DNA of 64,000 nucleotides from Macrocystis pyrifera. Lineage: Eukaryota; Sar; Phaeophyceae; Laminariales; Laminariaceae. The stretch lies in contig JASSKH010000006.1 of the NCBI GenBank assembly GCA_031763025.1, positions 5,019,691-5,083,690 of the forward strand, given 5' to 3'. The translations under genes were made by a program, and so were the position numbers. Shown here piece by piece: positions 1 through 64,000 of the stretch. The notes beneath the pieces were generated by a model. That model ran no database searches. It saw nothing but the letters and a program-made list of their open reading frames with translations, and was not told where the DNA came from. How positions within the stretch are numbered: the first letter of the stretch is position 1; each line of letters begins with the position of its first letter.

Positions 1-3000
1 TCTCTTTCCCTCTCCCTCCTTCCTCTCCCCTTACCTTCCCTCTGTTCTCCTCCCCTCCCCTCCCCTCGCTCCCGTCCCGTCCTGTCCCCTCCCCCTTCCC
101 CTTCCCCCCCGCTCGTCTCCCCGCCGCCTCGTCCCTCCCCCTCCCCCTCGTCTCTTCATTGACCTTGATTGATCTCCGCTGACGGTCGTTGATCTTCGTT
201 GATTTTCTTTCGTTTCTCCGCCTTGGTCATCGCGGATCTCCACTTTGATATTCACCGATCGTGACATGATCTTCACTGATGTTCTCTGAACTTTTCATCG
301 GTTGTGATTGGTCTCCACTGATCGTTGGACCGACTTTCCACGGTTCGCCCTCACGGTGCGGATCTTCATGACCGACCTTGGTCACTGATCTTGATTTTAT
401 CTTGTTGTATCTATATGATAGATGGAAGTTATGGACACCCCACCGCTAGAGTACCCCGACCAGACATGTAGCTATATCTATATCCTCACCAAAGCGGACA
501 CCGCTTCCCTCCCGGACCCGTTATAGCCAGACAAGGAATACTACTAATAGGAAACCGAAATATGACGGCTTGACTGACACCCCCTACACTATATCCCGTA
601 TATCGGGGAGCAAAATATGCTAAGAGACCGCGGTTAGATAGCTTGCCTGACCGCTCCCCTGGCACACTACAACCATTGTAATGAAAAGAGTCCTTGACGA
701 GCACAAGCCAACGATCTCCTATCATATTTCCGCGGGTAGGGGCGTGTGGGGGGTGTGGGCGGGAGGGGGCGGGGGGGAGGAGGAGGAGGGTCGGAATTTG
801 TACGGAAACAAGTAACGGCTGTGTACCAGCAATGTTCACCACTCTGGCCGGGAATTCAATGGATACCACTCCGGCCAGAAATACAATCCCGGTGTAGACT
901 GCAATATCACATCCAAACGGTCATTATACTCCCAGCGAGGGTGATGTACGATATAAGCTGCTTGCCTCGCCTGCAGATGATGAAGTACCCGTCTTAGCGT
1001 GGCACGGGTGGGCGTAGCGCCTATTCGCAATCCGAGGTTAATATATATATAGATATGTTGTCCCTCATCATTGCTGAAAGAGCCGAGAGACGAGAGACGG
1101 CGCCTATCCCTGATCGTAACCGTAGATAAGCGTTCGCTGGGCAGCGGGGGGGGGGGGGGGGGGTTGATCGTCGAAGCTCGGCGTTCGTTCCGACATAAGA
1201 CTAAGTGCCAACAGAATGCCGACAACCGCTCTGTGCCCCTTCTATATGAAACGAATACTCCGGTCGGCCGGTCAGTCTGTTGTTGCTTCTGTCTTGCGAT
1301 CTACACGGCACGGCAGCAACCGCAAAAGCAATCAACATGAAACCCAAATATCGGAAGAAAGAAAAAAAACTCTGTCCCCTCTCATGTAAAACTTTTCTGC
1401 ATTATTGGAACACCTTGCACCGCTCAGAAAAAAAAACTCGAACAGCAGAGCTTCTCTCTCAGCCTTGTACGCCGCCCGCCCCTCTCGCGACCACCTCACC
1501 ACCGATTCGGTCCAGGTAAAACTTTCCTGCCTCTCTGCCACAGTGAGCCTCGTCGCCCGCCTCGAGTCAAGTCCGGTGCTCACCGTGGCCCTCGTTCGCC
1601 AGCTCGACGATATTGGTGCTCAGACCACGTACCCCCCTCTCTGAATTTCAGCTTGGTCGCCAAAATATGCACTGGTTGAAGCTTAGTTGCTATCCCAAAC
1701 GATCCTTATTTTACTCGTAGATACTGTATCCAATTCCACGAATGGAGGCCAGACAGAGCCCATTCATGCTGCCCTCGTGTCTCGAGGCACACGCGACGCC
1801 TAGACACGAAAACATCGATCGCACTCCTTGCGATCTCCCCTCTGCCCGCCAGTACCCGCTGACACCCGCGACGTCGCTGGGCTCGCCCGCCGTGCCGTGC
1901 TCGGAGTACACATACGCACACGCAACAAAACAAGAAAAAATAAAAATAAAAATAAAAGTGCAAAACAAATGGGGAACACAAGGAACCGCTGGAAAGGTCT
2001 GCCAAGCATTCGAAAGAGGCGTTGTCCGAGTGTGAGCTCTGAGAGGCCAGGGATATATCAACCGAGCACGCTCAGAGAGTGAGATATCTATAAGTAGTTC
2101 TGTACATTAAAAGGGGTTCTTTTTGCACATCGGTATTTTTCTTTTCCGGTCGGGTGTCGTCTCTCGTGCTCTCCGCCGCGCGGCACGCAGGGGGCCCGCG
2201 TGTACACACGGCCCATGTTTGGGGCCCCGGCCGTGGCGCGTTGGGGAGGGCAAAGTCATGAAAACTAGCAAGCAAGTACAGGATGTGTTTTCCCCGAGCC
2301 AGAACCCGCCAGGACTATGCGAACCCCTCAAATTAAAAAAATTAATAATAATACTCTGCCGCTGCATCTCCACTGTCCTTCTGGCTCTCATTTGTATATT
2401 GCGGCAGCCACAGTACAACAGCAGTCCCACACGAAGTGGGGACGGACCGCGCTTCTGCGTGTGTGCGTGTGTATGCCATGAATCCTGTCTTGCCTGGAAA
2501 TCGAAACGGACGCATACCAGTGGTCTCAAAGAATGGTGTATTTGCGGGGGCAGACCTTATTAAACCACACTTTCTCGGAATTACACAGCAACTCACAGCC
2601 ACGGGATACACTACTCCTACAACGGCAGCAGCGATACAGTCAGCAGTACAACAGCAGTACAGCAGCAGCAGTCTAACAGCTGTCGAACAGCAGTGATCCA
2701 ACAGCACCAGCGAGCCACGCTCTGGACTTTGTGGCAGCGACGGTGCTTTCGTGTTTGTGTGTGTGCATTGTTCACCACCTGGAGGAGATGTAAACTACAG
2801 AAGCAGCAGTAAGTTTTCACGCCCAATTTTGTACGTCAACCACACATCGTCGAGCCTATCCCGCCATACACATGCACAATAACGCCTGGTAGCGTTCCCC
2901 TCTTTCAAGTTGCGACACACCCGGGAGGTCGAGTCAACCCCATTCCGAACGGGGACCTTGTAACCTTGGAAAATATCAGCTCCAACGTAATGTCCGATCC

Positions 3001-4460
3001 CCGCCAGGTATATTCGTCTTGTGTGTTTCTCGTTTTTTTTCTCCCCGCGAGGTGAAAAGGTCGGAATCTTGTTTCATAATACGCTCTGGTCACGCGGCCA
3101 CATAGTAACAGTCCCGGGACGTCTTTTCACGCGTGCGAAAACCGTAGCGCGCCGGGGGGCGTGTAATAGAGTAGTTTGTCTTCGGCACTGTAGTCTAAAA
3201 CACGTACTGGACGTTCCTCGTTCCTGCGCATGACTGAACGCCCGCTCACGCGGTGGTCCTGGCGCAGGTGTTGCGCGTCTACGCGAGACCGTCCCGTCCG
3301 CCGTCATCGGTAAGGACCAACGGAAGGCCCAGCGGAGGCAGAAATTCTCCGCCTCCTCGGATTTTCCACCCTGGCTGCAGGTCATCTAAGCTAGGCGCGG
3401 TCTCTCAGAGAGACCACGGCTTCGCGTTTGTCAATGCTTACTTCAGCGAGGTGCGCTGTGAATGGTTTATGAATGCTACTCGTATTAATACCCGTACACT
3501 GGTAGTCTATAGCAGATGGGAAACCGGTCTCTCTGGGCGCAACAGGGGCTCCGTTGGCCGAAATATTTTTATTATGCTATTAACAGTGCACAAGATGCTA
3601 CGCCCGTACAAGGCCTATCTCTTCGGGAGCCATCAAAAACTTTGCGAGTCCTTCATTCATGCGTGGTATACAGTACTAGCGTTTGTGTAGTGTAGGGGGG
3701 GTGGTCAGTCAAAGGGCCAAACCGCGGTCTCCTACAGACGAGGGGTATTTGCTGTGAATCGCTGTACTGCCGTAGTGGGGGTATAAGTGGCAGCCGCGGT
3801 GCTGTTGGAGTGTACAGTTTGTGTTGCTGAGGGTGTACCCCGTTCTAAAGATAGTGCCAGACACACACCTAGTGGTATAGACTAGCAGCAGTATGATATG
3901 TAGCAGTAGTAATAGTACAAGTAGAAGTAGTAGCAGCAGCAGTAGTAGTAGTAGTAGTAGATGTAGTAGTAGCAGCAGCAGCAGTAGTAGTAGTACTGTA
4001 TTAATGGTAGTGGTAGTGGTAGTATTCAAGAAGCGAGACAGTTTGTACGTGTATTGCACCCGTGGGGATGTGAACGTCTGACACCAACCTCTTCAGCCGG
4101 CGCCCTTGCACCCGCCCTAATGCACCCACCCCGCACAATCGCTTTCCCCCCCTCGTGCCCCCATCAACCGTCACCCTTGCACCCGGCCTCCTCTCGCCAC
4201 GCCCAAACCTCCCCCCCCATCCCCCCTTCCCAACATTATAGGGATGCGGTCTATGGTAATATAAGGTCATACGACTATGGCCATGCATGGTAATGAGTAT
4301 ACCCCCCCCCTCCCTCTCCCCCTTTCCCCCACGATCGTGCCCCCCACCCCCCCTCCCCGCTCAACTCTCTTCCCCTTCCCCTCGCTCTGGTTTGCGTTCG
4401 AGGGCTGTTTAGACCTCTGCCAAGGTTAGACACGATGGATACAATATGGTGGACATTGGT
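1..4460. other. Gene-free repeat-rich stretch
   Basis: No credible gene was found on either strand. The first 170 bases are a C/T-rich simple tract. A G run lies near 1145-1163, CAG/GTA triplet-rich stretches lie at 2620-2700 and 3890-4000, and C-rich intergenic sequence at 4100-4390. At 4233-4305 there is a minus-strand fragment of the poly-C-ended repeat family found elsewhere in the window. The open frames here have no domain, no coding-like third-position bias and no consistent splice sites. Confidence 0.6.
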
Positions 4461-4463
4461 TTC

Positions 4464-4483
4464 TAACCCTAACCCTAACCCTA
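4464..4483. repeat. Interstitial telomere-type CCCTAA repeats
   Basis: Three and a bit tandem CCCTAA units (TTAGGG on the other strand) are present, and degenerate CCCTAA-like words follow around 4551-4570 and 6757. It is a short interstitial tract inside ordinary sequence, not a chromosome end. It may be a repair scar or chance. Confidence 0.6.
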
Positions 4484-4717
4484 CCGCCTAGACATTTCCT
4501 CGAAAACATGTACATAATGACGAGTTATTGTCACGTGAATTGTAAAGGCTAAACAACCCTAACTCTAACCCCGGCCTCCTGGAAAAGTCACCAGAAAGTA
4601 TATTGTGACGAGCAGTTACTATACGTAGTCTGAGGTGTCAACTATTTTGTCGAACCTACGCAAAATAGTAACGAAAGTACCCGCGCTGGCGTGTACGTTT
4701 CCACAATGATTGTTCAG

Positions 4718-5738
4718 GTCGCGATTTCCGGAATGCGAGTTCGTTCGCTCGGACGCACGAGACGCGGGGTTTCCAGACGGAAGCTTTGAACTCTCGGTGG
4801 ACAAGGGGATCTTTGACAGCGTCACGCAGGTGGCTCCGGGGCGGACGGAGGCGGCCAGGTACGAGGGTCCACGTGTGTCTGTGCTGCGGGATACACCATT
4901 TCTGTGACGGGGGTTGTGGTGGTGCTTGTGTTGGCGGTGGCAGTGGTGGTGGTTTTGGCGGTGGTGGTTTTGGCGGGGGTGTCGGGGAAAAATAATGCAA
5001 ACTTGGTCATGGACTGACGGCGGCAAGGGAGCACGCAAGCAAAACTATTAATAGAGGGGGGGCGTACTCATGTTGTGCTTGCCTTAGTCATTTGACCATT
5101 GACCACGTATCCCTTTCGAGGCGGAGCAAAAAAGGCGGGGGGATACTCATTGTCATGCATTGCCGTAGTCGTATGGCTATATACCCTCGCATTCCTACAC
5201 TGCCGGGACGGAGCACGTCAGGTTTTCACCGACCAGTCAGGCATTACTTGCACCAAGCACGAAGCGCCGTGAGGTGTTGGGCGAGTCGCACGAAGGTTGA
5301 GCTACATTCTACCAAGAACGGCTTTTGAGGCGGGGTTGCTTGCATATGGATGACAGCGTCAATGCTTTGATTTATTTTCTGGTGTGGCCACTTCCAGAGA
5401 CAGCAATGGGCTCACTGTGTAACTGGAGCGCGGGTGCTTTACCATATATACACTACGTGACACGATCATCTCTCGTGTGCGGAGTTGGGGTTTTTCCCGT
5501 ACAAAAAGGATCTAACTCGGCCTCCAGCCGTGGTGACCGCAAAAAAAAACCGGTACCCTGGCTGTCGAGCTCACACAGTGAGAGGCGTGCTATACAGCGT
5601 CGTCGCCCACGGACACCAACCCAACGTTTGTATATATACGAGGTATATGATATGGGGGGGGGGGGGGCGCGTACTCATTTTTCGCTTTCTTTACTAGTTG
5701 TCATTTGACCATTGACCACGCACCCCTTTCGAGACGAA

Positions 5739-5778
<40 letters not shown>

Positions 5779-6213
5779 ACTTGACCCCCCCCTCCCCCCC
5801 GCTCGGGTGTCCAACAACCATTACCGCGTTGCCCCCCTCTATGATCGACCATCACGCCCCCCCCCTCACTCTTCTCCCGGATGACCGACACCAACCACAC
5901 CATCGCGCCACCCCAACGCCCTCCCCGCGGATGACGAACCCCCTCCCAGCCGGATGACCGACCCTCGTTACCCTCTCCCACCCCCGCCAGATGACCGACC
6001 ACCACTAACCCCGTTCCTCCCAGCATGACCGATCACCATGCACCCACCCCCCGTCAACTGTCGTTGCCATTATCTAGGGAGTTCCAAGGGGAAGCTGCAC
6101 GCGTGCTTGCCCCGGGCGGTAAATACGTCATTTTCAGCGCTTTCAGGGACGATGGCCTGGGGCGCAAGGACATGAAAGAAAGCCTCTCGCACCCGGGGTT
6201 CATGGGCGCGGAG
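4718..6213 (+). CDS. SAM-dependent methyltransferase, two internal exons (partial)
   Basis: Two exons join in frame. Exon A is 4718-4858, after a TTGTTCAG acceptor and before a GTACGA donor. Exon B is 6078-6213, after a CTATCTAG acceptor and before GTGAAC. Both junctions are phase 2. The joined peptide has the class I methyltransferase pattern seen in small METTL-type enzymes: an acidic loop, then FPDGSFELSVDKGIFDS (motif II region), then EAARVLAPGGKYVIFSAF (motif III strand with the PGG turn). The N-terminal SAM-binding GxGxG exon and the C-terminal exon were not found, so this is either a gene with distant exons or a decayed copy. Poly-G-ended repeats and a 39-base G run fill the 1.2-kb intron. 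The family call is fairly secure; the substrate is unknown. Confidence 0.6.
5063..5130 (+). repeat. Poly-G-ended repeat, type R
   Basis: The sequence begins after a short G run with CGTACTCAT and contains GCCTTAGTCATTTGACCATT and CCCTTTCGAG. Further copies lie at 5683-5738 (+), 12065-12140 (-), 19745-19815 (+) and 48255-48335 (-). Every copy has its GTACTCAT end against a G/C-rich run. It lies in the methyltransferase intron. Confidence 0.6.
5140..5340 (+). repeat. Poly-G-ended dispersed repeat, type P
   Basis: A ~200-bp copy of the commonest dispersed repeat in the window. It opens with a G run and ATACTCATTGTCATGCAT, then GCCGTAGTCGTATGGC, then GGGACGGAGCACGTCAGG, and closes with AAGAACGGCTTTTGAGGCGG. 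Other copies are listed separately. No open frame is conserved among copies, so it is likely a non-autonomous mobile element. Confidence 0.7.
5460..5665 (+). repeat. Poly-G-ended dispersed repeat, type Q
   Basis: A ~200-bp unit with TCTCGTGTGCGGAG, CCCTGGCTGTCGAGCT, GAGAGGCGTGCTATACAGCG and a T/A-rich end running straight into a G run at 5657-5667. It is clearly shared with 18130-18315 (-) and 41640-41845 (+). Confidence 0.7.
5739..5777 (+). repeat. 39-base G homopolymer
   Basis: An uninterrupted G run immediately after a type-R repeat end (CCCTTTCGAGACGAA). It is one of about a dozen G or C runs of 17-66 bases in the window. Confidence 0.95.
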
Positions 6214-6904
6214 GTGAACAATCATTCCGTGTGCGTGCGTGTGTACGTTGCGGTATCATCTGCGTACGTCATATTTTTCTTTGTAGTGCTGTCTTGTGCC
6301 TCCGTTTGGGAATATACCAACGATCCGCACCCGCGCTCAGTTTTCCACGTGTTCTGGTGTTGTCCCTTAGCTTGGTTGAAAAATGCTGGTACATTGAGGG
6401 CCGCGACTGAGAGAGGGCCGGTTGCCGGCGAACAGAGTGATCAGAACCTACCATGGTGTGTAAACCTAGAGGGGCACTGCGGTGTTTTGGGTCCATCGTG
6501 GGTTCTGATTACTGTGGCCCTCTGTGATAGTTACCAGGTATTTCGCTAATGCAGTATCTTCTCTTAAACCGCAATGAATACTATACTACTGTAGCACAGG
6601 TTTTGTAAATAGCATGTCCGTCCCAAACAATTTGGCGTCGCTTGAATGGGCGTTTCTGTGACATCGAGCTCTCTGGAATCGTGCCCTCCCCCCTGTATGC
6701 TATTGATGGGAAACCTGCGGGTTTGTGCCCCTTGACTGACGGCCCCCCTACTGTACACTAACCCTAAGAAAAATTAGCAATTGGAACCAAACATGGTGCG
6801 CGTAAAACATAAAGGGATACACGGTGTTTAGACCCTTGACGGGCTCTGATTACTAGGTAATACTACGTATTACTAGGTATGTATTAGTATGTATTACTAT
6901 GCCC

Positions 6905-7300
6905 CCGTCGTACTAACACTAATAGGCCGCGGTATGACCGCTTGACGGACCGCACGTCTGCACTAAACCCACTATCTAAAGATGCTACAGGTCAGAACAC
7001 CGCGGTTTGACGGCTTGACGGACCGCCCCCCGCTCTGAAGCTAGTACTCAAAGATGCTACAGGTAGGAAGACCGCGGCTTGACGGCTTGATTAACCGCAC
7101 CTCTACACTTTAACTAGTATATGTTGTGTACGAAGATGGTACAGGTCGGAAGACCGCGGTTTGACAGCTTGACCGAACGCACCCCTACACTTAAACTAGT
7201 ATATCTGGTAACTAGTATAGAAAGATGGTACAGGTCAGAAGACCGCGGTTTGACCGCTTGGCTGACCTCCCCCCACACTAAAACTATAATATTGAGGAAA
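6905..7300. repeat. Degenerate ~85-bp tandem repeat
   Basis: About four units, each built on GATGNTACAGGTC, then AAGACCGCGGTTTGAC, then GGCTTGACNGACCGC, with a TACACTTAAACTAGTAT spacer. Related single copies or fragments occur near 540-670, 3690-3740 and 47930-47975. Confidence 0.7.
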
Positions 7301-7334
7301 AACTAGGCCGTGACGAGCCCAAAGATACCAGGGC

Positions 7335-7495
7335 AGCTCGTGGGTCGGGTCAAACCTCAAGGGTCGGGTCGAGTCTGCTTACCCATCCCGACGACCGACG
7401 AGATTTTGGAAACCTCGTGACCCGACCCGATCCGACCCGTGAGATTCGAAAACCTACAGACCCGACCCGACCCGCCCGATTTCGATAGCCCCGTG
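7335..7495. repeat. CCCGACCCG-rich repeat block
   Basis: Imperfect GGGTCGGGTC / GACCCGACCCG units separated by GAGATTTTGAAAACCT-like spacers. It matches the interior of the inverted-repeat element at 60702-61632 and probably is a truncated copy. It abuts the 3' end of the copia gag fragment, whose open frame runs into it and so ends in spurious residues. Confidence 0.65.
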
Positions 7496-8607
7496 CTATA
7501 CGGGAGGTCGGGAGTGCGCGCCATGAGCGCTCGGAAGACCCCATCGGGTAGACGGTAGTTCGGCAGTGAAGCCGCCGGTGGCAGGGACACGTCCATCGCA
7601 GTGAACGAGTAGCCAAAGCTGTTCTGTGTCTGCGGAGGAGGCAGAGCCATGGGGGCGCTCCCGTCGTGAGCGAAGCCAGCGGCCCCCGATGGTGGTTGAG
7701 GAAGAGCGGCCAGGTGTGAGCTCCCGACGTGGCCGAGGCTGCCTTGCCCCGGAGGCTGCAGCAGCGCCAGGCGCGCAGTCAGCGACTGGATCTCTCGCTG
7801 CGCCTTGCAATCGCTGTCGCTGTGAGTGGTGATCTTGTGATAGCTGAACCACTTCGGAGAGGGGTCTCCGCCGCCGCCCTTCTCGCACTTTTTCTTCCAC
7901 TGCGACTTTCCCGGCTTCGACCGGCCCTTCTTGGCCGGTTTAGGGCAGTCTCGCTGGTAGTGCCCGTACTCGTTGCAGTTGTGGCACCGGTCGTTGCTGG
8001 TCGCGGTCATCGCCGCACCACGGCCTGAGACAGCGGACCCCGACGACTTCCTCGACTGTGCGTCGATGAAGTAGTTGACGGTGGTTCGCTTCATGGGTCC
8101 AGATGACGGCAGCTTCCAGAGATGAACAGGCAGCTAGGATACCATCACGAAGCTTGAGGTCGTCCATGATAGCCAGGAAGTCGATGACGTTCTGACCACG
8201 TCGGAGCTTGGCGGCGTGGAGCTGCTCCCTGAGGGCCCGCCGGGATTCCTTGGTATTGCTGGCGAAACGTTCCTTGAGCGCCGCCCAAGCCGCAGCCCCA
8301 TCGCCCATTTCACCCCCAGACTTGCCTTGGAAAGGCTTCGTGGTGATGTTGGCGGATTCGACGGTGGAGAAGTAGACAGGAGAGTACAACTGGTTGTTTC
8401 GGCTTTTCCAGGTGCATGTTGCTATGACATCGTCAACCCCATCGCCCTCGGGGCACGTTTCCCCGTCGAGGATCTTCAGGAGTTCCTGCGAATGGAGACC
8501 CACCGCCATACGAAACTTGTCCGCCCACTCTCGGTAATCCCGTTGATCCTTGCACAGGCCCACGGTTCGAGCATCTTTTTCAACGCGTTGTAAGACGATT
8601 CCGCCAT
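7496..8607 (-). mobile_element. Ty1/copia retrotransposon gag fragment
   Basis: On the minus strand the conceptual product is a copia-type Gag: an N-terminal capsid-like region (about 8100-8563, with WADKF, AAWAALKERF and DFLAIMDDLKLRDG) followed by a CCHC zinc knuckle, CHNCNEYGHYQRDC (C-x2-C-x4-H-x4-C, near 7985). The two parts are in different frames, with a shift near 8095-8110 and another near the start, so the copy is not functional. No protease or integrase follows. The downstream flank is the CCCGA block, and the 5' side faces a plus-strand copia RT fragment, so the two are separate or rearranged insertions. Confidence 0.75.
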
Positions 8608-9488
8608 CGCCTCCCGACCCCTAGCCAGGGACCGGGGCTACGCGCAAGGCGCGCAGGCTTTCCCCACACGTGTAGCACCCCGAGTACCTGAGTAAGTCCG
8701 ACGCGCAAGGGACGGTGCAGGGTGATAGTGTTGCTACACGGATGTAGGCGTTGCAGGATTGCAGCCCCGAAGCTCACAATCCTAGTCTGCCGGACACCCG
8801 TCGGTATCTGTCCAGACTCCTATGGTCTGCGAAGCACAGGTTCAACCTACCACAGGTGACTAAGCTGCGGTGTGTGGCGTCGGAGGCGTCAACTCCGGCC
8901 ACGTCCTGCAGTCACACGGGTCAGATGCACTGCTCAGACTGGTCGAATCCTCAACCTTACTCACGCACCACAAACCGGTATGAGAAAGGTGGCCTTGAAT
9001 GTAAACCGCACCTCGCGTGACGACGCACGCGCAGGTAAAGTGATGCGATTCACGTTGTATTTATGAGGTTGCCACAACGGATGCACTCAGCCTAGCCAGA
9101 TCCTCACCCCTACACACGCTACTAAGTCGGCACCCAGCAGTTGGAAGGTATCTTGGACAGACTACGCCTCGCGATACGACACGCGCAGGCGATTTCGGGA
9201 AGTCAATTACACACACGCCGAGCACCAAAACAGTACTCTGCACGCGCAAACCAACATCCCTGCACAACTCTATTGGCCGACCGGAATCAACGCCTATACG
9301 TTATGCCCCCCAATGCTTTACACACAGCAGTATCGTACCGAATGTGCAGCCGAGAACCCAGGTGATCGGTCCAGATCCAACAGCAGACGGGTTGACTCAA
9401 TGTAGACGTCCAGCAGATTGCTCATGTGTGTGCACACTGCTCACTAAACTCCAAATGTTGTCTTCATTGAGACCCCCTCTGCACTGCC

Positions 9489-10532
9489 TTGCGGCAAATC
9501 CATGATGACACCAACTGCGACCTTGGCATTAACCCTGCTACCCCTACCCCACCTGCTTCGCATGAGGGAGTGAGCCCTTGCGATCAGATTTCTCCGTTAC
9601 CTGGCCCTCCACCGCCCGCTTCGCCATCGGGATCTACGCCATCTGGTGCTGCGCGCGGGGATTCTTCGCGTGGTGGTTCTTCACGTGGTGGGTCTGTGTC
9701 GCGCGGAGGTCGCGCGATTACACCGGCTGTATCCAGATCTGCCGCGAACCAATTCAACGCCAGGACCCTCAGCGAACTGAGGCGGCTCGGTTTTGCGTAC
9801 TTCACGAAGGGGGAGTGTCAGGACGTCGCCCACAAGGCCGACATGCCTCGGTTCGTGGAGTACGCGTATGCCGTGCAGACTTCACAGCCGGGAGTTCCTA
9901 GATCGTACTACGAAGCCATGAAGCTGCCGGACGCCGCACTTTGGGAAGCTGCTGCGGGCAAGGAGATGGCTTGTCTCAATGAACTAGGAGTCTACAAGCT
10001 CGTTCCGAGATCTTCTGTTCCTCCGGGACAGAAAGTCATCAACTCAAGGTGGGTTTTAAATCGCAAGGCTGACACCAGATTCCGGGCCTAGAATGCGGCA
10101 ACACGGTCGCTCCAGTTTGCCGGCTGCAGAGCATCCGAATGGTACTGGCCATAGCAACGGAGCTGGACTTGGAAGTAATTAAGCTGGACGTGAAAACTGC
10201 TTTCCTATATGCGGACATTGAGGAGGAAGTGTTCGTAGCACAGCAGCCTGGTTATGAGACCAAGGACAAGGATGGAGGCCCTCTGGTCATGAGGCTGGAG
10301 AAAAGCCTCTGCGGGCTAGCTCAGAGCCCCGGAAACTGGTTCCACACAACTGAAAATGGATCCCTTCCTTAAGGTCATCGGTTTCATCCCGCTGAAGTCC
10401 GACAGGTGCATCTATATATACCAGCATAAGGGTGTCACCATCATCCTCACCTTGTACGTGCACGATCTGCTCGTGATCGGTGTCAACATCAAAGTGATCG
10501 AGGAGATCAAGGCTGTTTCTCCACGCTGCTAA
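9489..10532 (+). mobile_element. Ty1/copia reverse transcriptase fragment
   Basis: The region 9489-10088 carries the pre-RT and RT start: ALWEAAAGKEMACLNELGVY, then KVINSRWVLNRKAD, ending at a stop. After a deletion that removes the segment before the PV-R-L-S-S-I-R stretch, 10139-10372 continues with LDLEVIKLDVKTAFLYADIE and LEKSLCGLAQSPGNW. A third frame then gives LTLYVHDLLVIG near 10450. Copia RTs normally have YVDD at this catalytic site, so the first aspartate has become histidine. Stops, frameshifts, the deletion and the catalytic change all show a dead copy. No LTR was identified. Confidence 0.8.
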
Positions 10533-10559
10533 CCCAACGTGGAGGGCTCTCTCCTCGCC

Positions 10560-11900
10560 CTAAATATAAAAAAGTAAAACTGCAGCCCTCGGTAGCGGGT
10601 CAAAGCTACCACATCACTTGGGACCTTTGTGGCTCTACGAAAGTAGGGGCTCCATAGATAAACTAGAAACAAAAAAAGTGCCTAGGACAGACACATGTTT
10701 TGGCCTTGAGTTGGGTATCGCCCTCGCCCGGTAAAACTGCAATTTTGAGACCTCCCCTCCCCTCGTTACCGCGCGCTATTGTTAATAATAGGCAACACGC
10801 AAGAAAGCACAGGGTCCTAGGGACGACCTTCCAAGCCGGTTTTCCCGACAACCGGAAGGGCGTACGTACTGCCGTATGTGTACGTACTAATTTACAGTAA
10901 GAGTCGTTGTTATCGGCAGAGTTTTTTCCCAGAATTTCTAACTTTTGGAAAAATTGGAAAGTTGCATCAAGATATGGAGGACGCGTTCTGCCACACACGA
11001 TTTCTGACATTTTACAGAAGGCACAAAATATCAGGAAAGTTTATTTGTTTTCACATATTTGGGGCGGGGGGGGGGGGCACGAAGAAGGAGAATCTGGAAG
11101 ATAAAAAAAAAAAATCGATCGAAAAAAAAACTTGGAAATTATTGGGAGAAAAAACGTTTCGGTAATGGCGGCCCTAAACGTCTTCTATGGAAATATCTCG
11201 AAGAGATCTTTCGCCAAAGCCGCCATTTTTGTCGTGAGTGCCGCCCAATAATTTGGAGAAAAAACATGGGTCTGAAATCCGTCCCGCGCAGGGGCGGTGT
11301 TATCTTGCGTGTCACATGCCTCCGTATACGGTATATATGTGCACATGTATTTCCAAACTTGTGTTAACCGCGACGCAGCCATGATGACTGTGAGAACACA
11401 CGTGGCCGCACGCGCCTACTTACCTTACTCAAATCTTACAACGAGATCAGCACAAGAAGGATTTAATTGTTGCTGGAATGTGCGCGCGCGCGGAACCCGT
11501 CGGGCGCTGGCCGGCATCGGTGTGCCGTGTTTGCAACTTGCAACTAGTCTGGTATTATTATTGTTGATGATTACAGTGCAATTTTGAAGAGGCACACATT
11601 ACATGCCGCAAACGCAAAAAAGGAAAGGGTGAAAAACAACCAACACCACAGGCACAGTAGCAGTTGCTGGTGTTCGATTACCCTTCGCTCCTCCCCGCTC
11701 CGAACTCCCCTGCCCCCCCCCCCCCCCCACCCCCCCAAGCCTGACGACCCCACACCCTTTTTCACACTTGCCCGTACCCTCGTCGCTACGAAGCCCATCG
11801 TGAGCCCCCTTCCCCACCAAAAAGACGCCTCCTGTCAGTGCCCGCACTATCGTCGTACAAAGCCCCCGCTTCCCCCCCGCTGCCACACCATAAAACAAAT
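10560..11900. other. Gene-free stretch
   Basis: No gene is supported. It holds A-rich tracts at 11100-11160, short G runs near 11065, and a C run near 11706-11728 that produces proline-rich open frames. Nothing else of note was seen. Confidence 0.55.
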
Positions 11901-11904
11901 CAAT

Positions 11905-12330
11905 TCACTCGAAGCTGTCATCCAGATGCAACAAAACCGGCCTCATGAATCGGTTCTTAGTATTAGTAGGATGCAGCTCACCCTTCATGCGGCTTACGCA
12001 ACACCTCACGGTGCTTCGCGCTTGGTGGAAGCAATGTCCTGCCTGGTCAGTGAAAACCCGACGTGTTTTGTCCCGCCATGGTGCGACGGTCAACGGCCAA
12101 ATGATCAGGGCAAGCAACAAAAGAGTATGCCCCACCCCCCCCCCTCCAACCGCTGCGCTTGCACGAGTCTGCACCTTCGCCACGAAGCCAATCGTCACCT
12201 CTCCCCCCTAAACATGTCGGTGAAAATTCGACGTGCTCCATCCCGGCATTGTAGAGATGCGAGGGTCAATGGTAATCCGACTACGGTCATGCATGACATG
12301 AATAATACCCCTCCCCCCCCTCTCCAAACC
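11905..12330 (-). repeat. Type P/R poly-C-ended repeats, minus orientation
   Basis: A type-P copy (11905-12065) runs on the minus strand into a type-R end (12065-12140) beside a C run. A second partial P copy (12215-12330) contains CGTGCTCCATCCCGGCATTG and CATGCATGACATG and again ends in a C run. This shows that P and R share one terminal module. Confidence 0.65.
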
Positions 12331-12581
12331 GCCTCCTGCATGTGTCCGCACCCGCCCTCGTCGCTACGAAGTCCATCGCGAGCCGTCGACGTACCGCAGC
12401 TGAAGCGAACCGAAATGCAATGGGGGGAGAAACGAAACAGAAGCAGAAAAACCAAAGGAACACGACGCGAGCAGGACGGTGTGGAGTTCAGCGTTGTACT
12501 GAGTAAAACCTTGACAAAAGGCCATTGCAGCTCTCGCTACAGAACCTGCGCTTGAAGGATACAGTACGTCACACAGAACAT

Positions 12582-13220
12582 CTAGCGATAGACCATCCAC
12601 AGATGGATCATCTACAGATAGATCATCTAGAGATTGATCATCGACAGAAATATCATGTGACGCATGCTACAGTGGAAGTGCACCATTTTTTTCTGAGGCT
12701 CCTCACTTGACCTTAAGGAGCTCCATACCTCGCCCGAAAACTGACTTCAGCAAAAATCAAATGGCCTTCAATGGCCCAAGTCGACGAAGAAATCATTTTT
12801 CGAAACAATAATGGCATTCCGACGATTTTGGGTTAAGGAGCCCCGTCATTCAGAAAGCATTCTAGCGGAAATGTGTTACCTCTATATATACAGATTGATC
12901 ATCTACCGCTATATATCATCTGCTGTAGCTGGTAGATCTTAACGTGCCCTTGGGAGAAGTTGCGCAGGACCTGCGCAGCACAAATCTAACCCAGCGAACA
13001 TTTCCTACGGTGGATCGTGCAGGTTGTTACTGCTCCCACCCGGCAACATGAGCTAGATCACACAGACCACACACATCACACAGATCACACAGATCACACA
13101 GACCACACAGATCACACAGAATACACATATCACACATATCATACAGATCACACAGATCACACAGATCACACAGATCATACAGATCACGCAGACCATACAG
13201 ATCACACAGATCACGCAGAC
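12582..13220. repeat. GATCATCTACAGATA / CAGATCACA satellite module
   Basis: A 15-bp array (GATCATCTACAGATA-like, 12582-12655, recurring at 12893-12930) is followed by a single-copy core containing AATCTAACCCAGCGAACAT. A 9-bp array (CAGATCACA / CAGACCACA) then covers 13055-13220. The same three-part arrangement recurs at 24.9 and 33.6 kb and in part at 56.6 kb. The HTDHTDHT-like peptide in one frame is a by-product. Confidence 0.75.
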
Positions 13221-13232
13221 CCGGACGGCAAG

Positions 13233-13280
13233 TGTAAGGACCGTTTGGGCAGAATTATGAACACCAAACGGTCCTCACAT
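13233..13280. repeat. Inverted repeat with short loop
   Basis: The arms TGTAAGGACCGTTTGG and CCAAACGGTCCTCACA are separated by about 14 bases. Looser versions of the same TAAGGACC...CTTACATTT arrangement lie at 13600-13660 and 31143-31250, which suggests a dispersed fold-back element. Confidence 0.55.
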
Positions 13281-14027
13281 TTCAGCGAGATGTCTGCCCT
13301 GAAAGTCATCGAAGAGGGAATCGATTGTCAACCCGAGGTGCGTACAACGGTTATGGTCCACTACAGTAATATCGCCCGTTGCCCGCTATACTGCCGGTTG
13401 CACGCTATGGTGCCTGTGGAAACTGCTTGGCACAGATGGAATTCACCAGTGTGGTATTAATAGCATCGGTGTGCGGAGGGATTAGTGCCGGTTGACGGTA
13501 TAGCGGCGGTAGTGTTGCCTGGCACCTATCACACCGGCACCATTCCGTATAGAGGCAACGCGAGCTACCTGGTAAAGGTCATACCACTCTGGCCGAAAAT
13601 ATAATATACGTTTGGTTACAACTATGAATACTAAAGTGTCCTTACATTTACGTCCAGGGCCGTGCACTACTGGGCGTGTTGGTGCTGCAGGAAGGGCATA
13701 CATTTTTTTTTTTTGGGGGGGGGGGGGAACGGTCCGAACGAGCGGATTTCCCTCCTTCTATAACCCAGAAAACAGTTGAATATCAAGCGTTCAATCGCTT
13801 CGAGTCACAGCTGACGCATTTGAAACATTTTCGTGGCTTGGAGAAATGATCGTTTTCCCACCTCTATCCTCTATGGTCTACAAATATTTCAAGGACGGCA
13901 GGTAGGTCTCTCTCTCTTCCCGATGGCGCAGGGTCTACTGCCGTTGCTCATGTTGGCGGGTGGGGTCTGCACAGTACAATCTGCATCATCTATATTACCA
14001 CATGTCCCTTGGGTTGGGTCTGAAGTA

Positions 14028-14132
14028 TTACGGGGGTCCATATTAAATAGGACCTACGGTACACACAAAAACCTATATATTTCGCTATTTTCACTAACAA
14101 TATTTGGTCCTATTTACTATGGCCCCCCGTAA
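14028..14132. mobile_element. 105-bp TA-flanked MITE, copy 1
   Basis: Terminal inverted repeats start TTACGGGGGTCC, with arms of about 27 bases that continue to TAAATAGGACC. The element is flanked on both sides by TA. The interior contains AAAAACCTATATATTT. The size, TA target and fold-back structure fit a mariner/Stowaway-type MITE. Confidence 0.75.
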
Positions 14133-14334
14133 TATGCAGATCCTGCACAACCTCTCGCGACGGTAGGTGAGGAACTACTATTAACAGAACATCTCTGTCC
14201 GGCAGCAGTAGCAGCAGAGGCAGCAACAGCAGCAGTAGCAGCAGCAGTAGTAGCAGCAGCAGCAGCAGCAGTAGACCATAATCCGTCCGGGGTATAAACA
14301 ATTTTTATGATGTTGTAGGGGTAGTTATCGGTTG

Positions 14335-14775
14335 GGTTGGCGACGTACACCAACTAGGTAGCAGTTGTGTGAGCACGTGAACCAACTTATCACTAGTTGG
14401 GTGGCCACGTAAACCGGCTGTTGACAGCTATTGGTTGGGTGGCGACGCAAATCTACTACAGTAATTTTTAGTTGCATGGCGACGTAAACCGACTACGACC
14501 AGACATATTCGTTGGGTGGCGACGTAAAGCAAGTAGGTAGGTAGGTACGGTACCTATTATTCATAGGTGGGCGGCGACGTAGACCAAATATTCATTATTA
14601 AATAGTTGGTTGGCGGAGTAAACCGACTATTACCGGGGTCCAAAGTTAATAGGACCTATGGTGTACATAAAAACCTATGTATTTACCCATTTTTAATGAT
14701 AACGTTTGGTCCTATTTAGTACAGTATGGACCCTCGTGATAGTTGTTAGTTGGGTTGGCCGCGTAAGCCAAACCA
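14335..14775. repeat. ~60-bp degenerate tandem repeat interrupted by a MITE
   Basis: About seven units built on GTTGGGTGGCGACGTAAACC followed by a variable ACTA-rich spacer. A MITE copy (14630-14739) sits inside the array, and the last unit resumes after it. Confidence 0.7.
14630..14739. mobile_element. 105-bp MITE family, copy 2
   Basis: It starts TTACCGGGGTCC and ends GGACCCTCGTGA with flanking TA on each side. It has diverged from copy 1 and is inserted within the tandem array. Confidence 0.7.
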
Positions 14776-14904
14776 AGTGACTTTTGTCTTCAATAGCAAA
14801 TAAACGATTCGAGCCGGCCAGATTAGATTTTAAGAAAAAGCGCCGAAAAATCCGAAAAAAATACCGCACGCAACTGCAGTATTAATAGTACCTTAACAGA
14901 GATC

Positions 14905-15150
14905 ATCTCCAACAGGGGTGTAATCAATTTCGGGCAATCGATTTTTTCTCCACAAAGGAAAGGTTAAGGTTGTCAATATCGAGCAATATTGAGGTGTTTT
15001 CGGAAACATCTGGTCGAGAAAAGAGCCTTCCGGAAATATATCGGTCGACCTTAGTTTTTGATAGCGCACCCTTCTCATCGTTTTCGAGAGCAAAGAAATG
15101 AAAACAAAACAAAAAACAACACAAAGAGTGCTGGAGAAACGATCGCATCC
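14905..15150 (+). repeat. Dispersed repeat shared with 30705-30915
   Basis: Both copies carry GAAAGGTTAAGGTTG (or GGAAGGTTGAGGTTG), GGTGTTTTCGGA, AGAGCCTTCCG and ATCGTTTTCGAGA-like words in the same order and orientation over about 200 bp. No coding capacity is evident. Confidence 0.6.
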
Positions 15151-15252
15151 CCTCCCCTGTGTGCGAACTCGACGTCTCGATGCTCTGGACGGTACTGCTG
15201 TAACTGTCATACCTGACGTGGCCAATTACAAACTATTAATAGTCGGCCACGC

Positions 15253-15390
15253 TTAACTCTTTTAGGACTGCAGTCCTGTTTTGGTCACAAGCCAGTCAAA
15301 TCATACGCAGTTCGTCCCCAAAGCAGTCCTGTTTTGGTCACAAATCAGTCAAATTATGAGCAGTTTCTCCTCAAAACGGGACTGCACTAC
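15253..15390. mobile_element. Decayed fold-back element related to the 17.8-kb TTAA MITE
   Basis: It begins at TTAA with CTCTTTTAGGACTGCAGTCC. It contains an internal duplication of CAGTCCTGTTTTGGTCACAA and ends with GGGACTGCACTACTAAA. The right TTAA is lost. Confidence 0.45.
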
Positions 15391-16019
15391 TAAAGCAGCC
15401 AAGTCACGGGTCTAATCTATTTATAGAATTGAAAAAAAAAAAATAAGCAGCTGCGATGAGATCGAGGATTTTTGGTCGAAACTCGTCTTTGCAAGCTGCG
15501 TGTCATACTATACTAGTGATACTAGTGATCCTGCAATCGCGCCTAGTACAGGTTTTATATGTTCTCATGCCCGGTATACGCATATGTACGTACAAGTCCG
15601 CATATGAGGGGAAGACGAATCTGCTTGAGAAGCCGCAGAATGCAAGGAGTGGGTGTGTCTACGGAAATAACCAAAATAAATTTCGAAGTTGCACGTAGCT
15701 TGTCACAAGTGGGCAATTTTTCGGTGTGTATTACACACCTGATATTGCAGTATTGTACTTCCTGAAATATGAAGAATATGTTCAGCACAGATCCCCAACC
15801 CGGTACAAACGTATGTTATTCCCGGTCGATAATTCAGATCATACAGTTCCGAGCCAGCAACACAAACTATGAACAGACACGCCATGCAGACCAGGAAACC
15901 CATCTGCCCTCGGGAAACAACTCTACAGATCATGTAAAAAAAAAGGGGGGTCGATCGATGATATTTTCTGATGGGTTCAATATCACGCTTTACAGTGCTA
16001 CGACGAGGGAAGAAAGTGC

Positions 16020-16215
16020 TGAGGTGTACTCGATCTCATGCCATGGCCGTAGTCCATAGACCTTCGCATCCCTGCAATACCTGGACGGCGCATGTCGGGT
16101 TTTCACCGACCAGGCAGACATTTACTCGTACTTGCACCAAGCGCGAAGCGCCGTGAGGTGTCCGACGAGTCGCATGAAGGGGGAGCTGCTTCTTTACTAA
16201 GAACCGCTTGTAGGT
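16020..16215 (+). repeat. Type P dispersed repeat
   Basis: A near-complete copy: TGTACTCGATCTCATGCC, then GACGGCGCATGTCGGG, then GCGCGAAGCGCCGTGAGG, ending AAGAACCGCTTGTAGGTGG. The left edge lacks the usual G run. Confidence 0.65.
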
Positions 16216-17023
16216 GGGGGAGGGGGGAGAAGTGCCTGCTATGTGACTGACTCCTGATCAGGGATACGAAAGGCACGAGAGAGCTGCCTGCGCAAATGGG
16301 GCCAAGGTGATATAAAATGAAAGGTGAAGAAAACGGACCCATGGATAAGCATATCAGACTTAACAATGGGAGAAAGCTGGACAGGCAGAGCGAAGGTGAT
16401 AGGTGGCAAGAAAAAAAAAAGTGGAGCGGAGCGGTGCCCCCCCGCTGTTGACGGAAAAAGAAACGGCCTTTTTGGCGATTCAGTTTTCGACTAATCAATG
16501 TTGTTCCTCGTTAAAACATGCCCTTGCGATCGATCACAATTGGTACCTGGTATGCTTTCTAGTCTTCCAAGTGCTCTTTCCTTCTGTAAAACAAGCCCGT
16601 ATGATCTATAGCACCTGATTTTGTTCCGCTACCATTTTACTACGTTCCAGCTCAACTTGTACGAGGTTTTAGCCTCAGCGGTCTTCTGGACAAGCCGCCG
16701 TCACCGGTATCATCCCTTCTCCCCCCCCCCCGGTACGTGCCTCCACTTTTATCGAGCAAAGGGTTCACCAGTCCCACTGCTCGTCGATTTTCCTCGAATG
16801 TTGCTATCGTAGTTCACGCTCTCGCGCTTTCCGCTAATCCGTTTTGATGCAAAAAAGAAATCCCTACATACGAGTCGTATGCGCACTCGGTGGTAATGGT
16901 ACCCATGCCATCGTTTCTAGTAGACCCGTGGACAACCTTACAAGCCACCGGGGGGTGCCGGCTTGCTTCATCGTACCATGCATTCAAGTACATACGACGC
17001 AGTATTTTCAAGTACAGTAGTAC

Positions 17024-20000
17024 CTGCGGAGCGGCGTGTGCTCCTCCGCTGTTGACGGCCTCCATCTCATCTTCGCTCATCACAGGCCGTCCGAACATCG
17101 CACCGCCCACGATCTGGGAGAAGTCTAGAGCGCCGGGGCTGTGCCGGTGACGAACGGGTTCGCCATTGTTTGCCGCGATCTGCCGTACGCCAAGCCAGCG
17201 CCAACACCACAACGACAAACAACACACGCCGAGCCAAAACAACACAAACAAACAAAGAGATGAAAAAAAAAAAGAACACGGAAAACAGCGAGCAGACAGA
17301 AACGGGGATAACGGTGACGGTGCGGACGACGGCGAATCGAGACACTGCTACTGCTGCTACCAATATTACGAGGGTCCATAGTTACCACCTATGGTATGCA
17401 TAAAAACCTATATATTTACCTATTTTTACCAACAAAATTTGGTCCTTTTTACTATGGTCCCCCGTAATAGTTAATATCACTACTACTACAATTACTTCCA
17501 TCAGTACTGCTACGTAGTACCACTACAGCACTACTATTACTATTTGATACCACTACCCACTGCCACTGCTACTGCTGTCGCTACATGTGCACGCGCTTCT
17601 ACCATTAACAATACCACTCCCCACTTCCATCCACTACTACTGCTGCTAATACTGCTACTGTAGGACTACTGCTACTGAAAAAAAATGACAGAAAATGCAT
17701 GTGAAAAGCGATGCGGGGCGTGCAGGGTGTTGTACCGTACCAGCACACGTTCATCAAAGTTCACATGATGTAGGATCGGTTGTCTCCCTTCTTAACCTTT
17801 TTAGTACCGCAGTCCGGTGTTGGGGACAAATCACTTGGAGTTAGACTGGTTTGTCCCCAAATCGGGACTGCGGTACCAAAGGGGTTAAACAGGCCCACCA
17901 ACGAATGAAGAGCGAAAGGAGACAACAGAGGGGACCAGGGAGGACGGGGGGTACAACCATGGAATGCTGCAAAACTACAAATAATCATAATCATGGCGTA
18001 AACAACACAACAACAATGCACGTTTTGAGTGTCCTTGAGCGTTCTCGACATTTTGCGATTCCATCGACACTTTTAGACGTTCGGTAATATGCAGTGATCT
18101 CCCCCCCCCCCCCCCCCCCCCTCCCCCCCTCTCCATTATATATATTATATATGGGTTGGGTCGGCGTCGGTTGGCAATGACACCGTAAAACGTGCCACTC
18201 ACTACGTGAGCTAGACTGCCAGGGTACCGTTTTTTTTTTTTTTTTTTTTTTTTGGCGGTTGCCCACAGCTGGTCGTCGAGTTAGATCATCTGCGCGAGGT
18301 AACTCTTTACTCTGCACATGGGAATTGATCGTATCACGTAGTGTTCAAGGTAAGGCACCCAAAAGGAAGGTACATAGTACTCCCATTGCTGTCTCTGGAA
18401 GTGGCTACACCGGAAATTAAATTAACTCATTGAAGCTGTCATCCATATGGAAGTCCGCCTCACAAGCGGTTCTTAGTAGGATGCAGCTCACCCATTCATG
18501 CGACTCGCCGGACACCTCACGGTGCTTCGCGCTTGGTGCAAGCAATGTCTGCCTGGTCGGTGAAAACCCGACATGTTCCGTCCCGGCATTGTAGGGATGC
18601 CAGGGTCTATGGTCATACGACTACGGCCATGCATGAGATCGAGTACACCTCTCCTATCGAGTACACCCCCCCCCCCCCTCCCCCCGTATATGGTCTTAAG
18701 ACTACGACCATGCATGATAATGAGTACACCCCCCCCCCTCTCCCCCTCCCCACCCCCGCCTACCCCCGCCTACCCCCGCCCCTCCCCCACCTGCTGGCGC
18801 TGCTGGAGCTGGTGTTCGTATTGCTGCTGCTCCCGAAGGAGGGCACGCTTTCCGACGAACTTGATCAGGGGCTCGTGGCGGTTCTTTTTGGGGGCGACGA
18901 AGTCGGCGCCGGCCATGAAGGCACCGGCGAAAGCGTCGTCGAGATTCGGTTTTTTTCACCTATGACATCGCCGCCCAGCGGAATAACACAACAATACACG
19001 AAACCGGGATCGGAATTGCAATCGGCAATGGTTTCGTTGTCGGTAGTGGCAACGGTATCGGTATAGGTATCAGTATCTGTAACGGTGTTGGTATCGGTAT
19101 AGAAATTGGTATCGGTATTGATATCGCTTCTCATCGGCATAATCATTTTAGTTGCACCCGCATCCGTGTCGGTTTCTATCGGGATCGGTATGGGGCGTCG
19201 CCATCGACATCATCATCGGCATTGTCATCGTTATCGGCATTTATCTCGACCGGTATGGGCAACTTTATCGGTATCGTTATCGGTATCGATATCGGCATCG
19301 ACCTCGATCTCGATATCGGCATCGGTATCGGTATCGGCCTCGACATTACCATCGATATCGGCGTCGATACCTGTATCGACATCAGTATCGGCATCAGTGC
19401 TCGCATCGGTACCCGTATCGGCAATCGGCTTCGTTGTATATCGGTATCCGTATCGGCTTCGTTATGTATCAGTATCGGTATCGGCTTCGTTATGTATCGG
19501 TATCCGTATCGGCTTCGTTATGTATCAGTATCGGTATCGGTCCCAACCCCGGCGGAGACGCCTTTCCTATAGCATAAAAAACACAAGCAACCCACCTCAG
19601 GTGGTGGCGCGTTAGCATCTTCCTCGTCTTGCGCCGCCTGAATCTTGGCCTTCACCACAGAAGCTTCGTCCCCGTCGATCGAGCACAGGGGTTTCCCAAC
19701 CAATACCTGCCAAATACACGCACGAGGGGGGGGGGGGGGGGGGGGTACTCATTTGTTGCTTGCCTTAGTCATTTGACCATTAACCACGCATCCCTTTCGA
19801 GACGGAGCACCGTTCCTACTCCTAACAGAGACACCTCCAACAATTGGGCGCTCATTACGTTGTTTCCATATATTACATGGAAACGTTTTGGTGATATTAT
19901 CCCCTTCCTGTCTGGCCGCCTGCGGCCACCATCTATCTCCTAGGATTGCGATCGTTTTCTCGCTGCTATTCAGTGTACCAAACTCCTTCATGTCACATTC

Positions 20001-23000
20001 GCCTATTTCCCTCATCTCCTTTTCAAACACATCCCGTTGCTCCTTGTAAATTTCACATTCTACTACTATGTGATTCTACTCTCAATTTGCTTTGCCACAC
20101 GCGCACATCTCTGCATATACTTCCTCCTCCTCCCGGCTACTGGTGTACCACTTTCTTCTTTCTGGCAGGTCCAGGTCCCATACACGAAAGCGCAGTTTCA
20201 GCGTTTTCGCGAAGTCCATTGGGCCGTGAAAATGCGTTTTCATTCCTATTCCTTCCTTCAGTGCCCCGTATATCTCCAAGTGATATTCGGATTCCACCTT
20301 GTTTCTTAGAGCTAGCCTTTCCCTTCTTTCTATCATTTCTTCTACTTGTGCCTTGTACCTCCCAAACTTCCCGGCGGAAATCATCTCTTCTTGGTTTCCC
20401 CCTATATCCTTCCATACTTTGTCAACTACGCCATCCCACCTAATTCCAGCTCGCTATTTTGTTACTTTATCCCATACAGCTCTTATCAACTATGGCTGGC
20501 AACCTCTTTTTTGGCATGTTCCTTTCTTTATATTGTCATTTCAACTTCCTCGCGTCTCTACTTGTCTTGAGTGGGTGCATTCCAAGTTCTGCTCTTAATA
20601 CTGTATTACTAGTGTGTACTCTAGCATCTCAGATTTTTTTTAGCTGCTGTCATTTGTACTGTTTCCAACTGTTTCACGAGTTTCGCGTTCCCTTCCCATA
20701 CTTCTCCTGCTTATCCTAGCTTTGGTACATCAGGATACATGTCGTAATCCTAGTGTCAAGGTGCGAGTCTGTTAGGATCGCATCCATCTTGCCTACGCGT
20801 GCTTTACCCTTTCCTATTACTCTTGCTATATGTGCATCCCAAGAGCAGTATTTTGAGATCTCTACGCCAAGGTATGTATACTGGTCTACGATCGGCAATT
20901 GATATTCTCCCCACTTCCACCTGAAATTTATCGGGTTCACCTTATCTTCGTTACAAACAACTACTGCGCATTTATTGGCGCTCGTCGTCACCCTCCATTT
21001 CCTGGTGTATTCTAGCGCCTTCTCTATTTGTTTCTGCATTTCTTCGGGTGTTTCTGATATCCCCACGAAGTCATCCGCAAACATCAATCCCGACACCGTA
21101 CCTTCCCCTACCGTGACTCCCTGCCTTGCTGCCTCGACTGCTAGTATCAGGTCGTTAATATATATATATATATATCTTGAAGAGGTCAGGTGACAATGCA
21201 CATCCCTGTGCAACTCTTTGTAAAATATCAACATACTTGAACAATTTCCCCGTCCAGCATCACAACACTTCTCGCACATTCCGTCATATTTTTCATCATT
21301 CTCCACATCTTTCCTCTGATTCCTATTTCCCACAGGTTTTTCCACAATCCATCTCTCCATACTGTGTCGTAGGTTTTCTGCACCTCTAGAAATAAACAGT
21401 ATATTGTTAGTCCCGCGTCTTTCCTGCCTTGAATAATCTTACCTAAGGTGTGCATATGGTCTAAGCAACCACGGTTTGGCCTAAGCCCTGCTTGCCCTTC
21501 GCTTATTCTGTCTTCCTTCTCCATCATCGCTCCCATTCTATCGTTCAAAATCTTACAAAATGTTTTGCCTACTGCGCTTAGTGGCGTTATCCCTCTGTAG
21601 TTCCCCGGGTCAGCCTTATCTCTTTTCTTGAATAAGTTTACTACTACTCCTTCCCTCCATCTCCTAGGTGCGTACTCGTTTTGCTATATCCAGTTACACA
21701 ACATAACCATCATGGTACGCATTCCTTCTCTCCCGTACTTCAAAAATTCATTCACTATTTGGGCTGCCCCTGCTGCCTTTCTACTCTTTAAGTTTAGTTA
21801 CACACTTGTTTACTTCTTTTGTGAACTCTCTGTAACCCACCCGATTCACTGTCGTCCCTTTCTGATGTATCTACGTTCGCCTCTGCCCATGCGTTGATTT
21901 CCTTCTCGAATTCTGCGTCGAACGTTTCGTTGGCTGTGGGTACTAGTACTTCCCTTTTCCCTTTCGAACTACTAACCATTTTACCGTTCTGTGCTCTTAG
22001 AGTAGCTATTCCCGTGTCTGCCTCTCCTGCTTGTTTGCCCAGTATCTCTTTTTTATCCCTACCCACATCTGCTTAATCCCGCCCTCAAAGTCTTCATTCG
22101 ATTTATTTATTACGTCTTTCCACATTCCTTTTCTTCTTTTCTCTACCATCTCTTCTACTTTCTTTCTACCTATAGCATATTCCTCCCACCCTGTCGTAGT
22201 TTTACTGGATGTATACCTTGCGTGTGCCTTTCTCCTTACTCGTATATCCTATTTCATTTCATCATCCCACCGTTTCACTGCTCTGTTGCATACTATCAGC
22301 TTCTTCCGTTAATTTACACGCTGTGGTCTTGACAACTGCTCCCATCCTTCTATTTTTCTAGCTGGGGAGAGGCCGTTGTAATTTGAGCGGACTTGTAACG
22401 CCAGACTATTGTTATTCCTGTTGAAAAAAAAAGCCTAGTTCCGTTTCGAGGACCTCTTTCGTTGGACTCTTATCAAAAGATCCGAGCTGTTTCCCACTGG
22501 TACATGAGGAAACGCCAACATGAACAACAACAAAAAACGTGTCTCAGCCTTGCCAGACCGTTTTTTTTCTCTCAAAAATCAATCTCTGCAAACACTATAC
22601 TCGTATGAAACAAGCATAACGACAGCCGTCGACGTGAAGCCAACTGACTGAAGGATTCGGTCTTCATCGATCGCGCGCAAGAAGAGCGCCATTTATCTGT
22701 TGTGCTTGTACTGGGTATATTATGCCCAAGTACAGCACTACGGCCCCAAGCTTCGGAACAATGTTATTGTTGATGTCAGAGGCAGCAAAAAGGTGGGGAG
22801 GAGAGCCAAGAGAGATGGAAGGCGGGGGTGTACTTATGTCACTCACGGCCAGGGGGGGGGGGGGGTGTACTCATTATCATGCATGGCCGTAGTCGTATGA
22901 CCATAAACCCTCGCATCCCTATAATGCCGGGACGGAGCACGTCGGGTTTTCAGGGGGGGGATCCATGGCCGTAGTCGTATAACCATAGACCTTCGCATCC

Positions 23001-26000
23001 CTACAATGCCGGGACGGAGCACGTAGGGTTTTCACCGACCAGGCAGACATTGCTTGCACCAAGCGCGAAGCGCCGTGAGGTGTTCGGCGAGTCTCATGAA
23101 AAGAGTGAGCCGCATCCTGCTGGGAACCGTTTGAGAGGCGGACTTGTGTGTGGGTGACAGAGGGGGGGGGAGGGGTCATACAACAGCAGTGCGGGCTATA
23201 TCTACTGTACATGGTAATCTAGGTGGACCGCATGTGCGCGTGTGCACCGGGACTCTCCACGCCTGGTACGCAGATAAGAGGCTGAGCAGCAGCAAAGTGC
23301 GCACGCCCTGGTACACCGGTGATGTGTATGCCCCCCCTCGACACCACCACCCACCCTTGGAAGTTTGGTAAGCGTCAACAACATACGGCGGGCGATGGTT
23401 AGCAGAACCCAGAAAATGCATGACCCCCCCCCCTCTATGTTTATGACTCATTCTGTAATAGGATCTGGCTATTATGCTCCCCCCTTACTGAATTCGATCT
23501 CAACTTAGGACCAGGTTGTTCTATGCTAGAGGTTGCGGGAATCGTGGAGTCGACGTAGGCGTGTCTTGGATAGTCGCGCTTACTATTAATACAATACGTC
23601 GTATAGTCTAGTCTAGTCCAGGCTAGAGGTATTCCTCGGGGAACACCACCATTCTCGACCAAGCCACGATCAAGACACGGCCAACGCAACTCACACGACC
23701 TGCACGACCCACATCCCCCACACGACCCGCACGACCCACAGGACGAGTCACCACGATTCACACGGCCCCATACGAGCAACACGCCCCACATGTCTTCGTA
23801 CACAGGACCAACATGGAGATCCGCACGACCCCCGCACGACCTTACACGACCTCACACGACCCCGCACGTGTCACACGACCCCACACGACTCCACACAACC
23901 TCTCACGACTCGCGCGGCCCGCACGACGGCCCATACGATTAACCCCTCCCACCCCACACTACACTACACCACACAGCATACCACATACCATACCATACAT
24001 TCCATACCATGCCATACCATACCATACCTCACCTCACCTCACCACACCACACCACACCACACCACACCACACCACACCCACAACCCCCCCCCCCCCCCCC
24101 CCCCCCCGCTTGGCTCCCTCTCCCTCTCCCGAAAAACATCGCGCTTGTACTCACCACATCGTCCACGGCAGCGAAGAGCTTGACCACGACTCCCACGTGC
24201 GTAGAGCGGACCTCGACGCTGACCTTGTCCGTCTCCACGACGGCAATCACCTCGTCTTCCTTAACCTCGTCCCCGACCGACTTGCACCACTGCACTACGG
24301 TGCCCTCAGAGATAGAGTCGCCCAGACTTGGGGGCAGGAGTTGGATGGTGTATGTGGATTTTTACAGCGGGGGGAGGAGGCGAGAGGGGGTACAGGGGAG
24401 AGGAAAGGTAAGGGGGGGGATGGGGGGTTGAAGTGATGAATTGATACTCTGTGAACGGAGTTGCATAGGAAAGGAGGGGAATAGAATGGAGGGGGAGAGA
24501 GGGGGGGGAGAGGTACGCATGGACATGTGGGAGCCCGAGGGCAGAGGGGGGTGTGATGTATGATCAGCAATATCATTAGGGTCGGCGGGGCCGGGAGGAG
24601 GGGAGGGGAGGGTGGAGGGTAAGAGGGAAATCTCAGGGGGGGGGGGGGGGGGGGGGGGGGGGGGAGATACATCTATAGGGGGGAGGGACGAGAGTTCGGA
24701 CGGGCGATTCATCCCGATCGAATAAAGCGACATTAAACGCCAGGCAGAGGGGATGGGGGGGGGGGGGGGGGGGAGGGTCAAGATCGGGACATCCCCAATG
24801 GACCACGTAACAGAAAAAATAATCCCAAGGAGAAAGAATCAAACCAGCAACCAATCCCACCGCCACCAAACAACCCACATCTCGCAAAGATCACGATCTA
24901 TCTGTCTGCAGTAGATCATCTACATCCGTTGTATTGATATGTCGTGAAGGATCTGTATAGTACAGATCCAACCCAGGAAACAAGTCCTAGATCATAAAGA
25001 TCATACAGATCATACAGATCATACATATCATACAGATCATACAGATCATACAGATCATACAGATCATACAGATCATACAGTTCAGGAATCGACGATCTAT
25101 CCGAGATGGTAAAAAAATTCCACCACACAACGGCCTCAACATCTTCACGAGCACCATGACAGCAGTTGGCTCCGACTGAGAGAATCTTCGGCACCCCTCG
25201 TCAGCTACGCGGCCGAGCTTGAAAGCACGCAGGGGCAAACAGTCATGATAACATAGTTCAGGAGGGAAGGGGGAAGAGGAGGAGAGAAGGGGAGAGGGAG
25301 GAGGGGGGGCGACGAAAACAGAGAAAGGGGGCGGCTGCCCTCCATTTTTTAACCCGTAAACCTCACCGCTCTCTCCCTCCCCCCTCTATCCTCTCCTCCC
25401 TCTCTCTCCCTCCCTCCCTCCCTCCCTCCCTCCCTCTGCCCTTTTATGGCCTTCGCCATCACCAAAATCTCACCCTGGAAGCTCCATGACGTGCTCGTCC
25501 CGGCGCGGAGAAGAAGCCCGGAAACTTCCAAGTCTCCGATCCGTCCGGGGAACACCGGTCGCTGGCGATGGAAACTCACCCACTCCAGCCACCCCGCGTG
25601 CCGCAGCGATGGTGCTGCTCGACGCCGACCGAGACTGCTGTGGAAAGGCGAGAAACAGAAACTCGGTGCTGTTTTTTTCGGCGTGCGTGCGGTGGTTGCG
25701 GCCACGCTTGCGCGCGGCGGGCACACACAAGAGCACAGAGATGAAGCGCAAACTGAAACAAACGCATACTGACAACAAATCCAGCCTGCTGCCTTTCATT
25801 GTTTTCGTTCGCGCTCAACTGTATGCACGTGCAAGGTGTGCCTATTACTACCTATACTGACTGGACAGAAAAATTGAAGAAGGGACTACAGCTCTGGACG
25901 GATCTACGAGGAGCGTTCAGACACGGTTCAAAATTTCTGCGCATAGCAATACGAGGTAGTCTACAACAGCACTCTCTCTTTCGTATTACATATGATTTTG

Positions 26001-27705
26001 GTACTGCTGTCGTGATGTCGCTGTTTTGGGCCCAAGTACCACCCAGTTCGGAAATATCGAGATTTTTTGTACATGTATCCGAACTTGCAAACGCACGCTA
26101 TCTTTCCGAACAGAGTGGTACCTCGTGTCGGGTAATCGGGTGTTTTTCGAATGTGCTAAGGCTGTTTCTTATGCGGTTCGATTTTTGAGCTTCAGGTTTT
26201 GACCCGATCGCATTTTCAGATGTGAACTTGGCAAATCGAAACAGTCTTTCCTATGCGGAAAAATCAGATTTATTGTGCTTGCAGAGATTCGAGCAAACGC
26301 CGAGACCAACTGCTGTTGTGGTCTGGCGCCGCGAAGAGACGCGCTGAGGCGCTGCACTGCGCGTAGGACGCAAGCGTCCGAGCCCACGCTGACTGCCTCT
26401 GTCTGTTCTGGCGTGTTCTGGCGGCGAAGAGACGTGCCGAGTGCGCTTAAGTCAGTCAACCTGTCTCGGTATATGAATTGTGACACAATGCGACTGCTGC
26501 CGTAGTCTACCAGCACGTATCCACGGAGAGGTGCGCGCCGAGTGCGCTTCTCTTGGTATCTAGGCCCGAGCCCGCGCCAGCAGACTGTATTCTGGCCACG
26601 GAGAGAGACGCGCCGCCTGCCGTCTGCGCGTCGGGCACGATGCAACGTCGCTATCCAGCTGTGTCACCCTTCAACCCACCGATGATTCTGCTGCTGCTGG
26701 TTGTCGTGGATAATATCTTGAATTTAGAGACCATGCCATTATTCAATTTGAAAAAATATAATGGCCCAGGTCGTCGGATTTTGGGCCAAAATCTGACGAC
26801 GCGGCCATCGGATTCTCTAATCGAAAAAAAAAAAAACTGTCAGATTTTGCATATTCGGACTGCATCATAATAAGCGTACGTATGCTTTCATTTTTGGGAT
26901 CGAAAAATAGAAATCCGAAGCTCGAAATCGAACCGCATAGGAAACAGTCTAGAACTACTACTGCTGTATGGGTGAGCACTACCGTTAATAGGGCTGGGCC
27001 CTCGTCCAGTGCGTGTGTTGTCTTCACATTAAACAGCTACCTGGTATTTCTACCCGACGACACCAGTATACCCAGTCAGTGTCCGTCCTGATTCCTTATC
27101 CTACGTAGCGAGAGACTACAGTTATACGGTCACAGGCTGTGAGAGACGGGAAAAAAAACAATATGTCCCACGATACGCCTCATAACATAGCGGATACCTA
27201 CTGTACCTACCACGAGGCGCGGCGCCGAGATAGGGCGCGCGAAACAGAAGAGAGAGGGGATAGAGGGGGGGGGCACTGGGGGCACTGCTGTGAGTGCGAT
27301 GGACGAAGCCGCCTCAACCGTGATTCATGTCTTGGGACTCTGCGGGTCCCCCATGTACCGCCATGCACTTCGTCCGCTATTTTCTCGCCTTTCCTCAGTC
27401 AACCTCCCGCCCCCAGTTGCCTTGAAACGTGGCCCGAAATCGACGTACAGCAGTGCCAAAGCGCGTGTAAACGTGCTTCCGGCAGGGCACCTCCAGCGGG
27501 GCCTTCCGGGGGCGTCGGCGGCGGGCCCTTATCACCAGCCGGAGGGTCGCAGCCTCGCTATTACCCGTACGAGTACACGCGATAAGTGCAGCCGTCATGA
27601 ATGATACCTCCACACCTACACTCACTCCACACCACGCCGCACGTGTACAAAAGCTCGAACGACAAGACTCCTGTCGGGCCTAGATGGGTGATCAACCCCG
27701 TTCGG

Positions 27706-27778
<73 letters not shown>

Positions 27779-28333
27779 ACGGCTTACACGCGGCCATCAT
27801 ACACCCGAAGGTCCCTGATACCCTACAAACAGGTTCGTAGCTGCTTCCAGTATCGGTATTTCGTAAATGGTGTAGTAAATGGTATATACAGCAGCACATA
27901 CAGCATAGAGCAGTGCCGAGTGACCGATAAGCGATAATACAACGATTGAAGAAAATGGGATGGAACTTTTCCGGTTCAGTTTTGCAGCTGATGACAAGAA
28001 CGTCCGGACGGCGAGATACTGTTGTGCATGTCTGCTCTCGCGGCTTCCTCCACCACGATCGGTTCTCCCAGGCCTGTAGACGACTATAGCTCGACCGTAA
28101 TCGTAAGCACACCACCACAACGCAATATATCGGGTATTGTAGCAGGAACATCAGGCCGGACCAGAGTTAAGTCGTACGAGTGCTCGTCGTCAAGTAAGGA
28201 GAGCACTTAATCGTACCTGAGCAGCAACAATCGTGCAGCTTCCTCGGCCGAAGTTTCTCCCAAGCCCAGCGGAAGAGAACGCCCTACGCGCAGTCGCAGC
28301 CATCACCGCCGGCTTCCGACACACCGCTGCCAT
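17024..28333 (-). CDS. Mitochondrial lipoyl-domain protein fused to KGD4/YMR31 (MRPS36-like) segment
   Basis: Six exons on the minus strand: 28333-28217, 25637-25474, 24326-24155, 19706-19596, 18959-18791 and 17179-17024. Exon 1 starts MAAVCRKPAVMAATARRAFS, an arginine- and alanine-rich presequence. Exon 2 ends EHVMELPG and splices to LGDSISEGTVVQW. Exons 2-4 make one complete lipoyl domain (about residues 88-165); the lipoyl lysine is in ETDKVSVEV (about residue 128). An acidic linker ending APPPE follows. Exon 5 carries NRHEPLIKFVGKRALL, and exon 6 carries GRPVMSEDEMEAVNSGGA. These are the two conserved blocks of KGD4/YMR31, the eukaryotic adaptor that tethers E3 to the 2-oxoglutarate dehydrogenase core. 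Junction phases agree except at exon 5: the AG at 18960 leaves an in-frame TGA unless the A7 run has one A fewer. An AG at AAAAAG before AACCGC keeps frame but drops about 25 residues. The C-terminus is unresolved (GTACTA donor or read-through). The alternative is two genes, with KGD4 starting at the ATG at 18916. Confidence 0.68.
17366..17467. mobile_element. 105-bp MITE family, copy 3
   Basis: It starts TTACGAGGGTCC and ends GGTCCCCCGTAA, flanked by TA. It lies just upstream (in transcript sense) of the last exon of the lipoyl-KGD4 gene, in its intron 5. Confidence 0.7.
17792..17888. mobile_element. TTAA-flanked fold-back MITE (piggyBac-like)
   Basis: TTAA is present at both ends (17792-17795 and 17885-17888). 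Inverted arms of about 35 bases contain GTACCGCAGTCC on the left and GGACTGCGGTAC on the right, with GGGGACAAA / TTTGTCCCC further in. A TTAA target with arms beginning CC fits piggyBac-type non-autonomous elements. It is intronic in the lipoyl-KGD4 gene. Confidence 0.6.
18130..18315 (-). repeat. Type Q dispersed repeat
   Basis: A minus-strand copy of the 5460-5665 repeat. Its end (ATATATTATATATGG) meets a C run at about 18100-18121, which is the same G-run association read on the other strand. Confidence 0.65.
18425..18740 (-). repeat. Type P dispersed repeat, minus, with extra partial copy
   Basis: It has GGTTCTTAGTAGGATGCAGC, then CGGTGAAAACCCGACATG, then GGCCATGCATGAGATCGAG, followed by a C run at 18666-18677. 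A 50-bp repeat of the terminal part alone follows, with another C run. It is intronic in the lipoyl-KGD4 gene. Confidence 0.7.
19030..19560. repeat. Imperfect GGTATC hexanucleotide array
   Basis: About 500 bp of variants of GGTATC / GGCATC / GGTATA, with higher-order repeats near the right end (TCGGCTTCGTTATGTATC several times). It fills most of intron 4 of the lipoyl-KGD4 gene. Long serine/isoleucine or arginine/tyrosine open frames through it are artefacts. Confidence 0.85.
19745..19815 (+). repeat. Type R repeat after a G run
   Basis: A G run (about 19729-19744) leads into TACTCATTTGTTGCTTGCC, the ATTTGACCATT module, then CCCTTTCGAGACGGAGCAC. It lies just outside the LINE 3' end. Confidence 0.6.
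19850..22390 (-). mobile_element. Degenerate LINE (non-LTR retrotransposon) with reverse transcriptase
   Basis: On the minus strand, in several frames, the conceptual ORF reads as a non-LTR reverse transcriptase. It starts with an upstream region (21800-22390) with LRAQNGKMVSSSKGKREVLV and continues with PGNYRGITPLSAVGK (about 21560-21610) and ISEGQAGLRPNRGCLDH (about 21480-21520). The catalytic FADD lies near 21070-21085, DQYTYLGVEIS near 20870, and a C-terminal cysteine-rich stretch (MCACGKAN) near 20090. Frame breaks and an AT microsatellite (about 21156-21176) inside the RT make it inactive. It lies in intron 3 of the lipoyl-KGD4 gene in the same orientation and accounts for over half of that intron. 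Confidence 0.85.
22868..23150 (+). repeat. Type P dispersed repeat with tandem partial copy
   Basis: A G run at 22852-22865 is followed by TGTACTCATTATCATGCATGG. The first ~85 bp are repeated after another G run, and the second copy is complete, ending AACCGTTTGAGAGGCGGAC. Confidence 0.7.
23690..24107. repeat. ACGACC/ACACC-type arrays ending in a C run
   Basis: CACACGACC-like units (23690-23945) pass into CACACCACACC and CATACCATACC units (23950-24075) and then a run of about 25 C (24083-24107). It lies just downstream of the lipoyl exon donor, inside intron 3. Proline/histidine/threonine open frames here are artefacts. Confidence 0.85.
24630..24775. repeat. Two long G runs in intron 2
   Basis: G runs of roughly 25 and 17 bases (about 24639-24664 and 24758-24774) lie within a generally G-rich region (24360-24780). 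On the sense strand this forms the C-rich, pyrimidine-rich tract upstream of the lipoyl exon. Confidence 0.85.
24896..25085. repeat. CAGATCATA satellite module
   Basis: A short GATCATCTACA stretch, then a core with CAGATCCAACCCAGGAAACA and GTCCTAGATCATA, then a nine-base array (CAGATCATA) of about eleven units. It has the same layout as at 12.6 and 33.6 kb and lies in intron 2 of the lipoyl-KGD4 gene. Confidence 0.75.
26765..26805. repeat. Near-perfect palindrome
   Basis: GTCGTCGGATTTTGG is followed almost directly by CCAAAATCTGACGAC, a hairpin with 15-base arms and one mismatch. It is in intron 1 of the lipoyl-KGD4 gene. The function is unknown. Confidence 0.6.
27060..27150 (+). repeat. Dispersed repeat shared with 32995-33085 and 61785-61905
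   Basis: The shared order is CAGTGTCCGTCCTG, TTCCTTATCC, ACGTAG-GAGA, then GGTCACAG and CTGTGAGAGAC. The 61.8-kb copy is on the minus strand. It is a ~90-bp non-coding repeat family. Confidence 0.55.
27709..27777. repeat. (CTG)23 trinucleotide array
   Basis: Twenty-three uninterrupted CTG units. In the sense orientation of the lipoyl-KGD4 gene it is (CAG)23, located in intron 1, so it is not translated in the proposed gene model. Confidence 0.95.
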
Positions 28334-28883
28334 CTCGGGAGGTGATTGGTGTTCTTGCTCAAAAGTACCTTGGGCCTTGGTTGTTGGGTTTGGGACAGCG
28401 GGAGTTCCATTCACATGCGGCGGGATTACGATAGAAAGTTCTCAATCAAGGTGCCGGTTTGCGGATTACTTCACGGCTGCCGCTGATCGACAAGGTGAGA
28501 CGTGAGGGATAGCCAACACCCAGATCGCCACCATACTAGGGCAGAATAGGTGTGTGTGTTTAGGTTTGCCGCGTCGGTCTGAGTATTAGACCCGGTGGGG
28601 CAGCGTGCCGGCGCCTCGCTTTGCCACTCCCTTTTCCCTTCCCTAACTAATTGAGATACTCTTATTGAACCCTATTGCACCGCCGTTTCTTTTGTTTTTG
28701 CGCACATTCCGTCGATTTTTTCTGATTCAGGTTTTTCTCGTGCACGCCCTCGCCAGCACAGCAGCAGTAGCCTCGATTGCCCGAGACGCATCATCATCAG
28801 CCACATTCCATCACAGCGGACGCAGCTCTACCTCTGAAAAAAGAAGACGAGAGAGACAAGGAGGGGAGGGAAAGGCTGAAGCG
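28334..28883. promoter_or_regulatory. 550-bp divergent intergenic region, presumed bidirectional promoter
   Basis: This separates the start codon of the lipoyl-KGD4 gene (28333, minus) from that of SDHB (28884, plus). An inverted CCAAT (ATTGG) lies at about 28345, close to the minus-strand start. A pyrimidine-rich stretch (about 28620-28645) and a short GAGA-rich stretch (28848-28872) lie on the SDHB side. No TATA box was recognised. The regulatory role is inferred from geometry alone. Confidence 0.5.
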
Positions 28884-44430
<15,547 letters not shown>

Positions 44431-47400
44431 GCCTAGGCTAAGGTGCTGCTAGTATAAACTTTGTTGCGTTTTTTGGCGGGCCGGCCCAACGCGCTGTCGT
44501 GGAGCCATATTACAGCCATGCCGTAGAGGCTGCAATGCGGCTGTTGTTACGCTTTTTTATTGGACCCACCCACCCACCCATCCACCGACCCCCACCAAGC
44601 TGACGCGATGCCTAAGTGGGGTTGGCGTTGGGGCGAGGTAGTTGGATGCTGCTATCGTGTAGAAGAAGGGGAGGGGGGGGGCGGTAGGCGGGGAAAATGT
44701 CGTAGCGGCCCGCTGACTTGCAGACCATCACTACGAATATCAAAGCAGGAAAAGGAGGGAAGACGACTGTCCTCGTCCTAGCCTTGCGTATTTGTACCTC
44801 ACGTCATGAGGAGGCGGCGAGGGAAGAGGAGGACGGAGGGAAGACAAAATTCCTAGCTGGGGAAGGGAAAGAAGGGAGGAGGGAGTTGCTAGCGGCGGGG
44901 GGGGGGGGGGAGGAGGGCGGGAATTCTAGCAGAGGCGTGAGGGGATCGGGGCGGGAGGGCACACGTGTAGTACATGAGAGGGGATTATTTTTTCGTACTA
45001 TTTTCACGTCAAGAGCGTGGACGGGCCGGGTACCTCCTGACGGGGTCTGGCGTTGGTGCCGACCAAATGGAAATATTTCCAGAGGGATCTATCCCCCACC
45101 CCCGGCTCTCCCCTCACCCTCCCCAAACTTTGCGCTGTCGTTTTTGCCTTTGCGCGACGGTGCTTGTTTGGAGAAGGAGGGGGGTCCGGGCGCGAGGGCG
45201 ACGTGTCAAACACACACAATTATCACATGTACCAGGACCAGAACATCTGTTTCGCATTTTGGGTCTTGTGTTTCACAGTTTGGTTTTGCTGGTGGCTTGC
45301 TTCTTCGACGGAGGAGGGGGGGGGGGGGGGGGGGGGTGAGTAGCGACGCGGCGTCTTTCTCTCTGTCTATGTTAGTCTTGTCACCCTGTCTTTGTCTCTG
45401 TTTTGTTGTCTCTGACTCTACATCTCGAGCGAGCCGCTTACGTTCCTCGCCTGCCGTGTTTGTTTCTTCTTCTTTGTCGCACCGAAGCGCTCCGACCTTT
45501 GGTTCGATCGGCCAAGTAGACTTAAAAACGGTCACGGGTTTCTACTTGTGGTGGACATGTTTGTAGCCTGTTTGAGGAGGCGGAATCATGGAAGGGCGGC
45601 GCGACGCTTCTCGGCGGCGCGTCTTGGTTTGACTTGACTTGGAAGAGTATGTACTTGACTACTTTCTTGACCTGATTTCTACTTGACTCTGCTGTCTTGA
45701 AGACTACGAATTGGTACTAAATCTATGTGACTATTAATACTACCGTCCTGACCTAACGCTGTTGTTAATAGTAGCTAGTTCTTCCTCCGCGTAGGGTGCG
45801 ATACCCCGGCTGTGTGGTTGGGTTGGAGACGTGCGCCAGTGATGGCGCAGAGTGGGTGGCGTCTCGGAGGGGGAAACGTGATGGAGAATGCCACACGAAA
45901 GAGGCGTGTGGGTAAAGGCGGGGATGGGGGATTGGAGGTGAACCGGGCGGGGGGGATTTAGCCCTCCGCGGGAGGATTTTGTTTTTCGGACAGAGCTCGA
46001 GAAGAACGAAGGATTTGATGGGAATGGTACGGAGAAAGGTGGAGGAAAGAGAGCGCTCGAAGGGCGAAAAGATAGTGAGCAAGGAAAAGAGAAGCAGAGA
46101 AGATGCGAAGAGAGGCGAAAAGGGTGAGAGGGTGCACTCATATCATGCATGGCCGTCGTGAGGACGGGCAGGGACACAGCGACAAGCGGAGAATGAGAGC
46201 GGGAAGGGGGGCAAGGGAGAAAACGATTACCGGGTTGATAGGAAGAAGTTGTTTGGAATCGGAGAATGGTATAATTGTGTCGATGGTGCTTGCCTCACAA
46301 CGCCGTCCATGGCTCGGCTCGATCGGGTGGACGGCTAGCAGACTCTCGATCGAGGCCGCCGAGTGGAGTCAAGTCGTTTTGAAAACACTTTTTAAGGGTT
46401 GAAACGATACCCAGAAGGGGAAACCACGGTGGTGGTGGTGGTAGTGAACGATGTACACAGTTGTTTGGAAAAAAAAGGAATTTATTTCAGAAAAAAATCC
46501 GTCGTGGTTCGCGCTCCTCGGGTTTCTTGCTCCCCATGAGTAGGAGGGTGGGAATGAGGAAACTAAACGAAAAGCTAAATTCATTAAATTCCCTATTAAT
46601 ACGTCGTAGCGTCAAATGAAGTAGGGGGTCTGGCGTGGCACTCAAGTTTTGCCCGTCTGACCCTCATCTTTCGTTAGCTCAGGACCTTTGAACGCAATAT
46701 TGTTGATCAAATTCTCAAACGATCGATATCGCAACGCGGTTGGCACGCAAGCCGACGAAAGTCGACAACGTTTTAGCTGACTTGTCAAGCTGCCTACGCG
46801 GACGTAGGCTCTCAGTTGGTCGCGTGCCGTCTGAGCTCGCCGGGTGCCCTGCGCGCTGCGGGCGCCTTGATTTCGCTTCTCGGGTGCCTTTGGGTGACCA
46901 ATCGTATGCACTGATTTTCTTTTTCGAGACACGATCGATTTTATACCCATGAAATAGCTCATATCGCAACCGTTGATCCCCTGCTGCCGCGATTGAAACC
47001 GGTAGTTGACACACACGCAAGCGGCATGCGCGAACTTTCAGTTTCTCGGGCGCCTCTTCGCGTTTTCGGGTGCCCTATGCACTGCGAGCACCTTGGCTGT
47101 GCTTATCGGGTTCACGATGCTCACATGTATGTAATCATCTCATGAGCCGCCCAGACATGTTTTTGCCATGTATGTTCGTAGCGAAATCCGTAAGTCAAGA
47201 AAATATACAAACCCTGGAAGGTACTATTAATAGCTGGCAGGTACCAGGTATGTTTTACAGTAGCGTTTAGTATTAATTACCGGGGCCCATAGTAAATAGG
47301 ACCAAATATTGTTAGTAAAAACAGGTAAATAAATAGGTTTTTATGACACCATAGGTCCTATTAACTATGGACCCCCGTAATATTGCAAAATCCGTGACAC

Positions 47401-48547
47401 CGTGTCTTTCGACGCCGTAGCATTTTGGCGCCAAACTCTTCTGCGTGCACTGAACGCGCAGAAACCTACGCAAAATATTGGCTTCTCGAATTCCCTCTCG
47501 GTCTATCGCCTATCGGATGCCCTAGCGCACCGCGAGCGCATTGTGTCGCTTCTCGGGTGTCCTCACCAGCGAGCTGCAGATACCGTAGATAGGCACAATC
47601 TTATGAGCGTCGCAAAGATGAGATTCCAGGCATTTCTCGATTATAAAACTGAGGTTTGGGACTTTCCGATACAGATGACCCCAGATAAACCTAAGGAATG
47701 CCTCCGCTGCGGGTTCGACTATTATGTATGCCCTCCTTAGGCTCCGCACGGTGCGCTCGTGAGCCTCGATGCTGCCCAATACATACCGGTCCACAAGAAC
47801 TATGTACGAAGCGGCCAGTAATAAAGGCAGTAAGGAAAGTCCCATGAGGACTCAAGACTCTACGAGACATGGCACGGGTCTTGCTGGAAGCGTCAAGGCC
47901 TCTGTTGGCCTTATTATACGTTTTTTAGTCTAGAGCGGTCAGTCAAGGGGTTAAATCGCGGTCTCCTACGCATGAAGAGCGTCTTTGACCGGGGCACAAA
48001 CGAAGAAAGACACACAACTCTTCCGAGCTGCCGGTAATTCGCCGTTCGATCCTCAGAAACAAAAAACAATGACAACAAAGAAGTCGTTCGCGAGGAACCA
48101 ATGTAAAATAGAACACGCGCGGCAATCGGTTCAACTCATGGTTGGCGCGTTCACAATCCTTTTGTAAAACGCAAAACAAAAAAGGCAATCCAACACATAA
48201 CCAGTCGGTTCGCGCCGATGGTGAAAGCTGAACACGGCCAGGTGCCCGAACCCCCCCCCACCCCCCTTGTACGGTGCTCCGTCTCGAAAGGGGAGAGTAG
48301 TCAATAGTCGAATGACAAAGGCAATCAACATATGAGTGCGCCCCCCCCCCCCCTCGTTCCTGTCCCCTTCCTGCCCTCCCCCACCGATACTCGTGTGAGG
48401 CGTGGATCATCCTCAACAACTCCATCCCCCCCGCTGCCCTCTCTTTCTTTCTCTCTCTGTGTACACTTCAAAATTATGTTCCCTCTCTCTCTCTCTCTCT
48501 CCCACCCCCCCCCCCGTCTCTCTCTCTTTCGAGGGCTTCTACCTACG
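44431..48547. other. Intergenic stretch between SDHB and the SR/polyQ gene
   Basis: The two genes converge here: SDHB ends at 44430 and the minus-strand gene ends at 48548. The SDHB 3' UTR lies at the start; its poly(A) site was not located. The rest holds G runs (44895-44912, 45310-45337), a MITE copy (47277-47380), a P-repeat fragment near 46125-46155 and a type-R repeat (48255-48335). A glycine/arginine-rich plus-strand frame (44718-45566) follows the G runs and is not credited. Confidence 0.6.
47277..47380. mobile_element. 105-bp MITE family, copy 4
   Basis: It starts TTACCGGGGCCC and ends GGACCCCCGTAA. The right flank is TA and the left flank AA. The orientation of the interior (AAATATTGTTAGTAAAAA) is opposite to copies 1-3. 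Confidence 0.7.
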
Positions 48548-49116
48548 TCATCGGTGCTGAGGGTGCGGGCCGACCATAGCGTCGCCATAAGCTACCCCTT
48601 GGGGCCCGGGGGCTTGCATGGGAAGGTGGGAGGGTACCAACACCTGTACCAGGTTACCATTCGGCGCTTGCTGCATTTGCCGTTGCTGCAGCTGTTGTTG
48701 CTGCAGCTGTTGTTGCTGCAGCTGCTGTTGCTGCAACTGCTGTTGCTCCAGCGGCTGTTGCTGTTGCTGCAGCTGCTGCAGTTGCTGCGGCTGCTGCGGC
48801 TGCTGCTGCTGCAGAAGCAGCTGGGGTTGAAGCTGTTGCTGCTGTTGCGGTTGTTGTTGAATTATAAATTGCTGCTGCTGCTCTTGCAGATGCGGTTGTT
48901 GCTGAACGAGAAGAAGCGGTGGCTGCTGTTGCTGCTGCTGAATCTGCTGAATCTGCTCCTGCTGCCGAATCGGCTCATGTTGGAATGGATACTTGTGGTT
49001 GTGGTCGAACTGCGGCGGTTGGTTTAGTTGTTGTTGCTGTTGCTGCTGTTGCTTTTGTTGCTGCTGCTGCTGCTGCTCTTCCTCGGTCTGCCACGGTTCC
49101 GGGCCCCACTGGTCTG

Positions 49117-49163
<47 letters not shown>

Positions 49164-49194
49164 ACCTGCTGCTGCTGCTGTAGCACCTGCTGCA

Positions 49195-49229
<35 letters not shown>

Positions 49230-52200
49230 GGAATAAACTTCTCCGCAGGGCTCCCATTCCCCCAGTGCCCTCTCCCGTCACCGCCAACGGCAACACCATC
49301 CAGAACGCCACCGTTGGGCAATGCAGTAGGTTTGGGAACCCAACCTTGTACCTGCAGGTGTAGGTCGGCCGAGGTCTTCGCGGCATATCCCACGGTTTCA
49401 ACCTGTCGCCAATCGTCACCTCTCCCACCGCTGCCGCCGCCGCCGCCGCCGCCGCCGTCGCGCGGAGAAGAGCTAGGGGTTCTGCGCCCGTACCTGGGGG
49501 AAAAAAGCGCGAAAAAAATAAGTTCAGGCCAAGGAGGCAAGGCAGCGGGGGGAGGAGGGGTGTAGACAACAGGAAATAACGTTGGGAAAGCCGCGTCGGA
49601 TGGTGTTGCGGTGAGTTGGTGAGGAGGTTAACACCAGAAAGTGGCAGACACAACCTTACAGCGGCATGCACGTGGGCGTTCCAAGCGTCTAGGGTAGCCG
49701 CAAAGTGCATTTAGCTGGTTCCCCCCATCTCTCACGTCTCCCTTTCTCTTTCTCTCCCTCTCCATATATCTCTCCATCTCCATGTATCTCTCCCCGCCCC
49801 CCGCCTCCGCCCCACATTTTCCTCCGAATGGTAACCCAGCCCCTTTGGCCGAGCCTAAACCACACGTTGATAAACCCTACGAAGTTCGGGGTGGGAATTG
49901 ATTCGTTTGAGAGGTGGAATTCTGCACGAGCGCGAGTACGTCCCTCGTCGTTATTGCTGAGCATAAAACTCTTTAAGAAATGAACCAACCAGAGATGAGA
50001 AAATTCAAACGACGTCGCTAAATAGCAAATGTGCATACCATGTCACTAAGAAAAAGTCAGCGTTGCTTCTTGCTCGAGACATGCTGCTGCACAGCACCAC
50101 CAATCCCAGAGCGTAGAGCAGCAGCAGCAGCGTGGACACGGACGCGCGAACTTGAGCGAATCGCACGCTTCTGGCGACGCCTTGGGATCGGCGGCCGGCA
50201 GCACGAGAATGCCGCGCCCCCTGTGAAATATACTATGTACCAGTAGATATCAAGTTTCAGGCTATGGCCCTGCTTTGCTCTGCTGGACAAGTGTAAACAA
50301 CAAGAAGACCGACACAGAGCCATCGACATCGGCTGCGTGTTGCTATGCTGCACGTCGCTGAGACCGAGACTTCGGCGGCGCTGCCCGCACCTCCGTCGGC
50401 CCCACCCGCACCTCCGTCGGCCCCACCTGTGGCTCACGTGCAAGTTGTTGCTGCACGTACAGCTGGACTTGAGCCTTGCGGCCAAGCCTGCATTCACTGC
50501 GCGCCTGAAGTTCTGCATGGCGCTGCTGTATGTACTCGCCGTACATACCTACCACTATGTCCGGAAATTAATCAACATTTTATTTTCATACTTATAGTTA
50601 AACCGGTCCTATATTTCCGGACAGAGGGGTGCGATACACTATTCTTACTCGATCAGTTTCTCACGTAAGACAGTCGTGATGCGTTCGCATCTGAAAGCTA
50701 AGGGGCGATTGGCTTCCCGCTGCATCAAGGCCCGATCACAGATGGTCTTCGTTGAGGCGATGGCACGGGCGCGTGATGGCAATCGCTCAGCGTGTGGCAC
50801 CTTTTGTCCGATGGGACGGAGGCAAGTTGTTTCGTCGGACTCGACGTCCTCCGCGTTTGTTTCCTTTTTTCCATCCCGGGATATTTTTTCTCGGATTTCC
50901 TACGGATGCAAAATTGAGTCCAGAGAGCTATTTCTTGTTTGGTTATTCTCGTCGGCTACTGCATGGATTCAAACGCGGGTTGCTTTGCTGTGTGCGCAAA
51001 GTCCGAGTCGAGGGGATAGCACGTACCTGGTATTGATTTTCTAGTAACGTCAAATAGTTCTTCCCTAGCGAAACAAATACGAATTCAATCGATACACGGG
51101 AAAAAAAAACAACAGCGAAAAAGGGAATTATCTGCCATTCCCTCGTCTCCATTGATTACATGTTGTCTGCCGAACGCCATCATCCAATTCGTTTCCTGTG
51201 TCGAGCAATATGTAATTTACTGGGACCTTTACCGCAGTCTAAAACCAAGTACATAGGGTGGTGGAAAGACTATTTTCCCAAAAACTAAGAAAAAGAAAAA
51301 AAATCCGAACGGTTTGTCGTATAGACCGCACATATTTACACCTCTAAAACGATTAATTCCCAGCCCTTAACAGTGCACACGTCGGGTCACACACATATTG
51401 ATAAATCCTAGCTCGTCGCGAGACTCACCCCGTCCTCTCTCCCTCGCGCGTTCGCGTTTTTCGGCTAGCCTCGGGCTCTTCGCGTCTCCTCCTCGAGGAC
51501 CTTTCCCACCCGTCATGCCGATGCCCATGAGATCGACTCTGGCTATCACTTCGAGAAGGCCGCCGTCGCCGCCGGCCATCAACTCGCGTCAGGCTACCGC
51601 TGCCGCTACGGCTGCCGCCACCACTTCCGCTTCTGCTACTGCTGCCGCTGCTACTCGAGCTCCTTCCCCTCCTTCTCCTCGTCCTCCTTCTCCCCGTTCC
51701 CTCCTCCGCTTGTTGTTCTTCCTCGCCTCTGGCTGCTGTTGCTGGGTCACCCTGGGCTCTTCCCGCCGGACGGTTACCTCCCGGGGTCATAAGCGTTTGG
51801 GTCGAACTGGTCGGGGTCGTACGAGTCCCTCCGATCGAGCACAGCTCCGTCGACAGCTCCGCCGGTGGTGCCGCCGGCTTCCCCTCCGGCGGCACCAGTG
51901 CCACCGCCACCGCTTTCACCTCCATCCCCGCTACCGACGTCGGCGCTACCGCCGCCGCCACCTCCACCACCCTCGCCGGCGGCAACATCTCCCGCGCCGT
52001 CCTCGCCAGCCCGACCACCATCTTCGTCGCCCTTTCCGGCCTTAACGCCTTCGACTCTTCGAGTCCTTCTCTTGGCGTCATCAACATCGACGTCCGCATC
52101 CGCCTTGGCCTCAGAGTCGGCGCCGGCGTTACCGTTAGCGACCCCGGCCCCGAGCCTGCGGCTGCTGCTGCTGCTGCTGCTGGTACTGCCGCTACAGCGA

Positions 52201-53747
52201 CGGCGGCGGCGGTGGTAGCGGCGGTTGCGGCGGCCGCGGTGATATCTGCGGCTACTGATGCTTGCGCTTCTGCTTTTACTTTCTGCTGCTGCTGCTGCTG
52301 CTGCTGTCGAAGCCCCTCCCGCCCCCGCCATCGCCACCGGCGCCACTACTACCTCCTGTCCGCCGGACTTCCCCGGGCCGCTGCCGCCGTCGATCGCGCG
52401 ACCTCTCTTCGTCGCCTCTCTCCCCCTCCATCGCTCGCGGGGCGTCTTCTGGTGGACCGCGGACGGACCCATCACCCGCGACGACCACTCCGGGGGGGAC
52501 TCCGACTTTCGTCCCCAGATTTCCAAGGCCTCCAGGAATCTTCACTGAGGAGCCGGCGTCTTCCGCGCTGCTCACCGTCGCCACCGCCACCACCACCACC
52601 GCCACTGCGACCATCGCTCCGCGAGTGACCCTCTCCGCGCCGACGCCTATCGCGGTGCCCGCCGGGCGCACCCGCGTCCCCGCCGTCAGACCCTACCCGC
52701 TCCCCGATACCCCCATGAGGAGGCGAGATCACCGCTTCGGACACGACCGCGACGATGGGACCGTCATGCGAGACAGCGGACGTGGGAAACGGCCACGATC
52801 CCGCCCTGCCGACGCCGCCCAGGTGTTGGTGCTCGCTAACATCTCCGCCATCGCCGCCGCCACTCCCACCCCCCCTACCTCCGGCTCCGGCTCCGCCGGC
52901 GCCCCCTGTCATCCCGCCGCCGCCACCGCTACCGCTACCGCTGATGCCAATGACGAAGCCGCCGTGAGCTTCACTCGGCGTCACCCTTCGCCCTGGGTTT
53001 CCAATCCCTCTGGCGTTGTTCATCGAAGGCATTTCCGCCGCGGCGGCCCCCGTCCAAGCCCCCGGAACGGCTGCGGCGGCGGCTACATCCACACCCGATG
53101 AGGCGGCGCCCGGTGCGCCGCCGCCGCCGCTCGCTGTCCGCATGATGCGCTCGATTACCTGAGGAGGGACGCCTTCCTGGAGAGCTACCGCCGCCCAGGA
53201 GGAAGCCGACGGATCGGTGACGCCTCCTCCACGAAGAGCAGGAGAAGAATCGGCAGGAGGAGGGGGAGGTGAGCGAAAATCTTGGGGAAAAGGCGACGAC
53301 GAAGTGGCGGCTCTCGCTCCTCCTCCTCCCGTTCCGCCTCCAGTTCCACCCAGGCTACCTCTTCCTATTCCTCCGATTCCGTCTCCGAACCCGCCTCCAA
53401 ACCCGTTTCTGCCTCCGATCCCGCCTCTGAATCCGTCTACAACTCCAATTCTGCGTCCAATGCCACTTTCGATCCCGCTTCCACCTCCGATTCCCATTCC
53501 CGCTCCTACCCCAGGCGAAACTTGGCCGTGGAAACGGTACCCATTGCCCCCATGGCTACCGTTGCCGCCTCCGCCGCCGCGCCCTCGGCCCTCGCCTCCG
53601 CCTCGGCCCCGGCCTCGGCCGCGGCCCCGGCCGCGGCCGCCGTCGCCAAAGCGACGAGGTGCTTGCTCGTCACGGTTCATCGTCCCACCACCCCTGCCCG
53701 CCTGCGATTGTCCTGGCGCCATCAACCCCCCCCTCGGCGAAGAGTCT

Positions 53748-53785
<38 letters not shown>

Positions 53786-54085
53786 CCCCGGTCGGTTGGT
53801 CTCCGCGTACAGCGTGGGGAGGGGGCGCTGCTTCTGGTCCAGCTCAACGCTTGTCTCCCCAACCCGTGGCTCTCCTACTGTAGGCTCTTCCCCAAGCTCC
53901 ACCCCAGGCTCCGCTCGAGGCTGCTGCTGCTGTTGTTGTGAATACTGACGCTGTTGCTGCCGCTGCGGCCGAGGCTGCTGCCGCCGAGGTTCCTGGGATT
54001 TGTCCCTGGGCAAGAAAATCTTCGTCGGCAGCCGCTTGAGCCTGGTCTTTGTGTACGGCCAGTCACGGTTGGGAAACAGCGACAT
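48548..54085 (-). CDS. RGG-, SR- and polyQ-rich putative RNA-associated protein
   Basis: I do not recognise a family. A consistent model has three exons, 54085-52576, 51732-51429 and 49493-48548, with GTGAGC, GTGAGT and CAG sites and matching phases (1, then 2), giving about 919 residues. The start is the ATG at 54085 (MSLFPNRDWPYTKTRLKRLP). In order the product has a short basic N-terminus, glutamine-rich stretches, RGRGRG repeats, a long glycine-rich region with GGFGDGIGG-type repeats, a possible helix (VPPQVIERIMRTA), an RS-rich segment (SRSGSGGGSRSGSGS), then YGRRTPSSSPRDG and a polyglutamine region of about 200 residues. RGG plus RS composition is typical of splicing or mRNP proteins, which is the only basis for the role. 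An alternative reads straight through 52576-51732 in another frame (open to about 51774, ending SYDPDQFDPNAYDP) and needs two frame changes. Confidence 0.6.
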
Positions 54086-54109
54086 GTTCCTATCATTGCC
54101 GACAGCAGT

Positions 54110-54150
<41 letters not shown>

Positions 54151-54347
54151 CAGCAGTCAAGAACGAGGGCGCGGGGTTAGAGACGCTGCCGAAAAAGTGG
54201 CGGCTGGGGCGGTGATTGAGGCAGGATGGGCGCAGCGAGCGGTGGAGTGTGCGTTGCCTGTGGTTCGATGTGTGACTTCATATCTCGTCGTACAAGGCGT
54301 TGGAGCATAAATCAAAACATGGGGGGTGCACGCACATGATTATCCTA

Positions 54348-54453
54348 TTACGGGGGACCATAGTAAATAGGACCATATATTGTTGGTAAAAATAGGTAAA
54401 TATATAGATTTTTTGTGTGTGCCGTAGGTCCTATATACTATGGTCCCCCGTAG
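54348..54453. mobile_element. 105-bp MITE family, copy 5
   Basis: It starts TTACGGGGGACC and ends GGTCCCCCGTAG, flanked by TA on both sides. It lies between the two minus-strand genes and is the best preserved copy, with arms of about 28 bases. Confidence 0.75.
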
Positions 54454-54925
54454 TAGACGTTATCGGAGAGGGTAGGGGCGGTGATTTGCTCATAGTTTCG
54501 CTCCACGTAGGGAGGCGGAGGGGGGGGGGGTCGAGCGCGCGACTACAGTCTGCGAACCGAACAGTAGACTACAGCCGATTGTCCCCTGCAAGTACGTCGG
54601 CAAGAAACGTCTGCAAGAAACTTGTATAAGAACCTTCCGTAAGAACCTTCCACATGCAAAATCTGTGCGCAAAATCTGGTACATAACAGTCCTCAAGCAA
54701 CTTCCAGAAGAACCTTCCGCAAGAAAATTCCGCACGAAAGATCTGATATATCCCAATACCGAACGAAAAAAAAACGAGTCACAATGAGACCAAGCACAGA
54801 CAACTACGGAGACCGCACGAAAACAAACATTCCGCCAAAAGACGCGTGGCTCTTCGCACACGTTCTCGACTGGCTCGAGGGAGCCCCAATCTCAAGGTCA
54901 TCTTTCTGGAGCGATTTTTTCTGAC

Positions 54926-57900
54926 TCACATGTCCTCCGAGTAGGCCTGCTTGTAGCCGCTCGTGTGTTCGATGTGCCAGCCGCTTTTGCTTTTATTGGT
55001 CTTGCCCGTACCCGTTGCGCTCGGCCCTTTCTCGCTTTCCGTGATCTGCGCGGACACCGAATCGAACAGAACCGATTTGAACCGACCATAATCAAGCCAA
55101 ACCGAACCGAACCAGACCATACCCGACCAGTGGAGACAGGAGAGCAACGAATAATCATCGGAGAAGTGGCACCACGGCGACAAGGCAGCGAACACAGCAG
55201 AGGCTGTCAGAGGGAGAGCACCGCCGCACGAGCCACGCCTCCAAAGCCCCTTCGCTTGTGGCACGCTTAGTGCCAGGCCGACCTGGGTCGGTCGGTACGC
55301 TACTAACAGCCGCGCGCGCGCACTCGAAATCTAAGCGAGGTAGAGCGACGCAGAGGGGAGTGCGCACTGCCGACTTTCGCTGATCGAACTGTTGATGGTT
55401 TGCCTCTCCCGAACCTCCTCCACATATGCATCGCCAGGGGTCTATCTTAAACATCATAGCATGTGCTATCGTCTGGGCGGTATGCGCAGGGCAAACTGAT
55501 AACGCTGCGAAAAAAAGGTGTTCTCAATGGAGGGAAAAACACAACACACTCTACCCGAAAACATAAGGAACGGTTGGTTAATAATAGAAATCCCCAACGA
55601 ATTCTACATTTTCGGATATAGTGGTAGGTACTATACGAAGGTATGCATACACCAGGTACGGTATAGATATATAATGGATACCGTGGTAAGAGACATAAAT
55701 ACGCAGGGTATTTTCGAGGCTTAATAATTGGATAGAACAGAACAGAACAGAACAGAACTGTCCTTCACCTCAAGCTTGAAGACTCTGAGCACGATGTTGA
55801 GGATGATCTTCGTCGCCAGCGTCTCACCCGCTCCGCCCGAGTTGATCGTCACATCCCCGTTAGACCACACCTGCATAGCCGACCGGATTAGAGAGGCAAA
55901 CAGACAGACAGACAGGCAGGCAGACAGACAGGCAAACAGACAGACGGGCGGACAGACAAGTAGACAGGCAGACAGGCAGACAGACAGACAGACAGGCAGA
56001 CAGGCAGGTAGGCAAACAGACGGGCCGACACGCCAACAGGTAGACAGGCAGGCGGGAGAACAAACAGATACACAGACAGGCAGATAGGCAGGCATGTGGG
56101 CAGGCAACAGGCAGAGAGGGAGTTCGTCGTGTAAGAAGGTGAGAGGGGCGGCGGTGGCAACCAATCTATATACACGTTGAAAGACGCGAAAAAAAAAAAA
56201 AAAGCGCGCGCGGTTGAATGACGCACGCCTGGGGTAAGCTGAAATACACACATGATACCTGGCAAGCCGCAGGGTGTACCGTAAGCTGTAAACTGTAACA
56301 TGCACATATATATACAGTACCTGGAAACAAGTCGTAACCTAGCAACTACGTACATACAAGACGCGAGATGCAAGTAGGCTACAGGTGAGCCAAGGGGTAC
56401 ATTCTCCAGGTCGGACAGAACACACTAAAAAACTATCAGACTATTACAACGTACGTCAGCTGTGACTTCCACCAAATACAGTAGTGGTTGGTACTCAACA
56501 TTTCGAGCTGCGTGATACATCGTGCGCGCTGAGACAACGTAACTGTAGATCGTCTACATCCTGCACACCTATTCGTATTTGCACGAGCGGTAATGCACAG
56601 CTGCCATCCGGTAGGCATGTGCGCAAGAGCCGTGACATGCAGATCATACAGGTCATACAGGTCATATAAATCATACAGATCATACAGTTCACACAAACCC
56701 CACTCAGCAAACCTGATCTAGACCTTGCGAATCATCATACACTCGAAAAAAAAAAAAAATCAGGAATCAACCTGCACCGCAACATCCAGATCAAGAAAAG
56801 GGAGGACCTTCTATCTCTGCATGTGTGTGTCCTACATTCAAGCCAACCAAACAAAAAGCAAGTCTCTTCTCCGCACCTTGGCCATGTCCGCATCGTCCAC
56901 GGTAGCCGTGAACTTCTCCCGCGGCGCCCCCTTCCGCGTCTCTATCCCCCACGAGTACTTTGCGGTCGCAAAGTTCGACTTACGTCCATCTTTAGGCTTT
57001 GCGGCGGAGACTACTGGTCGCGCAGTCTCGCTCTCCCCAATGCCCGCGCCCCCGCCCCTGCCCCCACCCTGCCGCTCTCCCAGCCCCCCCGGCTTACGCC
57101 GTCGCTCGCCCTGCTCTGTGCGTGAGTCAGGTCTCCCCTGCCGCCCCTTCCCATCCCGCTGCCCCTGCCTCTCCCAGCCCCTCCCCCCCCGATGTCAAAC
57201 GGGGTACCTGCGCGCCCCGCTAGCGTGCCACCTTCGGGGTCACGTGCAAACCCCTTGAGAGGGCCATTGTCGTCAACCGTGGCTGTATGTCGTTGTTGGT
57301 GTAGTTCCCGCGGCTGATACTGGTGCTGCTGCTGCTGCTGCTGGTGATGGTCTTCGTGTTGTTGTTGCTGCTGCTGTTGTTGTAGGCGGTCGTGGTGGTC
57401 TTGGTGCTGCTGTGGCTGTTGCGGTCGTCGGCGCGAGGTACCTTCGTCGCCGCCACTGTCGCACTCGGCGACGGGCTCGCCACCAACATTGCGAGGATTG
57501 TTGTCGTTGCTGTTGCTGTCGTCATTGTTACTGTTGCTGTTGCCCTTGTTGTTGTTGTTGCTGCTGCTGGCGTTGTTGTCGTGATTGACATTGTTGCTGT
57601 TGCCGCTGCCGCTCCTCGAGCTACTGGTACTGCGGCTGCGCCTGTTGTTGCCCACCGCTGTTTTTGTGTTGTCGCTCGATCCTCCGTCTCCTCCTCCGCG
57701 TGGTCAGCAAAAACTCCTTCTTCGTTATCCTCCGCGACGGGGAGGTTTGTATCTGGTGAAGGGGGGGGCGACACTTGAATGACACAATGAAACGAATAAA
57801 TAAAAACTCAAGTTGGTCGACTGTACCTCGGCGGCTCATGTTCTGGTTATTTCATACAAGGTAGGTACCTGGTATTACGTAGGTGTTCAATGCCGCAGAG

Positions 57901-58417
57901 GCAGCGTTCCTCTGTTGCAACGCCATTAGGTACCGTCCTATCACCCCTCCCTCCCTCCCTCCCTCCCTCCCTCCTGCAGCGTTCCACCCCAAGGCGGACA
58001 GGCAAAACGTGCCGGTGTAACCAAAAGCTTGGCGCCCCGTGGCCCGTGGCCCTCATGGATTGCTTGCTTCTTGTGGGTTTTCTCACCTAGAACGTCTTCC
58101 CTTCTTTGCCCTCCGCCGTCGCGGCCACCACGATCATCGAGCTGTTCTGACGCCCCGCCGTGCCGCTGCCCCTCGTCCTCCTCCTCCATCTCCTCCCCCT
58201 CCACCTCCTCCATCCCTTCCTCCCACATCTCCTCCCGCACCTCCTCCCCCTCCACCACCTCCTCCTTTTCCACCACTTCCTCTTGCCGCACAACCTCCTC
58301 CGTCCCCTGCCCCCCTCCCCCCTCCTCCTCCTCCCCCTCCTCCCCCCTCCCCTCCTTCACCCCCTCCTCCAATAGCTCCTCCTGCCCCTCCTCCGCCACC
58401 TTGACCTGTTCGTCCTC
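54926..58417 (-). CDS. Protein of unknown function, acidic N-terminal half and compact C-terminal domain (5' partial)
   Basis: Exons: 58417-58087, 57752-57098, 56996-56877, 55870-55769 and 55045-54926 (stop TGA), with GT-AG sites and compatible phases. The first exon found is glutamate-rich (AEEGQEELLEEGVKEGRGEE). The second is acidic (VAEDNEEGVFADHAEEETED), then Asn/Ser- and Gln/His-rich, ending near TATVDDNGPLKGFARDPEGG. The last three join to a compact region: KSNFATAKYSWGIETRKGAP, EKFTATVDDADMAK, VWSNGDVTINSGGAGETLAT, KIILNIVLRVFKLE, and a basic tail ending HTSGYKQAYSEDM. I cannot assign this domain to a family. One frame change near 57665-57690 lies at an AAAAA run: one extra A, or a short intron in the CAG-rich part, is required. 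No start exon was found upstream. Confidence 0.6.
55893..56105. repeat. CAGACAGG/CAGA tetranucleotide array
   Basis: About 200 bp of CAGA, CAGG and GGCAGACAGA units in the intron between exons 3 and 4 of the unknown gene. Cysteine/leucine- or arginine/glutamine-rich frames through it are artefacts. Confidence 0.95.
56550..56730. repeat. Partial satellite module
   Basis: GTAGATCGTCTACATCC, then a nine-base CAGATCATA / CAGGTCATA array (56638-56695), then the core in its usual sense (CCCACTCAGCAAACCTGATC, TAGACC). The core lies on the other side of the array compared with the 24.9-kb copy. It is intronic. Confidence 0.65.
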
Positions 58418-59990
58418 CTAGTTGTTAATGGGGGTAGGTAGGGAGGCGGGGGCGGGGGGGGGGGGGGGGGGGGGGGGGGGGTGTACTCGATAAGAGAGAT
58501 GTACTCGATCTCATGCATGGCCGTAGTCGTATGACCATAGACGGGGGGGGGGGGGGGGGGGTGAGAGAAGCCCTATGCATAGACACGCGTCTATGGGAAA
58601 AACGCACAGGACGGGGAACTGCAGTACTCACTCATAGGCCGACACGATTTTGGGTTGTCTTGACGTTCAAGGGTGGGAGGTAGAGTTGATGGTGTAATAG
58701 GGTACAACCCCCCCCGGAATAACGAACGGACCGACACTGAAACCAGAATGATACAAGTACCTGAAACCTAACCGAACGAAAGGAGTGTATTTCGGGGGCG
58801 TTTGCGATTCACGGAGATGCGGTGCGCCGACCTCGATGTTCGTGGTGCATCGTGCACCACACCACCACGCATCATTCGGACAAGAGCCGTAACGCCGCGC
58901 GATATTCTCGGAAACTCCTCCTCGTGTGATGGAAGCAACAAATGCACCTGCTGTGGTCATAGCAGTAGTAGCCTGGTGCCGGTATTAGTTCTGCAGAAGT
59001 TGCGACGATGCGGTATGAGAGCGTGATGGTGCAGGCCGCTCGACACTGCTGACACCTGGTCGACCCTCGACAATCAAATGACAGCAACCCGAAAGCATTC
59101 CCTCTGGGTACATGGTGCAGCACTGCTCCAGGTCTGTACTGTTCACTGCTGCTGTAGGAAGCCATCTCTTTCGAAGGCCAGGCGACAGACAGAGGCGACA
59201 GGCACAAATTCACTACAAGCAAGCAAGCAAGCAAGCGAGCGAGCAAGCAAGTAGTCAAGCAGTCAAGCAAGCGAGCAAGGCAAGGCAAGGCCAGGCAAGG
59301 CAGGCCAGGCCAGGCAAGGCAAGGCGATGCAAGAGTTGCCGGTACTACTGCTGACTGGTGTTGCTACTGCTACTGCTGTGTTGGTCCAAATACATACCTG
59401 GTACTATTAATATTACGATAATAGATACAGTAGGAAACAGAACGACAAGCTCCGGCTATCCACAGCAGTACCCGAGGGGTTCATATGCGTACTGAAAAAA
59501 ATTGTCTAGACTACTGTACACTACAAAGCCCCAACTGCACAGCACCCATGCGTGTGGGGGCAAGCTACGTGGAAATAGAGGAGGTTCGACGAATATGGAT
59601 GGATCCAGAGCTGACAGCGGTTGCGAACAGTAGAAAAGAGGGTTATCATAAAAGACCACGCAGAGCCGAAAACGTTTTTATGGAGACTGAATGCTATTCA
59701 AAACGCGCACAATATTCAACCTGAAGATGATCTTGAATGGAATCCTCGCTTCCAGGCATTGTGGTCCCCCAGGATGGTGTGAAGCTTCCTGGCAGGGTCT
59801 TGGACAGGGAAGTTAGGGCACTGACTGGCTTCGGCTTCACTACACGGTGAAACTTGGCAGGAGACCCCTTTGTGTGAACGCTACTAAAACAACGTGGAAA
59901 CCCTGCTAGACTTCAGAGTTGTTCCAGCAGCAGAGCAGCAGCACGCAGCACAGCTCACAGCAGTACATAGTCATCGCGCAAGCGCTCAAC
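58418..59990. other. Stretch with G runs and repeat fragments
   Basis: No gene is supported. G runs at 58456-58482 and 58542-58561 flank a short type-P fragment (TGTACTCGATAAGAGAG, then CATGCATGGCCGTAGTCG). A CAAG/CAGGCAAGG tetranucleotide array lies at 59215-59330. Missing 5' exons of the neighbouring minus-strand gene could lie here but were not recognised. Confidence 0.55.
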
Positions 59991-59991
59991 G

Positions 59992-60215
59992 ATGGCCGGC
60001 CTTCGGCTCATCGCTACGCGACGCTTCGCTGTGTACGGAAATACCGGAGAAAACGTGTTAGGAGATAGACAAGTCCTAGAAAAAAGCAACAGCAGCACAA
60101 GATCTGCTGGTTGCTTGTATGGCGCTGCTGGAGGGATGACGTTTGAAAAGGATGGGGCAGAGATCGAGGTCCCGACCATGCGGCTACGAGAGTTAAACAA
60201 GTCCAACGCTTCCAG
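59992..60215 (+). CDS. Possible first coding exon, hypothetical
   Basis: The frame opens with MAGLRLIATRRFAVYGNTGE, which could be a mitochondrial or plastid presequence. It continues to TFEKDGAEIEVPTMRLRELN and reaches a reasonable donor (TCCAG before GTGCGT) at 60215. Amino-acid composition is balanced, unlike the repeat-driven frames around it. No partner exon was found downstream, and a TACCWGGTA word and CTG-rich sequence follow. It may be chance. Confidence 0.25.
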
Positions 60216-60701
60216 GTGCGTGCATGTCGACTGCTGCTACTCTAACTTTACCGTGCATCCTGGAACACCCTTATGCATACGATCTCCTGCCTCTTGCGAC
60301 GGACTGCCACTCGATCGATGCAATGGTCAGCATCGTCAACTGCCAACAGAAAGCGCAGTCTCGCTAATATCTCACTCTCTCAACGCAGCACCTGGTCTCG
60401 TCGTTGCGTCAATCTGTCATGCTTTATACCAGGTACCTGGTCCCTGGCTACATGCATACTTGGGGTGTATACCTGTCATGTACGGCTGCTGTAGTCTCTA
60501 GAGTCTGACACGTGCCTGTACTGCTGCTGTTGCTGCTGCTGCTGCTATTGCTATAGAGCTCAGCGAATACCTGGTATGTACAAGCATTTACATCCCAGAC
60601 TGGTGGTATCTTCCTGGTCCTTCGTGTTGCTTCGTCCGCGCGGAAGCTATATTATACGAGTACGTCCTTCCTGAGTACGTATGCTTTACGTCTATTAGTA
60701 G

Positions 60702-61632
60702 CAGGGCTTTTCGCGGGTCAGGTCAAACCTCACGGGTCGGGTCGGGTTGAGTCAGGCGAAATTTTTGAGGTGTGTTGACTTGACCCGACCCGACCCGCGA
60801 GATTTTGAAAACCTCTTGACCCGACCCGACCCGACCCGCGAGATTTGAAAAACTTTTGACCCGACCCGACCCGATCCGTGAGATTTGAAAATCTCCTGAC
60901 CCGACCCGACCCGACCCGACCCGACCCGCGAGATTTCACAACCTCCTGACCCGACCTGACCCGACCCGCCACCTTCCGATTGACCCGTGAGACACGGGTT
61001 TCACGCGGGTCGGGTCACCTTGACCCGCGAGACCATTTATCCTGACCCGCAGGTTCGACATGCGGATCCGGCCTGTGGGTCAACACTTCACAAACAATGT
61101 ATTCGTCATTTTTGTGCCCCGCCGCGTTATATGGCTTGGCTGTCGTGGGTGTAGATGGATGCGGGCTTACGTATATGGATTTGGCGGTGTTTGAATGCTT
61201 GAATATGATACCAAAAGAGTAATATTGAGCATTGGTACGAGACAAGCTTTTGGGTAAGAGAGCGGGAAGTGTTTCAAGTGTCGGATCCGCGAGCCGGATG
61301 TGCGGGTCCGACCCGCGGATCAGCAGAAAACAGCTCGCGGGTCATGCTGGCCCGACCCGCGAGTTACCCGTTTCTCGCCGGTCATGACCCGACCCGACCC
61401 GTGAGTTTTTCATCACCTCTTGACCCGACCCGACCCGACCCGTGATATTTGAAAAACTCTTGACCGGACCTGACCCGACCCGACCCGCGAGATTTGAAAA
61501 CCTCTCTTGACCCGACCCGACCCGACCCGTGAGATTATGACCACTTCCGGACCCGACCCGACGCGACCCGTGACATTTTGAACTCCCCGTGACCCGACCC
61601 GCGGGTCGGGTCATGACCCGCGAAAAGCCCTG
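60702..61632. mobile_element. hAT-like non-autonomous element filled with CCCGA repeats
   Basis: Perfect 19-base terminal inverted repeats, CAGGGCTTTTCGCGGGTCA and its complement, bound a 931-bp element. The flanks ATTAGTAG (60694-60701) and ATTAATAG (61633-61640) differ at one base and look like an 8-bp target-site duplication. An 8-bp duplication and CAGGG termini fit hAT transposons. The interior is mostly GACCCGACCCG repeats in both outer thirds, interrupted by GAGATTTGAAAAAC spacers, around a unique centre (about 61040-61280) without a transposase. The block at 7335-7495 is a related fragment. Confidence 0.8.
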
Positions 61633-61639
61633 ATTAATA

Positions 61640-64000
61640 GTAGCCATTCTGATCTCCTTGCGTCATTTGTATTATGTTTCATTGCAGGATTTATTTTTGT
61701 TTTATGGTCTTTTTGTTCTTATTTTATAGTCTTGCTTGCTGTGTTGTTGTGTTCTCGTACCCGGCACGCTGGCGCTTCACTTGCTTGACCCTTGAATTTG
61801 CGAATGCTGTTTTGTTTTTTTTGTCTTCCTCTGTCTCACAGTCTGTGTGTGACAACAGAATCAGTATCTCTCTAGGATAAGGAATCAGGACGGACGTTGG
61901 GCGTACTGATGAAGCTGGGTAGAAAGGACGATTTAATATGAAGTGGGGGGGTGCAAAGAATAATAAGCTGGTAAGGGGCACAGGAATGTCGGTGCTGGGT
62001 AGAGCACGCTGCTTGTAGTTCACGAACTTCTTATTAATGCTCCTCGAGTGAGTTGAGAGGAAGGGAGAGAACTCGAGTGAGCGATAGTGGGCTTCGCCAG
62101 GAACACAGCTCAGCTCAGACGTCGACCAAAACCAACATGTATGCAGAGACAGTCTATCGGGACGTTGTCATACAGAAGATTCCAAACTATAGCAGAATGT
62201 TCTCTACCGGGATGTTGTCATACAGAAGGTCCCCAGACTTGAAACATAATGTTCTGTGGGCAAAGGGGATGCCTGAACGGCTCCACTGAATATTCCCTAA
62301 GAGTTATGTATAAGACATATGCCAATGGGAAAGCGAAGTATCAATAAAAAGTTTGAATTCCAAAGATATCCGCCAAAAAAAATTAGAACACTCTTCCTGT
62401 GGGCACGTTTAGAAAAAAAAAAGTTCCCAACTTTTGGAAAAAACCCGACAAAAAGCAATTCTGGGGCCGATGTTGGGCCAAGATCGGCTCGAGAAATTCT
62501 CAGGCCGATCTTTGGTTCGACGCGGCGAGATTCCGAGTCCTCGACAGACATCGATCGACAAAACAACGATTGCGTGATGAATTCTGAACGGAGTGCGCTC
62601 GTTCGGGGCTCCGACCCAACCTTGGGTCACCGTCTTCACACAATGGCCAGTGACGTATGGCGGGCGCTGGCCAGTCGTACGATAAAAAGCAATTAGCCGC
62701 TGGTATGTACAAAACAGAAGACAAAAATTCTCGATCCGTCTCGAATGGCAAAAAAACAGGCTTTTTTTCAGGTTTGGGAGGCAGGACGCCGCCGGCAAGC
62801 TCTCGCCCCCTAGAGCATGTATTCACTTTCTATCTTCGATGCCGTCATCTATACTCGTCGGCCTTGCCCGACACCAAGCGGGTTGGCCGTGAGCTGAGTC
62901 TATATCGAGATCGAGCATCTATCGTCGCACGAGCTGATTTTTATCAGCGTGTTGACAATTTGCAACGAGAGAAAACAAATTGCGCCGCCTGCAGCCGTTA
63001 GAAAAAAAAGAAGAAAAAATCAAAAAAAAATTGCCTTTTTTCACACAGCGGCTGTACGAAGATATTTCGGCTGTTTTTTATAAGCAATATTTTTGAAAGA
63101 AAACTTTTGGACTTCGCGTTTCCATTGGCATATGTCTAACTATAAAATATTCGCCATATATTATTCGTCTGCAGGTATGCCTGGTGTCTGCAAAGAGCTA
63201 TGTGCAACCATACAAGGATCCGCATACGGGTATATGCTTCGTATACAATAGATGTACTACTCCATCACATTAGCCCACCCTGAATAGTCGTAGATGTAGA
63301 TCACACAGCGATAAAAGGATGATGACCATATGATCCCAAAAAAATCGAGAAGGGGGATCGAAGATGCGGCTATTCAACACAGAAATGAGGTGATATATCT
63401 ACCCCACACCTCGTAGTGAGGCTCGACGCCTCATTCGAGAAATAACCGAATATGCGGAAGGGGAGGAAAAATAAAACGGAAGAAACTGGACAAGGCGCAA
63501 GGGCTCGAAAGAAAACGAAGGCGAAAGACAATACGTTACCGAGAAGTACGCCGCAAAGCTTGGAAGAGGACGAAAACGGGGTCTACAAGGTGGGGCCTCG
63601 TGAAGACAAGAACAAAAACAACAACTACTACTACCGGGTATACATCATTCAATGGCGGTGGGAGATGTGACTGGTGCTGTCGGGCGTACCGGTACGTAAG
63701 CCCCTGCTGTGACTCAGGGTTGGCATTGGACTCTTTTAGACGCAACAACGACAGCTCGTGGTAGGGGTGTACATCAACTCATTTTCGGAGTTGATTTGAT
63801 TGTTTATTAATTTGGGCAAATCGGGTTGAGTTAATCACTAGTTGATTACAACCAACGCGATCAACCCGGCGATGATATGATTTTAATATGATAATTGGTT
63901 GGTTATGTTGATCATTTTCAATGGTGTTTCGCAGATTCTGGCTGCAGCTTCCGGAATGGGACCCTGCTGTGCTCATGCACGGATCGCCTTCCTCCACACG
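61640..64000. other. Gene-free right end
   Basis: A minus-strand copy of the 27060-27150 repeat lies at about 61785-61905. A 35-bp near-duplication (GGGACGTTGTCATACAGAAG and GGGATGTTGTCATACAGAAG) lies at 62159-62230. A-rich tracts lie at 63000-63070. Open frames of 60-125 codons exist on both strands between 62300 and 63000, but none has a domain or a coding-like composition. Confidence 0.5.

What the first reader, a model, noticed from the sequence alone, without database searches (positions are those of the whole stretch)
17024..28333. A lipoyl domain fused to the KGD4/MRPS36 E3-recruiting adaptor, without an E2 catalytic domain
Seen: six minus-strand exons give presequence, one complete lipoyl domain (ETDKVSVEV), then both conserved KGD4/YMR31 blocks (EPLIKFVGKR and EMEAVNSGGA). 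No chloramphenicol-acetyltransferase-type E2 catalytic domain occurs between or after them in the window. Known: KGD4/MRPS36 tethers E3 to the 2-oxoglutarate dehydrogenase core, and in pyruvate dehydrogenase E3BP (PDHX) combines a lipoyl arm with an E3-binding domain. Inference: this could be a 2-oxoglutarate dehydrogenase E3BP analogue carrying its own swinging lipoyl arm. I do not know of this architecture being described, but I could not search.
Basis: partly seen in the sequence, partly recalled or inferred. Interest (0 to 1): 0.92.

Follow-up and report, generated by a model that had tools for sequence, protein, structure and literature searches.

The report
Lipoyl arm fused to KGD4 adaptor
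Brown algae and relatives such as water moulds encode a mitochondrial-type protein that joins a lipoic-acid-carrying arm to the small clip (KGD4) thought to hold the third enzyme onto the 2-oxoglutarate dehydrogenase complex, a combination I did not find described in the papers I could search.

Summary
As assembled, the frame breaks by one base at the start of exon 5 (an A7 run), so the exons do not form one open frame. A 969-bp contig of a close relative, a partial Laminaria protein and an Ectocarpus model read through this junction in frame; a homopolymer error is the likely cause. A motif screen finds the architecture in 66 of 285 retrieved proteins (control 0 of 77), including brown algae, Tribonema, Chrysoparadoxa and oomycetes, with the lipoyl lysine in 66 of 66. 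The genome has a separate DLST-like gene without a detected E3-binding domain; no second KGD4 was detected (one weak hit, E 0.29). Best reading: an E3-recruiting subunit of 2-oxoglutarate dehydrogenase with its own swinging arm, analogous to E3BP of pyruvate dehydrogenase. Lipoylation, complex membership and catalytic use are inferred.

The parts
28217..28333 (-). Exon 1: start codon and mitochondrial-type presequence MAAVCRKPAVMAATARRAFSSAG...
   Evidence: Open from ATG, donor GTACGA, phase 0; presequence character judged by eye (inference), no targeting predictor was run
25474..25634 (-). Exon 2: rest of the leader and first strand of the lipoyl domain (HVMELPG). Acceptor 25634, or 25637 three bases upstream
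   Evidence: All six candidates that passed my scan for an exon of the right phase ending in a first lipoyl strand share this donor. Its end SFRxSxPRRxEHVMELPGLGDSI aligns with Ectocarpus P0002
24155..24326 (-). Exon 3: body of the lipoyl domain with the acceptor lysine in ETDKVSVEV
   Evidence: PF00364 62.6 bits on this frame; acceptor CCCAAG, donor GTGAGT
19596..19706 (-). Exon 4: end of the lipoyl domain (VLVGKPLCSIDGDE) and linker ...DANAPPPE
   Evidence: Acceptor TTGGCAG, donor GTGGGT; equivalent residues contiguous with the lipoyl body in P0001 and P0002
18791..18959 (-). Exon 5: KGD4 block 1 (KKPNLDDAFAGAFMAGADFVAPKKNRHEPLIKFVGKR). One-base frame break in the A7 run just after the exon start
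   Evidence: TGA at 18958-18956 in the KGD4 frame; the genome search notes one TGA; relatives are in frame
17024..17179 (-). Exon 6: KGD4 block 2 (ALDFSQIVGGAMFGRPVMSEDEMEAVNSGGAHAAPQ)
   Evidence: PF10937 match of the KGD4 half lies here; splice sites GGCAG and GTACTA
12364..12399 (-).
   Evidence: acceptor TTCAG; same C-terminus in P0001 (LRYVDGSRWSS) and P0002 (LRYIDGSRWAS)

Best explanation
[quoted passage not shown] The KGD4 part should bind E3 through its first block (PLIKFxGKR) and the E2o core through its C-terminal block (EMEAVNSGGA here), replacing the E3-binding domain that eukaryotic E2o lacks. The lipoyl domain, lipoylated on the lysine of ETDKVSVEV, hangs next to the E3-binding block and acts as an extra swinging arm that E1o can reductively succinylate and E3 can reoxidise. 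It thus works like pyruvate dehydrogenase E3BP, reached by a different route. Shown here: gene structure, both domains, conservation, no detected E2 catalytic domain or PSBD, a separate DLST-like gene. Inferred: mitochondrial import, lipoylation, OGDHC membership, E3 and E2o binding, catalytic use of the arm.
For: Both halves lie in one open frame in P0001 (218 aa, from a 969-bp contig, 93% identity; the matching exons 3-7 span about 12 kb in the window), P0002 Ectocarpus (300 aa), P0003 (320 aa) and P0008 Tribonema (286 aa). A motif screen (lipoyl motif, then KGD4 block 1, then block 2 near the end, under 340 aa) picks 66 of 285 held proteins; without the length limit it picks 0 of 77 control proteins (340 aa or longer, or with an E2 catalytic signature). 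The lipoyl lysine is present in 66 of 66 and invariant in alignments A1 (20 rows) and A4 (35 rows), rows chosen by me. 15 KGD4 halves match 8 fungal KGD4/YMR31-type proteins profile to profile, probability 99.2%; a search with the halves lists fungal proteins named ribosomal protein ymr-31 or S36. PF10937 is matched by 16 of 35 A4 members, PF00364 by 35 of 35. Own genome: lipoyl and E2 catalytic exons on C207 without a PSBD match; all matches of this protein with E under 0.01 are this gene or the C207 lipoyl exon, which is 63% identical over 43 residues. AlphaFold of P0002 gives the lipoyl domain at pLDDT 91-96. In a cross-link-supported model, MRPS36 binds E2o by its C-terminal and E3 by its N-terminal residues (PMC9974300).
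Against: The window's own exon 5 is one base out of frame as assembled. No protein-level or named-species transcript data were available. The KGD4 Pfam score of the whole protein is below cut-off, and 19 of 35 A4 members, Ectocarpus P0002 among them, have no PF10937 hit at E <= 0.001. PDB sequence searches with the KGD4 half found nothing. The fusion is not universal: Aureoumbra P0263 (108 aa, transcriptome) and the unnamed P0203 and P0222 look like KGD4 alone. The best Foldseek matches of the lipoyl domain are pyruvate dehydrogenase E2 (ranks 1-3); the 2-oxoglutarate dehydrogenase E2 chains come at ranks 4 and 11. A reported transfection test found no increase in OGDHC activity on adding MRPS36 (cited in PMC8146983).
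Confidence: 0.72

Rival explanations
1. The fusion is real and part of OGDHC, but the lipoyl domain is mainly structural or regulatory: it occupies lipoyl-binding surfaces on E3 or E2o, or is a lipoyl reserve, and is not needed for turnover.
For: PMC10203282 suggests that unloaded lipoyl domains may act as anchors (passage) and finds 24 E2o subunits with peripheral subunits sub-stoichiometric, so added arms would be few. From recall only, the lipoyl domain of yeast E3BP is dispensable for activity.
Against: The acceptor lysine and several lipoyl-domain glycines are invariant in the aligned rows, which suggests that lipoylation is selected for.
Confidence: 0.2
2. Two adjacent genes: a lipoyl protein in exons 1-4, and a stand-alone KGD4 starting at ATG 18916.
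For: The assembled sequence has a stop in the KGD4 frame at 18958-18956. Automated models of Ascophyllum (P0171, 94 aa) and Hapterophycus (P0176, 99 aa) start at or just before this methionine.
Against: 11 of 13 held records with the region carry the segment [LI][ED]DAxxGAF upstream of the methionine as protein; the two without it are P0171 and P0176 themselves. P0001-P0005 carry both halves in one frame, as do oomycete relatives. Fragment P0031 shares MAGADFVPPKKSSHEPLIKF with P0171 and does carry the upstream segment.
Confidence: 0.03
3. The architecture is real in relatives, but in this genome the gene is a recent pseudogene because the A7 frameshift is genuine.
For: The only detected copy has an extra base in exon 5.
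Against: The other six exons are open with intact splice sites. Homopolymer runs are a common place for assembly errors (general knowledge). It is the genome's only detected KGD4.
Confidence: 0.06
4. It serves another lipoyl-dependent complex (pyruvate, branched-chain or 2-oxoadipate dehydrogenase) rather than OGDHC.
For: E3 is shared by these complexes (PMC9974300). The lipoyl fold matches pyruvate, branched-chain and 2-oxoglutarate E2 lipoyl domains, pyruvate ones best.
Against: In the papers seen, the role shown for KGD4 is in OGDHC. The lipoyl sequence is closest to the DLST-like gene within this genome, and in the tree it intermixes with DLST lipoyl domains, apart from PSBD-bearing E2s (only 3 such rows, one on a very long branch).
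Confidence: 0.05

Closest known systems
KGD4 / MRPS36 (E3BPo, E4 of OGDHC; PF10937)
   Same: Both conserved blocks in the same order; profile-profile probability 99.2% to fungal KGD4-type proteins
   Different: The four fungal ones read are 95-137 aa and have no lipoyl domain. The Chaetomium one is annotated as fused to a holocytochrome c synthase (PMC10203282 passage), a different partner
E3BP / PDHX (protein X) of the pyruvate dehydrogenase complex
   Same: Lipoyl arm plus E3-recruiting module on a non-catalytic subunit; proposed to tether E3 to the E2 core
   Different: No PSBD (PF02817) and no E2 core domain (PF00198) here; KGD4 would take both roles. Analogy, not homology, outside the lipoyl domain
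DLST (E2o)
   Same: E2o-like lipoyl domain (ETDKVS), mitochondrial-type leader
   Different: No succinyltransferase domain; the genome's separate DLST-like gene is on contig C207
Lipoyl-bearing E3 such as Neisseria P64K (architecture recalled; its lipoyl domain 1gjx is rank 36)
   Same: A lipoyl arm placed next to E3
   Different: There the arm is fused to E3 itself, here to its adaptor

Membership tests
KGD4/MRPS36 | N-terminal block P-[LS]-I-[KR]-F-x-G-K-R | tested here: met
   EPLIKFVGKR in exon 5; its I and F are invariant in A1, A3 and A4, rows chosen by me
KGD4/MRPS36 | C-terminal block ending E-[MI]-[ED]-x-[IV]-x-S-G-G-A | tested here: met
   EMEAVNSGGA in exon 6; oomycete members vary it (for example EVESINSGLA)
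KGD4/MRPS36 | Match to the Pfam profile PF10937 above its cut-off | tested here: inconclusive
   KGD4 half 24.4 bits (cut-off 22), but 19.9 in the full-length protein; 16 of 35 relatives at E <= 0.001
KGD4/MRPS36 | Profile similarity to established fungal members | tested here: met
   hhalign probability 99.2%, 15 halves against 8 fungal proteins
KGD4/MRPS36 | Binds E3 and the E2o core | not testable with these tools
   Needs biochemistry
Lipoyl domain (PF00364) | Barrel-sandwich fold with the acceptor lysine at a beta turn | tested here: met
   64.1 bits; in the model of relative P0002, lysine 131 lies between strands 123-128 and 133-137, pLDDT about 93-95; PDB lipoyl matches
Lipoyl domain (PF00364) | Carries lipoate | not testable with these tools
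   Only conservation of the lysine is shown
PDC E3BP/PDHX | Peripheral subunit-binding domain PF02817 | tested here: not met
   No PF02817 in the spliced protein, exons 1-6, at E <= 1; no match on contig C220
PDC E3BP/PDHX | E2-like core domain PF00198 | tested here: not met
DLST (E2o) | Catalytic 2-oxoacid_dh domain | tested here: not met
   No PF00198 match on C220 or in the spliced protein

The most novel reading that the evidence does not exclude
Stramenopile OGDHC may have a fourth-subunit design of its own: the E3-recruiting subunit carries a working, dedicated lipoyl arm at the E3 site, so electrons and possibly succinyl groups are passed by an arm that does not belong to the E2 core. 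If so, OGDHC evolved an E3BP with a swinging arm independently of pyruvate dehydrogenase, using an unrelated E3-binding peptide.
Probability: 0.5. Interest if true: 0.72.

Novelty: new variant of a known kind. Interest (0 to 1): 0.62.

Why it matters
How E3 is attached to OGDHC in eukaryotes was worked out only recently (KGD4/MRPS36). A conserved natural fusion of KGD4 with a lipoyl domain is independent evolutionary evidence that KGD4 works at the lipoyl cycle and not in the ribosome, where it was first placed. It also gives a testable system for why E3-binding subunits carry arms at all, a question raised by E3BP. It would correct annotation too: several of these proteins are filed as DLST, lipoamide acyltransferase or lipoyl-binding domain-containing protein.

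Tried and rejected
Considered and rejected: independent KGD4 start at 18916 (my first count, 10 of 11, used a pattern that itself asked for AGAF upstream, so I recounted with the methionine segment alone, 11 of 13). A splice choice that would keep the assembled A7 frame open: none by inspection, since the stop lies directly upstream in the KGD4 frame and no AG follows before the methionine. A second KGD4 in the genome: one weak hit, C211, E 0.29, 30% identity over block 2 without the SGGA end; it could be a decayed copy or chance, and a diverged KGD4 in short exons could be missed. The genome search with PF10937 found nothing even for this gene and its controls were silent, so it is not evidence of absence. 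Lipoyl trees: my first labels put several truncated fusions in an 'other' group; after relabelling by eye, 28 fused against 68 DLST rows, one origin is neither shown nor rejected (p-AU 0.061; the three PSBD rows and P0058 were dropped, near-copies thinned). PDB sequence searches with the KGD4 half gave nothing. The KGD4 part of the AlphaFold model is low-confidence and was not interpreted. Literature: seven searches of open-licence PMC papers. I saw the listings; sections 7 and 8 and passages of PMC9974300; passages of PMC10203282, PMC8146983, PMC7050145, PMC2705460, PMC13311838 and PMC9004409. None of what I saw describes a lipoyl-KGD4 fusion. Supplements, preprints and most subscription papers were not searched. 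The original Kgd4 paper (PMC4214781) is not held.
Full report
WHAT IS IN THE WINDOW. The window lies at contig C220:5019691-5083690 of a 537-Mb genome in 223 contigs. The best named matches are brown algae, so I take the organism for a brown alga; that it is a kelp is only my guess. On the minus strand, seven exons with introns bordered by GT and AG form the gene: 28333-28217, 25634-25474 (acceptor may be 25637), 24326-24155, 19706-19596, 18959-18791, 17179-17024 and 12399-12364. Exon 2 was found by scanning for an exon of the right phase and ending; all six candidates share one donor, and its end aligns with Ectocarpus P0002.

FRAME BREAK. As assembled, exon 5 starts GTG followed by seven A. 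In the KGD4 frame this gives TGA at 18958-18956, and the strict joined translation leaves the KGD4 frame there. Relatives read this junction in frame: P0001 PPPEVKKPNLDD, Laminaria digitata P0169 PPPEVKKLNLDD, Ectocarpus P0002 PPPKVKKPSLED. Three fragments from other contigs (P0012, P0172, P0031) are open through the same place. A homopolymer error in the assembly is the simplest reading; a genuine frameshift in this individual is not excluded.

IT IS ONE PROTEIN IN RELATIVES. P0001, from a contig of only 969 bp, carries lipoyl domain, linker, both KGD4 blocks and the end in one frame, 93% identical to the window over the aligned part. The same exons (3-7) span about 12 kb in the window, so that contig is most likely spliced cDNA; an intronless copy is not excluded (inference). 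Full-length models exist in Ectocarpus (300 aa), P0003 (320 aa) and Tribonema (286 aa). Of 13 held records that contain the region around the methionine at 18916, 11 carry the conserved segment upstream of it as protein; the other two are the automated models P0171 (Ascophyllum) and P0176 (Hapterophycus), which begin at or just before it. I take those as truncated, but they are the evidence for the rival.

HOW WIDE IT IS. A motif screen for lipoyl motif, KGD4 block 1 and block 2 in proteins under 340 aa picks 66 of the 285 proteins held after three searches; the same screen without the length limit picks 0 of 77 control proteins that are 340 aa or longer or have an E2 catalytic signature. It misses some evident members, such as P0149 and P0167. 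Named holders include Ectocarpus, Scytosiphon, Pylaiella, Tribonema, Chrysoparadoxa, Phytophthora, Pythium, Lagenidium, Plasmopara, Peronospora and Aphanomyces. Many others come from unnamed metagenomes. One search reported 2920 matches and one search reported 273; each listed the best 120, so the true spread is not measured. Aureoumbra lagunensis P0263 (108 aa) and the unnamed P0203 and P0222 look like KGD4 without a lipoyl domain, so the fusion is not universal.

BOTH HALVES ARE WHAT THEY LOOK LIKE. Lipoyl domain: PF00364 at 64.1 bits, in 35 of 35 members of A4; the lysine is invariant in A1 (20 rows) and A4 (35 rows), rows chosen by me, and present in 66 of 66 screened proteins. The model of Ectocarpus P0002 has the domain at pLDDT 91-96 with the lysine between two strands. 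Its leading PDB matches are mostly lipoyl and biotinyl domains; pyruvate dehydrogenase E2 ranks first, 2-oxoglutarate dehydrogenase E2 chains rank 4 and 11. KGD4: PF10937 at 24.4 bits for the half alone, 19.9 (below cut-off) in the whole protein; 16 of 35 A4 members hit it, Ectocarpus P0002 does not; hhalign of 15 KGD4 halves against 8 fungal KGD4-type proteins gives 99.2% probability.

THE REST OF THE COMPLEX IN THIS GENOME. PF00198 has 12 listed matches, none on C220; they lie on C193, C219, C207, C214 and C199. PF02817 matches C193, C219, C214 (twice) and C199, but not C207. C207 has a lipoyl exon (PSMGDSISEGTIVNW...ETDKVS) and E2 catalytic exons, so it is the DLST candidate; a motif scan of its minus strand found no second lipoyl domain within 870-896 kb. 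The window's lipoyl domain is most like this one among other loci (63% over 43 residues), and no other KGD4 match has E under 0.01; one, C211, has E 0.29. Six DLST-type proteins of relatives and metagenomes that I scanned (P0037, P0067, P0069, P0070, P0088, P0080) have PF00198 and PF00364 and no PF02817 at E <= 0.1. This fits the published statement that eukaryotic E2o lacks the PSBD and that MRPS36 replaces it (PMC9974300 sections 7 and 8).

MECHANISM. In the model of PMC9974300 the N-terminal part of MRPS36 touches the E3 dimer and the C-terminal part the E2o trimer. PMC10203282 names the fungal protein E3BPo for the same reason (passage). In the fusion the lipoyl domain sits N-terminal to the E3-binding block through a linker, so it would hang beside E3 and could visit E1o, E2o and E3. 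That makes the protein work like E3BP of pyruvate dehydrogenase while sharing with it only the lipoyl domain. Predicted fold, conservation and gene content come from the calls cited; import, lipoylation, binding and turnover are inferred.

ORIGIN. The lipoyl domains of the fusions mix with DLST lipoyl domains, and both are separated from the few PSBD-bearing E2 lipoyl domains (only 3 such rows). A single origin of the fused lipoyl domains is neither shown nor rejected (p-AU 0.061). With 74 columns this cannot be resolved.

VERDICT. A real, conserved, apparently undescribed domain architecture in a central enzyme complex: a new variant of a known kind (an OGDHC E3-binding subunit). The claim of non-description rests only.

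Noticed in passing
window 28884 to about 42700, + strand: A succinate dehydrogenase iron-sulphur subunit (SDHB by recalled motifs: [66 protein letters not shown]) is transcribed divergently, start codons about 550 bp apart; two TCA-cycle genes may share a promoter.
   Followed up: partly
window 20716-21683, - strand: Open frames that look by eye like a reverse transcriptase of a LINE-type element, inside the intron between exons 3 and 4.
   Followed up: no
window about 19000-19550: A degenerate repeat of a CCGATA-type unit fills most of the intron between exons 4 and 5.
   Followed up: no
P0067, P0069, P0070, P0088 and others: DLST-type proteins of oomycetes, Pinguiococcus and metagenomes carry two lipoyl domains in tandem; 59 of 183 proteins matched by my lipoyl model have two matched stretches (one, P0034, is a split single domain).
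   Followed up: partly
P0061 (235 aa, metagenome): Lipoyl domain followed by a divergent KGD4-like tail (GISFPPRR ... EMELINSGGAF) without a PF10937 hit; the fusion may extend beyond the groups named here.
   Followed up: no
G000:C211:1162775-1162936 (L032): Weak resemblance to KGD4 block 2 (LSPGCFHIAKIIAGSMYGEPHLSNQ, E 0.29) without the SGGA end; a decayed copy or chance.
   Followed up: partly
G000:C193:9456572-9457885: An E2 with lipoyl, PSBD and catalytic domain matches in one open frame of 491 aa, whereas the other E2 genes of this genome match exon by exon.
   Followed up: no
P0263: Aureoumbra lagunensis transcriptome protein that looks like a stand-alone KGD4 with its own leader (PF10937 22.1 bits, cut-off 22).
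   Followed up: partly
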